This document shows positions 1 to 64,000 of a stretch of DNA of 64,000 nucleotides, piece after piece. How positions within the stretch are numbered: position 1 is the stretch's first letter; each line of letters starts with the position of its first letter. The position numbers and the translations under genes were made by a program. The stretch spans positions 9,140-73,139 of the forward strand of contig NZ_CH672404.1 in the NCBI RefSeq assembly GCF_000152885.1, read 5' to 3'. This DNA comes from Idiomarina baltica OS145. GTDB lineage: Bacteria > Pseudomonadota > Gammaproteobacteria > Enterobacterales > Alteromonadaceae. The notes under the pieces were generated by a model. The model saw only the letters and a list, made by a program, of their open reading frames with translations. It searched no databases and was not told the DNA's origin.

Positions 1-792
1 TTTGAAGCGAAGTCACCGATTGTCGATATTGGGTGCGGGAATGGCATTCTAATTGGCTGGCTGAACGAATATAAAAATGAAAAGAACAAATCAAAGTGGC
101 AATTAATAGGCGTGGATAGCGCGGCATTGAGACCTACTAACCCCGAGCTGGATGTTCGTGAACTAACGCCATATCAAAGCTTTAAATTAACCGGCAACAA
201 AAAATTGGGCACGGTGGTCTCGCACTACGGCTTAGAGTACGGCCCATTAATCGAGGGGTTGGCGCATTTGCATACGCAACTCAAGAAGGATGGTGCGCTT
301 GTTGCTCTCGTGCATTCAAGTAACTCAACATTAGTGCGCAATAATAAAGCAATGTATGAATTAATGCCGTCACTGATTCGCCACTTAGAGAAACATGTAT
401 ATAACTTGTATACCTCTATCCTTGAAGCGCGTGGAAAGCCGTTAGGCAAGCAAGCAGCGTTGTCGCAGCGTAAGCTCGATCAACTGGCTCATACGCATCG
501 TAATAACCCAACATTTAAGCGTAGTAATTTTGTTCCGGCTGTACGGCATATTTTACAAGCTGCTTCAAATGGTAAGAAACTAGAGGCTCGGCAGGTATAC
601 AATGATTTTCTCAATAACATGAAATTTCATTATGCCCAAATGGACGACATGATACAGGCAGTAGAGCAAGTGAAATCAGCTGATCACCTCGCTCAAGCGG
701 CTGAAAAGGCAGGCTTCAAACGAGTTATGGTACAAGACGTCGAGTTTCCAGAAACGGGTGAAGTCGGCTTCTGTTTACAGGCGATCAAGTAA
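1..792 (+). CDS. Class I SAM-dependent methyltransferase, 5'-truncated by window edge
   Basis: The reading frame is open from base 1. The first ATG in the window (112) is not the start, because the codons before it encode the glycine-rich SAM-binding motif I (VDIGCGNG, about bases 22-45) and the following strand ending in an acidic residue (LIGVDSA). This is the first half of a class I methyltransferase fold. The rest is largely helical with many Lys and Gln, ends in a beta-like stretch (FPETGEVGFCLQ), and lacks a family signature I recognise, so the substrate is unknown. The true start lies upstream of the window. A TonB-receptor gene follows after about 160 bp, probably from its own promoter. 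The fold is a confident call; the specific function is not. Confidence 0.7.
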   Translation, partial: FEAKSPIVDIGCGNGILIGWLNEYKNEKNKSKWQLIGVDSAALRPTNPELDVRELTPYQSFKLTGNKKLGTVVSHYGLEYGPLIEGLAHLHTQLKKDGALVALVHSSNSTLVRNNKAMYELMPSLIRHLEKHVYNLYTSILEARGKPLGKQAALSQRKLDQLAHTHRNNPTFKRSNFVPAVRHILQAASNGKKLEARQVYNDFLNNMKFHYAQMDDMIQAVEQVKSADHLAQAAEKAGFKRVMVQDVEFPETGEVGFCLQAIK

Positions 793-864
793 TGATCAGA
801 AACTGTTAAAAGTGTTATAAAAAAGTTGCCTTTGTTGAAAAAATGTGTTTTTCTTCTTCCTGAG

Positions 865-924
865 CGCAGTCTTGTAAAGGACTGCGTTGAATAACGATTC
901 TATTAACAAGTTGTAGAGAATCGT
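865..924 (+). other. Two hairpins in the leader of the TonB receptor gene
   Basis: Two inverted repeats lie between the methyltransferase stop and the receptor start: CGCAGTC/GACTGCG (865-871 with 880-886) and ACGATTCT/AGAATCGT (894-901 with 917-924). Neither is followed by a T run, so they do not look like simple terminators. The receptor's Shine-Dalgarno (GGGGAG) follows at about 941-946. They may stabilise the mRNA or act as a regulatory leader. That role is inference. Confidence 0.4.
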
Positions 925-953
925 CATAATAATAATTTTCGGGGAGACTGAAC

Positions 954-3917
954 ATGAACGAACAGTCATTATTGGCGCGTTCTATCAGAACGATTTTGAT
1001 GGCGGGTGTTAGCTCTGCGTTTATCGCAGCACCTGCTTTAGCACAAGATGCTCAGCAAGACGATCAAGACGTGGTCGTTTCTGCTTCTGGGCAGGAAGTT
1101 GTACAAAGCGAAAACGCACAAGTTGAAGAACGTATTCAGGTTACTGGTTCGCGTATCGGCCGTATTGGTGCCGAAGCACCTAGTCCTGTTACCGTAATCA
1201 GCGGTGACGATCTCGTTGAAACCGGTGCAATGAACATCGGTGAAGTACTGAGTCGCTTACCTGCATTGGCAACAACATTCACATTGGCTAACTCAGGCCG
1301 TTTCATCGGTACGGCAGGTATCAGTACACTGAACCTACGTAACATGGGTACTGACCGTACGTTGGTATTGGTCAACGGTAAACGTCACGTGGCTTCAGCG
1401 CCAGGTTCTAGCTCGGTTGATACCAACACCATTCCAAGTGCTTGGATTGATCGCGTTGAGATCATCACCGGCGGCGCGTCTGCGGTATACGGTGCCGACG
1501 CTGTAACAGGTGTTGTCAACTTTATCCTTAAGAAGAACGTCGAAGGCTTAGACGTTACCGCCACTCGAGGTTACGCTGAAAACAGCGACTATTCAAACGA
1601 GAAGTATACTTTCTCATACGGTACTGCATTTGCCGGTGGTAAAGGTAACATCGCGGTATCAGCAGAATACAACGCACAAGACTCATTAAATGCGTTGGAT
1701 AACCCGTGGACTGCAACGTCAACGGCTAGCATGCGTTATGAAGCGCTGTACGGCCCGCGTACCGAAGATCAACTCGACGATCCAGCATACCCAGACAACA
1801 TCGTAGTGCCTAATGCAGGTTACTATGCGATTTCTAATCAAGGTACTGTATGGGACCCGTTCACCGGCGGTATCTTAGGTACATTTAACCCAGACGGTTC
1901 TTATCGCGATACCTATATCGGCGATGTAAACGATACGGCTAGATTGTACTGTCAAGACTGTGATTACATCAACTTACGTCGTTACAGCGAAGTACAGCCA
2001 GAATTCTCACGTGTAAACTATAACCTCAAAGGTAACTATGAGTTTACGCAAGACGTGAACATGTACTGGAACGCGAAGTACGTTAAGAGTGAAGGTCAAA
2101 ATATCGGTCAGCCATTCTTCCGCTTCTTCTCAACGGGTGCCGCAGCGGATAACTACCCTTACTTGTTCAAACGTGACAACCCATTCTTGCCAGAAGCGTT
2201 GGCATCACAAATGGATGAGCTTGGCGTACCTTTCCTTGGTTTGAACCGTATGTACGATGATGCAGGTCGTCGTATCGAAGAAAACACGCGTGAAACAAAA
2301 CGCGCAGTTATCGGCTTTGACGGTATGCTCAACCAAGATTGGAGCTATGACGTTTCATTGGTGTGGGGTAAATCAGACATCGAACGTGTCAATGGTGCTA
2401 ACGTAATCCTCCAGAACATGGAGTGGGCACTGGACGCGGTTGAAGACGAAACCGGTAACATCGTATGTCGTAGCGAAGAAGCACGTGCTGATGGTTGTGT
2501 GCCTTTCAACCCATTCGGTTTGGGCATGGCAAGCCAAGCGTCGCAAGACTACGTTACTACGACTTCTGTCGGTACCTCTGAAATCGAACAAACTGTATTT
2601 AACGCAACCTTCTCAAATTCATTCTTGTATGAATTGCCAGCCGGTCACATCGGTTTTGCGGGTGGTGTTGAGTACCGTGATGAATCAAGTGTAACGGTCG
2701 AAGACCCCTTTGCAAAAACGGGTGCTACCTTCTTTAACGCACTGGGCGAAACGGACGGTCAATACGACGTTTCAGAAATCTTTGGTGAGATCAGCGTTCC
2801 ATTGTTACGTGACATGTTCATGGTACAACACCTGAACTTTGATGCTGCAGTGCGTTACGCAGACTACTCAACCATCGGCGGCGCTACTGCGTGGAAAGTT
2901 GGTTTAGACTGGACTATCAGCGATGAATTACGTTCACGTTTCACATACTCTGAAGCGATCCGTGCGCCAAACATCGATGAATTGTTCTCAGGCCAAAGCC
3001 AGTCATTCGCAGGTGTTGACGATCCGTGTAAAGTGTCTAACTTAGCTCAGCTATCAGCAGACGGCCGTGCGCGTCGTGAAGCTAACTGTGCGGCGTTAGG
3101 TGTACCTGCGGACTTCGATTCGAACTATGACTCAGCAACACTTGAGACATTAGTGGGTGGTAACCCAGACTTGAGCGAAGAAACATCAGAATCAATCACT
3201 GCTGGTTTCGTTTATTCACCAGAATGGTTGGAAGGTTTCTCTGCAACAGTTGACTATTGGGAAATCGACATCGATGACACGATTAGTGGCATTGGTTTCC
3301 AAACTATCCTAAACCGTTGTGTGGATGCTGAGACTATCGATAACCAGTTCTGTAACCTGATCACACGTGACCCAGATACGTCTGAGATTACATTGATCCG
3401 TGGTTTCGCACTGAACATCGCGCGTTCATTGAACTCAGGTGTTGACTTCGAGTTCGCGTACGACTTTGATGCGTTAGGTGGTCAGTTCCGCACTAACTTA
3501 ATCGGTACGTACACAATCGAAGCAAAAGACTACCCATTTGCTGACGAGCCTGATAACTACACTGATTACGCGGGCGTTTTGGGTGACCAAGACTTGCAAA
3601 TGCAATTGTCTGTACAGTACGGCATCGACAACTGGACGTTTGGCACAACCACTCGTTACGTTGACCGTGTAAACTTGTACGATCCAACCAGTCTTGAGAC
3701 GAACCCTAACCCAAGTAACGAAATGCAGTATGGCACTTATGTCATTACTGACGTAACAGCGGGTTACAAGTTCGATAATGGCCTAGGTCTTACTTTAGGT
3801 GTCGATAACTTCTTCAACCGTGAGTTACCAGGTTATACAACAGGTACTGGCGCAGGCTCTGCAATCTACGACAACATTGGTCGTTTCGCATACCTTCGCG
3901 CATCACTTAGTTTCTAA
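954..3917 (+). CDS. TonB-dependent outer-membrane receptor (large, 987 aa)
   Basis: This is an outer-membrane beta-barrel transporter energised by TonB-ExbBD. An N-terminal signal peptide ends at about residue 30 (APALA-Q). A short acidic stretch is followed by a TonB-box-like segment (ERIQVTGSRI, about 60-69) and a plug domain with VTVISGDDL, the LxxLPAL helix and the NLRNMGTDRTLVLVNGKR region. The barrel fills the rest and ends in a terminal Phe (RASLSF), the outer-membrane signature. Length and plug type fit the large receptors of marine Alteromonadales that take up oligosaccharides, peptides or similar substrates; the substrate cannot be read from sequence. The start has a good Shine-Dalgarno (GGGGAG). 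The gene is monocistronic and closed by a strong terminator. Confidence 0.93.
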   Translation: MNEQSLLARSIRTILMAGVSSAFIAAPALAQDAQQDDQDVVVSASGQEVVQSENAQVEERIQVTGSRIGRIGAEAPSPVTVISGDDLVETGAMNIGEVLSRLPALATTFTLANSGRFIGTAGISTLNLRNMGTDRTLVLVNGKRHVASAPGSSSVDTNTIPSAWIDRVEIITGGASAVYGADAVTGVVNFILKKNVEGLDVTATRGYAENSDYSNEKYTFSYGTAFAGGKGNIAVSAEYNAQDSLNALDNPWTATSTASMRYEALYGPRTEDQLDDPAYPDNIVVPNAGYYAISNQGTVWDPFTGGILGTFNPDGSYRDTYIGDVNDTARLYCQDCDYINLRRYSEVQPEFSRVNYNLKGNYEFTQDVNMYWNAKYVKSEGQNIGQPFFRFFSTGAAADNYPYLFKRDNPFLPEALASQMDELGVPFLGLNRMYDDAGRRIEENTRETKRAVIGFDGMLNQDWSYDVSLVWGKSDIERVNGANVILQNMEWALDAVEDETGNIVCRSEEARADGCVPFNPFGLGMASQASQDYVTTTSVGTSEIEQTVFNATFSNSFLYELPAGHIGFAGGVEYRDESSVTVEDPFAKTGATFFNALGETDGQYDVSEIFGEISVPLLRDMFMVQHLNFDAAVRYADYSTIGGATAWKVGLDWTISDELRSRFTYSEAIRAPNIDELFSGQSQSFAGVDDPCKVSNLAQLSADGRARREANCAALGVPADFDSNYDSATLETLVGGNPDLSEETSESITAGFVYSPEWLEGFSATVDYWEIDIDDTISGIGFQTILNRCVDAETIDNQFCNLITRDPDTSEITLIRGFALNIARSLNSGVDFEFAYDFDALGGQFRTNLIGTYTIEAKDYPFADEPDNYTDYAGVLGDQDLQMQLSVQYGIDNWTFGTTTRYVDRVNLYDPTSLETNPNPSNEMQYGTYVITDVTAGYKFDNGLGLTLGVDNFFNRELPGYTTGTGAGSAIYDNIGRFAYLRASLSF

Positions 3918-3934
3918 GTGTAAAAAACGCAATC

Positions 3935-3962
3935 AAAAAGCCCTCTTCGGAGGGCTTTTTTT
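3935..3962 (+). terminator. Rho-independent terminator after the TonB receptor
   Basis: An 11-bp stem (AAAAAGCCCTC / GAGGGCTTTTT) closes on a TTCG tetraloop and is followed by a T run. It begins 17 bp after the receptor stop codon. Confidence 0.93.
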
Positions 3963-4008
3963 ATGTTTGTCTTACAGAGAGATAGAACAAAATACGGCAT
4001 TATTAATC

Positions 4009-4461
4009 ATGTTATTTGATGCGTTTAGGTTGAATGATGTCGTGTTAGTCACAAAATATCCCATCTTGAACTGGGTGCCATACCATCAGGTTCTAAACCT
4101 TTCTGAGCCTGATGGATGCTGGCGTAGTATGGATAACGTATTTCCCGTAAGGATGGTAGGTAAAATCGTTTTCATTCCTGTCGACGATATTATCTGTATT
4201 AAAGGGGCCGCCAATTATGTTGAAATTCACACTCCCGATGAACGACTCCTTCACCGCGATACTATGAAAAATGTGGCAGATACGCTTTGCGGTAATCGTT
4301 TTCACCGAGCGCACCGCAGTGTTATCGTCAATTTAAATCATGTGAGAGAACTCACGAGCGAATTAGGCAGACTGACGCTTCTCGTGTTAAGTAATAATGA
4401 CGAGATACGTATCGGTCAGTCCTACCGCGAAGGTCTATTTAAACGACTAGGCATTAGTTAA
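4009..4461 (+). CDS. Stand-alone LytTR DNA-binding regulator
   Basis: The C-terminal ~100 residues match the LytTR DNA-binding fold: IVFIPVDDIICIKGAANYVEIHT, a later FHRAHRSVIVNLNHV segment, and a final GQSYREGL. LytTR domains usually sit behind a response-regulator receiver domain. Here only ~50 undefined residues precede it and no receiver or membrane segment is visible. The start is uncertain: ATG 4009 follows the upstream terminator but has no clear Shine-Dalgarno, and internal ATGs such as 4153 would still leave the domain intact. The frame runs open back into the receptor gene, but that part is a shadow. It lies between a receptor gene and a flagellar operon; its targets are unknown. 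Confidence 0.72.
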   Translation: MLFDAFRLNDVVLVTKYPILNWVPYHQVLNLSEPDGCWRSMDNVFPVRMVGKIVFIPVDDIICIKGAANYVEIHTPDERLLHRDTMKNVADTLCGNRFHRAHRSVIVNLNHVRELTSELGRLTLLVLSNNDEIRIGQSYREGLFKRLGIS

Positions 4462-4475
4462 GCGCACTAACCAAC

Positions 4476-4502
4476 TAAATTATTTCGATTTCGAGCCGAT
4501 AC
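4476..4502 (+). promoter_or_regulatory. Sigma-28 (FliA) promoter for the flgO-like operon
   Basis: TAAA (4476-4479), 15 bases, then GCCGATAC (4495-4502). This fits the FliA consensus TAAA-N15-GCCGATAA with one mismatch and lies 31 bp before the first FlgO-like start. It ties the two following genes to the late flagellar regulon. Confidence 0.82.
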
Positions 4503-4533
4503 AACAACATCACTCTTAATTCAGAGATACCTT

Positions 4534-5085
4534 ATGCGTGTATTGGTTATATTACTCAGCTTAATGGTGCTGCCAGCTAAAGCGCACTCAATTAGTCCGT
4601 ATGACGAGATCGCTGATCGGTTAGCGCAACAACTGGTAACACAGTTAAATCAATCATCACCTCGCCAAGCGCATGCCCAAGTAGGGATTACACGTTGGGT
4701 GATGTCCGACACGCTTGAATTACCGACGTCTGAAAACGCATTGTATTCCGTCAGCCATGAAGTCAGTGAAGCACTGTATAGCCATCTGACAGAGCGAAAT
4801 GTCAAGCTTATCGACTTTCGCGCTCAGAATGGTGTGACGCTGACATCTGCGGGGGCGACGATGCTAACCAATGATAAACAGCAGTTAAATCTTAATCCCA
4901 ACTTAGACTGGGTATTAGTGGGGACCATGAGCCGAGAAGATGATGGTGTAATGCTCAGCATTCGGGTGCTCGATCGTCGCTCTCAATCGGTGCTGGCGGC
5001 TGCTAATCATTATGTACCCAAGCATTTATATTGGCCGAATAAAAGTGCCCAGATCATCGATGGTCATCTGCAAAGAAGTCGGTAG
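4534..5085 (+). CDS. FlgO-family exported flagellar protein (first paralogue)
   Basis: The 183-aa exported protein has a signal peptide ending near AKAHS. The mature part carries the FlgO-like pattern: an early helix (DEIADRLAQQLVTQL), a central strand (QVGITRWV), a helix (VSHEVSEALYSHL), a short strand (VKLIDFR) and a late strand pair (LDWVLVGTMSREDDGVMLSIRVLD). In Vibrio, FlgO is an outer-membrane protein acting with FlgP and FlgT around the basal body. Assignment rests on this pattern, the sigma-28 promoter directly upstream, and the similar downstream lipoprotein gene 9 bp away. It lacks a lipobox, unlike its neighbour. Which of the two is the functional FlgO is unclear. Confidence 0.65.
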   Translation: MRVLVILLSLMVLPAKAHSISPYDEIADRLAQQLVTQLNQSSPRQAHAQVGITRWVMSDTLELPTSENALYSVSHEVSEALYSHLTERNVKLIDFRAQNGVTLTSAGATMLTNDKQQLNLNPNLDWVLVGTMSREDDGVMLSIRVLDRRSQSVLAAANHYVPKHLYWPNKSAQIIDGHLQRSR

Positions 5086-5094
5086 GAGAAAAGT

Positions 5095-5661
5095 ATGCGA
5101 TTACCTCTTTTGATAGCGGCGGCATTGAGTTTGAGCGCCTGTACAGTTTTACCTAAGCCGGAGCAAAAAGTCCGCTACGATGACAACGGCAAAAGCGCAA
5201 TACCCGCGCCCATCAATAGCTACAGTACGCAGTTGGCGCAGCAATTGGTAGCAAACAGTCAAATCGATTTATCGCAGACACACGTCGGCGTCACGGACTT
5301 TGTCGGTGTAGAGTCATCTTATCAGCAAGCATCGATACTGGCGCAAGCGATGTCTGAGCAGTTGCGTGGTGAGCTCGCGAGCCGAGAAGTGCCCATTATT
5401 GATTACAAAACAACGGACTTTATTCGTGTTACGCCCAAAGGAGACTTTGCCTTAACACGCGACTACCTCGAAGTCGATGAAATCATGCCCATCACCCATG
5501 TTGTTGTCGGTACGTATAGCTATTATCGTGACGGAATCTTAGCAAACGCTCGCTTGGTCGATATTAACAGTCGACATGTTGTTAGTACGGGGAGCATTTA
5601 TATTCCGCGCGTTGATGCGGCACGTCTTAACTCATCTGAAGGACAACCTATTATTCGTTGA
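5095..5661 (+). CDS. flgO: FlgO-family lipoprotein
   Basis: The 188-aa lipoprotein has a lipobox LSAC at the end of a short signal peptide (Cys 16). The FlgO-like domain shares its layout with the preceding gene: INSYSTQLAQQLVANSQ, HVGVTDFVGV, ILAQAMSEQLRGELASREVPIIDYK, then ITHVVVGTYSYYRDGILANARLVDINSRHVVSTG. A strong Shine-Dalgarno (GGAGAA) and 9-bp spacing put it in the sigma-28-driven operon. The role expected from Vibrio FlgO is outer-membrane support of the polar flagellum. It is separated by ~12 kb from flgP and flgT, which are next to each other elsewhere in this window. The symbol is assigned to this copy because it is a lipoprotein; the two paralogues could share the role. Confidence 0.7.
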   Translation: MRLPLLIAAALSLSACTVLPKPEQKVRYDDNGKSAIPAPINSYSTQLAQQLVANSQIDLSQTHVGVTDFVGVESSYQQASILAQAMSEQLRGELASREVPIIDYKTTDFIRVTPKGDFALTRDYLEVDEIMPITHVVVGTYSYYRDGILANARLVDINSRHVVSTGSIYIPRVDAARLNSSEGQPIIR

Positions 5662-5725
5662 TCTGGCTTAACCACGCTTTCGTAGTCTAATATCTTATAA
5701 AACAATAATTTGTTCGGGACAGACT

Positions 5726-6433
5726 ATGAAAGCGTTGCACTCCATCTTAATTTTTCTTGGGTTACTTTCTCTTATTTTAATCGGCTTGTCCGGCCCGCTT
5801 TATCAACTCGAATGGCTCACTTTAGGTGGTGCCTTCACGTTGTTGCGTTGGGCTGTGTACCTTGCCATCGGTGCGGGCATATTAAACATTATTGCGTTAT
5901 TCGTGCGCCGACCTAAGGGCGCTCGCGCAGGGCTTAGCGTTTTAGCTATTATTGCTGCATTTATTGCGTTTTATTTACCTTATACGCAGTACCAAACGGC
6001 AACCTCGGTGCCGCCCATTCATGATATCTCAACGGATACGGTTAACCCGCCTGAATTTGTGGCTATTGCACCTTTGCGTGCTAACGCGCCTAATCCTGTG
6101 GAATACGCGGGTGAGGAAACAGCAAAGCAACAAAAAGAAGCGTATCCCGACATTACCACCTATGTTTCTTCTAAATCACCGGACGAGCTCTATCAGCAGG
6201 CATTGACGGTGGCTAAGAATATGGGCTGGGAAATTATCGATACGTCGGATGAGCAACATCGGATTGAGGCAACAGCCACAACAACATGGTTTGGTTTTAA
6301 AGACGACGTGGTGATCCGCATTCAGGCGCAAAATGACGAAACACTGCTCGACATTCGCAGTAAGTCACGCGTGGGTCGCAGTGATGTGGGTAAAAATGCA
6401 GAACGTATACGCTCTTTCTTAAGTCAGCTATAA
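5726..6433 (+). CDS. DUF1499 membrane protein
   Basis: The 235-aa protein has three hydrophobic segments in the first ~90 residues, then a soluble DUF1499 domain: PPIHDISTD, an ELYQQALTVAKNMGWEIIDTS segment, and the hallmark ending SRVGRSDVGKNAERIRSFL. The domain's molecular function is not established. It is followed after 13 bp by a TonB-dependent receptor, so it heads the long same-strand gene run that continues to 15.6 kb. The ATG has GGGACAG as a modest Shine-Dalgarno. Family assignment is confident. Confidence 0.85.
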   Translation: MKALHSILIFLGLLSLILIGLSGPLYQLEWLTLGGAFTLLRWAVYLAIGAGILNIIALFVRRPKGARAGLSVLAIIAAFIAFYLPYTQYQTATSVPPIHDISTDTVNPPEFVAIAPLRANAPNPVEYAGEETAKQQKEAYPDITTYVSSKSPDELYQQALTVAKNMGWEIIDTSDEQHRIEATATTTWFGFKDDVVIRIQAQNDETLLDIRSKSRVGRSDVGKNAERIRSFLSQL

Positions 6434-6446
6434 AAAGGATTTCCCG

Positions 6447-8747
6447 ATGAAGTACGCGTGGTTGGCACTGCTTCCGGTGTCGGTAATGGCACAAGAACCT
6501 ATCGAAATTATCGAGGTCACCGGCGAAGGGGAAACTCTGGTATTGCCGAGTGAAGAACCGGTCGAAGGGGTGTTTGGCTTGTCCGATGCATTACAGGAAA
6601 TCCCGCGCTCTGCCACCATGATATCGCGTTCGCTGATGGATCAAGCGGCGATTAATGATCTGCATGATATCGCTCGGTTTGCCCCCAACAGTTTTGCTGC
6701 GGCGGGTTTTGGCAATCCTTCACTCCCGAGTATGCGTGGACAGCTCGGTGAGTTATTCGAGGCGGGTATGCGGCGTCAAGCCGGTAACAACGGCTTGGGT
6801 GTGCCAATGTCGTTTAATAGTATCGAAGGGATTGCCGTAGTGAAAGGAGCGCCACCGGTGATGCTGGGTACGACTCAGCGCGTCGGTGGCTTTGTTAATT
6901 TATTGCCGAAAAAGGCACTGACAGATAAAGAGCGCTCACGGGTTCGCGGTGAATGGGGTCAGTGGAGTCAATACCGTCTGCAACTCGATCATAATGAAGT
7001 GCTCAAGCGTGACAAGCATGGGTTACGAGTTAGCGCTGAGTTTGTCGACCACGATAGCTTTTACGATTATACCTCGACTCGCAGTGATGACGTATTTGTC
7101 GCCTATCGCTTTACGCCGAACAGCCGCACTGAGTGGGATATCGGGCTTGAGTACTATGATGTCGAGTGGACCGATAACGCGGGTATCAACCGGCCCACCC
7201 AAGCGCTCATCGATGACAACCTTTATATTACCGGACAAGGTGTACAGCCTAATGGTTCTACCGTGCCAGGTGCTTACGCGGTTGTCAGCCCGACGGGCCA
7301 GGTGGAAATTGATCGCAGTCGCGTACTGACCGATCCAGCGGATATCAATAATGCCAAAACGACGTTGGTTCATTCGACGTTTCAGCAGCAATGGTCTGAC
7401 GCACTTATTTTTGTAAACCGCACGTATTATCAGTATTTAGAGCGTGAGGGGATTAACCAAAACAGCTTTGTTGAGATTATTGATGGCGCACATACATTCG
7501 AAAACCGTGCTGAATTGCACATTAACGATCACACCATTGTAGGCATCAATTTACGTGTCAATGATGTATTGGGTTACAGCCAGTTCAGTACGGAAGCCGA
7601 TTTACCAACTGACCTCACTGGCCCTATCTCAAATCGGCGTATTCCGCTGACAGCAGCGCAACAGGCACAATTAGTGGAGTTGCGTCCCGGTCTATTTGTT
7701 TCACCAGGCACTAACTATGACAACGATGGCGACGGCGTGGGTGATTATATCTTATCGGATACCACCGACTCGTTAAGCCAACAGTGGGGTCTGTTCGCAC
7801 AGCATGAGCTGGCACTGACTGAGCGTTGGCAAGTCACCGCAGGGGCACGGCTTGATTACTACGATGTGACCGCGAAAGATCCGCTGCCACCCGCTGGATT
7901 TGAAGCAGCAGAGGACAGTTACAATGACTGGTTGAGTGCAGTTAGCCTGTCGTCTCAGTATCAACTTTCAACGGCGGTGATGGTTTACGCATCGGCGTAC
8001 GAAAGCGATTCGACTTCGAATTCAATGGCGGGCGGTACGGTATTAAATGGGAATCAAGTCATTGATTCACAGAATTTCGCCACCGAAAATACACTGTATG
8101 AGATTGGTATCAAAATTGCGCCGGTCAACAGTCGTTGGTATACCGATGTGGTGGTATTTGACCAAACACGTAGCTTGCGCAACCGCGACGGTTCTAATAG
8201 CGGTATTGCCACACAGGGTGTTGAGGCGCAGTGGAACTATCGTAATGAAAACGGCTTTTGGGCGACACTGGCTGCCAGCTATTTAGATGCGCACTATGAT
8301 AATTCGGCTGCGTTTCAAGATACGCGTCAAGTCGCGGACTTGTTTGATAATTCACGACCGGACATTATCAATGGTACCGGTGTGGGTGCGCCTAACTTTG
8401 CGGCCTTTGCAGCCTCGAACCAACGTTTGCAAGGCGTTCCTGAAGTGCAAGCTTCAGCCGTCGCAGGTTGGCAGCTAACGCCTCAGTGGTCGGTGGGTGG
8501 TGATTTGAGTTATACCCAGAGCTATCCGCTTGATTACCTGCAGACTGTGATCATTCGTGATCAGTATATGTTGAACTTAAACGCAACTTATCAAGTGACT
8601 GCTCAACTGAGTGCGCGTTTAGATGTGTTCAACGCAACCGATGAAGAAAATTGGTCACCGGTGTTTGAGGGCGGCTATTTCGGCTCCACACTCGCCTCTC
8701 CATCACTTCCGCGCCACGCGCAGCTGACTGTTGATTACCGCTTTTAG
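6447..8747 (+). CDS. TonB-dependent siderophore-type receptor
   Basis: The 766-aa receptor has a very short signal peptide ending in VMAQ, then a TonB-box-like segment (EIIEVTGEGE). The plug domain contains QEIPRSATMISRSLM, the DLHDIARFAPN helix, SLPSMRGQLGELFEAGMRR and the VVKGAPPVMLG turn typical of siderophore receptors. The barrel ends in the terminal aromatic strand LTVDYRF. The expected cargo is an iron or other metal chelate, but the exact ligand cannot be read. The gene lies 13 bp after the DUF1499 gene and 11 bp before the TVP38/reductase fusion, and an ABC importer follows. That is consistent with a trans-envelope uptake route. Confidence 0.88.
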   Translation: MKYAWLALLPVSVMAQEPIEIIEVTGEGETLVLPSEEPVEGVFGLSDALQEIPRSATMISRSLMDQAAINDLHDIARFAPNSFAAAGFGNPSLPSMRGQLGELFEAGMRRQAGNNGLGVPMSFNSIEGIAVVKGAPPVMLGTTQRVGGFVNLLPKKALTDKERSRVRGEWGQWSQYRLQLDHNEVLKRDKHGLRVSAEFVDHDSFYDYTSTRSDDVFVAYRFTPNSRTEWDIGLEYYDVEWTDNAGINRPTQALIDDNLYITGQGVQPNGSTVPGAYAVVSPTGQVEIDRSRVLTDPADINNAKTTLVHSTFQQQWSDALIFVNRTYYQYLEREGINQNSFVEIIDGAHTFENRAELHINDHTIVGINLRVNDVLGYSQFSTEADLPTDLTGPISNRRIPLTAAQQAQLVELRPGLFVSPGTNYDNDGDGVGDYILSDTTDSLSQQWGLFAQHELALTERWQVTAGARLDYYDVTAKDPLPPAGFEAAEDSYNDWLSAVSLSSQYQLSTAVMVYASAYESDSTSNSMAGGTVLNGNQVIDSQNFATENTLYEIGIKIAPVNSRWYTDVVVFDQTRSLRNRDGSNSGIATQGVEAQWNYRNENGFWATLAASYLDAHYDNSAAFQDTRQVADLFDNSRPDIINGTGVGAPNFAAFAASNQRLQGVPEVQASAVAGWQLTPQWSVGGDLSYTQSYPLDYLQTVIIRDQYMLNLNATYQVTAQLSARLDVFNATDEENWSPVFEGGYFGSTLASPSLPRHAQLTVDYRF

Positions 8748-8758
8748 AAGGAGCTGTT

Positions 8759-10900
8759 GTGTCTGTAAAAAAAATTCTGCTGGCGCTGGTGATTATCGCG
8801 GCCATTGTCGCTGCGGTGATGTTCGATGTTACGCAGTATCTTAATCTTGATACGCTAAAAGCGCAGCAAACGCGTGTTAATGGCTGGTTTGAGACGGAAC
8901 CGTTACTGACTTTTGCTATCTACTTTGTCGCTTATGTTTTGGTTACTGCGTTATCGATCCCGGGTGCCACGATCCTAACCTTAGGTGCCGGTGCCATTTT
9001 TGGACTTGGCTGGGGGGGGCTACTAGCCAGTTTTGCTAGCTCGGTCGGTGCTTTGCTGGCCTTTTTAAGTGCGCGCTTTTTATTAAAGGACTGGGTGCAA
9101 AGTAAGTTTGGTCAGCGGCTCGAGGCGATCAATCGCGGCGTAAAGCGGGACGGCGCCTTTTATCTGTTGAGTTTACGGCTGGTACCCATTTTTCCGTTTT
9201 TTGTGATTAATCTGGCTTTAGGTCTTACACAGATTAGAACATGGACATTCTATTGGGTGAGCCAAGTCGGCATGTTGTTGGGTACCGTTGTTTATGTCAA
9301 CGCAGGTACTCAGCTCGCAGAAATTGAACAAGTGGGCGATGTGGTCTCGGCCGATCTCATTGGCGCGTTTGTGTTATTGGGTATCTTCCCTCTGATCGCC
9401 AAGTGGTTACTTACAGCTATCAAGCGTCGCCGGGCGTTTAAAGGTTTCACCCGCCCTCAACACTACGACAATAACCTTATCGTCATTGGTGCAGGCTCAG
9501 CGGGCTTAGTCAGTGCTTACATAGCGGCAACAGTGAAAGCCAAAGTGACCTTAATCGAACGCGACAAAATGGGGGGTGACTGCCTTAATACCGGATGTGT
9601 GCCTTCAAAAGCGTTATTGCACGTGGCTAATCAAGTGCATCACATGCGTCACAGCGAGCAGCTTGGCATTAAAGTTGACTCGGTATCTGTGGACTTTCAG
9701 CAAGTGCTTGCGCGAGTACAGCAAGTGATACAACGTATTGAGCCGCATGATTCGGTCGAGCGCTACCAAGGTTTGGGTGTCAACGTAGAGCTCGGTGAAG
9801 CGACCATCAAATCGCCGTGGGAAGTGGAACTCAAGCAAGACGGCGAGTCGCGTCGCTTAACTACCAAACATATCGTAGTGGCGACGGGCGCGCGGCCGCT
9901 CGTGCCGAACTTACCGGGCATCAACAACGTTGATTACCTGACATCGGATAACCTGTGGCAGCTCCGCGAGTTACCTAAACGCTTATTGATTTTAGGCGGT
10001 GGACCGATTGGTTGCGAAATGGCACAAGCCTTTCAAAGACTGGGCAGTGAGGTACATCTGGTCGAGATGAGTGAGCGGTTATTGACTAACGAAGACCCGG
10101 ATACGTCGACTTATGTTGCACGCGCGCTTCAAGATGATGGCGTTACGTTGCATTTGGGCACCCGGGCGAAAGCCTTTAGCCAAACCGAGCAGGGCGTTGA
10201 GCTCACGGTCGAAAGTGAGCAAAGAGAGCAGTCATTGCATGCCGATCGGGTGCTGTTGGCGCTTGGCAGACAGGCGAATCTGGAAGGCTTTGGCTTAAAA
10301 GAACTGGGCATTGAGCAGGGTAAAACCATACAGGTCGATGAGTTTATGCAAACCAGCCTGCCGAATATTTATGCCTGTGGTGATGTTGTCGGCCCATATC
10401 AGTTTACTCACGTTGCTTCACACCAAGCGTGGTATGCCACGGTGAATGCGTTGTTTGGCCGTTTCAAGCGCTTTCGTGTTGATTACTCGGTGATCCCCTG
10501 GGTCACCTATACCTCACCGCAAGTCGCCAACGTGGGTTTGACAGAACAGCAAGCAAAGGCACAGCAGGTTGATTATGAAACCACGTGCTATGACATTGCC
10601 GAGCTGGATCGCGCGATAGCCGATGGCAATGCCAACGGACGTGTAAAAGTGCTGACTGAGCCGGGTAAAGACACGATCTTAGGGGTTAATATTGTCGGTC
10701 CCCAGGCAGGGGAGTTACTGGCCGAGTTTGTCTTAGCAATGAAGCATGGTATCGGACTGAATAAAATTCTTGGAACCATTCATAGTTACCCCACGTTGGC
10801 TGAGGCTAACAAGTATGCAGCGGGCGAGTGGAAGCGCGCGCATGCGCCCGAAAAACTGTTACAGTGGGTTGAGAAACTACACCGATGGTTACGTTCATGA
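8759..10900 (+). CDS. TVP38/TMEM64 membrane domain fused to a mercuric-reductase-like flavoprotein
   Basis: The 713-aa fusion starts at a GTG behind AAGGAG. Residues ~1-235 form a multi-pass TVP38/TMEM64 (SNARE-associated, VTT-type) domain with GATILTLGAGAIFGLGWG and SLRLVPIFPFFVINLALG. Residues ~237-713 are a pyridine-nucleotide-disulfide oxidoreductase: FAD-binding VIGAGSAGLVSA, redox pair CLNTGC in GGDCLNTGCVPSK, NAD(P)-binding LGGGPIGCEMA, second FAD motif IYACGDVVG, and a C-terminal HSYPTLAEA dimer motif. This is an intact disulfide-type active site, as in mercuric reductase and dihydrolipoamide dehydrogenase. No metal-binding N-terminal domain or C-terminal vicinal Cys pair is seen, so mercury is not supported as substrate. 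The next gene overlaps its stop (ATGA). Confidence 0.9.
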   Translation: MSVKKILLALVIIAAIVAAVMFDVTQYLNLDTLKAQQTRVNGWFETEPLLTFAIYFVAYVLVTALSIPGATILTLGAGAIFGLGWGGLLASFASSVGALLAFLSARFLLKDWVQSKFGQRLEAINRGVKRDGAFYLLSLRLVPIFPFFVINLALGLTQIRTWTFYWVSQVGMLLGTVVYVNAGTQLAEIEQVGDVVSADLIGAFVLLGIFPLIAKWLLTAIKRRRAFKGFTRPQHYDNNLIVIGAGSAGLVSAYIAATVKAKVTLIERDKMGGDCLNTGCVPSKALLHVANQVHHMRHSEQLGIKVDSVSVDFQQVLARVQQVIQRIEPHDSVERYQGLGVNVELGEATIKSPWEVELKQDGESRRLTTKHIVVATGARPLVPNLPGINNVDYLTSDNLWQLRELPKRLLILGGGPIGCEMAQAFQRLGSEVHLVEMSERLLTNEDPDTSTYVARALQDDGVTLHLGTRAKAFSQTEQGVELTVESEQREQSLHADRVLLALGRQANLEGFGLKELGIEQGKTIQVDEFMQTSLPNIYACGDVVGPYQFTHVASHQAWYATVNALFGRFKRFRVDYSVIPWVTYTSPQVANVGLTEQQAKAQQVDYETTCYDIAELDRAIADGNANGRVKVLTEPGKDTILGVNIVGPQAGELLAEFVLAMKHGIGLNKILGTIHSYPTLAEANKYAAGEWKRAHAPEKLLQWVEKLHRWLRS

Positions 10901-11982
10901 AATATGTGTTTCTACTACTGACCGCGATATCAATAATGGGCTTTCCGACAAACAGTTCGGCACAAGGTAAGCCGAAGCCCGTTTATTTTTATGCGTGGGG
11001 CGGTAATCCCGCCGTTAATGATTACATTCGCTGGGCCGCCAAGGAACTGCGACCGCAAGGTATTCAGTTACAACACGTGAAGGTGGCTGATATCGCTGAG
11101 GTGGTTAAGCAACTGGTTGATGGTCAGAGCAACGCCGATTTAATATGGATTAATGGCGAGAACTTTCATGCGTTGAAACAGGCTGATCGCCTGATGCCGA
11201 TACTCACCGAGCTGAATATTAAAGAGAGATTGAATGATCAACTGAGTTGGCAAAGCGACTTTGGTGAACCGGTCGCCGACCTCGAGGTACCGTGGGGCGT
11301 CGGACAGTTCTATCTCTTGACCTGTAACACATGCGTTGCCGGTGATCACATCAGTGCCGCGGAATTACTGGAGTATGCTGCTGAACATCCCGGTCGTATT
11401 ACGTATCCTAAACCGCCGGAGTTTCATGGCACCACGTTTTTAAAATCATTATTGCTGTCGCTTTCTGAGCAAGATGAAGCATTTCTCAAGCCTGTCGATG
11501 CGGTCGACGCCGAAAAACTGACAGCACCTTTGTGGACCTACTTAGACGAGTTACAGCCGTTATTATGGCAAGGCGGCGAGAATTACCCGTCGAGTGCGGC
11601 ACAACAACTAAATTGGTTCGCTAACAAGCAACTTGATGTCGCGCCGTCGTTTAATCCGAATGAGGTTAAAACACTCGTCAATCAGGGACGAGTGCCGGCG
11701 GGCACCAAACGCATCACCTTAGGCGACGCGGCTATCACCAATAGTCATTATTTAGCGATTCCAAAGAGCAGTGGTCATCCCCAGGCCGCGAAGCAGGTGA
11801 TTACCTTTTTCCTATCAGAGGCCGCACAACGCAAAAAAGCTGACTTATCGGGCTGGGGTGACCCGACAGTATTGGATATAGCGCTACCCGATACGCCGGC
11901 GATGTTGCCAGTCGCGGCGGAGTTTCATGTCAGTTGGCAAGCCTATTTAGAGCAACAGTGGCAACAACGATATCCGCGCTAA
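10897..11982 (+). CDS. ynjB: YnjB-like ABC transporter substrate-binding protein
   Basis: The 361-aa periplasmic protein uses the ATG at 10897, overlapping the previous stop as ATGA; four codons of an upstream in-frame ATG are dropped. The signal peptide ends near SSAQ. The mature start PVYFYAWGGNPAVNDYIRWAA and the later NADLIWINGENFHALKQA and VPWGVGQFYL match the E. coli YnjB family of binding proteins, related to thiamine/iron-type binding proteins. The ligand is not established. It is followed by a two-in-one permease and an ATPase in overlapping frames, so it is the binding component of that importer. Confidence 0.82.
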   Translation: MKYVFLLLTAISIMGFPTNSSAQGKPKPVYFYAWGGNPAVNDYIRWAAKELRPQGIQLQHVKVADIAEVVKQLVDGQSNADLIWINGENFHALKQADRLMPILTELNIKERLNDQLSWQSDFGEPVADLEVPWGVGQFYLLTCNTCVAGDHISAAELLEYAAEHPGRITYPKPPEFHGTTFLKSLLLSLSEQDEAFLKPVDAVDAEKLTAPLWTYLDELQPLLWQGGENYPSSAAQQLNWFANKQLDVAPSFNPNEVKTLVNQGRVPAGTKRITLGDAAITNSHYLAIPKSSGHPQAAKQVITFFLSEAAQRKKADLSGWGDPTVLDIALPDTPAMLPVAAEFHVSWQAYLEQQWQQRYPR

Positions 11983-13556
11983 TGATAAGTCGTATGGTGC
12001 GCGTAGCAATAGCATTGCTGTGGTTAATACTGCCGTTGGGCGTTGTGCTCTGGCAAAGCACAACGGCGTCTTTTGAAGGGGCGTTGAGCGATGCATTCAG
12101 GGCGTTGAGCGGTAGTGCCTGGCTGACATTCGCGGTGACGTTGATAACCAGCCTGATAGTACTTTTTGGTGCCCTTGGCTTGGCTCGGGGTAAGCGCCTC
12201 AGTGCGACTTGGACGAGTTTTATTGCCGTCCCCCATGTTGCGTTCGCCATTGGTCTATTATGGCTAGTGAGTCCGTCGGGTTGGTTAGTGCGTATCGTCG
12301 ACGCGTTATTACCCATGTGGCAAGGGCCCTTACAGTCCAGTTGGCTCAGTAGCAAAAGCGCCTTTACCCTGATGGTGGCGTTAGTGCTCAAAGAACTACC
12401 ATTTTTAATACTAATGGCGCAGGCGAATGTTCAACAAATGCCCGTTCTACGCTGGCAACAGCAAGCACAGGCGTTAGGTTACAGTCGCCGCAGGTTTTGG
12501 TGGTTGATAGTCGTACCCGCTTTACTTAGACGAATCCGTTTGCCGCTTTACATCATTGCCATTTACACCGTGTCTGTGGTCGACATTCCATTGCTCGTTG
12601 GGCCTAACGCGCCCGCACTTTTGGCACAGGCAGTGTTTGAGCTTAACTGGCAGTTTAATAGCAATACGCAAGGATTAGTCCATTGGGGTTCGTTGCTTTT
12701 GGTGCTTGTGGCTATAGTCACCTTAGTCGTGCTACGTGTCGTCGAATGGGTACTGCAGCGTTGGCTTAGCTCCCTTGCTGCAAGCGGAAAGCGGACACCC
12801 GTCGCTCAAACCACAGGTAAACGTGCGGGTCTACCTTGGTTTTGGGCGGGATTGGCAGTCATTATTTTTATAAGTTTATTACTGCAGTCAGTTCAGCAGT
12901 CGTGGTTTTATCCGTCCTTGTGGCCGCAGGGTTGGCAATGGTCACGTTGGCTCGCCGAATGGCCCTATATCGCACCTTTGCTTTACAACACTTGGATACT
13001 CGCCGTACTAAGTGCCACGCTAGCTTGGTTGTCAGCCGTCGCACTATTGGAAGTGCAGGCGCAACGTCAGCAACATCAACTGCACGTTGGCTGGCTGGCA
13101 ATGCTGATGGTGCCGCAATTAGTTTTGGTTTTGGGCTGGCAACAGACCATTGGGCCCGATAGCGGGTTGATTGGGTTGTTATGGTCTCATACTGTGTTTT
13201 GTTTTCCTTATGCGTACTTAACATTGCACGGGGCTTACCATGCGTATCCTAGACGGTGGCTCTGGCAGGCGCGCAGTCTGGGTTATGGTCCTTGGGCGGC
13301 ATGGTTTAAAATATTAGTTCCCATGTTAAAGCGACCATTAGCTTTAGCTTGGGCGATGGCATTTTCGATCAGTGTAGCTCAGTATTTACCAACTCAATGG
13401 CTGGCACCGGTGACCCATCCTACATTGACGACTGAGGCTGTCAGCATTGCGTCGGGCGGGGATTGGCGACTCGGTAGTGTCTATGCCCTGGCACAATGGG
13501 CGAGTGTTTGGATCGTATTCATGTTGGCTTTATGGGGGACACGTGCTCGAAATTAA
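11982..13556 (+). CDS. ynjC: YnjC-like ABC transporter permease (duplicated permease unit)
   Basis: The 524-aa inner-membrane protein has about twelve hydrophobic segments, i.e. two fused six-helix permease halves. Both halves carry the cytoplasmic loop that contacts the ATPase: QALGYSRRRFWWLIVVPALL (about residues 160-180) and RSLGYGPWAAWFKILVPML (about 430-450). The start is the ATG overlapping the upstream stop (TAATG at 11980); sequence upstream in the same frame is shadow. The C-terminus overlaps the ATPase gene by 14 bp. It is the membrane component of the YnjBCD-type importer. Confidence 0.85.
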   Translation: MISRMVRVAIALLWLILPLGVVLWQSTTASFEGALSDAFRALSGSAWLTFAVTLITSLIVLFGALGLARGKRLSATWTSFIAVPHVAFAIGLLWLVSPSGWLVRIVDALLPMWQGPLQSSWLSSKSAFTLMVALVLKELPFLILMAQANVQQMPVLRWQQQAQALGYSRRRFWWLIVVPALLRRIRLPLYIIAIYTVSVVDIPLLVGPNAPALLAQAVFELNWQFNSNTQGLVHWGSLLLVLVAIVTLVVLRVVEWVLQRWLSSLAASGKRTPVAQTTGKRAGLPWFWAGLAVIIFISLLLQSVQQSWFYPSLWPQGWQWSRWLAEWPYIAPLLYNTWILAVLSATLAWLSAVALLEVQAQRQQHQLHVGWLAMLMVPQLVLVLGWQQTIGPDSGLIGLLWSHTVFCFPYAYLTLHGAYHAYPRRWLWQARSLGYGPWAAWFKILVPMLKRPLALAWAMAFSISVAQYLPTQWLAPVTHPTLTTEAVSIASGGDWRLGSVYALAQWASVWIVFMLALWGTRARN

Positions 13557-14175
13557 TCATCTCACTATGGTGTTTAAATATCATCAGTTAGTGATTCCAT
13601 CGCTGACTGTATCAGCCGGTGAAGTACTGACGCTGACAGGTGCCAGCGGTATTGGTAAATCAAGTTTATTACAGTGGATACTGGGTGTACCGCAACCTGA
13701 CATCACGATTGAAGGTCAGATCAAGCTCAACGGCGAGGATGTAGGAGCGTTACCCATTGAACGCCGACAGATAGGGTTAGTGACACAGCAAGTGGATTTA
13801 TTTCCGCACATGACCGTCGAGCAAAATCTATTGTTTGCACTCGCTGCTAAGCAGGGTGATGATGCAGCGCGGCACGACTGGGTAAAACAAGAGCTCGATT
13901 CGGTTGCACTCGCGGACTACGCCACGGCCTACCCAACGGAGCTCAGTGGTGGTCAAGCAGCCCGCATTGCCTTGTTACGCAGTCTTGCATCGGCACCCAA
14001 GAGTATACTGCTTGATGAACCCTTTTCAGCGCTCGACGTAAAACTAAGAAAGACCATACGCGATTTTACTTGGACAACGCTGACAGCAGCCAGCATGCCT
14101 GCCATCTTGGTGACGCATGACGTACAGGATGCCCCCGGCAACATCGTCAACTTAGAAGATTACTACTATGATTGA
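13543..14175 (+). CDS. ynjD: YnjD-like ABC transporter ATP-binding protein
   Basis: The 210-aa ATPase has Walker A (GASGIGKSS), Q-loop (LVTQQVDLFPHMT), ABC signature (ELSGGQAARIALLRSL), Walker B (SILLDEPFSALD) and the H-loop (LVTHDV). The likely start is GTG 13543 behind a GGGGG stretch, overlapping the permease; the frame is open further upstream but codes for nothing family-like there. At ~210 aa it is close to E. coli YnjD and lacks the regulatory C-terminal extension of larger importers. It powers the YnjB/YnjC importer. Confidence 0.87.
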   Translation: MLEINHLTMVFKYHQLVIPSLTVSAGEVLTLTGASGIGKSSLLQWILGVPQPDITIEGQIKLNGEDVGALPIERRQIGLVTQQVDLFPHMTVEQNLLFALAAKQGDDAARHDWVKQELDSVALADYATAYPTELSGGQAARIALLRSLASAPKSILLDEPFSALDVKLRKTIRDFTWTTLTAASMPAILVTHDVQDAPGNIVNLEDYYYD

Positions 14176-14782
14176 TCGCTACTTGATTCCGCCATTGCAT
14201 CGGTTGCTCAATAAGCCCGGACAATGGATCGCTGCGCGTTCTATAACGGCGAATCAAGTGACCCTAATAGGGTTTATTATAGGTATGTTGGCACTGCCAC
14301 TACTCGCCGTGGGTGCGTTTGAGCTGGGGCTTATCGCTATTTTATTTAATCGTATTGCAGATGGGCTTGATGGTGCCGTTGCTCGGTGTACTGAAGCAAC
14401 CGATGCGGGTGGTTTTTTAGATATCGTCTTGGACTTTATTTTCTATCAAGCGGTGGTGGTCGGGTTTATTTTAAATAGTCCACACGAGCACCTGTTACCT
14501 GGACTCTTCTTAATGTTGTCTTTCGTTGGCACTGGCACCAGCTTTTTAGCCTTTGCCGTGCAGGCGTCTAAACGGGGGGTGGACAACCCGCATTATCCGA
14601 ACAAGTCGATGTATTACATGGGCGGACTTGCCGAAGGTTTTGAAACCTTCGCAGTTTTTATTGTGTTGTGTTTACTGCCGCAGCACTTTGGCATTATCGC
14701 TTGGTTGTTTGGCGGGGTGTGTTGGGTGACGACGACAACACGTATTTGGGCCGGCTTTAAAACGCTCAAGGCATACGAGTAA
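14168..14782 (+). CDS. ynjF: CDP-alcohol phosphatidyltransferase (YnjF-like)
   Basis: The 204-aa membrane enzyme has the complete catalytic motif of the family, DGLDGAVAR followed by GGFLDIVLD (residues ~62-88), which binds the divalent metal and CDP-alcohol. Several transmembrane helices follow. It would transfer a phosphatidyl or related group from a CDP-linked donor to an alcohol, making a phospholipid or related product; the acceptor is unknown. It overlaps the ATPase gene by 8 bp. In E. coli ynjF also lies next to ynjBCD (with ynjE between). The rhodanese ynjE is absent here. Confidence 0.83.
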   Translation: MIDRYLIPPLHRLLNKPGQWIAARSITANQVTLIGFIIGMLALPLLAVGAFELGLIAILFNRIADGLDGAVARCTEATDAGGFLDIVLDFIFYQAVVVGFILNSPHEHLLPGLFLMLSFVGTGTSFLAFAVQASKRGVDNPHYPNKSMYYMGGLAEGFETFAVFIVLCLLPQHFGIIAWLFGGVCWVTTTTRIWAGFKTLKAYE

Positions 14783-14786
14783 AACG

Positions 14787-15572
14787 ATGGAAACATGGAT
14801 TCGATTAAGCATTTTTCTCGCTGTACTGGCACTCATGCTTTTATGGGAAGCAAGACAGCCTAAACGTGTAGCGCGAGTGAGTCGCTGGCATCGTTGGCGC
14901 AGTCATCTTGCTCTGATCCTCACGTCCAGCGTGCTCATGCGCTTAGTTGCTCCAGTTGGCTTAACAGGGATTGCTTTATGGGTCACTGAAAACAACTGGG
15001 GCGTGTTTAATCAATTTGAGCGACCATTGTGGCTCGCCATTGCTTTGGGTCTAATTGCACTGGATGTTGTACTGTATTGGCAACATCGAGCGTTCCACCG
15101 TATACCATGGCTATGGCGTTTGCATCGGGTACATCACGCAGATCCAGACTTTGACGTGACTACTGGGGTGCGCTTTCACCCGATTGAGATGTTGCTCAGC
15201 TTGGCCATTAAAGCCGCCACGATCACCTTACTGGGTATACCGGCGAGTGCTGTACTGATATTCGAAATAACTTTAAACGCTTGCTCGTTGTTTAATCATG
15301 GTAATGTGCAGCTACCTCCAAAGCTCGAATCGATTGTACGTAAAATTCTTATTACTCAAGAATTACACCGTATTCATCACAGTAGTCTTAAACGCGAGAC
15401 GAATAGTAATTATGGCTTCAGTGTAGTCTGGTGGGACTGGCTATTTGGTAGTTACACCGATCGAGCGAGCGCGGGGTCTGATCACGTCGATATTGGCTTA
15501 CAAGCGTATCGCAACGAAAAACAGAACACACCTTATATCGAGTTAATAAAGCTCCCATTTTACAAAAATTAG
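14787..15572 (+). CDS. Sterol desaturase / fatty-acid hydroxylase superfamily protein
   Basis: The 261-aa integral membrane di-iron oxygenase candidate has the histidine clusters HRAFH, HRVHH, FNHGN and HRIHH in correct order, with hydrophobic segments near the N-terminus and around residues 75-95 and 140-165. Bacterial members hydroxylate or desaturate lipid-type substrates; the substrate here is unknown. It begins 4 bp after the CDP-alcohol phosphatidyltransferase and is the last gene of the run from 5.7 kb, so lipid modification may be part of that operon's job. About 215 bp without a gene follow. Confidence 0.85.
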   Translation: METWIRLSIFLAVLALMLLWEARQPKRVARVSRWHRWRSHLALILTSSVLMRLVAPVGLTGIALWVTENNWGVFNQFERPLWLAIALGLIALDVVLYWQHRAFHRIPWLWRLHRVHHADPDFDVTTGVRFHPIEMLLSLAIKAATITLLGIPASAVLIFEITLNACSLFNHGNVQLPPKLESIVRKILITQELHRIHHSSLKRETNSNYGFSVVWWDWLFGSYTDRASAGSDHVDIGLQAYRNEKQNTPYIELIKLPFYKN

Positions 15573-15686
15573 CAACGCTTGCGTAAGCTTTCATAAACAT
15601 GATACTCATAGCAAAACAAGGAAGGTTTAAAACACACGATACTCTAAGTAAAAAAACAACGTATGAGTATGATATTAAGACTAGCG

Positions 15687-15715
15687 TTGCCTATTACAAA
15701 CAGTGCTACTATTAA
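15687..15715 (+). promoter_or_regulatory. Candidate sigma-70 promoter of the GGDEF-EAL gene
   Basis: TTGCCT (15687-15692), 17 bases, then TATTAA (15710-15715), about 73 bp ahead of the start. The surrounding 15573-15788 stretch is AT-rich and holds no other feature I recognise. Confidence 0.4.
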
Positions 15716-15788
15716 TTAAGAAACATTAAGCAAATAGTCGTGAGTCTCTTTTTAATTATGTGTAAAAAATGAGCTAAAGGAATAGTTT

Positions 15789-17402
15789 ATGCACCAAACG
15801 TGTGAGCGTTATGAGATTTTTGATAATAGTCGCATCGCCATCGTCATTGTCGACAGCGACCGTATTGTCACGTTCGCAAACCAAGGTGCTCAAGATCTAC
15901 TGGCAAATAAAGTCGATATTGGTAGGCAGCTTGGGGTGCACCTCCCAAATGATGATAAACAGTTTTTTTCAAGCTCCTTTCAGCCCAATGAAATAAGCGG
16001 ACAGCCTATTTATTATTGCGCCATTGCCGTGGTCGATAACGGTGAGCAACACTTCTTGATTTATTTGCACCCGTTTAATATGAAGTTAAGCGGTACTGAG
16101 CATTTGCCGTTTTTGGCACAGCATGACCCATTAACCGGATTACCCAACCGTAATCAGTTTATAAAACGTCTTCAGCGGCACTGCTCATCAGACGCCTGTG
16201 AAAAAACACTGACCGCGGTTGTATTTATTGATTTAGATGGATTCAAAGCGATCAACGATAGCTTAGGTCACGAAATGGGCGATAAGCTATTACAAGTCGT
16301 GGCAGGGCGGATTCGGAATCAGTTGCGTAACTCCGATACGTTAACGCGATTAAGCGGTGATGAGTTTCTCATTATTCTTACCGGTTTAGAAGCGCGCCAA
16401 GATGCAGCAACGGTGACACAGCGTATCCTCGATGACCTTGCCCGACCGTACAAAATTGACAGTACTGATCTCTACATTACCGCAAGTGCTGGATTGACCT
16501 ATTGTCAAGATCGCACGGCACGCGCAGAAATCATGATTCAGCAGGCCGACATTGCCATGTTTGAAGCTAAGCGCGCCGGCAGAAACACCTTCCAGTGGTT
16601 CGATAAAGCGCTCAATGATGAGGTGAACCGAGCACTATTAATTCGCAACACCGTGCAAAAAGGTCTCGATAAGCAACAATTTCATTTGGTCTATCAACCT
16701 CAAATTTGCCTTGAAGCAGAGACGGTCTGTGGCATCGAGGCACTAGTACGCTGGCGCCATCCCGATATTGACGGCTTATCGCCCGCCGAGTTTATCCCCA
16801 TCCTCGAGAGTTCTGGCCAAATTATCCCGCTCAGTTATTGGATCATGCGCCAGGCTTTTAGTGATTGGCACAAAATAAAGCCTTACTTAGCTGAAGGAGC
16901 GCGTGTATCGGTGAATGTCTCAACGGTTCATATTTCACGTTCGGACTTCATCGAACAACTTGAGCGCGTCATGTTGGAGACAAACATCAAGCCCAGTGAT
17001 ATTAAGTTAGAAATCACCGAGTCAATGATGTTACGAAACGCGCAAACGGCTGTCGCGACGCTCGACAAATTAGCCGATAAAGGAATCGCGATCGCGCTGG
17101 ATGATTTTGGTACAGGCTTCTCAAACTTGAGATACCTCACGCAAATGCCTATTTCGGACGTCAAGCTCGACCGTAGTTTTATCCGTGATATTGATACCCA
17201 TAAAGCAAATCAAGCGATAGTGAGAGGTATCACCAGTATGTCTCATGAGCTAGGGCTTAAGATTGTTGCTGAAGGCGTGGAAACACTATCGGAAAAGGCA
17301 GAGGTCAAAAAACTTCAGGCAGACATTATGCAAGGTTATCTTGAAGCAACACCGCTGCGGTTTGAGCCGCTCATTGAGTTTTTAACAAAGCGTCATCAAT
17401 AA
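15789..17402 (+). CDS. PAS-GGDEF-EAL cyclic-di-GMP enzyme
   Basis: The 537-aa cytoplasmic protein has no membrane segment. Residues ~1-105 form a PAS-like sensor (YEIFDNSRIAIVIVDSDRIVTFANQGA). Residues ~115-275 are a GGDEF domain with DPLTGLPNRNQF, an RxxD I-site (RNSD) and the active loop as SGDEF. Residues ~285-535 are an EAL domain with EALVRWRHP, NVS, EITESM, DDFGTGFSNL, KLDRSFI and AEGVET all present, so phosphodiesterase activity looks intact. The Ser for Gly in the GGDEF loop leaves cyclase activity possible but uncertain. A link to motility control is plausible given the flagellar genes close by. Confidence 0.9.
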   Translation: MHQTCERYEIFDNSRIAIVIVDSDRIVTFANQGAQDLLANKVDIGRQLGVHLPNDDKQFFSSSFQPNEISGQPIYYCAIAVVDNGEQHFLIYLHPFNMKLSGTEHLPFLAQHDPLTGLPNRNQFIKRLQRHCSSDACEKTLTAVVFIDLDGFKAINDSLGHEMGDKLLQVVAGRIRNQLRNSDTLTRLSGDEFLIILTGLEARQDAATVTQRILDDLARPYKIDSTDLYITASAGLTYCQDRTARAEIMIQQADIAMFEAKRAGRNTFQWFDKALNDEVNRALLIRNTVQKGLDKQQFHLVYQPQICLEAETVCGIEALVRWRHPDIDGLSPAEFIPILESSGQIIPLSYWIMRQAFSDWHKIKPYLAEGARVSVNVSTVHISRSDFIEQLERVMLETNIKPSDIKLEITESMMLRNAQTAVATLDKLADKGIAIALDDFGTGFSNLRYLTQMPISDVKLDRSFIRDIDTHKANQAIVRGITSMSHELGLKIVAEGVETLSEKAEVKKLQADIMQGYLEATPLRFEPLIEFLTKRHQ

Positions 17403-17413
17403 TTCAGTAAACC

Positions 17414-17490
17414 TGGCGTCCCCGGCAGGAGTCGAACCTGCGACCTGCCGCTTAGGAGGCGGCTGCTCTATCCTGCTGAGCTACGGGGAC
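17414..17490 (-). tRNA. tRNA-Arg (anticodon CCT)
   Basis: Read on the minus strand, the 77-nt gene starts GTCCCCG and ends CGGGGAC-G-CCA, with the CCA encoded. The anticodon stem GCCGC/GCGGC holds loop CTCCTAA with anticodon CCT, decoding AGG. The T arm GGTTCGACTCC is canonical. It lies between the convergent GGDEF-EAL gene and flgT. No attachment-site duplicate or integrase is visible nearby. Confidence 0.96.
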
Positions 17491-17545
17491 AACCGAGTGA
17501 GCTGGCAAAGTATGCCAGACTCAGATTAAGCTTTCCAGCCAACCA

Positions 17546-18730
17546 CTATCTCGAACTCGTGTTTTTCGACACGGCGGGGATCACCCAATCGTTAATCTGC
17601 ACATTGGTTAATACATCTGTATTGTCGAGAGAGGCGACTGCACTATCAGGCTGCACCTGTTCAACCGTAACGGTAAAACGACTGACCTGCCAGCGCTGAC
17701 GAAAATGCCCCTGCGCGTCGACATAGTTGCTAGGATGAACCACCTTTAATGTGTCACCGACCTTCACCCCATGCGATGAGCCCAGGTTGACCTGGATCTT
17801 TTGCCGGTCATGCCAAACAACTCGACCACGCGTGGGTTTACACTGCACTTGCATCTGTATCCCTGTCGCCAGCTCTTCTAAGGATGAGGCAAGTGAGACA
17901 CCAAATGGTGCGTTCCAAAACGTATTAGTCGCGACATCAACCTGAGCATTACGCGAGAACGTCCAAGGTTCAGCATCCTCGACGCGTGCGCGAGTAATGA
18001 GTTCGCCACTCATTGCGTCGAGCAAATACAGGGTGAGAGAAAAATGCCGTGTTGGTTGCTGATCGAATACGCCCAAGAATGCGTTGTTTTCGGTCACCGA
18101 AAGGTCGTCAAAAATACCTAAAATGACAAATTGACTGTCATTGGCGTACCCAATCTGGCGTCCGATACGACCGACTTCATTTAAGTTAAGTCCATCCAGT
18201 GCTGCCTGAAGTCCGGCATGACGTTTTAATGTATGAGTGACAAAAAGTTGCTCGCTTTGTCGAGCGATATCCCGTGCAAGATGCTGAGCCGCCACTTCAC
18301 CCAAGTCCCACACCTGTCCGTACGCAGCATGTTCACGATTCGAAAATTCGAATGGGGCAATAGTGACACCGGCTTTGTAGCGTTGACCAGCACAACTGTC
18401 CTGATTAGACCAAATCTCGGTTTGAACGAGCACGAATACGCGACCATCTCGGGTTTCTTCACGCAAGACTTCAACTCGTTCAAGCTCTCCGGAAGCCGCG
18501 AGTTCAGTTTCTTGGTTTTGTATGACACCGTTAACAACCAGTTGATTCGAACGAATCGTACTTCCGGTCATCATCAACGCTTGCTGGAGTGCGTTCTCAA
18601 TCGCCTGATCCCGAGCTGCCTGAGTATCTCCTCCCACAATGCGAGCACTACCTTCCACCTCAATGACACGGGCAAACACAGGGAGTGTCATAATTCCGAC
18701 GATAATGCCAATAATCAACGTACGCAGCAT
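17546..18730 (-). CDS. flgT: Flagellar assembly protein FlgT
   Basis: The 394-aa periplasmic protein forms the H-ring around the basal body in Vibrio-type polar flagella. Signal peptide to about VFARVIEVEG. The mature N-terminus (EGSARIVGGDTQAARDQAIENALQQALMMTGS) is the characteristic FlgT N-terminal domain; a middle domain (YKAGVTIAPFEF) and a C-terminal SH3-like domain (VQVNLGSSHGVKVGDTLKV type) follow. The start is the ATG at 18730, six bases after AAAGGT; an in-frame TTG six codons upstream has no Shine-Dalgarno. It is the last gene of a flgM-flgN-flgP-flgT operon. Confidence 0.88.
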   Translation of the reverse strand: MLRTLIIGIIVGIMTLPVFARVIEVEGSARIVGGDTQAARDQAIENALQQALMMTGSTIRSNQLVVNGVIQNQETELAASGELERVEVLREETRDGRVFVLVQTEIWSNQDSCAGQRYKAGVTIAPFEFSNREHAAYGQVWDLGEVAAQHLARDIARQSEQLFVTHTLKRHAGLQAALDGLNLNEVGRIGRQIGYANDSQFVILGIFDDLSVTENNAFLGVFDQQPTRHFSLTLYLLDAMSGELITRARVEDAEPWTFSRNAQVDVATNTFWNAPFGVSLASSLEELATGIQMQVQCKPTRGRVVWHDRQKIQVNLGSSHGVKVGDTLKVVHPSNYVDAQGHFRQRWQVSRFTVTVEQVQPDSAVASLDNTDVLTNVQINDWVIPAVSKNTSSR

Positions 18731-18796
18731 AGAAAAACCTTTAATCAATGACCCTCAAGGGCTGTGTGATTAAAGTAAGCAAGAATTAGACCAGAA

Positions 18797-19264
18797 TTAG
18801 TAGTAGACCACACGTTTAATGGTTTGCTTACGACTCGTACTCTCGTACAACTGATGCACCTTCGCAAAATCAAGACGCAGCTCAGTGGCATAATAATCGC
18901 CTACTGTGTAGGTTCGTACAACCTCAGCTCCGCGGATAACACCATCAACCGATGCTTGAAATTGGTCGTTGCCCAGCGACCAGTTTTGCACTGAGGTATT
19001 GCCGGAAATACGTTGACCATAAACTTGCTCGGCGAGCTCGCGATAGGCTTCGAGCTTGGATGCGCGCATTGCGGCGAGGTCTTTATGTTGAGGCGTTTCG
19101 CCAGGTTGCGCATCGATGGGGGCAAACCCCGTTGCCGTTAACACAGGAAAAGTATCGGGTGTTTTAGTTTCCCACTCAACGTATTGTTGGTCATGCACTA
19201 AACTACAACCGGATAGCGCCACCAACGTAGAAAATACGAACGCAATTGATGCTGACCGCTTCAT
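18797..19264 (-). CDS. flgP: Flagellar outer-membrane lipoprotein FlgP
   Basis: The 155-aa lipoprotein has a lipobox LSGC at the signal peptide end (Cys ~20). The LPP20-like domain carries LTATGFAPIDAQPG, AAMRASKLEAYRELAEQVYGQRISGNTSVQNW and VDGVIRGAEVVRTYTVGD. FlgP forms outer-membrane disc or ring structures around sheathed or polar flagella in Vibrio and Campylobacter. The start is ATG 19264 with GAGG seven bases before; the longer upstream frame lacks one. It is co-oriented with flgN upstream and flgT downstream (66-bp gap). Confidence 0.87.
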   Translation of the reverse strand: MKRSASIAFVFSTLVALSGCSLVHDQQYVEWETKTPDTFPVLTATGFAPIDAQPGETPQHKDLAAMRASKLEAYRELAEQVYGQRISGNTSVQNWSLGNDQFQASVDGVIRGAEVVRTYTVGDYYATELRLDFAKVHQLYESTSRKQTIKRVVYY

Positions 19265-19327
19265 ACAAACCTCGTTAGAACCCATAAAGGATGATTACAA
19301 AGGTTAACGGCAACAGCGTAGAATTCT

Positions 19328-19732
19328 TTAGCGAATACGACCTTTAGAATCGTAAGTGACGGTATCGCCGCGGGCTTGGGAGGCATGACGAATAATCGTT
19401 TGCTTAAGCTGCTCGATATTAGAGAGTGTGCGGTTAACAACCTGCTCGTTAACATCGCTTTGCTGTTTTACACGCGCCAGTAAGTCATTAATGGTTCGCA
19501 TTTGAGCAGCAAGCTCGTCGTCAGATTGAAGTAACGATTTATCAGGATGTTGCGCGATAAATGCGTCGTACTCTTGTAGTTGCTCAACAAGCGTCGCTTT
19601 GATGTCTGTCAATTCGGCTACGCGCGCATGCTCGCGCTCAACTACGGCGGTCAATTCATGGTGCTGACACTCGCGCAACTGTTCGAGCGTTTGTGTCATT
19701 AAATCGAGAACTTCAGTTAATGGGGTAGACAT
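19328..19732 (-). CDS. flgN: Flagellar export chaperone FlgN
   Basis: The 134-aa all-helical, coiled-coil-rich protein has the FlgN profile: N-terminal LTEVLDLMTQTLEQLRECQHHELTAVVERE and a later KQQSDVNEQVVNRTLSNIEQL. FlgN keeps the hook-filament junction proteins FlgK and FlgL (both encoded in this window) export-competent. It lies 17 bp downstream of flgM, the usual pairing. Confidence 0.86.
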   Translation of the reverse strand: MSTPLTEVLDLMTQTLEQLRECQHHELTAVVEREHARVAELTDIKATLVEQLQEYDAFIAQHPDKSLLQSDDELAAQMRTINDLLARVKQQSDVNEQVVNRTLSNIEQLKQTIIRHASQARGDTVTYDSKGRIR

Positions 19733-19749
19733 AAATGTATTACTGCGCC

Positions 19750-20085
19750 CTATGATTGTTTATCAGTATCAATGGAGTCGCCGAATAAGTCACCCTCAAA
19801 CTGTGCCAGTTTTGACGCTAGGCGCTCAACGTCTACTTTATAGGAGCCGTTTTCGATTGCCGCTTTAATGCGGTCTACTTTCGCTTGATCGATGCCGCTA
19901 CTGTTCATTGCTTTTTCCTGTAAAGCATTGATGTTTTTCGCTTCCGATGTCAACGACACCGACTCAGCACTTTTTTGCGTTGCGCTGTCGGTCTGACCAT
20001 TACTGTTGCTAGACACTTGACGTTGTGTCTGTTTGGTGTCAATCGTATTGTTCTTAACACCGTTATTGTTGATATTAATTGCCAT
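19750..20085 (-). CDS. flgM: Anti-sigma-28 factor FlgM
   Basis: The 111-aa protein has a disordered, Asn/Gln/Ser-rich N-terminal half and a C-terminal FliA-binding region: SVSLTSEAKNINALQEKAMNSSGIDQAKVDRIKAAIENGSYKVDVERLASKL. It holds FliA (encoded at 56.9 kb) inactive until it is exported through the completed hook-basal body. A sigma-28 promoter upstream gives autoregulation. It is the first gene of flgMNPT. Slightly longer than the ~97-aa enteric protein. Confidence 0.9.
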   Translation of the reverse strand: MAININNNGVKNNTIDTKQTQRQVSSNSNGQTDSATQKSAESVSLTSEAKNINALQEKAMNSSGIDQAKVDRIKAAIENGSYKVDVERLASKLAQFEGDLFGDSIDTDKQS

Positions 20086-20119
20086 GATGAAACCTCATTA
20101 ACTATACGTTCTCGATTTG

Positions 20120-20146
20120 CTATCGGCGTCGCGACACATAACTTTA
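20120..20146 (-). promoter_or_regulatory. Sigma-28 promoter of flgMNPT
   Basis: On the minus strand: TAAA (20146-20143), 15 bases, GCCGATAG (20127-20120). One mismatch to the FliA consensus, 34 bp ahead of the flgM start. Confidence 0.82.
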
Positions 20147-20178
20147 GCTGAAAGTATAAAAAAACTACGTATATTTAC

Positions 20179-20880
20179 CTACAAATTGACGGTAACTTCG
20201 TTTAAACCGGTCACTATCGCCTCTAACGACTTGTTTGAACGGACATTTTTCACGGCAACCGACTCACCTTGCAAGCCATCAGCAAGCGCTTCACCCGTCG
20301 CGGTAATTTTTAACGCTTTACTCTTAGCCACTATTGTAACCTGTTCTCCCTCGCATACAAGACATGTGTCACGCGCCTCAATGGCCTTACCCGCCGCAAC
20401 TCGACGCTTAGTTCGCGAGCCAATCAGCAACTGATTATCTTCAAACAGGTTAGCACGCACTTGACTGACATCGACCTCCACTTGGGTTAAGTCGGAGGCG
20501 GCAATTAAGTGCCCCGGTTGCATCGGCGTCGCGGCTGCCCAAACGGTCTTGTAGCGATAAATACGGACGGGCACGTAAGTGCGCCACGCCGGTTGCGACT
20601 GGCATTTAATTTCTACCGTGGTATAACGTTCCAAAGAAGAGTTACGCGCGAAGTCAACTTGAGGTTCGTGGGCACACAGTTTGGGCGTCATACGTGGATC
20701 AAGTGAATTCGCTACAACTTCAACCCGACCGCTATCGGGTTGGACAATTTGTTGGTTTACAAAATTATCCGCCATGGCTTGTAACTGTTTATAGTTGTAA
20801 GTGTCGGAATCCGCCATGGCGACCGATGAGGTCAATATGAGAAAAATCGAACTGATTATCTGCAAGGTTCGTACTATCAT
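20179..20880 (-). CDS. flgA: Flagellar P-ring chaperone FlgA
   Basis: The 233-aa periplasmic protein has a signal peptide ending near VAMADS. The C-terminal SAF-type domain shows MQPGHLIAASDLTQVEVD, LIGSRTKRRVAAGKAIEARD and a final GEALADGLQGESVAVKNVRSNKSLEAIVTG, as in FlgA. It helps FlgI assemble the P ring. The start at 20880 (ATG) follows GGAG; the upstream in-frame extension is shadow. It is divergent from cheV across ~160 bp. The sigma-28 promoter of flgM is downstream of it, so flgA needs its own promoter, which I could not identify. Confidence 0.88.
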   Translation of the reverse strand: MIVRTLQIISSIFLILTSSVAMADSDTYNYKQLQAMADNFVNQQIVQPDSGRVEVVANSLDPRMTPKLCAHEPQVDFARNSSLERYTTVEIKCQSQPAWRTYVPVRIYRYKTVWAAATPMQPGHLIAASDLTQVEVDVSQVRANLFEDNQLLIGSRTKRRVAAGKAIEARDTCLVCEGEQVTIVAKSKALKITATGEALADGLQGESVAVKNVRSNKSLEAIVTGLNEVTVNL

Positions 20881-20892
20881 ACCAACTCCGTT

Positions 20893-20920
20893 TAAAGTTT
20901 TTGGTGACTCAGGCCGACAA
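20893..20920 (+). promoter_or_regulatory. Candidate sigma-28 promoter toward cheV
   Basis: TAAAGTTT (20893-20900) is a full -35 match. GCCGACAA (20913-20920) differs at one base from GCCGATAA. The spacer is one base longer than optimal (16 from TAAA). It lies 119 bp before the cheV start. Confidence 0.45.
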
Positions 20921-21039
20921 CAACCGTAATGGGTTGTTTTAGTCGTCAATCGATTGACACAGCCGCCTGAGAAAGACGCTTAACGGTATTGCAAGCAAAG
21001 AACATGCCAGCGCATGAAGCGCGGCAAACAGGAGCACAC

Positions 21040-21987
21040 ATGGCCAGTATCCTCGACTCGGTGAATCAACGTACACAAATGGTGGGTCAAAACCGCCTTG
21101 AACTGCTGCTATTTCGATTAGCAGGAAATCAACGGTTTGGCATCAACGTATTTAAAGTACGCGAAGTGTTACCCTGTCCACGCCTGACATCGATTCCTCG
21201 CCGTAATCGACTCGTGCGAGGTGTCGCGCATATTCGGGGACAAGCGATCTCCATCATTGATTTGAGTATGGCGACTGGCGGACCTGCAATTACCGATGTT
21301 GAAAATCGCTTTATTATCATTGCCGAGTACAACCGGACCGTACAGGGGTTCCTGGTCGGGGGCGTTGATCGCATTATCAATATCAACTGGGAAAACATCA
21401 TGCCGCCGCCGAAGGGTACTGGGCGAGATGCTTATTTGACGGCCGTCACCGAGATAGAAGAAAAGCTCGTCGAGATTATTGACGTCGAACGGATTCTAGC
21501 CGACATCACGCCAGTCAATACGGATGTTAGTGACGAAGTTAAAAATCAACCGATTAATGTCTCGAAAGACAACCTGACGATTTTAATAACCGATGATTCC
21601 GCAGTGGCTCGTGGACAAATAAAGCGAGCGCTCGAATCATTGGAGATTCCACTGGAAGTTAAAAAGAACGGTAAAGAAGCGTTGGATTGGTTGAAAGAAA
21701 AAGCGCAAGAGGTGTCGGGTGATGTGCATCCACATGTTCCTGTTATCGTTTCCGATGTCGAAATGCCTGTTATGGATGGCTACACCTTAACCGCAGAAAT
21801 AAAAGCCGATCCCCAATTGGCTGCGGTTCGTGTTATTCTACACACGTCGCTCAGTGGTGTGTTTAACCAAGCGATGGTTAAAAAAGTCGGTGCCGACGAT
21901 TTCATCGCTAAATTTCATCCGGATGAACTCGCTTCGGCAGTTAAAAAGTGGCTCAATGAAGAGAATATTGTCGCTGATGTCGATTAA
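21040..21987 (+). CDS. cheV: Chemotaxis coupling/response protein CheV
   Basis: The 315-aa protein combines a CheW-like domain (residues ~20-160: ELLLFRLAGNQRFGINVFKVREVLPCP, VRGVAHIRGQAISIIDL) with a receiver domain (~180-315: ITDDSAVARGQIKRAL, phosphoacceptor Asp in IVSDVEMPVMDGY, Thr/Ser in LHTSLSG, Lys in FIAKFHPDE). It couples receptors to CheA and can be phosphorylated to adjust signalling. The ATG at 21040 follows AGGAG; the 17 preceding in-frame codons are dropped. It is followed by cheR, the usual order upstream of flgB in polar-flagellated gammaproteobacteria. Confidence 0.93.
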   Translation: MASILDSVNQRTQMVGQNRLELLLFRLAGNQRFGINVFKVREVLPCPRLTSIPRRNRLVRGVAHIRGQAISIIDLSMATGGPAITDVENRFIIIAEYNRTVQGFLVGGVDRIININWENIMPPPKGTGRDAYLTAVTEIEEKLVEIIDVERILADITPVNTDVSDEVKNQPINVSKDNLTILITDDSAVARGQIKRALESLEIPLEVKKNGKEALDWLKEKAQEVSGDVHPHVPVIVSDVEMPVMDGYTLTAEIKADPQLAAVRVILHTSLSGVFNQAMVKKVGADDFIAKFHPDELASAVKKWLNEENIVADVD

Positions 21988-22003
21988 TGGATTAATGCAG
22001 TAA

Positions 22004-22843
22004 ATGACGAGTAATAAAGAACTCAACACAGCAGAGTATCAAGAGTTTAGACAATTTTTAGAGCATCAATGCGGGATCGTATTAGGTGACAACAAACTGT
22101 ATCTAGTTAAAAGCCGGCTATCACCGTTGATGAGCCGCTTTAGTATCGACTCGCTGTCAGAACTCGTCAAACGCTCAATGAAAATCAGCGAACGCGCTTT
22201 ACGATCCGCCGTGATTGATGCAATGACCACGAACGAAACGCTCTGGTTTCGAGACAGTTACCCATTTGAAATCCTCGCCAATCGCATTTTCGACGTGTAT
22301 AAAAATGAAACCAGGCCGTTAAAAATTTGGTCGTCCGCTTGTTCAAGCGGCCAAGAGCCTTATTCTATCGCGATGACATACCTCGAATATAAAGCGCGCA
22401 ACCCCGGTGCGCTAAAAGGCGGGATTAAAATCACTGCGACTGACATATCAAATAAGGTACTTGAACAATGTGCCAAAGCTGAATATGACAGTTTAGCTAT
22501 CGTCCGAGGTTTATCTCCCGAACGACGTAAGCGATTTTTTGAAGACGGCGCTAAGCCCGGCGTTGCCGTACTTAAAAATGAAGTGAAGCAGTTTGTTCAG
22601 TTTCGTCATTTAAACTTGCTCGACAGCTATGCCTTGCTTGGCAAGTTTGATGTTATTTTTTGCCGAAATGTATTGATTTACTTTTCGGCGGCAATTAAAC
22701 GGCAAATCATTGCCCAATTTAAGCAATCCCTCAATCCTAACGGCTACTTGTTTCTTGGTGCGTCTGAGTCGATATCTGGCTTAACTGACGACTTTGACAT
22801 GATCCGCTGTAACCCCGGCATTATATACCAGCGCAAAAATTAA
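22004..22843 (+). CDS. cheR: Chemotaxis methyltransferase CheR
   Basis: The 279-aa enzyme methylates glutamates of chemoreceptors using SAM. The N-terminal helical domain (YQEFRQFLEHQCGIVLGDNKLYLVKSRL) and the catalytic domain (MTTNETLWFRDSYPFEIL, IWSSACSSGQEPYSIAMTYLE, KITATDISNKVLEQ, FDVIFCRNVLIYF, GYLFLGASESI) are all intact. No C-terminal pentapeptide-binding insertion is evident. It is paired with cheB at 61 kb for adaptation and lies 16 bp behind cheV. The Shine-Dalgarno is weak. Confidence 0.94.
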   Translation: MTSNKELNTAEYQEFRQFLEHQCGIVLGDNKLYLVKSRLSPLMSRFSIDSLSELVKRSMKISERALRSAVIDAMTTNETLWFRDSYPFEILANRIFDVYKNETRPLKIWSSACSSGQEPYSIAMTYLEYKARNPGALKGGIKITATDISNKVLEQCAKAEYDSLAIVRGLSPERRKRFFEDGAKPGVAVLKNEVKQFVQFRHLNLLDSYALLGKFDVIFCRNVLIYFSAAIKRQIIAQFKQSLNPNGYLFLGASESISGLTDDFDMIRCNPGIIYQRKN

Positions 22844-22846
22844 GCT

Positions 22847-22862
22847 TGGCATGAATCGTGCA
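22847..22862 (+). promoter_or_regulatory. Sigma-54 promoter of flgBCDE
   Basis: TGGCAT (22847-22852), 5 bases, GTGCA (22858-22862), close to the -24/-12 consensus TGGCAC-N5-TTGCA with both GG and GC in register. It begins 3 bp after the cheR stop and lies 35 bp before flgB. Confidence 0.82.
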
Positions 22863-22897
22863 TTATGTTTCTCACCTAATACGTGGGAGACAAAATT

Positions 22898-23302
22898 ATG
22901 GCACTCAGCATGGATAAGTTGCTCGGTATTCAGCAATACACGCTGGGTATTCGTACCCAGCGCGCCGAGCTTATTGCAAACAACATTGCCAACGCCGACA
23001 CCCCAGGCTACAAAGCCAAGGGGCTCGACTTTCAACAAGCACTAGCACAAGCCCAACGTGGCATTCAGAGCCACTCACTCGCGCGTACCCACGAAAAGCA
23101 TTTTTCGGTTGAAATCAGCCCACAAGGTCAAGAAAAGTTCCGCGTTCCCTCACAACCGGATACCGGTGATGGCAACACCGTCGATGTGCAAGTGGAACAA
23201 AACTTGTATGCCAAAAACGCATTGGAATACGAAATGACCATGAACTTCCTCAACGGCAAGATCAGTGGTGTCAAAAAAGCGTTAGGCAGTGGCCAAGCAT
23301 AG
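22898..23302 (+). CDS. flgB: Flagellar proximal rod protein FlgB
   Basis: The 134-aa rod protein has the flagellar rod N-terminal motif IANNIANADTPGYKAKGLDFQQAL and C-terminal ALEYEMTMNFLNGKISGVKKAL. ATG 22898 is chosen over the in-frame GTG at 22883 because GGGAGA lies nine bases before the ATG. First gene of flgBCDE. Confidence 0.94.
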   Translation: MALSMDKLLGIQQYTLGIRTQRAELIANNIANADTPGYKAKGLDFQQALAQAQRGIQSHSLARTHEKHFSVEISPQGQEKFRVPSQPDTGDGNTVDVQVEQNLYAKNALEYEMTMNFLNGKISGVKKALGSGQA

Positions 23303-23312
23303 GAACTAACCC

Positions 23313-23765
23313 ATGAGTCTATTCAACATTTTTAACATCAGTGGATCGGCAATGAGCGCACAGTCCGTGCGCTTAAATACAACCGCCAGCAATTTAGCGA
23401 ATGCTAACTCGGTAAGCAGCAGTATCGACGAAACCTACCGCGCGCGAAGCCCGATCTTTGCGGCAGCACTATCGGATGCAAGCGGCAAATACCACGGCAC
23501 CGAGCTGACCAACCAAACTCAAGCCGGCCAGTCGGCAGGGGTCAAGGTCTTAGGCGTCGTGGAAAGCGATAAACCGCTGCAAATCGAATACGCCCCTAAC
23601 CATCCGATGGCGGATAAAAACGGGTACATCTATCGCTCCAACGTCAACACGATGGAAGAAATGGCAAACATGATTTCCGCCTCACGCTCGTATCAAACGA
23701 ACGTACAAGTTGCGGATACTGCAAAAACCATGACTCAGCGCTTGTTGCGCTTAGGTCAAGGCTAA
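23313..23765 (+). CDS. flgC: Flagellar rod protein FlgC
   Basis: The 150-aa protein has an N-terminal rod motif (NISGSAMSAQSVRLNTTASNLANANS) and a C-terminal motif (NVNTMEEMANMISASRSYQTNVQVADTAKTM). Length is normal for FlgC. Ten bases separate it from flgB. Confidence 0.95.
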   Translation: MSLFNIFNISGSAMSAQSVRLNTTASNLANANSVSSSIDETYRARSPIFAAALSDASGKYHGTELTNQTQAGQSAGVKVLGVVESDKPLQIEYAPNHPMADKNGYIYRSNVNTMEEMANMISASRSYQTNVQVADTAKTMTQRLLRLGQG

Positions 23766-23778
23766 CAGGAGATAACCG

Positions 23779-24462
23779 ATGGACGGTGTAAGCAATAACT
23801 CTTATATCGATAGCATGCGCTGGCGACGAGAAGAAGGGGCAGAAGCCGCGGACCCGTCGGAACAGCAAAAGCTCGAGCAGGAGGACTTTTTTAAGCTACT
23901 GACCGAACAGCTCAACATGCAAGACCCGACGAAGCCCGTCGACAATGATCAAATGATCTCACAGATGACGAGCTTCTCAATGGCCGAAGGCATTAGTCAG
24001 CTTTCCAGTCAGTTTACTCAGTTTACCCAAAACATGAGTTCAAATCAGGCGCTGCAGGCATCGACCATGGTGGGCCGCGATGTGCTGGTGCCATCCAACA
24101 AAACCTTTGTTGAGTCGGGCGGAACTGCGACCGGCGCCATTGCGCTTGAGCAATCCGGCTATGGGACGAAGGTCACCATCAAAGATAAAGTGGGTCAGGT
24201 GGTTGATGTCATTGACCTCGGCGATATGTCGCAAGGGCTTCATGACTTTAGCTGGGATGGCACTAACTCAGCAGGCGAACCGGTCCCCGAAGGCGTGTAT
24301 AGCATGACAGCACAAAGCACGATGGGGGGTGAGCGGGTCGAAGTGCCATTACAAATGCGTGCCAAAGTTCAAAGCGTCAGCATGGGCAACGGCGAGGGAG
24401 TTGTACTTAACCTCAAAGGCCTAGGCGGCATCAAATTTAATCAAGTTTCAGAGATAAGCTAA
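23779..24462 (+). CDS. flgD: Flagellar hook-capping protein FlgD
   Basis: The 227-aa scaffold for hook polymerisation has the conserved N-terminal export/capping motif FFKLLTEQLNMQDPTKPVDNDQMISQMTSFSMAEGISQL, followed by a FlgD Ig-like (FlgD_ig) region with FSWDGTNSAGEPVPEGVYSMTAQ. It lies between flgC and flgE with short gaps. Confidence 0.94.
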   Translation: MDGVSNNSYIDSMRWRREEGAEAADPSEQQKLEQEDFFKLLTEQLNMQDPTKPVDNDQMISQMTSFSMAEGISQLSSQFTQFTQNMSSNQALQASTMVGRDVLVPSNKTFVESGGTATGAIALEQSGYGTKVTIKDKVGQVVDVIDLGDMSQGLHDFSWDGTNSAGEPVPEGVYSMTAQSTMGGERVEVPLQMRAKVQSVSMGNGEGVVLNLKGLGGIKFNQVSEIS

Positions 24463-24477
24463 CAAGCGAGGTGACTT

Positions 24478-25878
24478 ATGTCATTCAATATAGCACTTAG
24501 CGGGATTTCATCCGCTCAAAAAGATCTGGATGTCACCGCGAACAACGTGGCGAACGTTCGTACGACTGGCTTTAAAGGTTCGCGCGCAGAGTTCGCCGAC
24601 GTCTTTGCCAACAATATTTTCAGTGGCTCCGACCAACAGACCGGTAACGGCTCTGCGACCGCCTCTGTTGCGCAACAGTTCAGCCAGGGCACGCTTAACT
24701 TTACCCAGAACTCACTGGATATGGCGATAAGCGGTAATGGCTTCTTCGCGACCACATCAGGTATCGCGCAGCAAGACTTTACCTACACTCGTGCCGGCGC
24801 ATTTAAACTTAACGATGACAGCTACATCGTTAACAACCAAGGCCGGTTCTTGCATGGCTTCCCAGTCGATAGTGCCAGCGGTGCAACTCAATCAACGTCA
24901 CTTGCCGCATCCGGACCGATCCGTATTCCCGATTCAGCCGGTGCACCGTCAGCGACCGAAAACCAATACCAATCATTTAACCTTGATGCGCGTGCACCAG
25001 GTATTGATGTTAGCAATGGGTTTAATCCAGAGGATCCGACGTCGTACACCTCGTCCACCTCAACCACAATTTATGACTCCTTAGGTGAGTCGCATGTGAT
25101 GACAACCTACTATGTAAAACGTAACGCGGCAGATGTCGGCGGTCAGGAAAACGTGTGGGATGTTTACAATACAGTCGATGGTCAAATGGTCGACACCAAT
25201 CCATCACAAGGTTATACCGGTGCACCAAGCTATGAGCCTTCACCGGGCGACGGTGTTGATAATACCGTATCGAGCCAGCGTATCGTATTTGACCAAAGCG
25301 GCTCACCGGTGGGCGTGCCAAATCCAGGCGGCTATAACCTCGACAGCGATACTTTCCCACCGGCAAGCATCTCGCTAGCCAATGTGTTAAGTAATGGCGC
25401 CGATACCTCGCAAAACGTACAGATCTTCTACCGCGATCGTCTCGATCAAGGCGGAGACACAGCGCCCACTCAGTTCGCTTCAGATTTTAGCGTCAACCTA
25501 CTTGAACAAGATGGTACAACGGTTGGTCGTTTAACCAACATCGACATTGCGGAAGACGGCCTGATTTCAGCGAGCTACTCAAACGGTGACGTTCAATACT
25601 TAGGCAAAGTAGCGTTAGTGCGTTTTGCCAACGAACAGGGTTTGACCCAGCTCGGTGATGCGTCTTGGTCAGAAAGTCAGTCGTCAGGTATCGCGACCTC
25701 GGGTGAAGCAAACTCAGGCGTATTTGGCACCATCGAAGCTTCGGCACTGGAAAACTCAAACGTTGATTTGACCAAAGAATTGGTTGATCTGATTTCTGCA
25801 CAGCGTAATTTCCAAGCCAACTCACGTTCGCTTGAAATCAATAACAGCTTGCAACAGAACATCTTACAGATTCGTTAA
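24478..25878 (+). CDS. flgE: Flagellar hook protein FlgE
   Basis: The 466-aa hook subunit has an N-terminal motif (ALSGISSAQKDLDVTANNVANVRTTGFKGSRAEFADVF) and a C-terminal helix (ENSNVDLTKELVDLISAQRNFQANSRSLEINNSLQQNILQIR) that pack the hook core. The ~350-residue middle is rich in Ser, Thr, Asp and Gly and is surface-exposed in the family. Last gene of flgBCDE, closed by a strong terminator. Confidence 0.95.
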   Translation: MSFNIALSGISSAQKDLDVTANNVANVRTTGFKGSRAEFADVFANNIFSGSDQQTGNGSATASVAQQFSQGTLNFTQNSLDMAISGNGFFATTSGIAQQDFTYTRAGAFKLNDDSYIVNNQGRFLHGFPVDSASGATQSTSLAASGPIRIPDSAGAPSATENQYQSFNLDARAPGIDVSNGFNPEDPTSYTSSTSTTIYDSLGESHVMTTYYVKRNAADVGGQENVWDVYNTVDGQMVDTNPSQGYTGAPSYEPSPGDGVDNTVSSQRIVFDQSGSPVGVPNPGGYNLDSDTFPPASISLANVLSNGADTSQNVQIFYRDRLDQGGDTAPTQFASDFSVNLLEQDGTTVGRLTNIDIAEDGLISASYSNGDVQYLGKVALVRFANEQGLTQLGDASWSESQSSGIATSGEANSGVFGTIEASALENSNVDLTKELVDLISAQRNFQANSRSLEINNSLQQNILQIR

Positions 25879-25907
25879 TCAATGACGAAGGCTTGAGAGC
25901 ATACAGT

Positions 25908-25933
25908 AAGGCTTGCTTCGGCAAGCCTTTTTT
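25908..25933 (+). terminator. Terminator after flgE
   Basis: AAGGCTTGC / GCAAGCCTT stem with a TTCG loop (25917-25920) and eight T residues. It separates flgBCDE from the flgF promoter. Confidence 0.93.
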
Positions 25934-25971
25934 TATGTTGACCACCTATTTTGTAGGGAATGCCTCTATTT

Positions 25972-25987
25972 TGGCACGAACTCTGCA
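25972..25987 (+). promoter_or_regulatory. Sigma-54 promoter of flgFGHIJ
   Basis: TGGCAC (25972-25977), 5 bases, CTGCA (25983-25987): full -24 match and the -12 GC in register. 42 bp before the flgF start. Confidence 0.86.
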
Positions 25988-26029
25988 TAGCTAGTACCCA
26001 GATGACAAATTTTTGGCTGGAGGTCAGCG

Positions 26030-26773
26030 ATGGATAAAATGCTGTGGATTGCCATGAGTGGTGCCAACGAGAACATGAAAGCCGTCTCGGTACGCGCCAA
26101 CAATTTGGCTAACACCAACACCACCGGATTTAAAGCAGATCTAGAGCAAGCTCGCTCAATGCAGGCCTTTGGTGAAGGACTGCCAACGCGGGTCTTTTCG
26201 ATGACAGAAAGCCCGGGGCAAAATTTTGCCGAAGGCCCGATTCGCACTACCGGACGTAATCTTGACGTGGCTATCAACGGCCAAGGCTGGATAGCGGTCC
26301 AGGATGCCAATGGTAACGAGCGCTACACCCGCAACGGGAGTTTAGAAATTGACGCTGGCGGAATGTTGCGTACTTCATCAGGTGATCCTGTCATGGGCGA
26401 CGCCGGTCCAGTGCTCATTCCAATGCCGATTGACTCGCTCACCATTGGTCGCAATGGCAATATCTCGATTCGCCCACAAGGTGCACCGGAAGACGCGAAC
26501 GAAATTGTTGATCGAATTAAATTGGTTAACCCGCCGCTTAACAATGTTGAAAAGACCACGGATGGATACTTTGCATTAAAAGACGGTCAGCAAGCGCTGG
26601 CGGACGCTAACGTCAAACTTGAGGTGGGGGCGTTAGAGGGAAGCAACGTCAATGCAATTGGTGAAATGACGAGCATGATAGCGCTTCAGCGCCAATACGA
26701 AATGAACGTCAAAATGATGAAAACCGCTGATGAGAACGCTCAGCGTTCAGCAACATTGATGCGCATGAGCTAA
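26030..26773 (+). CDS. flgF: Flagellar proximal rod protein FlgF
   Basis: The 247-aa rod protein has MSGANENMKAVSVRANNLANTNTTGFKADLEQA at the N-terminus and VGALEGSNVNAIGEMTSMIALQRQYEMNVKMM at the C-terminus. Good Shine-Dalgarno (TGGAGG). First gene behind the sigma-54 promoter. Confidence 0.95.
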   Translation: MDKMLWIAMSGANENMKAVSVRANNLANTNTTGFKADLEQARSMQAFGEGLPTRVFSMTESPGQNFAEGPIRTTGRNLDVAINGQGWIAVQDANGNERYTRNGSLEIDAGGMLRTSSGDPVMGDAGPVLIPMPIDSLTIGRNGNISIRPQGAPEDANEIVDRIKLVNPPLNNVEKTTDGYFALKDGQQALADANVKLEVGALEGSNVNAIGEMTSMIALQRQYEMNVKMMKTADENAQRSATLMRMS

Positions 26774-26794
26774 CGCGTGTCGAGGAGATAGATT

Positions 26795-27583
26795 ATGAAC
26801 CCCGCATTATGGATTAGTAAAACCGGACTCGACGCACAACAGCGCGACATTTCGGTGATTTCGAATAACTTAGCAAACGCCAGTACCGTGGGCTTTAAAA
26901 AAAGCCGCGCGATTTTCGAAGATCTACTCTATCAAAATATTAATCAACCAGGCGGCCAATCAGCGCAGGACGTAGAACTCCCCAATGGCTTGATGCTCGG
27001 TGCTGGTACTAAAGTCGTAGCAACCCAAAAATCCCATACGCAAGGTAATGTCCAGACGACCGATAACTCGCTCGACGTGATGATCAATGGCAAGGGGTTC
27101 TTCCAAGTATTGATGCCCGATGGAACCTTATCCTACACACGTAATGGTCAGTTCTCAGTAAACGAGGAGGGGACTCTGGTTACCTCGGGCAACGGTTATC
27201 CTATTGAACCTCAGATTCAGATCCCAGAAGACGCTATCTCACTGAGTATCTCACAGGAAGGGGAAGTCACCGTACGTCAGCCTGGTAATGCGCAAAACGC
27301 TGTTATCGGTCAGTTGAACCTAGCCAGCTTTATTAATCCCGCGGGCCTCGAGCCCATCGGACAAAACCTCTATAAAGAAACCGCAGTCAGCGGCGCACCA
27401 CAAGAGTCCGTGCCCGGTGTCGATGGTGTCGGTAATGTGCGTCAGGGAATGCTAGAAACATCGAATGTGAACGTCACAGAAGAACTGGTTAATCTTATTG
27501 AAGCGCAACGGGGCTACGAGATGAATTCAAAAGTCATTTCATCGGTGGACCAAATGTTGAGCTACATTAATCAGCAGTTATAA
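26795..27583 (+). CDS. flgG: Flagellar distal rod protein FlgG
   Basis: The 262-aa distal rod subunit has N-terminal LWISKTGLDAQQRDISVISNNLANASTVGFKKSRAIFEDLLYQNI, including the FlgG-specific YQNI-type segment, and C-terminal LETSNVNVTEELVNLIEAQRGYEMNSKVISSVDQML. Length is standard for FlgG. Shine-Dalgarno GAGGAG. Confidence 0.96.
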   Translation: MNPALWISKTGLDAQQRDISVISNNLANASTVGFKKSRAIFEDLLYQNINQPGGQSAQDVELPNGLMLGAGTKVVATQKSHTQGNVQTTDNSLDVMINGKGFFQVLMPDGTLSYTRNGQFSVNEEGTLVTSGNGYPIEPQIQIPEDAISLSISQEGEVTVRQPGNAQNAVIGQLNLASFINPAGLEPIGQNLYKETAVSGAPQESVPGVDGVGNVRQGMLETSNVNVTEELVNLIEAQRGYEMNSKVISSVDQMLSYINQQL

Positions 27584-27597
27584 CGGTGGAGGTGAGT

Positions 27598-28272
27598 ATG
27601 CGCCTGATTATCATGGCCGGGGTTTTAGTGACATTGGCTGCTTGCAGTAGCAACCAGCCAGCACCGATGCCGAATGACCCATACTACGCGCCCGTACTGC
27701 CCGAGGAACGTGCAGAACCGGTCGTACCGACGGGTTCACTGTATCAAGCGCAGTACTCCGATAATATGTATTCAGACATCAAAGCGCGTCGATTAGGCGA
27801 CATTATTACGGTTACCCTTCAAGAGCGTACGACGGCGAGTAAATCGGCGAACGCACAGACCACGAAGGAGAGTAATGTTGACCTACCGGTACCTACGATC
27901 CTCGGGCAAGCGGCGACCATTAATGGCAACCCCATTTCTGCCAACTTAGGAGGAACGCGCGATTTTACCGGTGATGCAACCGCTGACCAGAGCAATAGAC
28001 TATCGGGCGAGATTACCGTGACCGTGATTCGAACGCTGGCGAACGGTAACCTAATTGTGCGTGGCGAGAAATGGTTACGCATTAACACCGGTGACGAGTA
28101 TATTCGGTTGACGGGTATTATTCGCCCACAAGATGTCAGCGCTGATAACACCATTCCGTCTACTCGCGTGGCGAACGCGCGTATCGAATACAGTGGCACC
28201 GGTAGTCTGGCTTCGACTCAAGAGCAAGGCTGGCTCACTCGTTTCTTTAACAGCAGTTATTGGCCGTTTTAA
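27598..28272 (+). CDS. flgH: Flagellar L-ring lipoprotein FlgH
   Basis: The 224-aa outer-membrane lipoprotein has lipobox LAAC, then YSDNMYSDIKARRLGDIITVTLQERTTASKSA, TFTG-like DFTGDATADQSNRLSGEITVTVIRTLANGNLIVRGEKWLRINTGDEYIRLTGIIRPQDV, as in FlgH. The start is ATG 27598 immediately after GGAGGTGAGT; an in-frame start four codons upstream overlaps that site and is rejected. It builds the L ring in the outer membrane. Confidence 0.95.
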   Translation: MRLIIMAGVLVTLAACSSNQPAPMPNDPYYAPVLPEERAEPVVPTGSLYQAQYSDNMYSDIKARRLGDIITVTLQERTTASKSANAQTTKESNVDLPVPTILGQAATINGNPISANLGGTRDFTGDATADQSNRLSGEITVTVIRTLANGNLIVRGEKWLRINTGDEYIRLTGIIRPQDVSADNTIPSTRVANARIEYSGTGSLASTQEQGWLTRFFNSSYWPF

Positions 28273-28290
28273 CGGATAAGGAGACGCGCT

Positions 28291-29391
28291 GTGAACTTTC
28301 TTAAAGTGATGTTACTTGGACTTGCCATCATGGGTCAGTTAGTGCTGCCGGTGCAAGCATCACGCATCAAAGATATTGCCTCTGTCGCAGGCATTCGTTC
28401 AAACCAACTTATCGGCTATGGCTTAGTGGTGGGTCTACCCGGTACGGGTGAGCAAACACCTTTTACCGATCAGACGTTCCGAACCATGCTCGGCAACTTT
28501 GGTATCAACGTACCCCAAGGTCAGCGTCCAAAAATTAATAACGTGGCGGCGGTGGCTGTGCATGCCGAAATTCCCGCATTTGCCAAACCGGGTCAAAAAA
28601 TCGACGTCACCGTATCCTCCGTGGGGAGCGCTGATAGCTTAACCGGCGGCACGCTATTGCAAACCTTTTTGAAAGGCGCCAACGGTGAAGTCTATGCTGT
28701 TGCGCAGGGTAGCCTTATTGTTGGCGGCTTGGGCGCAGAGGGCAGCGATGGTTCTAAAATTGTAATCAATACGCCTACCGTCGGCCGTATTCCGGGCGGC
28801 GCTATTGTCGAGCGTGAGATCCCCACCGCATTTGCGCAAGGCGACTACTTTACCTTTAATCTGCATGATTCCGATTTTACCACGGCCAAACGTGTCGCTA
28901 ACACGATCAATGGTTTAGTGGGTGAGGGCATGGCGCAAGCCATTGATGCAACGTCGATTCGTGTTAAAGCACCGCGTGATTTAAGTCAACGAGTGAGCTA
29001 CATGTCAACGCTTGAAAACTTGCAAGTTGAACAAGCGATGGCGGCGGCGAAAATTATTATCAACGCCCGCACGGGCACAATCGTAGTGGGTCAAAACGTT
29101 GAGTTACGTCCAGCCGCGGTGGCACATGGCAACATGCAAGTGACTATCACCGAGGACATGCAAGTCGACCAGCCCAATCCGTTTGGTCAAGGTGATACTG
29201 CGGTCACCCCACAGAGTGTGGTCGATATACAGCAGGAAGATGCGCGGATGTTTGTGTTTAATCCAGGCACCACATTGAACGATTTGGTGCGAGCGGTAAA
29301 TCAAGTCGGCGCGGCCCCTGGCGATATCATCGCCGTACTGGAAGCCTTAAAGCAAGCAGGAGCTATTTCCGGTGAGCTCATCGTTATTTAA
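28291..29391 (+). CDS. flgI: Flagellar P-ring protein FlgI
   Basis: The 366-aa periplasmic protein has a signal peptide ending at VQAS. The conserved start [32 protein letters not shown] and the ending [38 protein letters not shown] are diagnostic for FlgI. It forms the P ring in the peptidoglycan layer, aided by FlgA. Its 3' end overlaps flgJ by 20 bp. Confidence 0.96.
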
Positions 29392-30349
29392 TACCGACGC
29401 CACTCGCTTGTATGACCTTGCGCCCAAAGCGCAAGGTACTGGAGCCGTGCTTGATAACCACGCGCTCGACAACCTTCGTGAACAAGCCTTTGGTGACGAC
29501 AAAGAGCAAGCCCTGCGCGAGGCGGCGAAACAGTTCGAAGCGATTTTCTTAAACATGGTCATGGGAAGCATGCGTAAAGCCAACGATGTGTTTGCGGAAG
29601 GCAACATGCTCAATAGCCGCTACACAAAGATGTACCGCGACATGTATGACCAACAACTCACGTCAGAATTATCAAATCAGGGGTCACTCGGACTCGCGGA
29701 TCTGATGGTTCAGCAACTGAGCAAGCAAGGTGGATTTGATACGCAACAACGGGTTGGCGCAAAACTCGATGACCCAAGAGCTGCGGTCGTGAATAATCGA
29801 TCCACTCGCTTAAGTGACCAAGGCGGGCGTCCTGTCGGGTTGTTTTACGGAGACACCCGCGTGAATACACTCAATATTGGTGATCAAGCACAACACATTT
29901 CCAGCCAAAATGACTTCATCGATGCTTTAAGACCACAAGCCGAAGCGGTTGCCAAAGAAACCGGCTTACCCGCCAAAGCATTGATCGCTCAAGCGGCGTT
30001 AGAAACAGGCTGGGGACAGCGCATGGTACCGGGACGGCATGGCGGCTCGAGTAATAATCTGTTTAATATTAAGGCTGATAGCCGTTGGCAAGGCGAACAG
30101 TCGCATGTAAACACTTTAGAGTTTGATGGCCACCAAGCCAACAAGCAACGCGCGGCATTTCGTAGTTACCAAAATATTGAGCAAAGTTTACACGATTATG
30201 CTAGTTTCATAACAGAACATCCGCGTTATCAACAAGCCGTCGCAGCGGCCGAGGATCCCGCCCAATATATCGAGCAATTACAGAGCGCGGGCTATGCAAC
30301 GGATCCTAACTACGCCAACAAGGTTAAGTCCATTATGCAACGGTTATAA
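29372..30349 (+). CDS. flgJ: Flagellar rod-cap muramidase FlgJ
   Basis: The 325-aa bifunctional protein starts at a GTG inside the flgI end, with AGGAGC upstream. Residues ~35-110 are the rod-binding domain ([39 protein letters not shown]). Residues ~175-325 are a glucosaminidase-type muramidase domain with [18 protein letters not shown] (catalytic Glu), NNLFNIKAD and [18 protein letters not shown]. It caps the growing rod and opens the cell wall for it. Full length for the dual-domain type. Confidence 0.94.
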
Positions 30350-30370
30350 GCGGCAACTCATTGCCGCTTT
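30348..30370 (+). terminator. Hairpin after flgJ, probable weak terminator
   Basis: AAGCGGCAA (30348-30356) pairs with TTGCCGCTT (30361-30369) around CTCA. It is followed by only a broken T stretch, so termination may be partial. Confidence 0.6.
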
Positions 30371-30384
30371 ACGTAATTTTACAC

Positions 30385-30411
30385 TTAACTTTTTGCTGTT
30401 TCTGTCGATAA
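30385..30411 (+). promoter_or_regulatory. Candidate sigma-28 promoter of flgKL
   Basis: TTAA (30385-30388), 15 bases, GTCGATAA (30404-30411): one mismatch in each half of the FliA consensus, 33 bp before flgK. Confidence 0.65.
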
Positions 30412-30444
30412 CCGTAATAGACGAAGTATTAGGAGCGACCATTT

Positions 30445-32502
30445 ATGGCGTCATTTGATTTATTGACCAAAGGACAAACTGCGGTTTTAGCGCATCAACG
30501 CGCACTCGCGATCACCGGGCAGAACATCAACAACATCAATAACCCGGACTACGTGCGTGAGCGAGCAGAGTATGTCAGTAATCCCTTTGGGGGCTTACGG
30601 GGTGTCGAATCGCGCCGCATGATCGACGAATACATTGTTGGTCAATTGAACCGCTCCCATATGGATGTCGCCTTTCAAAACGGTAAACTCGATCAAGCCG
30701 AGCCACTCGATTCACTGTTAGGAAACACTGAAAGCAGTATCAATAGTGCAGTGACCAGTTTCTTTAACAGTGTGCAAGATGCCAATAACGATCCCAGCTC
30801 ATTGACCAATCGCCAAGTCGTGATCAGCGAAGCCGAGGGGTTAATGACACGCATGAGCGACTTTTCTCGTTACTTAAATGATCAAGAGAACATTGTGAAC
30901 GAGCGTGTGCGTGACTCTGTTCAGCAGATTAACACCTTGTCGAAGAATATTGCCGAGCTCAATAATGAGCTCAAGTTCGGCTCATCTAACGTCAAAGGCT
31001 TTGATGCCAACTCACTGCGAAACCAACGCGACCAACAGCTAGAAGAGCTGTCTAAGTTAGTATCGTTTGACGTAGTCAAAAGCGATTCTGACGCGGTGCA
31101 AGTCAACTTAAAGAATGGCGTACCATTGGTATTAAAAGATGGTCGTTATAACATGATCACGGCGAACAGCCAGCCGGATACCGGTCGCGTTGAAATTCAA
31201 ATTGAGTCGACGAATAGCTCCGATCCCACCAAGTTTTATCTCAAGCCAGATCAGCTAGGTTCTGCGCTTGGTGGTTACATGGATTACCGCGATAATCAGC
31301 TGCTTCCCGCGCAACGTCGCATCGGTCAAATGGCGTTACGTATCGCCGACACCATGAATTCGCAAAACCAAAAGGGCATGGATCTCGACAACCAACTCGG
31401 GCAAAAACTGTTTGACCTCAGTAGCACCCCCGTGCGCGCTCTGGATTTTGAAGAAAACACCGGCAATGCCAATATTAATGTGGGCCTGTTAGAAGGTAAC
31501 AGTGCCAAACTGACATCAGACAACCTGCTGATCACAAAAACCGGTGCCGACACCTTTACGGTGCAAGCCGCCGATAACCAAGGGCGTGCCATCAAAAATG
31601 CACCTGAAGTGACCATAAGTACCGCCGGCAACCCCAGCGCCATCGCTGTTGAAGAATATGGCATTGAGCTGACGTCGGCGAATTTTAGCGCCGCAAGCGA
31701 CGGCGATAAATTCCTCGCCAAACCGGTCGAAGACATCGCGGGCGATATTGCCGTGGCAATTAGCCGTCCAGAAGACCTAGCGCTTGCAAAGCCGGTACGT
31801 GTCAGCGATGACCTTGAAAACCAAGGCTCGGCTAACATTGAATTGGAGTCTATCAACGGCACCAGTAACTTCTTCGATGCCGCTGGCAAAACACTCGCCG
31901 ACGGTGCCCCAACCGGCGTCGCGGTCGATGCCGTCAACAGTGATGGCACGTTCGATGTAACGCTGAGTCGCAAAAATGGCAGTGACATCACATTAACGGG
32001 TTTAAGTGACCTTAAAAACCTAGCGCAGCAAGCCAACGACCAAGCGGCGGCCAACGGCAACCCGGCACCCTTTGCAGGGTCACCGCTCGACTACGATATC
32101 AGTATCAATGGTCAGCCTGCTGCGGGCGATAGCTATTCAATTGAATACAATACCGATGGCTTTGATGACAATCGCAATGGCGAAGCCTTTACCGAGCTAC
32201 AACAAAACGCGCAGCTACGTCGTTCGTCAGCCGACAGCGACGATGCCAACATGACCTTCGCAGAAGGCTACTCACGCGTGGTATCTGATATTGGTAGCTA
32301 CGTTCAACAAACGCGCACACGCCGCGATGCAGCGCAAGCCATCGAAGCACAAACACAAGCGATGTATGAAGCAAAATCGGGCGTCAATCTAGAGGAAGAA
32401 GCCGCCAACTTGATTCAGTTCGAACGCGCGTATAACGCCGCCGCTCGAATCATCACCGTCGCACAACGTACGTTTGACAGCCTGTTAAACGCAGTGGGGT
32501 AA
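30445..32502 (+). CDS. flgK: Hook-filament junction protein FlgK
   Basis: The 685-aa protein has FlgK N-terminal LLTKGQTAVLAHQRALAITGQNINNINNPDYVRERAEY and a C-terminal coiled segment (SGVNLEEEAANLIQFERAYNAAARIITVAQRTFDSLLNAVG). The middle (about residues 330-600) is a long exposed insertion, making it longer than the ~550-aa enteric protein, as in many marine relatives. It joins hook and filament with FlgL, and FlgN is its chaperone. Confidence 0.95.
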   Translation: MASFDLLTKGQTAVLAHQRALAITGQNINNINNPDYVRERAEYVSNPFGGLRGVESRRMIDEYIVGQLNRSHMDVAFQNGKLDQAEPLDSLLGNTESSINSAVTSFFNSVQDANNDPSSLTNRQVVISEAEGLMTRMSDFSRYLNDQENIVNERVRDSVQQINTLSKNIAELNNELKFGSSNVKGFDANSLRNQRDQQLEELSKLVSFDVVKSDSDAVQVNLKNGVPLVLKDGRYNMITANSQPDTGRVEIQIESTNSSDPTKFYLKPDQLGSALGGYMDYRDNQLLPAQRRIGQMALRIADTMNSQNQKGMDLDNQLGQKLFDLSSTPVRALDFEENTGNANINVGLLEGNSAKLTSDNLLITKTGADTFTVQAADNQGRAIKNAPEVTISTAGNPSAIAVEEYGIELTSANFSAASDGDKFLAKPVEDIAGDIAVAISRPEDLALAKPVRVSDDLENQGSANIELESINGTSNFFDAAGKTLADGAPTGVAVDAVNSDGTFDVTLSRKNGSDITLTGLSDLKNLAQQANDQAAANGNPAPFAGSPLDYDISINGQPAAGDSYSIEYNTDGFDDNRNGEAFTELQQNAQLRRSSADSDDANMTFAEGYSRVVSDIGSYVQQTRTRRDAAQAIEAQTQAMYEAKSGVNLEEEAANLIQFERAYNAAARIITVAQRTFDSLLNAVG

Positions 32503-32508
32503 TAAACG

Positions 32509-33723
32509 ATGCGTATTAGCACTAACTTAATGTTTCAACGTGGACTCGACTCACTACAGCGCTCCGAGAGCGCGCTGTATAAAGTGCAGCAACAGCTCAC
32601 TCGTCAGACCAAAATACTGTCACCATCAGATGACCCGATTGCTAACTCGCAAGTCATGAACCTCAACAATGCGCTGGCGCAGAACGAGCAATTCATGCGC
32701 AACAGTACCAGCCTCGAGGCCAACTTACGCCAATCAGAGGCCAACCTCGATGGCGTAAACAGTGGCCTGCAACGCGCGCGCGAACTCGCCGTTGGCGTCG
32801 TGAATGGCAGTTATAGCGCCGACGATCGCAAAGCCGTTGCAAAAGAGCTACGCGCTATCGAAAAGCAATTGGTTGACCAAGCCAACGCCCGCGATGCACA
32901 AGGCGAATACATGTTCGCCGGCTTTCAAAGCCGCAAAGAGCCCATGCAATACAACGCGAGCACCCAAAGCTACCAATACGTAAGCGACCAAGGGGCGCGT
33001 AACATACAGCTCACCCCCAACCTCAAACTCGCCGCCAACGAACCCGGTAGCAAACCGTTTGCCAACGTATCACAACGCGTCGACATCAACGTCGAAAGCG
33101 GCCAAAACCTCGTCGGCGAACTGCGCGTAAGCAACCGCGAGCAATTCACCGACTTTACCGAGCAACAACAAAGTAACGGCAACCCACGCGACTTTAACAT
33201 CAGCTTTGACGGCGCCGGCAACTACAGTATCGACGACACCAGCGGTAATAACCTCGCCAGCGGCGCCATTACCGATGGCAAAATCAGCTTTAACGGCATG
33301 GACATCACCCTCGCTGAAGACGCAAGCCCCAGCGCAAGCGATACCATCCAAATCAGTAATGGAGAACCCATCGGCCGTAACCCCATCACGCTAGTGAGCG
33401 ACCTCGCCGCCGCACTCGAAGGCAAAGGCACCAACGGCCAATGGGAAGACGAAGCCAGCTGGGCGCTCGACGATCTCAACAAAGCCATGGACAACGTCGT
33501 CGGCACCCAAGCCGACATCGGCGCCCGCATGAACGTCATGGAATCCGCACGCACCCAACTCCGCGATGCCGACGTCGTGAACCAAACCGCCCGCGCCGAA
33601 CTCGCCGACGTCGACTACAACGAAGCCGTCACCGAACTAGTCAAGAACGAAACCCTATACCAAGCATCACAACAAGTGTTTTCGCGTATCAATCAACTGA
33701 GCTTGTTTGATTACGTCCAATAA
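32509..33723 (+). CDS. flgL: Hook-filament junction protein FlgL
   Basis: The 404-aa flagellin-related protein has N-terminal MRISTNLMFQRGLDSLQRSESALYKVQQQLTRQTKILSPSDDPIA and C-terminal NAMENVVGTQ-like (AMDNVVGTQADIGARMNVMESARTQL) plus a final LVKNETLYQASQQVFSRINQLSLFDYV. From about 32.9 kb to the stop, codons end in C far more than in flgK or the first third of flgL. A hairpin-rich repeat starts 4 bp after the stop; no separate T-run terminator is seen. Confidence 0.94.
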   Translation: MRISTNLMFQRGLDSLQRSESALYKVQQQLTRQTKILSPSDDPIANSQVMNLNNALAQNEQFMRNSTSLEANLRQSEANLDGVNSGLQRARELAVGVVNGSYSADDRKAVAKELRAIEKQLVDQANARDAQGEYMFAGFQSRKEPMQYNASTQSYQYVSDQGARNIQLTPNLKLAANEPGSKPFANVSQRVDINVESGQNLVGELRVSNREQFTDFTEQQQSNGNPRDFNISFDGAGNYSIDDTSGNNLASGAITDGKISFNGMDITLAEDASPSASDTIQISNGEPIGRNPITLVSDLAAALEGKGTNGQWEDEASWALDDLNKAMDNVVGTQADIGARMNVMESARTQLRDADVVNQTARAELADVDYNEAVTELVKNETLYQASQQVFSRINQLSLFDYVQ

Positions 33724-33727
33724 ACTT

Positions 33728-33943
33728 TGAGCTTGGATGCGGGCTGCGCCCGCAGGCTGTGATGGCGCTCGCTGCGCTTGCGCCAGGCCTTGCTTGCCTG
33801 TGCTTCGCACGGCAAGGCTGTGTAAGAGCAAAATAAATGCGGGCCCTCGCTCGTACACAGCCGCATGGCGCGAAGCGCACATGCGCAAAGCCTGCGGCAA
33901 GCGCAGCGAGCCGCATCCAAACCTGGCGGCGAAGCCGCCATCC
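33728..33943. repeat. Hairpin-rich intergenic repeat, copy A
   Basis: A ~216-bp element made of consecutive short palindromes fills most of the 399-bp flgL-flagellin gap. It begins TGAGCTTGGATG. The first hairpin is TGCGGGC-TGC-GCCCGCA (33738-33754); inner ones include GTGC-TTC-GCAC and GCGC-GAA-GCGC; the last is TGGCGGC-GAA-GCCGCCA (33924-33940). It is a close match to copies B and C downstream, in the same orientation. A ~25-bp stretch near 33830 (AAATAAATGC) is specific to this copy. Open frames across it in all phases are arginine/alanine/cysteine-rich artefacts. It may also act as the flgL mRNA 3' end. The remaining ~180 bp before flagellin hold its sigma-28 promoter and leader. Confidence 0.88.
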
Positions 33944-33982
33944 CCACTAAAAACCCGCGCTAAAAAAAATTAAAATTTTTTC

Positions 33983-34009
33983 TAAAGGATCCCAACCCCC
34001 CGCCGATAC
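33983..34009 (+). promoter_or_regulatory. Sigma-28 promoter of flagellin
   Basis: TAAA (33983-33986), 15 bases, GCCGATAC (34002-34009): one mismatch to the FliA consensus. It leaves a leader of about 105 nt before the flagellin ATG. Confidence 0.85.
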
Positions 34010-34122
34010 CCCTTGTGAGAGGAAATTTTAACCAGGCAAAAAACAAGCCTACCCTTCCTCCAGCTTGGCGACACAATATTGGTAACACCAAGCTTTTGTA
34101 TCAAACTAAGGGAGCATGAAAA

Positions 34123-35310
34123 ATGGCTTTATACGTAAATACTAACGTCAGCTCGATCAATGCACAGAATCAGCTGGTAAAATCAGGCAACTCGCTTGAC
34201 CAAGCTTTCCAACGTTTGTCGTCAGGCCTCCGTATTAACAGCGCGGCAGACGACGCAGCTGGTCTACAAATCTCAAACCGTCTGACCTCACAGGTCAACG
34301 GCCTAAACGTAGCCACCCGTAACGCAAACGACGGTATTTCACTTGCTCAGACCGCTGAAGGTTCATTACAAGAGTCTACTAACATCCTACAGCGCATGCG
34401 TGAATTGGCGTTGCAGTCTGCCAATGGATCGAATTCGTCAGCAGACCGACAAGCCCTTAATAAGGAAATTGGCGCTTTAAAAAGCGAGCTAACTAGAATC
34501 TCCGACAATACTGCATTCGGTGGTTCAAAAATCCTCGATGGAAGCTTTGGTACTAAGGAGTTTCAAATAGGCTCTGAAGCCAACGAGACTATTTCGTTGA
34601 CTTTGGACGATTACGATGCTTCTAATCTTGGTGGTGTTGGGGCAAAAGGAAAGACTGTTACAGATGCTTTCGACGCAACTGTTTTAGGTGATGCCGCAGA
34701 GACATTAACATATGCAATCACTGACAGCGACGGAAATACTAATTCGTTTGAGGTCTCCATTGCAGCTGGTGACGGCAGTGATGCTTTAATCGAAAAGGTA
34801 AATGCTAAAGCTAATGAGTTTGGCGTTTACGCAGTTGACGATGGTTCTGGCGGGGTAGACTTAGAAGCTTCCAACAGCGTTACCGCCATAACAGTAGATT
34901 CAGATCTGGGTGCCAATAGCTCATATGGTGATGCATCCAGCGCACCTATAAGTTTAAGTATCGGAGCAGCGGACTCTTTAGCAAGCCCCAAAGCAGGAGG
35001 TGTAGAATCGATAGATGTCTTGAGTGTCGAAAATGCTCAGACAGCTGTTGGAGTAATAGATCAAGCCATCGCGGACATTGATTCTAAACGTGCAGATTTA
35101 GGTGCATTTCAGAACCGGATGCAGAGCACGATCTCTAACTTGAGCACAATCTCTGAAAACGTATCAGCTGCGCGTTCACGTGTTCGTGATGCAGATTTCG
35201 CGGCAGAGACAGCGAAGCTGACTCAGGCGCAGATCATTCAGCAGGCGTCTACTACTATCCTGGCGCAGGCGAACCAGCGTCCACAGGCTGCTTTGTCACT
35301 GTTGGGATAA
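34123..35310 (+). CDS. fliC: Flagellin
   Basis: The 395-aa filament subunit has the conserved D0/D1 N-terminus ([53 protein letters not shown]) and C-terminus ([48 protein letters not shown]). The middle third (about 34.43-35.1 kb) is variable and AT-richer, with A/T-ending codons unlike the flanking conserved parts, suggesting exchange of the exposed domain. Shine-Dalgarno AAGGGAG. It is the only flagellin in the window and lies between direct repeats A and B. FliS and FliD for it are encoded just downstream. Confidence 0.96.
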
Positions 35311-35358
35311 TCCTTTATTGGAGAACCAGCGACGACTTAAACAGTCTTACGCAATACA

Positions 35359-35386
35359 AGCGGCTCCTTCGGGGGCCGTTTTTTTT
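35359..35386 (+). terminator. Terminator after flagellin
   Basis: CGGCTCC / GGGGCCG stem with TTCG loop and eight T residues, about 50 bp after the stop codon and directly before repeat B. Confidence 0.92.
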
Positions 35387-35390
35387 GCTC

Positions 35391-35590
35391 TGAGCTTGGA
35401 TGCGGGCTGCGCCCGCAGGCTTTGATGTTACTCGCTACGCTCGTAACAGGCTTTGCTTGCCTGTGCTTCGCACGGCAAGGCTGTGTACGGGCAGCTTGTG
35501 CACAGCCGCATGGCGCGAAGCGCACATGCACACAGCCTGCGGCAAGCGAAGCGAGCCGCATCCCAGCCTGGCGGCGAAGCCGCCATCCAC
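35391..35590. repeat. Hairpin-rich intergenic repeat, copy B
   Basis: A ~200-bp element in the 365-bp gap after flagellin. It begins TGAGCTTGGATG (35391-35402) and ends GCCGCCATCC. The order of hairpins equals copy A: TGCGGGC-TGC-GCCCGCA, then a TGTTAC/GTAACA arm pair, the TTGCC/GGCAA stem enclosing GTGC-TTC-GCAC, GCATG/CATGC enclosing GCGC-GAA-GCGC, GCGGC/GCCGC, and TGGCGGC-GAA-GCCGCCA. Same orientation as A. About 85 bp of AC-rich sequence follow before the four-helix-bundle gene. Confidence 0.88.
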
Positions 35591-35675
35591 ACTCAGAAGT
35601 CTCACACCACAATCATCCGCAAGTTCAAAAACCATCCCCTAAACTGCAATAACCCCTCACAACCCAACACAAATA

Positions 35676-36047
35676 ATGAATTATCAAAAACTCTGGCTTT
35701 GGCAGCATTCCCTTGATATTGCCATCGATATAATGGAAACCTTCCAGCACAGCAAAAATTTCAGTTTTAAAGACCAGGTATTCCGCAGCGCCATTTCGAT
35801 ACCCAGCAACATTGCCGAAGCTATGACACGAGACACACCCGCTGATCGGCGAAGAATCCTCTATTACGCCATCGGTTCATGCGCAGAACTCGATACACAA
35901 TTGCAGATAGCTTTACGATTAAAGTGGATTGAGACAAAGCAGCGAGAACAGTGGCGTCGGGCGCTACGACAGATTTATGTTGGACTTCACCGACTTCGCG
36001 GGAAACTGGAGCAAAGCCGGGATGCGAGCTCCGCCCGCAGGCTGTGA
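35676..36047 (+). CDS. Four-helix-bundle protein of the 23S rRNA intervening-sequence (S23/IVP) family
   Basis: The 123-aa protein has family features LWLWQHSLDIAIDIM, FKDQVFRSAISIPSNIAEA, RRRILYYAIGSCAELDTQLQIALRLKWI and a final helix IYVGLHRLRGKLEQ. Members form pentameric four-helix bundles; the best known relative is the Avd accessory protein of diversity-generating retroelements, and others are encoded in rRNA intervening sequences. No reverse transcriptase, template/variable repeat pair or rRNA is present here. The last ~10 codons and the stop lie inside repeat C, so the natural C-terminus was altered or is supplied by the repeat. It lies between repeats B and C, unrelated to flagellar genes by family. 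No clear Shine-Dalgarno. Confidence 0.8.
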   Translation: MNYQKLWLWQHSLDIAIDIMETFQHSKNFSFKDQVFRSAISIPSNIAEAMTRDTPADRRRILYYAIGSCAELDTQLQIALRLKWIETKQREQWRRALRQIYVGLHRLRGKLEQSRDASSARRL

Positions 36048-36210
36048 TGTTACTCGCTCCGCTCGTAACAGGCTGTGCACGTGTCGCTACGCTCCACGTG
36101 GCCGTGCACAAGCGCTCGTGCACAGCCTCGCGCCGCGAAGCGGACGCGAACAAAGCCTGCGGCAAGCGCAGCGAGCCGCACCCCAGCCTGGCGGCGCAGC
36201 CGCCATCCAA
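36019..36210. repeat. Hairpin-rich intergenic repeat, copy C (first unit)
   Basis: A ~192-bp unit like copies A and B, starting GGATGCGAGC and ending GCCGCCATCC. The first hairpin has diverged (GCGAGCTCCGCCCGC); the central hairpin carries a variant arm (CACGTGTCGCTACGCTCCACGTG-type). It overlaps the last 29 bp of the four-helix-bundle gene. Confidence 0.85.
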
Positions 36211-36219
36211 ACACAAAGA

Positions 36220-36319
36220 TCGTACACAGCCGCATGGCGCGAAGCGCACATGCACACAGCCTGCGGCAAGCGCAGCGAGCCGCACCCCAGCCTGGCGGCG
36301 CAGCCGCCATCCAAGCTCA
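36220..36319. repeat. Hairpin-rich intergenic repeat, copy C (second, half unit)
   Basis: A ~100-bp tandem duplicate of only the 3' half of the element (from GTACACAGCCGCATGGCGC to the end). Its end, CATCCAAGCTCA (36308-36319), is the exact reverse complement of TGAGCTTGGATG at the start of copies A and B, so the outer ends of B and C2 form perfect 12-bp terminal inverted repeats. The flaG sigma-28 promoter begins 21 bp later; nothing else is seen in this ~390-bp gap. Confidence 0.86.
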
Positions 36320-36340
36320 AAAAACATTCAAAAAAATCAC

Positions 36341-36367
36341 TAAAGTTCATCCACCCCTTGCCGATAA
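36341..36367 (+). promoter_or_regulatory. Sigma-28 promoter of flaG-fliDST
   Basis: TAAA (36341-36344), 15 bases, GCCGATAA (36360-36367): an exact FliA consensus match, 68 bp before the flaG start. Confidence 0.9.
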
Positions 36368-36435
36368 CCAACACGTACCAGTGTAATTTTTGCGCTGACA
36401 CGCTATCATAACCATACTACAGAGAGGACACGGTT

Positions 36436-36873
36436 ATGGGTGAATTTACCATCAGTTCCAGAGACATCACTCGCGCCAACAGCAGTAATGCCGCGGATCC
36501 CGTAACAGGCCGTGGGCAACTGCGTGAACAGGTGATGGGCGCTGTAAAGGCTATGCAGCAACAAAATAATGCGGCAATGCCAAGCGATGCAGTAAAGGAA
36601 GAGCAAGCGGCAATCAGTACGCCCGCGAGTGTGGCTGAAATGGCTGAACGTATTGCACAGCTTAATAAGTCTGAGGCAATTCGTAACACCAGTTTGCAAT
36701 TTGTCATGCAGGAAAATAATGAACCGCCAGTGGTACAGGTGGTCGATAAAGACAGCGGCGATGTGATTCGACAAATTCCGTCGGAAGTGGCGGTGAAGAT
36801 CGCTAAAGCTATTGATGAACTGGTCGATAACGAAGATAGTCGTAGCGGTTATCTGTTCGACAGCAGTATTTAA
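36436..36873 (+). CDS. flaG: FlaG protein
   Basis: The 145-aa protein has a variable N-terminal half and the FlaG domain at the C-terminus (LQFVMQENNEPPVVQVVDKDSGDVIRQIPSEVAVKIAKAIDEL). FlaG affects filament length or export in Vibrio, Campylobacter and Pseudomonas; its mechanism is not settled. Shine-Dalgarno AGAGAGGA. It lies 11 bp before fliD. Confidence 0.92.
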   Translation: MGEFTISSRDITRANSSNAADPVTGRGQLREQVMGAVKAMQQQNNAAMPSDAVKEEQAAISTPASVAEMAERIAQLNKSEAIRNTSLQFVMQENNEPPVVQVVDKDSGDVIRQIPSEVAVKIAKAIDELVDNEDSRSGYLFDSSI

Positions 36874-36884
36874 GGAGGCCTAAC

Positions 36885-38270
36885 ATGGCAGGTATTTCAT
36901 CCCTCGGGGCACAATCAGGATTAGACTTAGAAGGCATCGTAAACGCAACGATTGAAGCGGAGCGCGTGCCTAAAGTCAATCGCCTGAATCGACAAGAAAG
37001 TCAATTGTCGGTTGAGCTCTCATTTATTGGGGAGCTGAAATCCGTCATGTCTGACTTTAAAGATGCTGCGGCTAAACTGGCTGATGTCGACCAGTACAAT
37101 AAAAACAAAACCACGGTAACGCAACCCGAGTCGGGCGATATCATCTCGGTATCGAGTGATGGCGATGCGGCACCGGGTAGTTTTGAAGTTGAAGTGGTCA
37201 ATATGGCAAAGGGCAGTCGTGCGACCTCTTCGGCAGGTGCATTTACGGATGCCGAACAAGTGATCAGTTCGCAATCTGGCAGCTTAACATTCAGTGCCGG
37301 CGATAAAAGCTTTACGGTGGATATCGCGGCCGACGCAACGTTGGATGACATTCGCAAACAGGTGAATGACGCGGACGATAACTTTGGTGTTACTTTCAAT
37401 ATTATCAATACCGGCTCAGAGGCGCGTTTGGTGGCAACGTCATCAGAAACGGGCGCGGGCAACGATATTGAAATTACCAATACCAATGCAGACTTTGATG
37501 CATTATCGACCGTCGCCAACGCTGGCGGCGCGGGTGGCATGAGTATTGCGGCTGAAGACCAATCCACGGATGCGTTAATTCGTGTCGATGGTATCGACGC
37601 GACCAGTCCTGACAATACCTTTGAGGACGTGATTCAAGGCTCAACGATTACTGTTGAGGGAGAGTCACAAAATGGCGAGACTGCGACTATGCGTATTGCC
37701 GAAGACAACAGTGCGGTGCGTAAAAACATCGACGGGTTTGTTAAGGCGTATAACAATGTCATGGGATTGTTAGGTCAAGCCGGTGCCGAAGGTGCGCAGT
37801 TCCAAGGTGATGCGACCGTACGTAGCATCGAGAATCAAATGCGTCGCTTCCTCAGTGAAGAAGCGGGTGGCTTGAGTATGTTCAACGCCGGCTTTGGTAT
37901 CGATGACGAAAATAAGTTGCAGCAGGAAAACACGTTAACCAGTGTCAGTGAAGTCGCGAAGGAACGTTTTGGCGATTTTGAAAAGCTGTTTGCTGGCGAA
38001 AACGGATTAGCGTCGCGCATTGAAGACTATGTAAACACGTACACCAGTTTTGGTGGGTCACTGCAAACTCGAACAGATTCATTAAATAACCGCTTAGATC
38101 GTGTCGATGACCAGCGCGAACAATTAAACCAGCGTCTGGAGCAATTAGAAAATCGGCTGAGACAGAAATATTCGGGGCTAGACTCGTTATTGGGTCAGCT
38201 GCAGTCGACCAGTAACCGGTTAGATCAGCAATTGAGCGGTCTGCCAGGGTTTGGCGGCAATAAAGAATAA
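36885..38270 (+). CDS. fliD: Flagellar filament cap FliD
   Basis: The 461-aa cap protein has N-terminal GAQSGLDLEGIVNATIEAERVPKVNRLNRQESQLSVELSFIGELKSVMSDF and C-terminal coiled coil (DSLNNRLDRVDDQREQLNQRLEQLENRLRQKYSGLDSLLGQLQSTSNRLDQQL). It promotes flagellin polymerisation at the tip. Shine-Dalgarno AAGGAGG. Part of flaG-fliD-fliS-fliT. Confidence 0.95.
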   Translation: MAGISSLGAQSGLDLEGIVNATIEAERVPKVNRLNRQESQLSVELSFIGELKSVMSDFKDAAAKLADVDQYNKNKTTVTQPESGDIISVSSDGDAAPGSFEVEVVNMAKGSRATSSAGAFTDAEQVISSQSGSLTFSAGDKSFTVDIAADATLDDIRKQVNDADDNFGVTFNIINTGSEARLVATSSETGAGNDIEITNTNADFDALSTVANAGGAGGMSIAAEDQSTDALIRVDGIDATSPDNTFEDVIQGSTITVEGESQNGETATMRIAEDNSAVRKNIDGFVKAYNNVMGLLGQAGAEGAQFQGDATVRSIENQMRRFLSEEAGGLSMFNAGFGIDDENKLQQENTLTSVSEVAKERFGDFEKLFAGENGLASRIEDYVNTYTSFGGSLQTRTDSLNNRLDRVDDQREQLNQRLEQLENRLRQKYSGLDSLLGQLQSTSNRLDQQLSGLPGFGGNKE

Positions 38271-38292
38271 TCAGCAACGATAGAGGTTCGTT

Positions 38293-38763
38293 ATGAATAA
38301 TAAGCTCAAGAATTACACCCGCGATAATGTGCGTAACCGTTTAGAAGACGCGGACCCGTACACCATTATTCAGATGTTAATGCAGGGTGTACTCGAGAAT
38401 TGTAGCTATGCCAAAGGCGCGATTCAAAATAACAATATTGAGAAAAAAGCGCATCATATTGGTCGCGCGCAGGCGATTCTTGAGTCACTGATTGTGAGCT
38501 TAAACCCAGAAGCAGGCGCAGACGCAACCGATAATCTAATCGGTTTGTATGGCTACATGAGTGACCGCTTAATGACGGCATCGGTCGAGCGTAATGTTGA
38601 AATCATTGATGAAGTGATGGGCTTAATGTTGCAAATTAAAGGCGCTTGGGATCAAATTCCAGCGGATGCACGTCAAGAAGCTCATGAAGTGCTCAGTAAA
38701 CTACATGCTGAAGAAGACGCTGCACATGAGCAAGAGGTGCAACGCATTGCGAGCAGTGCGTAA
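38293..38763 (+). CDS. fliS: Flagellin export chaperone FliS
   Basis: The 156-aa helical protein has EDADPYTIIQMLMQGVLENCSYAKGAIQNNNIEKKAHHIGRAQAILESLIVSLNPEAG, the FliS signature. It is somewhat longer than the usual ~130 aa because of an acidic, Glu-rich C-terminal tail (LHAEEDAAHEQEVQRI). It binds flagellin C-termini before export. It is followed 3 bp later by a FliT-like gene. Confidence 0.93.
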   Translation: MNNKLKNYTRDNVRNRLEDADPYTIIQMLMQGVLENCSYAKGAIQNNNIEKKAHHIGRAQAILESLIVSLNPEAGADATDNLIGLYGYMSDRLMTASVERNVEIIDEVMGLMLQIKGAWDQIPADARQEAHEVLSKLHAEEDAAHEQEVQRIASSA

Positions 38764-38766
38764 GCT

Positions 38767-39054
38767 ATGAAAGAGGCATTGAAACAGCTACAAGCACTTA
38801 CGCAGCATTTCGAACAGACGGTAGCCGCGGAGGATTATGCGGCCGCTGAATTGGCGCTTCTACAACTTGAAAAGCATTTCACCCAGTTACCGGATGGATG
38901 GCAAAACGACGATGCGATTAAAACTGAGCTGTTGCGGGTACAAGAGACCCTGACCACTTATCGTCAAGCTTTACAGCAAGCGAAAGATACAGCGAAGGAT
39001 GACATTAGCAGGTTAGGAAAAAGCAAAAAGGGCGTTAAAGCCTACACCAAATAA
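38767..39054 (+). CDS. Small FliT-like chaperone
   Basis: The 95-aa, highly helical protein (LKQLQALTQHFEQTVAAEDYAAAELALLQLEKHFTQL, then ELLRVQETLTTYRQALQQAKDTA) ends in a basic tail. Position right after fliS and size fit a FliT-type chaperone for FliD, but sequence resemblance to FliT is low and the call leans on context. Closed by a strong terminator. Confidence 0.65.
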   Translation: MKEALKQLQALTQHFEQTVAAEDYAAAELALLQLEKHFTQLPDGWQNDDAIKTELLRVQETLTTYRQALQQAKDTAKDDISRLGKSKKGVKAYTK

Positions 39055-39070
39055 CGATTGAAATGTGGAT

Positions 39071-39106
39071 AAAAAAGCCGCCAGATAATGCATCTGGCGG
39101 CTTTTT
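39071..39106. terminator. Bidirectional terminator between fliT and the S9 peptidase
   Basis: A ~14-bp stem (AAAAGCCGCCAGAT / ATCTGGCGGCTTTT) with a short loop, with A run on one side and T run on the other. It can end both the flaG-fliDST transcript and the convergent peptidase transcript. Confidence 0.92.
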
Positions 39107-39107
39107 G

Positions 39108-41039
39108 TTATTCAATATTTGCTTTAACAAAGTTAATTACTCGGTCAAAAGCTTGTTTGCGATTAGGGTTGCTGTCTAATGAGTGGGTACCATTTTCAAG
39201 CAACAACAGCTCTACTGGGAGATTATACCCCTTAGCTGCCTTGTAAAAGGCCTCCGACTGGTCGTCTGGAACCACGACATCGCCTGTGCCATGAACAAGC
39301 AAAGTAGGGCGTTTGAGTTTACCAAAGCTGGCGATAGGTGAAATAGCCTCTAAATGCGCTTTGCCCTGCTCGCTATCACGATCACCGACCATGATATTGT
39401 CAACCATTTGAGCCGTTTCGCCGGCTCGGGTGTCCTCTAAAATAGCGTTAATATCGCTGACGCCAGCAATCGATACATAACAATTAAACTGTGTCGGCGT
39501 ATTGGTCGCTGCGAATAGAGAAACATAGCCGCCGTATGACCAACCCACGACACAACTATCATCAACATCGGCGAGTTGCTGTTCTTTTACCCAAGCGACG
39601 CCATCAAGTACGTCTTGCTGCATACGCTGTCCCCATTCACCGTAACCACGCGCTTCGTAAGAAGAACCAAAGCCCGACGAGCCGCGAAAGTTAACTTGCA
39701 AGACAGCATAGCCTGCATTAACGAACATGTGCTCTAGCGGATGGAATACTTGGGTATCGCGTTGCCAAGGTCCGCCGTGTGGCATCACAACTAACGGTCG
39801 ATCGGCATCACCGCCGTTGATCAAATAACCATTCAGCACCAGGCCGTCACTGGCCTCGAATTCGATAGGTTGTTTGGCGGGAAACTGCTTGTTTTCAAGT
39901 GCCGGTTGTAGCGCCATCCATAAACCGCCAGCTTTATTGGCGAGATCAATAAAGTAAAAGCGAGAAGGGCCCGACGCTGAGTAGGTCTTAACGAGCAATT
40001 TATTGACGCTTTTGTCAAAGTCTACCACGATAGGATTCATGCCTTTGAAGGTATTCTCGACAAGCGCTTGGCGCTGTTTAAATGCCGGAGCAATGAATTC
40101 CACTTCGGGCATATCAGCCGTGTAACCAAAGCCAATCACTTGACCGTTATGCTCCATTACGCTGGCGACGTCATAAGTTTCGTTCTGAAATAAAGGCTCC
40201 ACCCATTCGTCAGTATCGAGCGAATAGCGCCAAACTTCTTGTTTATCACTCTTCTGATACGTCTTAACGATTAACGTATTGTTGGCAGGCTCATACAAGA
40301 CCGGCGTAAAACCATCCTCTTCAAATGCTTCATAAGAGCCAATTTCTTTCCATTGACCGGCATCTTCCTGCCACAAATAGAAAGTACGGGTTAAGTCCTC
40401 AACCGCCACCGCGACAACCGAGCGACCGGTCGAGTCGCCAATAAAGTAACTCGGTTTTTGCAAGCTCGGTGCGAACTTCTCTGAGGAACCGCTATAGACA
40501 TTAATCTTATAAACCGATGGGAAGTAATTATCGCGCTCGCTGACCTGTTGCAACAAAATATGTTCTGGATCGTGAGGAAGCATAGAGACAATTTGGTCAC
40601 CGCTAACTAACCAAGACCAATCTTTAGTATCGGTGAGCTTGCGTAGTTTTATCTCTTTTAACTCGCTACCATCTTTGTTGACCGCAAACAACTGTCCAAC
40701 GCGACGAGAACTACCGTACATATGCTCAGGATAATCGGCGCTGACAAGTAACCGCTCGTTATTCACCCAGCGTAGTTTAACGATACGTTCAGACTGATTG
40801 CGTAACTTAAGAATAGTCGTTAAATCCACTTTCCCGAACGGAGAAATTACCACTTGTTGAGTTGCGCCATCGGTATTATAGACGGCAGCAATGAGTTCAC
40901 CATTGGGCGAAATGGTAGGTTGTTCAACGATGTTCAGTTGACTGAATGCAGAACTTGGAAGTGTTTCACTCTGTGCCAAACTGGGGGTCGAGATCGACAA
41001 TAGCGCAGAGGCGATAATCGTTTTTATTATTTTCTTCAT
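39108..41039 (-). CDS. S9 family prolyl-oligopeptidase-like serine peptidase
   Basis: The 643-aa exported protein has a signal peptide ending at SLAQS. An N-terminal beta-propeller-like half (residues ~25-380) is followed by an alpha/beta-hydrolase domain with VVMPHGGPWQRD (oxyanion region), the nucleophile in VVGWSYGGYVSL, acid in HGTGDVVVPDDQSEA and His in LENGTHSL. Such enzymes cleave oligopeptides, often after Pro or Ala, in the periplasm. The start at the MKK codon (41039) is chosen for a clean signal peptide; an in-frame ATG four codons upstream is possible, and neither has a clear Shine-Dalgarno. Confidence 0.9.
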   Translation of the reverse strand: MKKIIKTIIASALLSISTPSLAQSETLPSSAFSQLNIVEQPTISPNGELIAAVYNTDGATQQVVISPFGKVDLTTILKLRNQSERIVKLRWVNNERLLVSADYPEHMYGSSRRVGQLFAVNKDGSELKEIKLRKLTDTKDWSWLVSGDQIVSMLPHDPEHILLQQVSERDNYFPSVYKINVYSGSSEKFAPSLQKPSYFIGDSTGRSVVAVAVEDLTRTFYLWQEDAGQWKEIGSYEAFEEDGFTPVLYEPANNTLIVKTYQKSDKQEVWRYSLDTDEWVEPLFQNETYDVASVMEHNGQVIGFGYTADMPEVEFIAPAFKQRQALVENTFKGMNPIVVDFDKSVNKLLVKTYSASGPSRFYFIDLANKAGGLWMALQPALENKQFPAKQPIEFEASDGLVLNGYLINGGDADRPLVVMPHGGPWQRDTQVFHPLEHMFVNAGYAVLQVNFRGSSGFGSSYEARGYGEWGQRMQQDVLDGVAWVKEQQLADVDDSCVVGWSYGGYVSLFAATNTPTQFNCYVSIAGVSDINAILEDTRAGETAQMVDNIMVGDRDSEQGKAHLEAISPIASFGKLKRPTLLVHGTGDVVVPDDQSEAFYKAAKGYNLPVELLLLENGTHSLDSNPNRKQAFDRVINFVKANIE

Positions 41040-41126
41040 GAATAAATACATCTATTTTGTTAAAAATTTGATCTTATCAAATAAGTAGCCAATGAACGAG
41101 CACAGTTTGCTATCCAACGCTGGCAT

Positions 41127-41158
41127 GCGAGGTTGACATCCTCGCTTGCCAAGCGAGG
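41127..41158 (-). other. Alternative hairpins downstream of the lipoprotein gene
   Basis: The segment CCTCGC (41140-41145) can pair with GCGAGG upstream (41127-41132) or, extended as CCTCGCTT, with AAGCGAGG (41151-41158). The two stems are mutually exclusive. The site lies just after the minus-strand stop at 41166 and lacks a T run on that strand. It may be an inefficient terminator. Confidence 0.35.
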
Positions 41159-41165
41159 AAAAGGC

Positions 41166-41648
41166 TTACAAAGTACTTGCCTCACACCGTGTCTTTTGAC
41201 GCGATGGCGTATTGACAACTTCTTGCGTGATGAGTTTTTTGGTGACCTTATTCGTTACCGCTTTTTGTGTCTCGGCATCAACGATCCAAACCTCAGCAGT
41301 GCCGTTCTCTTGATCACGATTGTATTTAAACTCATAGATCTTACCCGGTTCAAAGGTACCGTTGAGTTTGAAATAGTTTTCTAACGGACCGCCGGGAACG
41401 TATTTTTTGATAAATGCATACCGCGCGATGATGGTATGTTCGCCTGCATCAAAATCGCGAGCGGCGACATAGTCTGCTTCACGACCATAATAACAATAGT
41501 TGTAAATGACATGGCTACGTTGAATTGATGTGTCTTTGTAATTACGTAACTTGAACTGATTGTCTCCCGGTGGGGGGCTGCTACATGCTGTGGCGCCTAA
41601 GACGACTGCCGCGGCTACCAGGCCTTTTGTAAGGTTAAAAATGCGCAT
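41166..41648 (-). CDS. Lipoprotein of unknown function
   Basis: The 160-aa protein has lipobox GATAC (Cys ~22) followed by SSPPPG. The mature part contains DAGEHTIIARYAFIKKYVPGGPLENYFKLNGTFEPGKIYEFKYN, a pattern like small beta-sandwich lipoproteins that describe a physiological state in other bacteria, but I do not recognise the family with certainty. The start (41648) follows AAGGGGAA; 17 codons further upstream in frame are excluded because they would push the signal peptide inward. It is monocistronic. Confidence 0.7.
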   Translation of the reverse strand: MRIFNLTKGLVAAAVVLGATACSSPPPGDNQFKLRNYKDTSIQRSHVIYNYCYYGREADYVAARDFDAGEHTIIARYAFIKKYVPGGPLENYFKLNGTFEPGKIYEFKYNRDQENGTAEVWIVDAETQKAVTNKVTKKLITQEVVNTPSRQKTRCEASTL

Positions 41649-41785
41649 AAATTTCCCCTTTTTGTCGAAAATATGCACATTGACTATAAGTGATATCATA
41701 TTAGAATGAAAACAAAGTGAGACAATAATTACATTTAATTGTTACAAAATTTGATCGTGTAGAGATTAAGGAAGGAATTTGGACA

Positions 41786-41815
41786 CAAAAAAACCGGCAT
41801 TAAAGCCGGTTTTTT
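41786..41815 (-). terminator. Terminator of rpsT
   Basis: AAACCGGC / GCCGGTTT stem around ATTAAA, with seven T residues when read on the minus strand, 22 bp after the rpsT stop. Confidence 0.92.
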
Positions 41816-41837
41816 GAACACGTTGAAAACGTGTCGA

Positions 41838-42098
41838 TTAAAGCGCTTGGATCTTAGCGTTCAAACGGCTCTTATGACGTGCCGCTTTGTTTTTGCTGAT
41901 CAAGCCTTTAGTTGCGTAACGGTCCAATAATGGGGTTACAGTTTGTAAAGCTGAGCTAGCAGCTTCTTTATCTTTGCTCTCAATGGCTGCGTTTACACGT
42001 TTAAGGTAAGTACGCATCATTGAACGGCGGCTTGCATTATGGCGGCGATTTTTCTCGGCTTGAATCGCACGCTTTTTAGCAGACTTAATGTTAGCCAA
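41838..42098 (-). CDS. rpsT: 30S ribosomal protein S20
   Basis: The 86-aa basic protein has the S20 pattern [39 protein letters not shown] and ends [23 protein letters not shown]. It binds 16S rRNA in the small subunit. Shine-Dalgarno AGGAG. It is commonly adjacent to murJ/ribF/ileS; here the pseudogene at 42.16-43.57 kb lies between them. Confidence 0.98.
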
Positions 42099-42159
42099 GG
42101 TGAACTCCTAAAATTCGTTAACAGAACGCTTCTTTATAAAGGTCGTGGATTATGCCTAA

Positions 42160-43566
42160 TCTGGCGGAAATGTCAACACTTATTGTGTGGATGTCGCGCA
42201 CAAATTGGGGTACGACGCTTTGTTTAAGGATAACCCGTATGTGGTTGATGCGCCACATATCCGTTTTTATGCCGGGGTCCCGTTACGACTGGATGACGTC
42301 ACAGTCGGCACCGTATGTATTTTGGACACTGAACCGCACCAGTTGTCCGAGCGCGAACTTCAAAGCCTTGCCTATGTCAGTGAACATGTCAGTGAATATT
42401 TAGCGTTGTCGCTTAAACATCAACAGTTGATGCAGGAACACTCATTTATCGATGACACGCCTGCTGCACTCATAAAGTGGCGTTACAACATGGCGCTCGA
42501 ATTACAGTACGTGTCCGCTAATATACAATCCTTATTCCACATCCCAACGCATGCCTTGCGTGAGGGAAGTAGAGCCTTTGAGGATTTTCTCGACGAACGC
42601 GGTCGCAAAGAACTTAACTTCTTGCTCAGTAATCATTTAGCAGGGGTCGCGAGTAGTGAAGCGCAATTCCGCATTTTACCGCCTAAAGGCCCGGAGCGCT
42701 GGGTGAAGTTATTATCAAAAAGCTTTTATGATCCCGAGGGTCGGCTCGAGAACATCCATGCCATGCTGATTGATAACACGGCTAATCGCTATTTTGAGAA
42801 GCGCTTGAACGAAGCCAATCAGCAGATGCGTTTGGTCTTGGAGGCCTCAGGACTCGGTACCTGAGATTGGAATGTGCCATCAGACACCAACAAGGTCAAT
42901 CAACGCTGGTGTGAATTATTAGGTATCGATTACGCTAACTTTGACCCGTCGCTCTACTTTTGGGAGAGCCTTGTTCATCCGGCGGACTTAAAGCGTGTTG
43001 AGCGTGAACTGCAGCAGCACATGGCAGGCGAGACGCCGGCGTTTTCGACTATTTACCGCATGCGTCATAAAAACGGATACTGGGTATGGATAGAAACCTA
43101 TGGCCGTGTTGTTGAGCGAAGTGAATCCGGTGAGGCAATACGTTTGACGGGTACGCATCGGGACATTACCGAAAAGAAAGAGGCCGAACTACTCGATGCG
43201 CTCGGCGCGCTCTTTTATGCGGTTCAACTAGATAAAGCGCGCATGGATGCTGAGACGCTGATGCGTCATATTCGCTCGGACGATATGGTTGCTCGTTTAG
43301 GCGGTGAAGAGTTTGCCTTGATTTTAAACGGCGGGACGCAAGCGGCTGCCGCGGCAATACTTGAGCAGATTAGGCAAGATATTCAGCAGTCAGTAGTACG
43401 TGTCGATGACCATGCGATCAACTTCACCATTAGTATCGGGGCTTTGTTCATCGACAATGAAACGGCTGCGTACGAGGATTTGGAACAAGCGGTACTCGAT
43501 CACGCGGATAAAGCCTTGTACGAGGCTAAAAAGACCGGCCGAAATAAAATAGTTTGGGGTGAATAA
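42160..43566 (+). pseudogene. Decayed GAF-PAS-PAS-GGDEF signalling gene
   Basis: One reading frame from 42160 to 43566 is broken by a single in-frame TGA (42862-42864), exactly where PAS proteins have a conserved Trp (GLGT-stop-DWNV; TGG to TGA would explain it). The 5' part starts in the middle of a GAF domain (DNPYVVDAPHIRFYAGVPL), its N-terminal half and start codon missing, with another stop at 42157-42159. After two PAS modules (second ending TGTHRDITEKKEAE), the GGDEF domain keeps RHIRSDDMVARLGGEEFAL and YEAKKTGRNKI but lacks the DxLTGLxNR and metal-binding FIDLDxFK regions. So three independent lesions: 5' truncation, nonsense codon, internal in-frame loss. No function is expected. Confidence 0.88.
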
Positions 43567-43608
43567 TCTGATACACTGACGCTTTTCATAGTCCGATCAG
43601 GAGAAGTC

Positions 43609-45171
43609 GTGTCTAAAGCCTTGCTACGTTCAGGATTCATCGTCAGCGCAATGACTCTGATTTCACGAGTGCTTGGCCTCGTACGTGATGTAGTGATTGC
43701 GAATCTCATGGGCGCAGGTGCCGCCGCGGACGTGTTTTTTTTCGCCAATAAAATTCCTAATTTTTTACGTCGGTTATTTGCCGAAGGTGCCTTTGCACAA
43801 GCCTTCGTGCCAGTGCTGACCGAGTACAAACAAGGGCAACCCCTTGACCAACAGCGACTTCTGATCGCACGGGTTTCGGGAACACTCGGAACCATTGTTA
43901 CCATCGTGACACTCGTCGGCATGATCGCATCCCCGGTTGTGACTGCGCTGTTTGGCACCGGTTGGTTTTTAGATTGGTGGAACGATGGCCCACAAAGTGA
44001 GAAGTTTGTGCTGGCGAGCGATCTACTCCGTATCACCTTTCCCTATTTATGGTTTATCACCTTCACCGCGATGGCGGGCGCTATACTCAATACGCTGGGT
44101 AAGTTTGCTGTGGCCGCATTTACGCCTGTTTTCTTGAATATTGCGATTATTGCAGCCGCGATTTGGTTGGCGCCTAACCTTGAGCAGCCTGAGTTTGGTC
44201 TAGCCTGGGGGGTATTTTTTGGTGGCTTAATCCAGTTTCTATTTCAACTTCCCTTTCTAAAACGCGCAGGGCTGCTCACTCGACCGCGTTGGAGCTGGCA
44301 CGATAGTGGTGTCACGCGCATTCGTAAGTTAATGTTACCGGCGATATTTGGTGTTTCCGTCAGTCAAATTAACCTATTACTCGATACGCTGATCGCCAGC
44401 TTTTTAATGACCGGCTCAATTAGTTGGCTTTATTACTCCGATCGCTTGCTTGAGTTTCCGCTCGGACTATTCGGCATTGCCATTGCCACCGTTATTCTGC
44501 CCGCGCTGTCCTCGCGCCATGTCGACCAATCAACGCAAAATTTCTCGGCGACACTTGACTGGGGGATCCGGATGGTACTCTTGCTCGGTTTACCGGCGAT
44601 GGCGGGCCTTTTTTTTCTCGCCGAACCCATGCTAATGGTGTTATTTATGCACGGCGCATTTACGCCCAACGATGCCGAGATGGCATCCTACAGCCTGATG
44701 GCTTATTCGGCGGGGCTGTTGAGCTTTATGTTGGTCAAAGTCTTAGCGACCGGGTTTTATTCGCGTCAAGATACCAAACGACCCGTTAAATTTGGCATCA
44801 TTGCGATGGTCGCAAACATGGGGCTGAATATCGCTTTTGCCATCCCGTTTAGCTATGTTGGCTTAGCCATGGCAACGGCAGCATCGGCGGCACTCAATGC
44901 CTTGTTGCTTGGCATAACACTCTATCGAGAACGTGTCCTTGTAGCACAGCCGGGAACTTGGTCTTTCATCATCCGCGTAGTGGCTGCTGTAGCGGTGATG
45001 GTCGGGGTGGTATTATGGTTGACCCCATCAACCCAGCAATGGCGTGAAATGTCGCTCGTTGCGCGGCCTTGGCAATTAGCGCAAATTATTGGCGTAGGTG
45101 CGGGGGTCTATTTGTTGGTGTTGATGCTCAGTGGATTAAGACCACGCCATTTGCGTGCGCAAGAATACTGA
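43609..45171 (+). CDS. murJ: Lipid II flippase MurJ
   Basis: The 520-aa inner-membrane protein has about 14 hydrophobic segments. Typical MurJ motifs are SRVLGLVRDVVIANLMGAGAAADVFFFANKIPNFLRRLFAEGAFAQAFVPVLTEY and FGIAIATVILPALS. It moves lipid II across the membrane for peptidoglycan synthesis. The start is a GTG behind CAGGAGA. It heads the ribF-ileS-lspA-fkpB-ispH stretch. Confidence 0.97.
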   Translation: MSKALLRSGFIVSAMTLISRVLGLVRDVVIANLMGAGAAADVFFFANKIPNFLRRLFAEGAFAQAFVPVLTEYKQGQPLDQQRLLIARVSGTLGTIVTIVTLVGMIASPVVTALFGTGWFLDWWNDGPQSEKFVLASDLLRITFPYLWFITFTAMAGAILNTLGKFAVAAFTPVFLNIAIIAAAIWLAPNLEQPEFGLAWGVFFGGLIQFLFQLPFLKRAGLLTRPRWSWHDSGVTRIRKLMLPAIFGVSVSQINLLLDTLIASFLMTGSISWLYYSDRLLEFPLGLFGIAIATVILPALSSRHVDQSTQNFSATLDWGIRMVLLLGLPAMAGLFFLAEPMLMVLFMHGAFTPNDAEMASYSLMAYSAGLLSFMLVKVLATGFYSRQDTKRPVKFGIIAMVANMGLNIAFAIPFSYVGLAMATAASAALNALLLGITLYRERVLVAQPGTWSFIIRVVAAVAVMVGVVLWLTPSTQQWREMSLVARPWQLAQIIGVGAGVYLLVLMLSGLRPRHLRAQEY

Positions 45172-45245
45172 TTCTGAACGCAGCATCGGTTATAATCTCA
45201 CCCGAGTTATTTTTATACATTTAATTAGTGGTACTTTGTTCGGCT

Positions 45246-46199
45246 ATGGAACTCATTCGCGGCATACACAACTTGCGCTCAGAACATCATGGATGCGTGC
45301 TTACCATTGGTAACTTTGATGGCGTACATCTTGGTCATCAAGCCGTGCTGGCGCAAGTAAAAGCGCAGGCGCGCGCACTGGGTGTGGCAGCCGCGGTGAT
45401 GACATTCGAACCGCAGCCGCAAGAAATCTTCCAGCCCGAAAAAGCACCGGCGCGACTCACTAATTGGCGAGAAAAATATTTAGCGCTGCGCGATCAGCAG
45501 ATCGACCGCCATTTAGTGATTGAGTTTAATCGTAAATTTGCCAGCCAACCGCCTATCGAATTTATTGAAAATGTATTAGTCGAAAAGTTGGGTGTGAAGT
45601 TTTTAGTGGTGGGTGACGATTTTCGCTTTGGTTACAAACGCGAAGGCGACTTCGCGCTATTACAACGCGAGGGTAAACGGCTGGGTTTTGAAGTCGTCGA
45701 TACGCGTAGCTACCGTCAGCAACAACTGCGGGTCAGCAGTACTGCGATTCGCGCGGCACTTGCCGAGGGCGACTTTGAGCGTGCCGAAAGTATGCTGGGG
45801 CGTCCGTATCAAATGATGGGCAAGATCGTGCATGGTCGTAAAAATGGCCGTACCATTGGCTTCCCCACGGCTAATATTCCATTGAAGCGGTTAAAAAGCC
45901 CGCTGCACGGCGTATTCGCGGTTAAAATCAATGTAGGTCGCGCCTTGGGCGCGACGACAAACAGCCGCGCCGAAGGCACATACCACGGTGTCGCCAACCT
46001 AGGTACGCGACCTACGCTTAACGGCGATGAAGTCCAATTAGAAGTGCATTTATTTGATTTTTCAGGCAACCTGTACGGTCAGCACGCAACCGTGACACCG
46101 GTCGCCAAATTAAGATCCGAGCAGCGCTTTGCTTCGCTCGAACATTTAAAACAGCAAATAGAGAAAGATGCCGCTCGTGCCCGAGCGCTTTTAAGTTGA
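45246..46199 (+). CDS. ribF: Bifunctional riboflavin kinase / FAD synthetase RibF
   Basis: The 317-aa enzyme makes FMN and FAD. The N-terminal nucleotidyltransferase has GNFDGVHLGHQAVL and VVGDDFRFGYKREGDF and SSTAIRAAL; the C-terminal flavokinase has GRKNGRTIGFPTANI and YHGVANLGTRPT, ending ASLEHLKQQIEKDAARAR. The start at MELIRG fits the family better than the in-frame GTG six codons earlier; neither has a strong Shine-Dalgarno. Confidence 0.96.
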   Translation: MELIRGIHNLRSEHHGCVLTIGNFDGVHLGHQAVLAQVKAQARALGVAAAVMTFEPQPQEIFQPEKAPARLTNWREKYLALRDQQIDRHLVIEFNRKFASQPPIEFIENVLVEKLGVKFLVVGDDFRFGYKREGDFALLQREGKRLGFEVVDTRSYRQQQLRVSSTAIRAALAEGDFERAESMLGRPYQMMGKIVHGRKNGRTIGFPTANIPLKRLKSPLHGVFAVKINVGRALGATTNSRAEGTYHGVANLGTRPTLNGDEVQLEVHLFDFSGNLYGQHATVTPVAKLRSEQRFASLEHLKQQIEKDAARARALLS

Positions 46200-46246
46200 A
46201 CGGCCACGATAGTCAGTAAATATGCGGAAAATGGAAACAGTGACCC

Positions 46247-49081
46247 ATGAGTGATTATAAGCACACATTAAACTTGCCGGAAACGGCGTTCCCAATGCGC
46301 GGAAACCTCGCTAAACGCGAGCCGGGCATGCTCAAACAATGGTATCAAGACGATCTCTATGGCGAGATCCGTAAAGCCAAACAGGGCAAGCCAAGTTTTA
46401 TTTTGCACGATGGACCTCCGTACGCAAACGGTCAGATCCACATTGGTCATGCGGTCAATAAAATTCTCAAAGACATTATCATTAAGTCGAAAACCCTAAG
46501 CGACTTTGATGCACCTTACACCCCAGGCTGGGACTGTCATGGCTTGCCTATCGAACTGCAAGTCGAGAAAAAGCACGGTAAACCGGGCCAAAAGCTCGAC
46601 TTGGCGGAGTTCCGTAAACACTGTCGTGACTACGCGCAGACGCAAATTGACCAGCAGCGCGAAGACTTTAAACGGTTGGGTGTATTGGGTGACTGGGATA
46701 ATCCTTATTTAACGATGAACTTTAAGCAAGAAGCGGATAGTGTGCGCGCGCTTGCTAAAATCATCGATAAAGGTCATTTGCATCAAGGCTTTAAGCCTGT
46801 GCATTGGTGTACAGATTGTGGTTCAGCATTAGCCGAAGCAGAAGTCGAGTATAAAGATAAAGAATCACCCGCTATCGATGTGCGCATGCCGCTCACGGAT
46901 AGTGATAAAGCACTGGCGGCGTTCACGACGCCAGAAGGACATCAGGGTCAAGGCAAACTGAGCATGGTGATCTGGACCACCACGCCATGGACCATGCCGG
47001 CTAACCGTGCGGTAACGCTTGCCGAAGGACTTGAATACGCGTTAGTGCAAATCGAAGCAACTGACGACCAACAGGCTGAGCGTGTCATTCTTGCGAGTGA
47101 CTTGGTAAATGATTGTATGGACCGTTGGGGCATTAATCACTATCACAAGTTAGGCTTCTGCAAAGGTAAAGCGCTTGAGCTGTTGAAGCTCGACCACCCA
47201 TTATTTGATATCAAAGTGCCGGTGATCATGGGCGACCATGTTACCACCGAAAGCGGTACAGGTTGTGTGCATACCGCACCGGGCCACGGTGTAGATGACT
47301 TCTTGGTGGGCCAAAAATACGATCTAGAAGTCTATAATCCGGTGGGCGACAACGGTGTTTACAAAGAAGATACGCCGCGCTTTGCTGGACAGCACGTGTT
47401 CAAGGCGAATGAGCCTATTATCGATGCCTTACGTGATGCAGGTAACTTGATGCACGCTGAGCGTTATAAGCACTCGTATCCGCATTGCTGGCGCCATAAA
47501 ACGCCGATTATTTTCCGTGCTACACCACAGTGGTTTATCAGCATGGATCAAAAAGGCTTACGTAGCCAAGCGCTTGAGCAAATCAAGCAAGTGCGTTGGG
47601 TACCCGAGTGGGGTCAAAGCCGCATCGAGTCAATGGTTGAAGGCCGTCCAGACTGGTGTATCTCCCGTCAACGGACGTGGGGGAACCCGATCGCGATTTT
47701 CGTCAATCGCGAAACCGAAGAGCTGCATCCCAACACCCTTGAGCTGATGGAACAGGTCGCTCAGCTTATCGAGAAAGACGGTGTTCAGGCATGGTTCGAT
47801 CTTGATCCGGCGACCTTGTTAGGTGATGAAGCGGACAAATATCGTAAAGTGACCGACACATTAGATGTCTGGTTCGATTCGGGTGTGACTCACCATTGTG
47901 TATTACGTGAATTCCCGGGCTTAAGCTGGCCAGCAGATTTATACCTTGAAGGTTCTGACCAACACCGCGGCTGGTTCCAAAGTTCATTGGTAACGGGTGT
48001 CGCGATGTATGAACAAGCGCCATACCGTCAAGTGCTGACGCACGGCTTTACCGTAGACGCGCAAGGTCGCAAGATGTCGAAGTCAATCGGTAACGTAGTT
48101 GCGCCGCAGGACGTAATGAATAAACTCGGCGGCGATATCTTACGTTTGTGGGTCGCTTCGGCAGATTATTCAGGCGAGATGACCGTATCAGATGAGATCC
48201 TTAAGCGTTCAGCCGATGCGTATCGCCGTATCCGTAACACGTCGCGTTTCTTGTTAGCGAACTTGAGCGGTTATGATCCTAAGCAGCACCAAGTGCCGAT
48301 GGACGAGATGGTCGAGTTGGACCGTTGGATTGTTGGCCGTGCAGCTGACTTACAGAAACAACTGGTGGATGCCTACGACAACTATCAGTTCTTGTCGGTG
48401 GTGCAAAAACTGATGCACTTCTGCTCGATTGAACTGGGTAGTTTCTATCTGGATATCATTAAAGACCGCCAGTATACCGCTAAAGCGGATAGCTTGGCGC
48501 GCCGTTCGTGTCAGACAGCATTGCATCATATTGCCGAAGCACTAGTACGTTGGATGGCGCCGATTTGTAGCTTTACCGCGCAAGAAATCTGGGATCTGTT
48601 GCCGGGTGAACGTGAGCAATACGTATTTACTCAAGCATGGTATGAAGGCTTTGAACAATTTGCCGGCGTAAGTAGCGAGGAAAATACCTTCTGGATTGAG
48701 CTACTGAATGTACGTGATGCGGTTAACCAAGCGCTTGAACAAGCGCGTCGTGATGATGTCATTGGTGGCTCGCTGCAAGCTGAAGTGACCTTATATGCGG
48801 ATACGGCACTCGCGGAAAAACTGAAGCGCTTAGGTGCGGAGTTACGTTTTGCGCTACTGACCTCAGAAGCATCAGTCGCGGACCTTGCGGATGCACCAGA
48901 GAGCGCGGTAAAAGCCGAGCAATTGCCGCTTGCCGTGGCTGTGGTTGCAAGTGCTCACAAAAAATGTGAACGTTGCTGGCATCACCGTGAAGAAGTCGGT
49001 CAAATCAGCGAGCACCCCGATCTATGTCAGCGTTGCGTAAGCAATATTGACGGAGCAGGGGAGGAGCGTCACTTTGCCTAA
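46247..49081 (+). CDS. ileS: Isoleucyl-tRNA synthetase
   Basis: The 944-aa class I synthetase has the HIGH motif ([16 protein letters not shown]), the editing domain ([29 protein letters not shown]), the KMSKS loop ([10 protein letters not shown]) and a C-terminal zinc finger with two Cys pairs (CERCW, CQRC). Full length for the bacterial enzyme. Its 3' end overlaps lspA by 8 bp. Confidence 0.98.
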
Positions 49082-49607
49082 AGCTCAATCAGTAAAGCCT
49101 AACAAACGTGCATCGGGCCTGCAGTATCTGTGGGTCACGGTGGCGATTTTCATCATCGATCAACTCACCAAATGGTGGGTGGCGAGCGATTTCGAGCTAT
49201 ACGAAAGTCGCATTATTATTGATGGTCTTTTTAACCTCACATACGTGCATAACTATGGTGCGGCATTTAGCTTCTTAAGCGACGGTGGCGGCTGGCAACG
49301 TTGGTTCTTTACCCTGATAGCGGTCGCCGTCAGCGTGGTATTGCTGATCTGGTTGCGTCGCAATGATGTGAGCTTTTGGCGTCAAAATTTGTCATTCTCG
49401 TTGATTTTGGCAGGCGCCATTGGCAATGTGACGGATCGCTTTCTATTTGGCTATGTTATTGATTTTCTCGACGTCCATTATCAAGGCTGGCACTGGCCAG
49501 CATTCAATGTGGCAGATTGTGCAATTACACTAGGCGCCATACTTATGCTACTAGAAGCGTTTATTGATAATCGCCGAGATCCAGAAGAGACTCAAGGTAA
49601 GGAGTAG
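49074..49607 (+). CDS. lspA: Prolipoprotein signal peptidase LspA
   Basis: The 177-aa inner-membrane aspartyl peptidase has four hydrophobic segments and the catalytic motifs GNVTDR and FNVADCAI. It also has DQLTKWW and [10 protein letters not shown]. The start is TTG 49074, nine bases after GGGGAGGAG and inside the ileS end; the frame opens earlier (49047) but without a Shine-Dalgarno. It matures the many lipoproteins in this window (FlgH, FlgP, FlgO). Confidence 0.95.
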
Positions 49608-49609
49608 TC

Positions 49610-50050
49610 GTGGGACGTTTACCTATTGAAGATGGCCGCGAAGTGGTCATGCATTTCACCATTAAGCTAAGTGATGGCTCAGTGGCTGATAGTACGCGGA
49701 TGTCGGGCAAACCGGCTAAGTTTCGGATGGGCGACGGTAGCTTAACCGAAAACTTCGAAGCGTGTTTAATTGGCTTGCGTCCAGGCAGTGAACGAGAGTT
49801 TACCTTGCCACCTGAAGATGCGTTTGGTGAACCTAATCCCGACAATTACTATTATGTTGATTCGTCTAAATTCAGCGACGAGACCAAACCCGAAGTGGGC
49901 GCTATTCTCGCTTTTACCCAGCCGGACGGTACAGAATTACCAGGTATCGTGAGAAAAATCGAAGGACCCACCGTGACCATCGATTTTAATCACCCTTTGG
50001 CAGGCCAAACGGTGATTTTTGAAGTTGAAATTATTAGCGTGGAGCCGTAA
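49610..50050 (+). CDS. fkpB: FKBP-type peptidyl-prolyl isomerase (FkpB/SlpA)
   Basis: The 146-aa isomerase has IEDGREVVMHFTIKLSDGSVADST, ACLIGLRPGSEREFTLPPEDAFGEPNPDNYYYV and VTIDFNHPLAGQTVIFEVEII, the SlpA-type FKBP with IF insertion. GTG start behind AAGGAG. It is 2 bp after lspA and before ispH, a standard order. Confidence 0.96.
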   Translation: MGRLPIEDGREVVMHFTIKLSDGSVADSTRMSGKPAKFRMGDGSLTENFEACLIGLRPGSEREFTLPPEDAFGEPNPDNYYYVDSSKFSDETKPEVGAILAFTQPDGTELPGIVRKIEGPTVTIDFNHPLAGQTVIFEVEIISVEP

Positions 50051-50068
50051 CGGGCACACGGAGGAATT

Positions 50069-50998
50069 ATGCAAATACTACTCGCTAACCCACGAGGCTT
50101 TTGTGCCGGCGTCGATCGCGCCATTACCATCGTCGAGCGAGCGCTTGAGATATTTGAACCGCCCATTTATGTGCGGCATGAAGTCGTCCATAACAAATAT
50201 GTGGTCAATAAGCTACGTGATGCGGGAGCCGTCTTTGTCGAAGAGCTCGATGAAGTGCCCGATGAAGCGATTGTCATTTTTAGCGCGCACGGCGTATCAC
50301 AAGCGGTACGTCAAAATGCCAAGGATCGGGGATTAAAAGTCTTTGATGCGACGTGCCCGTTGGTGACCAAAGTACACATGGAAGTCACTCGAGCGAGTCG
50401 AAAAGGTCATGAGTGTGTTTTGATAGGCCATGCAGGGCACCCAGAAGTCGAAGGTACGATGGGGCAATACGCGAACCCGAAGGGCGGCATCTACTTGGTG
50501 GAGTCACCCGAGGATGTTGGTACGCTCGAGATAAAAGATCCAAATAATTTACATTACATGAGTCAAACGACGCTGTCGGTGGATGATACGGCGGATGTGA
50601 TTGATGCTTTGCGTCAACGGTTTCCAAACATTAACGGACCGCGCAAAGATGATATCTGCTATGCCACACAAAATCGTCAGGATGCGGTACGTCAATTAGC
50701 TGAGGAAGCGCAATTAATGTTGGTGGTGGGTGCAAAAAACAGCTCAAACTCCAACCGGCTGCGCGAATTGTCAGAAAAAATGGGCACACCGGCTTATTTG
50801 ATTGATGATGCCAATGGCATCCAACGCGAATGGCTTAACGATATTGACCGTGTGGCGGTGACCGCGGGAGCCTCGGCGCCCGAAGTCTTAGTACGTGAAG
50901 TGATCGAGCAATTAAAAACATGGGGCGGTAAAACCGTCAGTGAGCGCCAAGGGCGCGAGGAAAACATTACGTTTAGTATTCCGCCGGATCTTCGCTAG
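50069..50998 (+). CDS. ispH: 4-hydroxy-3-methylbut-2-enyl diphosphate reductase IspH
   Basis: The 309-aa [4Fe-4S] enzyme performs the last step of the MEP isoprenoid pathway. The three cluster cysteines lie in [25 protein letters not shown] and [11 protein letters not shown]. Conserved His are in [12 protein letters not shown] and IGHAGHPEV. Shine-Dalgarno GGAGGA. Its 3' end overlaps a convergent minor-pilin-like gene by 26 bp. Confidence 0.98.
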
Positions 50999-51326
50999 TC
51001 AGATCAATAAACACGGGTATTGCCCCATCAAGTTCAGTATGGGTAAGCCAAAACGTGGCTTGCCGTGCTGAGTGCCATACTTTCTCTACCCTAATTTTAG
51101 CAGCCTTTGCATGCCAACGTACTAAATCATCTTTGTTGACGATGTCCATCAGTGACTGTTGCGCGCGTTGCAACGCTAAAAGCGCGCGCTGACGCTGTGC
51201 CAATTGAGCGAGCTCCATCTGTGTAAGTTGTACTGTCGTGAGCCCGCTGGCGAGTGCGATACTCATGATCAAAGTCATGACCATCGCCTCCATAAGTGCC
51301 GAGCCTCTGTGCCTTGGTTTGCTCAT
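50973..51326 (-). CDS. Minor-pilin-like protein, third of three
   Basis: The 117-aa protein has a type IV prepilin start: basic leader (MSKPRHRG), then [21 protein letters not shown] with Glu at position +5 after the Gly cleavage site. The rest is helical, ending in a short polar domain, as in PilV/PilX-type minor pilins. Its ATG overlaps the previous gene's TGA (ATGA at 51323-51326), showing translational coupling. It ends inside the ispH 3' end on the other strand. The pseudopilin call is good; its exact pilus role is not readable. Confidence 0.7.
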
Positions 51327-51976
51327 AGGCGCGTTGTTGTAGGCTTTGATACTGTTGCCATTGCCAAATGAAGCGTTGTGAAAGCAGACTCAGCTGGTTG
51401 GTTGCAAAGAGCATGATCAACGCATGTATGCCAATCAATGACAGTAGGGGAGTCATAAAGCTGCTCATGGGCGGCACTCCTATCTATTCCATTAAAATGA
51501 TTCAAGGGTAATTCGACGACGTAGTCGGGACTGGCGAGACGGATAAGATAACCGGCGTTCATTGAAATAACCTCAAATTGAGTGAGGGGCGCGCTCTGTG
51601 CCACAGAGAGTCCCTGCCAACCACGCCCATCACAATTAACTGCATTACCGTGATACTGCAAAACACCGTCGTTAAGCCGATAACCCACCTGATCTTCCGC
51701 TGCGGTTAAGATGATATAGCACGACTGACCGTTGGAACCCGAGTGTAAAGTAATCGACTGGCTGCCGAATATATCGCGGCCCAATTGCAACGCCAGACTG
51801 TGTATTTCAAGTGGCGTATGGGCTTGCTTTAGCGCCGATGTTACCGTCGTCAACTGCCAAAGAATAACTTGCACCGATGAGCTAGCGAGCAGCGCCATTA
51901 GCAGGCAAGCCACCATTAACTCTATCAGTGCCATGCCACGACAATAGTGAGCTACCGCACATCGGGCTAAACACAT
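51323..51976 (-). CDS. Minor-pilin-like protein (PilW type), second of three
   Basis: The 217-aa protein has prepilin cleavage motif RG-MALIELMVACLLMALLASSSVQVIL, with Met instead of Phe at +1 and the conserved Glu at +5. The remainder is a beta-rich region with two Cys pairs likely (QSCYIIL/VNCDGR and HTCVDHALC). Start ATG 51976 overlaps the first gene by 10 bp. PilW-like proteins prime type IV pilus assembly. An overlapping frame at 51127-51477 was rejected as a shadow. Confidence 0.7.
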   Translation of the reverse strand: MCLARCAVAHYCRGMALIELMVACLLMALLASSSVQVILWQLTTVTSALKQAHTPLEIHSLALQLGRDIFGSQSITLHSGSNGQSCYIILTAAEDQVGYRLNDGVLQYHGNAVNCDGRGWQGLSVAQSAPLTQFEVISMNAGYLIRLASPDYVVELPLNHFNGIDRSAAHEQLYDSPTVIDWHTCVDHALCNQPAESAFTTLHLAMATVSKPTTTRL

Positions 51977-52386
51977 GTCGCAACCCCCGGAAGTTCGACA
52001 GTGCCCGCATTGCAATAGCGTACGCGACCTAAGGCACTAATCACCCAGCGTAAATGAAGCTCACCTTTGTGCATATTCAAACGACCGGCGCGGGCGTATC
52101 CTTGCGGCGCATAAAAAGTCAACGGCCGCGTCTCGTCATCATAATTACTCGAAAACTGCCACCCTCGTGTATCTAACGCATGCTTAATAAATGTCAGGGG
52201 CACTTTAATATGACGTTTTTGCGCTTGTGCGCGCGCTTGATACGCTTGCAACAAGTTGAGTCCGCGCAACGCCAGCGCTCGTGCCTCAAGTTGTGAGGTG
52301 GTATTTTGCATCGCGGGCACGCCTGCGCCCATTAATACTAAACTCAACAAAGAGCACACAGACCATTCGAGCAAGCTACTCGGCAT
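51967..52386 (-). CDS. Minor-pilin-like protein (FimT/GspH type), first of three
   Basis: The 139-aa protein has an N-terminal hydrophobic pilin-like helix SSLLEWSVCSLLSLVLMGAGVPAMQN; Glu sits at the +5 position, but the residue before the putative cleavage site is Pro, not Gly, so processing by PilD is doubtful. The C-terminal beta domain (GELHLRWVISALGRVRYCNAG) resembles FimT/GspH. AGAGGAA lies seven bases before ATG 52386. It is divergent from flhA across ~165 bp that hold the flhA sigma-54 site. Confidence 0.65.
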   Translation of the reverse strand: MPSSLLEWSVCSLLSLVLMGAGVPAMQNTTSQLEARALALRGLNLLQAYQARAQAQKRHIKVPLTFIKHALDTRGWQFSSNYDDETRPLTFYAPQGYARAGRLNMHKGELHLRWVISALGRVRYCNAGTVELPGVATCV

Positions 52387-52490
52387 CACTTCGTTCCTCT
52401 TACATCACACCTCGCACAAAGCTAAATCTAAACACCCGAAATACCTAGCCGAGTCATCCGATACGAGCGTAAGCGATAAGCTGATTGTGT

Positions 52491-52506
52491 TGGCATAAAA
52501 CTTGTA
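52491..52506 (+). promoter_or_regulatory. Candidate sigma-54 promoter of flhA
   Basis: TGGCAT (52491-52496), 5 bases, TTGTA (52502-52506). The -24 GG is perfect; the -12 element has GT instead of GC. 45 bp before the flhA start, where class II flagellar control is expected. Confidence 0.6.
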
Positions 52507-52551
52507 TCTGTTCGGCAGAGAATCATTTTTTTGACGCGCAGGAAACGAAGT

Positions 52552-54690
52552 ATGGCAAGTGGTGCTGCAAAACTGAACAATTTAAAAGGGTTAGCACAGG
52601 CAAACTCACACTTAATTAAAGGGTTCGGTACCCCGCTCGCGGTCATGGCAATATTGGCGATGGTGGTACTACCGATTCCACCATTCTTGCTCGACGTGTT
52701 GTTTTCGTTTTCTATCACGCTCTCCCTCGTGGTGATGTTGGTCGCCGTTTATACCCAACGCCCGCTCGATTTTGCCGCGTTTCCTACGGTGCTGCTCATC
52801 GCCACGGTCTTGCGCCTGTCGCTGAACGTCGCCTCCACCCGTGTAGTGTTGCTGAATGGTCACGAAGGCCCCGGTGCCGCCGGTAGTGTCATTGAAGCGT
52901 TCGGTAGTGTGGTTATCGGTGGTAACTATACTGTCGGTTTGGTGGTGTTTGCGATTTTGGTCATTATCAACTTTATCGTTATCACTAAAGGCGCAGGGCG
53001 TATCTCAGAGGTGACTGCGCGCTTTACTTTGGACGCGATGCCCGGCAAACAAATGGCGATTGATGCTGACCTCAATGCCGGATTAATCAATCAAGAGGAA
53101 GCCAAAGCGCGCCGAAGTGATGTTACTCGTGAAGCCGACTTCTATGGCTCCATGGATGGTGCCAGTAAATTTGTTAAGGGCGATGCCATTGCCGGTATCT
53201 TAATATTGCTCATCAACGTGGTGGGTGGTTTCTTAATTGGCATGATCCAGCACAACCTGTCGTTTGGTCAAGCGATTGAGGTTTACACCTTGCTCACCAT
53301 CGGTGATGGTTTGGTGGCACAGATCCCCGCACTTTTACTCTCTGTGGCTACAGCAATTATTATCACGCGCGAGAACGACACCAAAGATATGGGCGATGCG
53401 GTGGTGTTCCAGCTCATCAACAACCCTAAAGTGTTGGTCATCTCAAGTGCGGTGCTCTTTGCGATGGGCGTCATTCCAGGTATGCCGCACTTTGCTTTTT
53501 TATCCATGTCGGCTGTATTGGCCGGCGCGGCTTATTACAAAATGCGTCATGCCGAGAGCCAAGAAACTGAACAGGTTGAGCAACAGCAGCAAGAGCAACA
53601 ACAGCAGCTGGCGCAAAAGGAACTCAGTTGGGACGACGTGCGTCACGTGGATACGCTCGGGTTAGAAGTCGGATATCGCTTAATTCCGTTGGTCGATCGA
53701 AGTCAGGGTGGCGAATTATTATCGCGCATCAAAGGGGTCCGTAAAAAGCAGTCGCAAGAATTTGGCTTCCTTGTGCCTGCCGTCCATATTCGCGACAACC
53801 TCGATCTCGGTCCTAACAGTTATCGCATCACGCTGATGGGGGTGACCATGGGCGAAGCCGAGATCCGTCATGATTGCGAACTCGCGATTAATCCGGGTCA
53901 AGTTTTTGGCGAGCTGGAAGGTGAAAAAACCACCGATCCTGCGTTTGGGCTCGAAGCGGTATGGATCCGACCTGAACAACGCGATAATGCGCAAACCATG
54001 GGCTACACCGTGGTCGATGCCGCAACCGTTGTGGCAACGCACCTCAGCCAAATTGTAACCAATCACGCATCCCAGCTACTCGGTCATGAAGAAGCACAAG
54101 AGTTACTCGATCGCCTCGGTCGCAGTCATCCGAAATTAGTCGAAGGTCTGGTACCCGATTTATTGTCACTGGGCAATTTTGTCAAAGTGCTACAAAACTT
54201 GCTGGATGAAGGCATCGCTATTCGCGATATGCGTACCATTGTACAAACATTAGTCGAGTACGCCGGACGCACTCAAGACACCGATGTGTTAACTGCGGCA
54301 GTGCGTATTTCGTTACGCCGACTGATCGTTCAAGATATCTCCGAAGGCCAACAAGAACTCCCTGTCATTACTTTGGCGCCAGAGTTGGAACAAATGTTGC
54401 ATCAGTCTTTACAGGCAGCAGGCAATGAAGCCGAACAACAAGGCGCAGGCATTGAACCTGGCCTAGCAGAACGCCTGCAGCAGTCGTTGAAAGATGTTCA
54501 TCAACAGCAAGAGATGAACGGCGAGCCATCCGTTTTACTGACATCTGGGCTCCTTCGTTCAACGATGGCGCGTTTTGCGCGACACGCAACAGACGGAATG
54601 CGGGTACTGAGTTACCAAGAAATTCCAGACGATAAACAGATTCGAATTGTGAGCTCGATTGGTGGACAACAACAACCAGCAGCTCAATGA
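52552..54690 (+). CDS. flhA: Flagellar export gate protein FlhA
   Basis: The 712-aa protein has about eight transmembrane helices in the first ~340 residues (including VLRLSLNVASTRVVLL and the FHIPEP-loop region with GRISEVTARFTLDAMPGKQMAIDADLNAG) and a large cytoplasmic domain. A Gln-rich linker (QQQQEQQQQ, about residue 350) separates them. It forms the nonameric gate of the flagellar type III export apparatus. Start ATG 52552 after AGGAAACG; an earlier in-frame start is not supported. flhB, usually just upstream in this group, is not in the window. Confidence 0.96.
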   Translation: MASGAAKLNNLKGLAQANSHLIKGFGTPLAVMAILAMVVLPIPPFLLDVLFSFSITLSLVVMLVAVYTQRPLDFAAFPTVLLIATVLRLSLNVASTRVVLLNGHEGPGAAGSVIEAFGSVVIGGNYTVGLVVFAILVIINFIVITKGAGRISEVTARFTLDAMPGKQMAIDADLNAGLINQEEAKARRSDVTREADFYGSMDGASKFVKGDAIAGILILLINVVGGFLIGMIQHNLSFGQAIEVYTLLTIGDGLVAQIPALLLSVATAIIITRENDTKDMGDAVVFQLINNPKVLVISSAVLFAMGVIPGMPHFAFLSMSAVLAGAAYYKMRHAESQETEQVEQQQQEQQQQLAQKELSWDDVRHVDTLGLEVGYRLIPLVDRSQGGELLSRIKGVRKKQSQEFGFLVPAVHIRDNLDLGPNSYRITLMGVTMGEAEIRHDCELAINPGQVFGELEGEKTTDPAFGLEAVWIRPEQRDNAQTMGYTVVDAATVVATHLSQIVTNHASQLLGHEEAQELLDRLGRSHPKLVEGLVPDLLSLGNFVKVLQNLLDEGIAIRDMRTIVQTLVEYAGRTQDTDVLTAAVRISLRRLIVQDISEGQQELPVITLAPELEQMLHQSLQAAGNEAEQQGAGIEPGLAERLQQSLKDVHQQQEMNGEPSVLLTSGLLRSTMARFARHATDGMRVLSYQEIPDDKQIRIVSSIGGQQQPAAQ

Positions 54691-54705
54691 TAGGGGGATT
54701 GACCT

Positions 54706-56013
54706 GTGAAAATGAAGCGCTTTTTTGCTGAGGATATGCGTCGTGCGTTATTGCAAGTAAAGGAAACGCTCGGACCCGATGCCGTTATCATGTCGAACAA
54801 AAAGGTCAACGGCGGCGTTGAGATCGTCGCGGCAATCGATGGTGATGCCGAGTCACCTGCGGCGCCACAACCTGCACCGACGCCTGCACCTGAGACAGAG
54901 TCCACGCCAGCCAATTCGCTTGCCGAAATTTTAGCGCGCCAGGCGGAGTCGCAAGCTTCGCCATCACAGCCCCAGCAGGCATATAGCGAGCCGGAGCCTC
55001 AAGTGACCACCTCAGCGAATGATGAACCAAGTTGGCAAGAACCCGAGCCCGACAATCATATTCCAGATTATGTGGGCGGCGGCAGTGCAAGTGAAATCGC
55101 TGAACTAAAATCGCAAATCAAAGGTATTCAAAATCTGTTGCAACATCAGTTGAGCGGTTTGATGAAGCAAGAAATCGAACGCGAAGAGCCGATGCGCGCA
55201 TTGCTTGTTAAGCGCCTAATGACAATGGGGATCAGTGAACGTATTGCCGATCAAATTGCATGCTTTATTCCCGAAGGCGATGATATCGAGGATAGTTGGG
55301 AGCAAGCGCTACAGCTTCTTGAAGGTCAGCTCAATACCACCCATGACGATATTTTGACTCGTGGCGGTGCGGTCGCTTTAGTCGGGCCAACGGGTGTTGG
55401 TAAAACCACCACCATCGCCAAGCTCGCTGCACGTTATGCCCAGCGTCATGGATCTGACTCGGTCGCTTTAATCACCACGGACACGTTCCGTATCGGCGCC
55501 AGTGAACAATTAAAAGTTTATGGTCGTATCATCGGCTGCCCTGTAAAAATCGCAAACGATGCCAAAGAACTGGCAGATGCGATGCTGAGCCTGCGTGATA
55601 AGCGTCTGATTCTTATCGATACGGCGGGTATGGGCCAACGCGATAAGCGCTTGAGCGAACAGCTTGGACAAATTCTGCAGAATAAACGTCTCAGAATTCG
55701 TCCTTATTTGGTATTATCTGCTACAGCGCAGACACAAGTGCTAAACGATACCGTCAAGCAATTCAAAACACTGCCGCTAGCAGGGTGCATCTTTACTAAG
55801 CTAGATGAGTGCTTAAGCTTAGGTGAGAGTATCAGTGTTGCTATCGAACAAGGTCTCGCCGTCGGTTACTTGACTCATGGTCAACAAGTACCCGAGGATA
55901 TCCGTGTAGCTGATGAACATTATATGGTGACCGAGGCTGAGCGCTTGTATGATAAAAGCATTTGTTCGAATGTGTCAGACATGCCAAAATCAAGTTGGCA
56001 GGCGGTCCAGTGA
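54706..56013 (+). CDS. flhF: Flagellar SRP-like GTPase FlhF
   Basis: The 435-aa protein sets the polar site of flagellum assembly. Residues ~1-45 are a conserved B domain (KRFFAEDMRRALLQVKETLGPDAVIMSNKKVNGGVEIVAA). A Pro/Glu/Gln-rich linker (~50-125) follows, then an NG domain with G1 GPTGVGKTTTIAKLAARY, DTFRIGASEQLKVYG, LIDTAGMGQRD and FTKLDECLSLG. Start GTG 54706 eight bases after AGGGGG. It is followed by its partner flhG. Confidence 0.96.
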   Translation: MKMKRFFAEDMRRALLQVKETLGPDAVIMSNKKVNGGVEIVAAIDGDAESPAAPQPAPTPAPETESTPANSLAEILARQAESQASPSQPQQAYSEPEPQVTTSANDEPSWQEPEPDNHIPDYVGGGSASEIAELKSQIKGIQNLLQHQLSGLMKQEIEREEPMRALLVKRLMTMGISERIADQIACFIPEGDDIEDSWEQALQLLEGQLNTTHDDILTRGGAVALVGPTGVGKTTTIAKLAARYAQRHGSDSVALITTDTFRIGASEQLKVYGRIIGCPVKIANDAKELADAMLSLRDKRLILIDTAGMGQRDKRLSEQLGQILQNKRLRIRPYLVLSATAQTQVLNDTVKQFKTLPLAGCIFTKLDECLSLGESISVAIEQGLAVGYLTHGQQVPEDIRVADEHYMVTEAERLYDKSICSNVSDMPKSSWQAVQ

Positions 56014-56060
56014 TGGGCCTTAACGAATCAAGCATCAACCAGCAGTAAGAGTTAGAGCGC

Positions 56061-56933
56061 ATGGATCAAGCAAGTGGCTTAAGAAAGATGAAACAGAGCA
56101 AAGTCAAAGTCATTGCAGTAACCGGTGGTAAGGGCGGTGTGGGTAAAACTAACATCTCTTTAAACATGGCGATTGCGATGGCCGAACAAGGCAAACGCGT
56201 ATTGGTATTGGATGCCGATTTAGGTCTCGCCAATGTCGACGTGATGCTTGGGCTGCGCGTGCAAAAAAATCTTTCACATGTGCTCAGTGGACAAGCCGAA
56301 CTGAGAGATATTTTGATTGAAGGCCCCGCCGGTATCAAAATCGTGCCCGCCACCTCCGGAACGCGCTCAATGATAGAGCTGAACGAGACTCAGCACGCCG
56401 AACTTATCCGCGCTTTTAGCGACCTACAAGGTGATTTTGATGTCTTGGTTGTCGATACCGCCGCCGGTATCGGTAACACGGTCGTACGCTTCGCACGCGC
56501 CGCGCAAGATGTATTACTTGTGGTGTGTGATGAACCGACTTCAATCACCGATGCGTATGCATTGATGAAAGTGCTTAGTAAAGAGCAGGACGTATTCAAA
56601 TTTAAAGTGGTTGCCAATATGGTGCGTAATTTGCGCGAAGGGCAACTGCTATTCAATAAGTTGACTAAAGTCACAGATCGGTTTTTAGATGTCGCGATAG
56701 AATTGGCCGCCATAATTCCGTTCGATGACAATATTCGTCTGGCGGTACGCAAACAAAAACCGTTGGTCTTAATGCAGCCTCGGTCTCCCGCGTCATTAGC
56801 AATTAAAGCCCTTGCGCAGCGTGCGCTCGACTGGCCAGTGCCGGCGCAGCCTGGCGGGCATCTCGAATTTTTCCTTGAACAATTAATAGGATCGGCCGAT
56901 AACGGTAAGAAGCAGGATGTTGCCAATGAATAA
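56061..56933 (+). CDS. flhG: Flagellar number regulator FlhG (FleN), MinD-like ATPase
   Basis: The 290-aa ParA/MinD-family ATPase has deviant Walker A (GGKGGVGKTNISLNMA), VLVLDADLGLANVDVMLGL and VLVVDTAAGIGNTVV. The N-terminal LRKMKQSKVKVIAV carries the basic residues typical of FleN/FlhG. It restricts flagellar number, acting on FlhF and, in Pseudomonas and Vibrio, on the master regulator FleQ/FlrA (not in the window). It overlaps fliA by 8 bp. Confidence 0.95.
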   Translation: MDQASGLRKMKQSKVKVIAVTGGKGGVGKTNISLNMAIAMAEQGKRVLVLDADLGLANVDVMLGLRVQKNLSHVLSGQAELRDILIEGPAGIKIVPATSGTRSMIELNETQHAELIRAFSDLQGDFDVLVVDTAAGIGNTVVRFARAAQDVLLVVCDEPTSITDAYALMKVLSKEQDVFKFKVVANMVRNLREGQLLFNKLTKVTDRFLDVAIELAAIIPFDDNIRLAVRKQKPLVLMQPRSPASLAIKALAQRALDWPVPAQPGGHLEFFLEQLIGSADNGKKQDVANE

Positions 56934-57651
56934 AGCGGCTGTTTACAGTGCCCATGCCGATAATCGCCAAGCGATTATCGAACAACACACGGGGCTCGTG
57001 AAGCGCATAGCTCATCACATGATGGCGCGTCTTCCCGCGAGCGTTCAGGTCGATGATCTGATCCAATCCGGCATGATTGGCTTACTGGAAGCAGCACGAA
57101 ACTTTGACAATAGCAAAGGCGCGAGCTTTGAAACCTTTGCGGGCATTCGTATTCGCGGCGCAATGTTAGACGAGATACGCCGTGGTGACTGGGCGCCGCG
57201 CTCAGTGCATCGCAATCATCGGCGTGTACTCGAAGCGATTCGACAGGTCGAAAACGAAACCGGGCGTGATGCCAAAGATGTCGAAGTTGCCGAAAAATTA
57301 GAAATGCCGCTCGAGGAATACCACGCTATTTTGCGCGATGTAAACTCGGGACGAATTATCGGAATTGAAGATCTAGGCGTCTCCGAAGATGCTATTATGC
57401 CTGAGCAAGTAACCGGTGCAAACTACGAGCCGCAGAAAGACGTTGAAAACGATGCCTTTCATCGCGCACTCGTCGAAACTATCTCGGGTTTACCCGAACG
57501 TGAAGCATTAGTGCTTTCGTTGTATTATGATGAGGAACTTAACCTGAAAGAAATCGGTGAAGTTCTCAGCGTGAGCGAATCACGCGTGAGCCAAATTCAT
57601 AGCCAAGCAATGATGCGCCTAAAAACACGCATGCAGAGCTGGGTAGAGTAA
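56926..57651 (+). CDS. fliA: Flagellar sigma factor FliA (sigma-28)
   Basis: The 241-aa sigma factor has region 2 (LVKRIAHHMMARLPASVQVDDLIQSGMIGLLEAARNFDNSKGASFETFAGIRIRGAMLDEIRRGDWAPRSVHRN), region 3 and region 4 (LPEREALVLSLYYDEELNLKEIGEVLSVSESRVSQIHSQAMMRLK). It drives late flagellar promoters; five or six candidate targets with matching -35/-10 elements occur in this window. ATG 56926 lies inside the flhG end. Confidence 0.97.
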   Translation: MNKAAVYSAHADNRQAIIEQHTGLVKRIAHHMMARLPASVQVDDLIQSGMIGLLEAARNFDNSKGASFETFAGIRIRGAMLDEIRRGDWAPRSVHRNHRRVLEAIRQVENETGRDAKDVEVAEKLEMPLEEYHAILRDVNSGRIIGIEDLGVSEDAIMPEQVTGANYEPQKDVENDAFHRALVETISGLPEREALVLSLYYDEELNLKEIGEVLSVSESRVSQIHSQAMMRLKTRMQSWVE

Positions 57652-57687
57652 TTATCGTAGTAATCGAGAGCCCAAGTGGAGGGAGCT

Positions 57688-58071
57688 TTGGATAAAAACA
57701 TGAAAATTCTTGTTGTTGATGACTTTTCAACAATGAGACGAATCATCAAAAATCTTCTTCGTGACCTTGGATTCACCAACATCCAAGAAGCTGACGATGG
57801 CAACACCGCATTACCGATGCTCCAACAAGGTGACTTTGATTTTGTCGTAACTGACTGGAACATGCCGGGGATGCAAGGTATCGACTTACTTAAGGAAATT
57901 CGTAAAGACGATGACCTCGCGCACTTACCCGTGTTAATGGTCACGGCCGAAGCCAAACGTGAGCAAATTATTCAAGCCGCACAAGCCGGTGTGAACGGCT
58001 ACATTGTGAAGCCTTTCACCGCTGTAACGTTGAAAGAGAAGCTCGATAAAATCTTTGAACGTATCAGTTAG
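57688..58071 (+). CDS. cheY: Chemotaxis response regulator CheY
   Basis: The 127-aa single receiver domain has the acidic pair in [24 protein letters not shown], phosphoacceptor Asp in [13 protein letters not shown], Thr in VLMVTAEA and Lys in YIVKPFTA. The start is TTG 57688: GGAGGGAG lies just before it and the resulting N-terminus (MDKNMKIL) matches relatives; the earlier in-frame GTG is part of the Shine-Dalgarno. Phosphorylated CheY binds FliM to switch motor rotation. The stop is close to cheZ. Confidence 0.97.
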
Positions 58072-58082
58072 TGGGCACGGCT

Positions 58083-58823
58083 ATGGTAAAACCATCAGCA
58101 AGCATATCGCTCAAGCAAGCGAAGCAATTGGTTGATTGGCTTGAAGCGGGAGAGCAGTCTAAAGCCGATCAATGGCTAGACGATTTCCATCAAGAGCATG
58201 ATGATAAGTTGTTCACCTCTGTCGGGCAACTCACCCGAGACCTGCATGAAGCCTTGCAAGACTTCCAACTCGATCCGCGTATCATGCAACTGACACAAGA
58301 CGATTTGCCCGATGCGCAGAATCGTCTGCAATATGTGATTGAAAAAACAGAAGACGCGGCTAACCGCACGATGGACGCCGTCGAAGCCTGTCTGCCCATG
58401 ACAGATGAGATGCATCAGCGCGTAGAGCAGGTGATGCCTGCGTGGCAGCGCCTCATGAGCAACGATATTCAGTTAAATGAATTCAAAGAAATGTGTCATC
58501 AAGTCGATGCGTTAATGCGCGAATGTGGACAAAACATGCCGCAGATCCATGGTTTGATGACAGAAGTGCTCATGGCGCAGGACTATCAAGATATTACCGG
58601 TCAGATCATCCGTCGGGTGATTCAACTCGTAGAAGACGTTGAGAAAAATCTGATCGAGCTGCTCAAGTTGTTTGGTGAAGAGCAAAAATCTCAAGCTAAA
58701 CAAAATGTAAAAGCAGTCGATAAGAATGCAGCAGAAGGACCGATCATAAACCCTGAGCAACGCGACGATGTTGTAGAAAATCAGGATGACGTGGACGACT
58801 TATTATCAAGCTTAGGTTTCTAG
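58083..58823 (+). CDS. cheZ: CheY-phosphate phosphatase CheZ
   Basis: The 246-aa protein has a long helical hairpin with the catalytic region ALMRECGQNMPQIHGLMTEVLMAQDYQDITGQIIRRVIQLVEDVE (Gln in DYQDITGQ) and the C-terminal CheY-binding peptide DDVDDLLSSLGF, as in E. coli. ATG 58083 is used; an in-frame GTG four codons earlier overlaps the cheY stop. Confidence 0.94.
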   Translation: MVKPSASISLKQAKQLVDWLEAGEQSKADQWLDDFHQEHDDKLFTSVGQLTRDLHEALQDFQLDPRIMQLTQDDLPDAQNRLQYVIEKTEDAANRTMDAVEACLPMTDEMHQRVEQVMPAWQRLMSNDIQLNEFKEMCHQVDALMRECGQNMPQIHGLMTEVLMAQDYQDITGQIIRRVIQLVEDVEKNLIELLKLFGEEQKSQAKQNVKAVDKNAAEGPIINPEQRDDVVENQDDVDDLLSSLGF

Positions 58824-58836
58824 GAGAGAGCAGCGC

Positions 58837-60963
58837 ATGAGCTTTGAGATGGACGAAGAGATCTTACAGGATTTCTTAATCGAGGCAGCAGAAATCCTCG
58901 AGCAGTTATCCGAGCAACTCGTTCAATTAGAAAACGACCCCGAAAACAAAGATCTTCTCAATGCGATTTTTAGAGGATTTCATACCGTAAAAGGGGGCGC
59001 CGGCTTTCTTGCCGTTTCGGCACTGGTCGATACCTGTCATGGTGCAGAAAACGTGTTCGATACCTTGCGTAACGGACAACGCACAGTCACGTCTGACCTC
59101 ATGGACGTGATCCTGCAAGCGCTCGACACCATCAATGCCCAATTTGCTCAATTACAAGCGCGAGAGGAACCCGAAGCCGCTGACAGCGAGCTCCTCGAAA
59201 CCCTCCACAAGCTCTCCCAACCCGAGTCTGAAGACGACACCGCCGACGCCGCCGCCGCCGACGACGACGCCGACGTACGTCGCGCCTCTGGCGCGACAAA
59301 CGACGCCGAAAACACAGTCGACGACATCCAAGAAGACGAATTCGAAGCCCTGCTCGACGAACTCCACGGCAAAGGCCAAGGCCCCGGTGCCTCAAAAACA
59401 GCCAATAAAAAAGAAGCACCAAACACCCACACCGATAACGACGAGATCACAGACGACGAATTCGAAGCCTTGCTCGACGAACTCCACGGTTCGGGTAAAG
59501 CCCCAACCAGCGCAGAAAAACAGCAAGAAGAGCAAAAATCAGCCAGCAAAAGCGACAGCGACGAAATTACCGATGACGAGTTTGAAGCGCTGCTCGACGA
59601 TCTGCACGGCAAAGGCAAGGCCCCTAAAGTCAACAAAGCCGCAGAAAAGCCAGCGCAACAACCCGCAGCAGCCAAAAAGCCCGAGCCTCAAAAAGCAGCG
59701 CCTAAACAGCCCGAGCCGAAAAAAGCTGAACCATCAAAAGAGCAAGCCAAGCAGCCGGCGAAGAAGCCCGCCGCGCCACCACCACCGCCCCCAGAAACCA
59801 CTGTGCGAGTGGATACCAAACGTCTTGATGAGATCATGAACATGGTCGGTGAGCTCGTGTTAGTACGAAACCGCCTGTTAAGCCTCAGCAACAGCGACGA
59901 TCAAAAGCACGAAGAAATGAGCAAAGCCATCGCCAACCTCGATGTCGTAACCGGCGACCTACAAGGCTCGGTGATGAAAACCCGGATGCAGCCTATCAAG
60001 AAAGTCTTTGGCCGCTTCCCGCGGGTCGTGCGTGATCTGGCACGTAGCCTGAAAAAAGAAATTAATCTCGAGATGCACGGCGAAGAAACCGACCTCGATA
60101 AAAATTTAGTCGAAGCACTCGCTGACCCATTGGTGCATTTGGTGCGCAACTCGGTCGATCACGGCATCGAAATGCCCGATGAGCGCCAAGCAAAAGGCAA
60201 GCCGCGCGAGGGAATGGTAACACTATCGGCGTCGCAAGAGGGTGACCACATTATGTTGTCTATTAAAGACGACGGTGCGGGGATGGATGCCGAAAAACTC
60301 AAACAAATCGCAATTAAACGGGGCGTTCTCGATGAAGATGCCGCCGCGCGTATGTCCAACGAAGATGCCTACAATCTGATTTTTGCCGCCGGTTTCTCAA
60401 CCAAAGAGCAAGTGTCGGATATCTCGGGTCGTGGCGTCGGAATGGACGTGGTAAAAACCAAAATCAGTCAATTGAACGGTAGTATTAAAATTGAATCAGA
60501 GCTCGGTAAAGGCACTGAACTACTCATCAAAGTACCGCTCACGCTGGCAATCTTACCGACCTTAATGGTCGAGGTAAAAGATCAAACGTTTGCACTGCCG
60601 CTCGCCGTGGTCAGTGAAATTATCGACTTGGATATGGCAAAGACCAATACCGTCGATGGTCAGTTGACATTGATCGTGCGTAAACGAGCGATTCCTCTAT
60701 TTTTCTTAGAGCATTGGCTGACGCGCCGTCCAGAGCGTAATAAGCGCAACGAAAACGGTCACGTAGTAGTAGTGCAGATCGGCAACCAACAAGTGGGTTT
60801 TGTGGTCGATGCGCTGATCGGTCAAGAAGAAGTCGTGATAAAACCACTTGATAAACTATTGCAAGGGACGCCAGGCATGGCGGGAGCGACCATTACCAGT
60901 GATGGTGGTATCGCGTTAATCATTGATGTGCCAAGTATGCTCAAGTACTACGCGAAACGATAA
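58837..60963 (+). CDS. cheA: Chemotaxis histidine kinase CheA
   Basis: The 708-aa kinase has P1 at ~1-130 with phospho-His49 (FRGFHTVKGGAGFL), then an acidic Ala/Asp stretch, three 40-residue repeats (~163-263) with core DEFEALLDELHG, a Lys/Pro/Ala-rich linker with six prolines (~265-320), P3 dimerisation domain (~321-385), P4 ATPase (N box HLVRNSVDHGIE, G1 DDGAGMD, G2 GRGVGMDVV) and the CheW-like P5 (ILPTLMVEVKDQTFALPLAVVSEII). No globular P2 (CheY-docking) domain can be recognised; the repeats occupy its place. Shine-Dalgarno AGGAGA; 13 bp after cheZ. Confidence 0.95.
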   Translation: MSFEMDEEILQDFLIEAAEILEQLSEQLVQLENDPENKDLLNAIFRGFHTVKGGAGFLAVSALVDTCHGAENVFDTLRNGQRTVTSDLMDVILQALDTINAQFAQLQAREEPEAADSELLETLHKLSQPESEDDTADAAAADDDADVRRASGATNDAENTVDDIQEDEFEALLDELHGKGQGPGASKTANKKEAPNTHTDNDEITDDEFEALLDELHGSGKAPTSAEKQQEEQKSASKSDSDEITDDEFEALLDDLHGKGKAPKVNKAAEKPAQQPAAAKKPEPQKAAPKQPEPKKAEPSKEQAKQPAKKPAAPPPPPPETTVRVDTKRLDEIMNMVGELVLVRNRLLSLSNSDDQKHEEMSKAIANLDVVTGDLQGSVMKTRMQPIKKVFGRFPRVVRDLARSLKKEINLEMHGEETDLDKNLVEALADPLVHLVRNSVDHGIEMPDERQAKGKPREGMVTLSASQEGDHIMLSIKDDGAGMDAEKLKQIAIKRGVLDEDAAARMSNEDAYNLIFAAGFSTKEQVSDISGRGVGMDVVKTKISQLNGSIKIESELGKGTELLIKVPLTLAILPTLMVEVKDQTFALPLAVVSEIIDLDMAKTNTVDGQLTLIVRKRAIPLFFLEHWLTRRPERNKRNENGHVVVVQIGNQQVGFVVDALIGQEEVVIKPLDKLLQGTPGMAGATITSDGGIALIIDVPSMLKYYAKR
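59323..59625 (+). repeat. Three 120-bp-period repeats within cheA
   Basis: Residues ~163-183, 203-223 and 243-263 repeat with an exact 40-residue period. The core is D(D/E)EFEALLD(E/D)LHG followed by KG or SG and a Pro. The second and third share DEITDDEFEALLD. Spacers between cores are different, polar and probably disordered. The core resembles the FliM N-terminal CheY-binding peptide (EIDALLNG) and the CheZ tail (DDLLSSLGF). Confidence 0.85.
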
Positions 60964-60978
60964 CGGGTAACACTAAAA

Positions 60979-62157
60979 ATGACAGTGAGTGTTTTAGTGG
61001 TCGATGACTCGGCGTTCTTCCGACGCCGAGTAACAGAGATTCTTGAAAGTAATAGTCAGATAAAAGTCATCGGTTCAGCAAACGATGGCCGTCAAGCCGT
61101 TGAGCAAGCAAAAAGCTTACGTCCCGATGTCATCACCATGGATATCGAGATGCCCGTGATGAACGGCATCGACGCAGTCCGTGAAATCATGCGTGATGCA
61201 CCTTGTCCCATTTTGATGTTTAGCTCGTTGACGCATGAAGGCGCGACGGCAACACTGAACGCGCTAGAAGCAGGCGCGGCGGACTTTTTACCAAAGAAAT
61301 TCGAAGACGTTGCACGCAATCGCGAAGAAGCAGTCAAAACCCTGCAGGATCGCGTCATTGCAATAGCTGCCAAACCGAGCATTCGTCGTCGGCCTCCAGC
61401 ACGTACAACCAGCCCAACGCCACCCCCGCGTTCAATAACGCCGCGTGAAAGCACCCGCTCTCGGGCCTTTGGCGATCGTACATCGACGCGCTCGACAATC
61501 GCGCGTGAACCGGCGCCGCGTGAAGCACCGTCGACTGCCGCACCGGTTGCGACCGAACGGCTAACCATTAATCGAGCATACCAAGTACTCGCGATAGGAA
61601 CCTCCACCGGAGGACCCGTCGCGCTACAAAAAATTTTGACGCAGCTGCCACAGAACTTTCCGTATCCGATCGTGATGGTACAGCACATGCCAGCGGCGTT
61701 TACCAAAGCGTTCTCGCAACGACTCGATGGCTTGTGCAAAATCCGCGTGCGAGAAGCGGAAGATGGCGATAACTTACAGCCTGGAGTTGCCTATTTAGCC
61801 CCCGGCGGTAAGCAAATGTTAGTGGAAGGGCGAGCCGGAGCAGCACGCTTACGAATTCGCGAAGATAACTCCGGGCGTATCACCTATAAACCCAGTGTCG
61901 ACCTGACCTTTGCCAGCTTATCCAAAGCTTACGGCGGTAAAGTGCTGGGTGTTATTTTAACCGGGATGGGTGCGGATGGTCGCGAGGGCGCGCGCATGCT
62001 TAAAGAGCAGGGGGCAACCATCTGGGCACAGGATGAAGCCAGCTGTGTCGTGTACGGCATGCCGCAAGCGGTCGCAAGCGCGGGTATTTCAACCCGCAGT
62101 GTCAGTTTAAACCAAATGGCGAGTGCGTTACTGACCGAAGTCGGTTACGGAGATTAA
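60979..62157 (+). CDS. cheB: Chemoreceptor methylesterase CheB
   Basis: The 392-aa protein has a receiver domain ([19 protein letters not shown]; Asp in [15 protein letters not shown]; Lys in FLPKKFED) at ~1-125. A long Arg/Pro/Thr-rich linker (~130-190) follows, then a CheB methylesterase with Ser in [13 protein letters not shown], His in [13 protein letters not shown] and Asp in [11 protein letters not shown]. It removes methyl groups added by CheR, for adaptation. The linker is longer than in enteric CheB. Confidence 0.95.
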
Positions 62158-62160
62158 GCC

Positions 62161-62934
62161 ATGCATGTGTGGACCATCGCAAACCAAAAGGGCGGCGTAG
62201 GTAAAACGACTACAACAGTGGCGTTAGCCGGCTTATTGCAACAGCGAGGTCAACGCGTGTTGTGTATCGACATCGATCCGCATGCATCGCTTACTTTTTA
62301 TTTCGGTATTGATGCAGAAGAGCTCGATGCGACTGCGTACGACGTGTTTGCGATGGGTAAAAACGTTGATAAAGAAACAACGAAAAGTGCGATTGTCGCG
62401 ACCGAACATGAGCACCTCGATGTCATGCCCGCGAGTATGGCGCTCGCGACACTAGACCGTAAGCTCGGTACCCAAGGCGGTATGGGGCTGGTTCTGCAAC
62501 GGGCGTTAGCGCACGTCGAGCATCGTTATGATTACGTACTAATTGATGTGCCACCCGTGCTGGGGGTACTGATGGTCAACGCCTTGGCATGTTGTGAGCG
62601 AGTATTAATTCCGGTACAAACCGAACCACTCGCGCTGAAAGGCTTAGAACGAATGATGCGAACGCTCGCTTTAATCCAAAAATCTCGCGGACAAGCGCAT
62701 CAGTATACGATTATCCCGACCCTGTACGATAAACGGACGCGGGCTTCGTTAGATACCTATAAAAAGCTGGCACAGCGTTACGGTAAAAGCGTGTGGAATG
62801 GCATGATTCCAATTGATACAAAGTTCCGTGATGCGAGTAATGAACAGTTACCGCCTTCCATGTTTGCGCCTCAATCGCGCGGCGTATTGGCTTATCAAAC
62901 CCTGCTGACTTATCTGCAGCAGTTGAACCTATAG
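62161..62934 (+). CDS. parC: ParA-family ATPase ParC (chemotaxis array positioning)
   Basis: The 257-aa ATPase has Walker A NQKGGVGKTTTTVALAGLL, CIDIDPHASLTFYFG and YVLIDVPPVLGVLMVNAL. In Vibrio, ParC places chemotaxis arrays at the old pole and ensures their segregation, working with ParP. Its position between cheB and a CheW-like gene with ParP layout makes that role more likely than plasmid or chromosome partition. Only 3 bp follow cheB. Confidence 0.88.
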   Translation: MHVWTIANQKGGVGKTTTTVALAGLLQQRGQRVLCIDIDPHASLTFYFGIDAEELDATAYDVFAMGKNVDKETTKSAIVATEHEHLDVMPASMALATLDRKLGTQGGMGLVLQRALAHVEHRYDYVLIDVPPVLGVLMVNALACCERVLIPVQTEPLALKGLERMMRTLALIQKSRGQAHQYTIIPTLYDKRTRASLDTYKKLAQRYGKSVWNGMIPIDTKFRDASNEQLPPSMFAPQSRGVLAYQTLLTYLQQLNL

Positions 62935-62942
62935 GAGGTCAT

Positions 62943-63791
62943 GTGAGTCGCTCAAACTACCAAAGTGAACAAGCCATGACCGAGTACCTCGATGCCCTAT
63001 TGCTAGAGGAAGAGCCCGCCCCGGTTGATTTCGATGACTCGCCTGTGCGGGCATTACTTGAGCGCGCTACGCCTAAGATCCAGACGCTTAAGCCTGAGCC
63101 TGTGAGTGAACCAGAACCTGCGCTGAAAACCGAGCCAGCATTGACACCGGAACCAGAACGGGCACCGGAACCAGAGTCTGTGCCGGACGTGCCGGAGTCG
63201 GTAGCCGAACAGGATATCGCGCAGACGGAAGTCGCCAAAGCTACAGAAACTGCGGTTGACGCCGATATGCAAGATGACGGCGCAACGCCGCCAACCGACG
63301 CGATGATGGAATACCAAGAGAATGACTTCCAAGCGTTGTTTTTTAAAGTGGCAGGGCTGACACTCGCCGTGCCATTAAAGAGCTTAGGTGGCATTCACAC
63401 GTTAGGTAAAATCAGTCCACTGTTTGGCAAACCGCATTGGTTTAAGGGCATCATGAACGAGCGTGGTAACAAGCTGCAGGCGGTTGATACCGCACGCTGG
63501 GTGATGCCCGAAAAGCTCACTGCAGAAGTCGAAGACGGTATTAAATACGAGTATATGATTACATTGAGTGATAGCCCATGGGGACTGTTGTGCGAGGAAC
63601 TGGTCGATAGCGAACCCTTGCAGCCCGATGCGATTCAATGGCGTAACGGCCCCAATCAAAAGCGACCTTGGCTCGCGGGTGTCGTGCGCAATAGAATGTG
63701 CGCATTACTCGATGTAAACGAATTAATTAAACTGCTAGATAAAGGCTTGGGTCATACGCAAAATGGCCCACACAATGAATCGGAGTCATAG
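62943..63791 (+). CDS. parP: CheW-domain coupling protein ParP
   Basis: The 282-aa protein begins at a GTG directly behind AGGAGG. An N-terminal conserved segment (EQAMTEYLDALLLEE) is followed by a Pro/Glu-rich linker with many PEPE-type units (~45-110). The C-terminal half is CheW-like (FQALFFKVAGLTLAVPLKSLGGIHTLGKISPLFGKPHWFKGIMNERGNKLQAVD). In Vibrio, ParP links ParC to CheA and keeps arrays polar. The layout and position match. Confidence 0.85.
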   Translation: MSRSNYQSEQAMTEYLDALLLEEEPAPVDFDDSPVRALLERATPKIQTLKPEPVSEPEPALKTEPALTPEPERAPEPESVPDVPESVAEQDIAQTEVAKATETAVDADMQDDGATPPTDAMMEYQENDFQALFFKVAGLTLAVPLKSLGGIHTLGKISPLFGKPHWFKGIMNERGNKLQAVDTARWVMPEKLTAEVEDGIKYEYMITLSDSPWGLLCEELVDSEPLQPDAIQWRNGPNQKRPWLAGVVRNRMCALLDVNELIKLLDKGLGHTQNGPHNESES

Positions 63792-63792
63792 T

Positions 63793-64000
63793 ATGGCAAC
63801 TGAAAACCGCAAAACAAAACAACAAGCTGAAGTCGATAGCAATGATGAAGTGCTTCAGTGGGTGACCTTTCAGCTCGAAGAGGAAACCTACGGCATTAAC
63901 GTCATGCAGGTGCAAGAAGTGTTGCGCTACAGCGAGATTGCGCCAGTGCCGGGTGCGCCGGATTATGTACTCGGTATCATTAATTTGCGTGGCAACGTGG
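63793..64000 (+). CDS. cheW: Chemotaxis coupling protein CheW, 3'-truncated by window end
   Basis: ATG 63793 starts one base after the parP stop. The visible 69 residues contain QWVTFQLEEETYGINVMQVQEVLRY, then IAPVPGAPDYVLGIINLRGNV, the CheW core. The gene runs past the window end. It links chemoreceptors to CheA. Confidence 0.95.
   Translation, partial: MATENRKTKQQAEVDSNDEVLQWVTFQLEEETYGINVMQVQEVLRYSEIAPVPGAPDYVLGIINLRGNV

Follow-up and report, generated by a model that had tools for sequence, protein, structure and literature searches.

Several described systems share part of their plan with the locus reported here. S23 open reading frames (ORFs) occur in rRNA insertions (PMC11270868), and the 23S rRNA intervening sequence (IVS) of Coxiella, as described in PMC4990558, carries such an ORF in a loop closed by a 28-bp terminal stem, which RNase III cuts; its authors termed it a selfish element. 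The likeness of S23 to Avd of diversity-generating retroelements (DGR) has an earlier description (PMC10053308), while 18 S23 genes have been reported in cas loci (PMC3936711) and a CRISPR survey mentions S23 in one of its figure legends (PMC10910872). In the REPIN/RAYT system, according to PMC3116915, one protein gene lies beside the repeats, the repeats are genome-specific and gene-less inverted units are scattered; GTAG and CGTC are given as their tags (PMC3733652). Finally, the heptamers of Xanthomonas and Nostoc (PMC4692102) and the TAACTGA repeats of Beggiatoaceae (PMC4679880) form period-7 arrays like those that we find at S23 loci. The term 's23' is absent from the main texts of both of these accounts, as is 'helix bundle' from PMC4692102 and 'four helix' from PMC4679880, and the best matches in the open-access literature, a scope that leaves subscription journals and preprints outside, draw no link between S23 genes and heptamer or hairpin arrays.

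The locus lies in a stretch of 64,000 nucleotides from an Idiomarina genome (G000; the whole stretch is called the window below). In our judgement it is probably an inserted mobile element, consisting of an S23 gene between inverted terminal arrays of short repeats, with S23 as the predicted partner of those arrays in a manner resembling RAYT and REPINs.

The composite element and its site in the flagellar cluster

The composite is surrounded by a flagellar cluster (flgK, flgL, fliC, flaG, fliD and fliS type), and the six neighbouring genes that were scanned are all flagellar, with no reverse transcriptase or variable gene among them. It comprises a complete hairpin array (unit B), the S23 gene, a second complete array (unit C) and a half unit (Table 1). 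The original prediction, made from the sequence alone, had described exact 12-bp inverted ends enclosing two-and-a-half repeat copies and an S23-family gene that ends inside the second copy, and in all of this it was correct: the ends are exact reverse complements, units B, C and the half unit are located, and the gene matches PF05635 (E 6.4e-25, 87.9 bits against a cut-off of 33.8) and TIGR02436 (93.7 bits against a cut-off of 24). It had also taken the 929 bp for one unit, and here it needs revision, for there are really two complete units and a half around a gene. The sequence TGAGCTTGGATG opens both unit A (33728) and unit B and, inverted, closes the half unit, the remaining copy ends being looser matches; it is therefore the terminus of the unit of approximately 205 bp and not just of the composite. 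The arms at 35391-35489 and 36221-36319 are complementary at 71% over 99 nt.

Table 1. Coordinates of the composite, its hairpins and the flanking features within the window.
Feature	Position	Strand	Remarks
Whole 929-bp composite	35391..36319	+	From sequence; gap without composite 196 nt, sister gaps (n = 6) 60-207 nt
Left 12-bp end, TGAGCTTGGATG	35391..35402	+	From sequence
Right end, CATCCAAGCTCA	36308..36319	-	From sequence; exact reverse complement of left 12 bp
Unit B, complete hairpin array	35391..35595	+	Left half TNC loops, right half GNA loops
S23/IVP four-helix-bundle gene, 123 aa	35676..36047	+	Last codons and stop inside unit C
Unit C, complete hairpin array	36012..36216	+	
Extra right half unit	36221..36319	+	
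Unit A, complete array without gene	33728..33950	+	Between flgL and fliC
Terminator-like hairpin and T run 3' of fliC	35360..35386	+	Left flank of element; by eye
Sigma-28-like promoter motif before flaG, TAAAG-N14-GCCGATAA	36341..36367	+	Right flank of element; kept in sister gaps
Same promoter-like motif before fliC	33983..34008	+	Right flank of unit A; kept in sister gaps
Hairpin 1 of unit B	35401..35417		Loop TGC
Hairpin 2 of unit B	35427..35447		Loop TAC, 2x2 internal loop; 3 covarying pairs
Hairpin 3 of unit B	35456..35479		Loop TTC; 4 covarying pairs
Hairpin 4 (central) of unit B	35479..35507		
Hairpin 5 of unit B	35508..35529		Loop GAA; 4 covarying pairs
Hairpin 6 of unit B	35539..35559		Loop GAA, internal loop
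Hairpin 7 of unit B	35569..35585		Loop GAA; GCA in unit C and half unit

A family search found a single S23 gene in this 2.77-Mb genome, and within the same genome the 210-bp repeat is confined to one 2.6-kb stretch of the window, only beside S23. An Rfam scan of the window returned a tRNA and no other known RNA family, and the S23 protein had no match to defence proteins in PADLOC. Elsewhere in the window (59319-59624) there are three direct repeats of 66 nt, spaced at 120 nt and 79-82% identical, which are perhaps an intragenic repeat.

The fliC-flaG gap could be read in eight of the 19 genomes of the genus. It measures 1125 nt in G000 and 196 nt once the composite is removed, and in six sisters it is 60, 167, 196, 206, 207 and 207 nt long and contains no such element; the outcome that would have refuted the original prediction, S23 genes at this locus in relatives without the repeats, did not arise in the genomes that could be read. 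Likewise, G000 has 399 nt between flgL and fliC, or 176 nt without unit A, and the seven readable sisters have 99-280 nt. An insertion element is expected to occupy a site in some relatives and to be missing from it in others, and this is seen in the window by gap length, and base by base on the plasmids described below. The element lies between the putative fliC terminator and flaG promoter, and unit A, between flgL and the putative fliC promoter, may be a gene-less derivative; the motif before flaG, judged by eye, and the one before fliC resemble the flagellar sigma-28 promoter consensus. Both sites hold other sequences in some sisters. The fliC-flaG gap of G011 (L090) is 773 nt long and, by eye, looks like a group II intron at the position of the S23 element, while the flgL-fliC gaps of some sisters carry other small hairpins; in four of them (G017, G011, G007 and G008; L098-L101) these are GTAG-hairpin repeats at the site of unit A, arranged in G017 as a REPIN-like inverted pair.

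Each unit consists of seven small hairpins in a row, and these have been kept as structure. Across units A, B, C and the half unit, four related rows that make a small sample and were aligned to a structure drawn from unit B, 97.4% of the 192 cells in 57 pairs are paired and both sides have changed in 12 of the 57; none of 500 shuffles reached any of the five measures, and sliding the alignment by one to three columns reduced pairing to 18-44%. The loops are distributed by side. Within 400 nt either side of the S23 gene at eight Idiomarina loci, C-G-closed triloops of the TNC kind number 16 on the left and four on the right, and those of the GNA kind four and 20. The densities of GNA and TNC triloops there (3.75 and 3.12 per kb) are some ten times the background (0.38 and 0.33), while other triloop kinds, 32 in all, are near it (5.0 versus 4.3 per kb). 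On the strand that reads GNA, the commonest loop is GAA (33), followed by GCA (eight), GTA (two) and GGA (one); L020 has no GNA/TNC triloop and L024 has one. In single-stranded DNA, loops of the C(GNA)G type are known for their high stability.

What relatives share is the design of this element and not its sequence. A search of 97 relatives and the own genome with the exact 210-bp repeat found, outside the own genome, just 27-33-nt matches in two relatives. The pattern GCAAGCGNAGCGAGC occurs in hairpin arrays of G000, G001 and G006, all Idiomarina with S23, and has zero matches in the other two of the five S23-positive Idiomarina genomes (G004 and G011); three of the 14 S23-negative genomes contain one match each, with no array around it. 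Four of the 16 matches, one in G000 and three in S23-negative genomes, were set aside since they had no surrounding hairpin array. At least two matches are thus found in three of five S23-positive and none of 14 S23-negative genomes (Fisher 0.010, in a test chosen post hoc). In G001, a hairpin array with four tandem 21-nt repeats (L071, 12950-13450) apparently lies inside a coding sequence.

Inverted arms and heptamers at S23 genes

S23 loci were found in 13 of 98 relative genomes and 79 of 377 Gammaproteobacteria genomes, and 40 more were taken from named contigs; phyla outside the Gammaproteobacteria are represented by single named-contig loci and plasmids, with Bacteroidota outside the sample. 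The arm test compared 250 nt upstream with 250 nt downstream of 118 near-complete S23 domains and scored as positive an inverted match of at least 28. These 118 are what is left of 126 loci after removal of eight that have no near-complete domain; L029 and L030 were dropped as repeats of L024 and L025, and L002-L008, L026-L028 and L069-L126 lie outside the set. Inverted arms flank 87 of the 118 S23 genes and, among the other genes at these loci, 13 of 312. This is a strong enrichment, and so the opposite of the outcome (widespread repeats with no enrichment near S23 genes) that would have refuted the original prediction, although p values overstate it since the S23 genes are mutually related; after clustering at 60% identity the counts are 25 of 39 and 5 of 57. 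The S23 flanks in the window have an inverted score of 104, more than chance would give, when the 99th percentile of the 312 other genes is 33 and three of them exceed 50, and six of the seven Idiomarina loci in the set pass (L016 fails). Mismatched pairs of S23 flanks pass in 10.9% of 1180 combinations, in our opinion because relatives share heptamers. An earlier version anchored on ORF starts gave 22 of 54 S23 genes against 12 of 238 controls at the same score, and the test was re-anchored on the HMM domain for the main result because arrays extend into the ORF start. Direct repeats at S23 show no shift in rank (p 0.71), yet there is an excess in the tail at score 28 (20/118 versus 15/312).

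The arms are commonly built of heptamers. Of the 118 S23 loci, 68 have period-7 arrays, compared with 21 of the 590 stretches that served as controls; 61 have period 14, which is twice seven, and each of the remaining periods from 4 to 15 occurs at one or two. The heptamer varies in sequence between loci and genomes and is alike on both flanks of the gene, and the Idiomarina hairpin array is a variant of this wider design, in which inverted heptamer arrays are the commoner ends. In all, 98 of the 118 genes have inverted arms or a period-7 array. The 20 that have neither count against the reading of a mobile element with S23 as partner, as do the excess of direct repeats, the absence of a clear target-site duplication at the filled sites below, the heptamers of G203 and G356 that stay at the S23 gene, the small share of G221 stretches with an inverted pair, the two Idiomarina genomes that have S23 and no hairpin motif, and the restriction of the window repeat to one place with only short matches in relatives. 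As a separate observation, the 1.5-Mb genome of G350 has eleven weak S23-family matches, of which several score identically; a divergent S23 gene may have multiplied there.

Plasmids repeat the association and also demonstrate insertion. Among 14 S23 genes (13 from cyanobacteria and one from Gemmatirosa, representing 14 of 29 plasmid records), 13 pass the arm test compared with 3 of 140 control positions, and 10 have period-7 arrays compared with 15 of 140; a fifteenth locus, L263, served for empty-site comparison only. On Nostoc-family plasmids, L260 contains 417 nt that are absent from L268 and L269, starting with a heptamer array and ending with the inverse array; in L252 and L263 the element occupies a site at which two genes lie 3 nt apart in L266 and L267; and L251 contains it where L264 is empty (a 52-nt gap) and where L265 has 260 nt with heptamer arrays and no S23. 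The inverted arrays are therefore the ends of an insertion. No clear target-site duplication was found at these filled and empty sites; in L260 a candidate TTCTA flanks the insertion on either side, but it could belong to the heptamers. The original prediction of a mobile unit whose small protein belongs to the folded repeat thus stands as regards insertion, with RNA processing and recognition by the protein as putative functions. It had further suggested that the unit may be non-autonomous, which is not clearly so because the unit carries the sole candidate protein; gene-less unit A and array pairs that lack S23 are better candidates for that description.

Plasmid S23 genes were found between two ribonucleotide reductase genes, between cas6 and cas4 and between cmr2 and cmr3. 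All three in cas loci (L254, L256 and L257) pass the arm test, with scores of 56, 61 and 29, which suit an inserted element, and insertion may be the simple reason why S23 genes occur in cas loci.

If S23 and its arrays form one system, a genome should be expected to carry elsewhere the heptamer that flanks its S23 gene. We searched 40 genomes (22 with S23 and 18 without) for three heptamers taken from S23 flanks, each as three copies with up to two mismatches, counting overlapping registers apart. GAGTTCT was found 104 times in G390, 117 times in G192, eight times in G203 (all at its S23 gene), once each in G366 and G190, and in none of the other 35 genomes; AGGGCCA was found 250 times in G221 and in none of the other 39; GGCAGTC was found eight times in G356, all around the S23 gene, seven times in G192, as expected from the arrays at L213, and in none of the other 38. 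All three S23-flank heptamers were found solely in S23-positive genomes, nearly all where predicted: G390, G192 and G221 have the repeat at scattered places, and G203 and G356 have it at the S23 locus only. Most scattered arrays are single. Several form inverted pairs with no S23 between them, in G390 and G192 and also in G221, where an inverted pair was present in four of 17 stretches fetched, one being the S23 locus (3/16 for the others). Six G221 sites have all or part of a non-coding interior of up to 136 nt in common, at 73-85%, and a hairpin core of some 75 nt is found at four places of G390, at 94-97%, which implies that copying went beyond the heptamers alone. Two G390 loci (L207 and L209) have nested arrays, with an inverted pair of one heptamer around arrays of another, which in turn surround a hairpin string. 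The GGGAATC arrays that PMC4692102 reports from two Xanthomonas genomes (186 and 183, with 70 and 75 convergent pairs) fit this picture, because GGGATTC and GGGAATC are found beside the S23 genes of Xanthomonas.

Local slippage alone was considered as an origin of the heptamer arrays and rejected, as it leaves the inverted pairing, the interiors shared between sites and the array-ended insertion unexplained. Another suggestion is that the arrays are made and spread by a different enzyme and that S23 is a passenger caught between two of them and travelling with them: arrays do occur without S23, no catalytic activity is known for S23, and differences in array length and sequence could also be obtained by slippage. 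A passenger should nevertheless vary, while S23 genes from several phyla are bracketed in the proportions given above, six of their residues are invariant over 44 sequences and the matches of three heptamers fall in S23-positive genomes only; we regard this explanation as distinctly unlikely.

The S23 protein and a proposed mechanism

The S23 protein of the window has its best named matches in I. seosinensis and I. aquatica, and its fold, from a predicted model of all 123 residues (pLDDT 96.4), is a four-helix bundle of the XCC0516 type, resembling Avd. A structure search with the model placed 2gsc (XCC0516; TM 0.84) and 2rld first, followed by Avd (4dwl) and a DGR complex (8ube) with E of 0.04-0.2 and probability 1.00; Avd aligns with a TM of 0.76 on the query (probability 1.00, E 0.035) at a sequence identity of 11%. 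W9, R37, S41, N45, S68 and E71, mostly polar, are the six invariant residues, and a similar motif was noted in PMC3936711.

The assembly of XCC0516 reportedly consists, to go by the title of its crystal-structure paper, of five four-helix bundles. Crystal structures of S23/IVP proteins exist, and to our knowledge they have been assigned no function and no catalytic activity is known for them; a catalytic role is speculation. We propose that S23 would bind folded single strands, of DNA or RNA, formed by the arrays that belong to its own element, and would pass them to a host strand-transfer enzyme, which would join the strands; acting in trans, it could spread gene-less array units, as RAYT is thought to move REPINs. 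That one heptamer corresponds to each subunit of a five-fold S23 ring is a guess. A bolder version, which we advance only tentatively and think somewhat less likely to be right than wrong, makes S23 itself the recombinase, or a targeting factor that could not be dispensed with, in a hitherto undescribed class of mobile elements that extends over several phyla, has a separate repeat code in each genome and multiplies gene-less units as well as the S23 gene. The invariant R, S, N, S and E and the five-bundle assembly would then let S23 read the single-stranded DNA or RNA of heptamer or hairpin arrays, and one system would underlie the rRNA IVS, the presence of S23 genes in cas loci and the orphan heptamers known from Xanthomonas and Nostoc.

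The structural data also bear on an alternative in which the element is mainly an RNA device like the 23S IVS, its paired arrays being trimmed by RNase III and the insertion tolerated, while S23 binds the stem and controls its own mRNA with no part in movement. As RNA, the unit is predicted to fold into a long stem (z -14.8, from 20 shuffles), the published Coxiella IVS (PMC4990558) shares the plan, and the fold of S23 is Avd-like. This explanation leaves the scattered arrays of the same heptamer without S23 unaccounted for, and S23 genes occur in either orientation to their neighbours (opposite in L249, L253 and L255, the same in L251 and L252). We consider it unlikely.

Comparison with known systems

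The mobile element with an S23 partner that we favour would work in the way of REPIN/RAYT though with an unrelated protein, and it shares with that system the arrangement of one protein gene beside repeats, the specificity of those repeats to a genome and the scattering of gene-less inverted units. It could be supposed that the arrays of the window are REP elements and depend for their movement on a RAYT (Y1) transposase whose gene lies elsewhere in the genome. Y1 genes, with RAYT and IS200 types pooled, are present in 22 of 30 genomes tested, including G000 and all 11 non-Idiomarina S23-positive genomes; GTAG-tagged hairpins occupy the flgL-fliC gaps of sisters at the site of unit A; and the gene-less inverted units do resemble REPINs. 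The Y1 gene of G000, however, on the same contig and outside the window (C9:146498-146815; L229), sits among dozens of GTAG-tagged REP-like hairpins of the form GTAGGTCGCGC...GCGCGAC, unlike those of the window, and these are a second repeat system in the genome. Among 18 Y1 loci from eight S23-positive genomes, one per fetched stretch, none had a period-7 array within 700 nt. We have rejected RAYT as the mover of the arrays on these grounds, and rate the explanation as very improbable.

Other differences are structural. The S23 protein is a four-helix bundle and not a Y1 transposase, and its element ends in heptamer or hairpin arrays. Unit A has the gene-less inverted order of a REPIN, with seven hairpins where a REPIN has two palindromes; window units begin with a GGATG hairpin after TGAGYKT instead of the published tags; and the window repeat adjoins S23 only, while REPIN/RAYT repeats lie beside a Y1 gene. 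The Coxiella IVS is laid out on the same plan and differs in that the window element occupies an intergenic fliC/flaG site and not rRNA, has repeat-array ends and exists also as gene-less units. Avd shares its fold with S23 at the low identity given above, and the six flagellar neighbours scanned include no reverse transcriptase or variable gene. Insertion elements and MITEs have terminal inverted repeats, and so does the S23 element. A cautious view would place the S23 element as a variant of the IVS kind, but we know of no described element that combines array ends, scattered units and a genome-specific repeat.

As far as their published accounts go, the heptamer arrays of Xanthomonas, Nostoc and Beggiatoaceae are described without a protein partner, and the link to S23 offers one answer to both the arrays and the protein. 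If it is true, the S23 elements would be a new class of mobile element that has no recognisable transposase and works in the manner of RAYT and REPINs.
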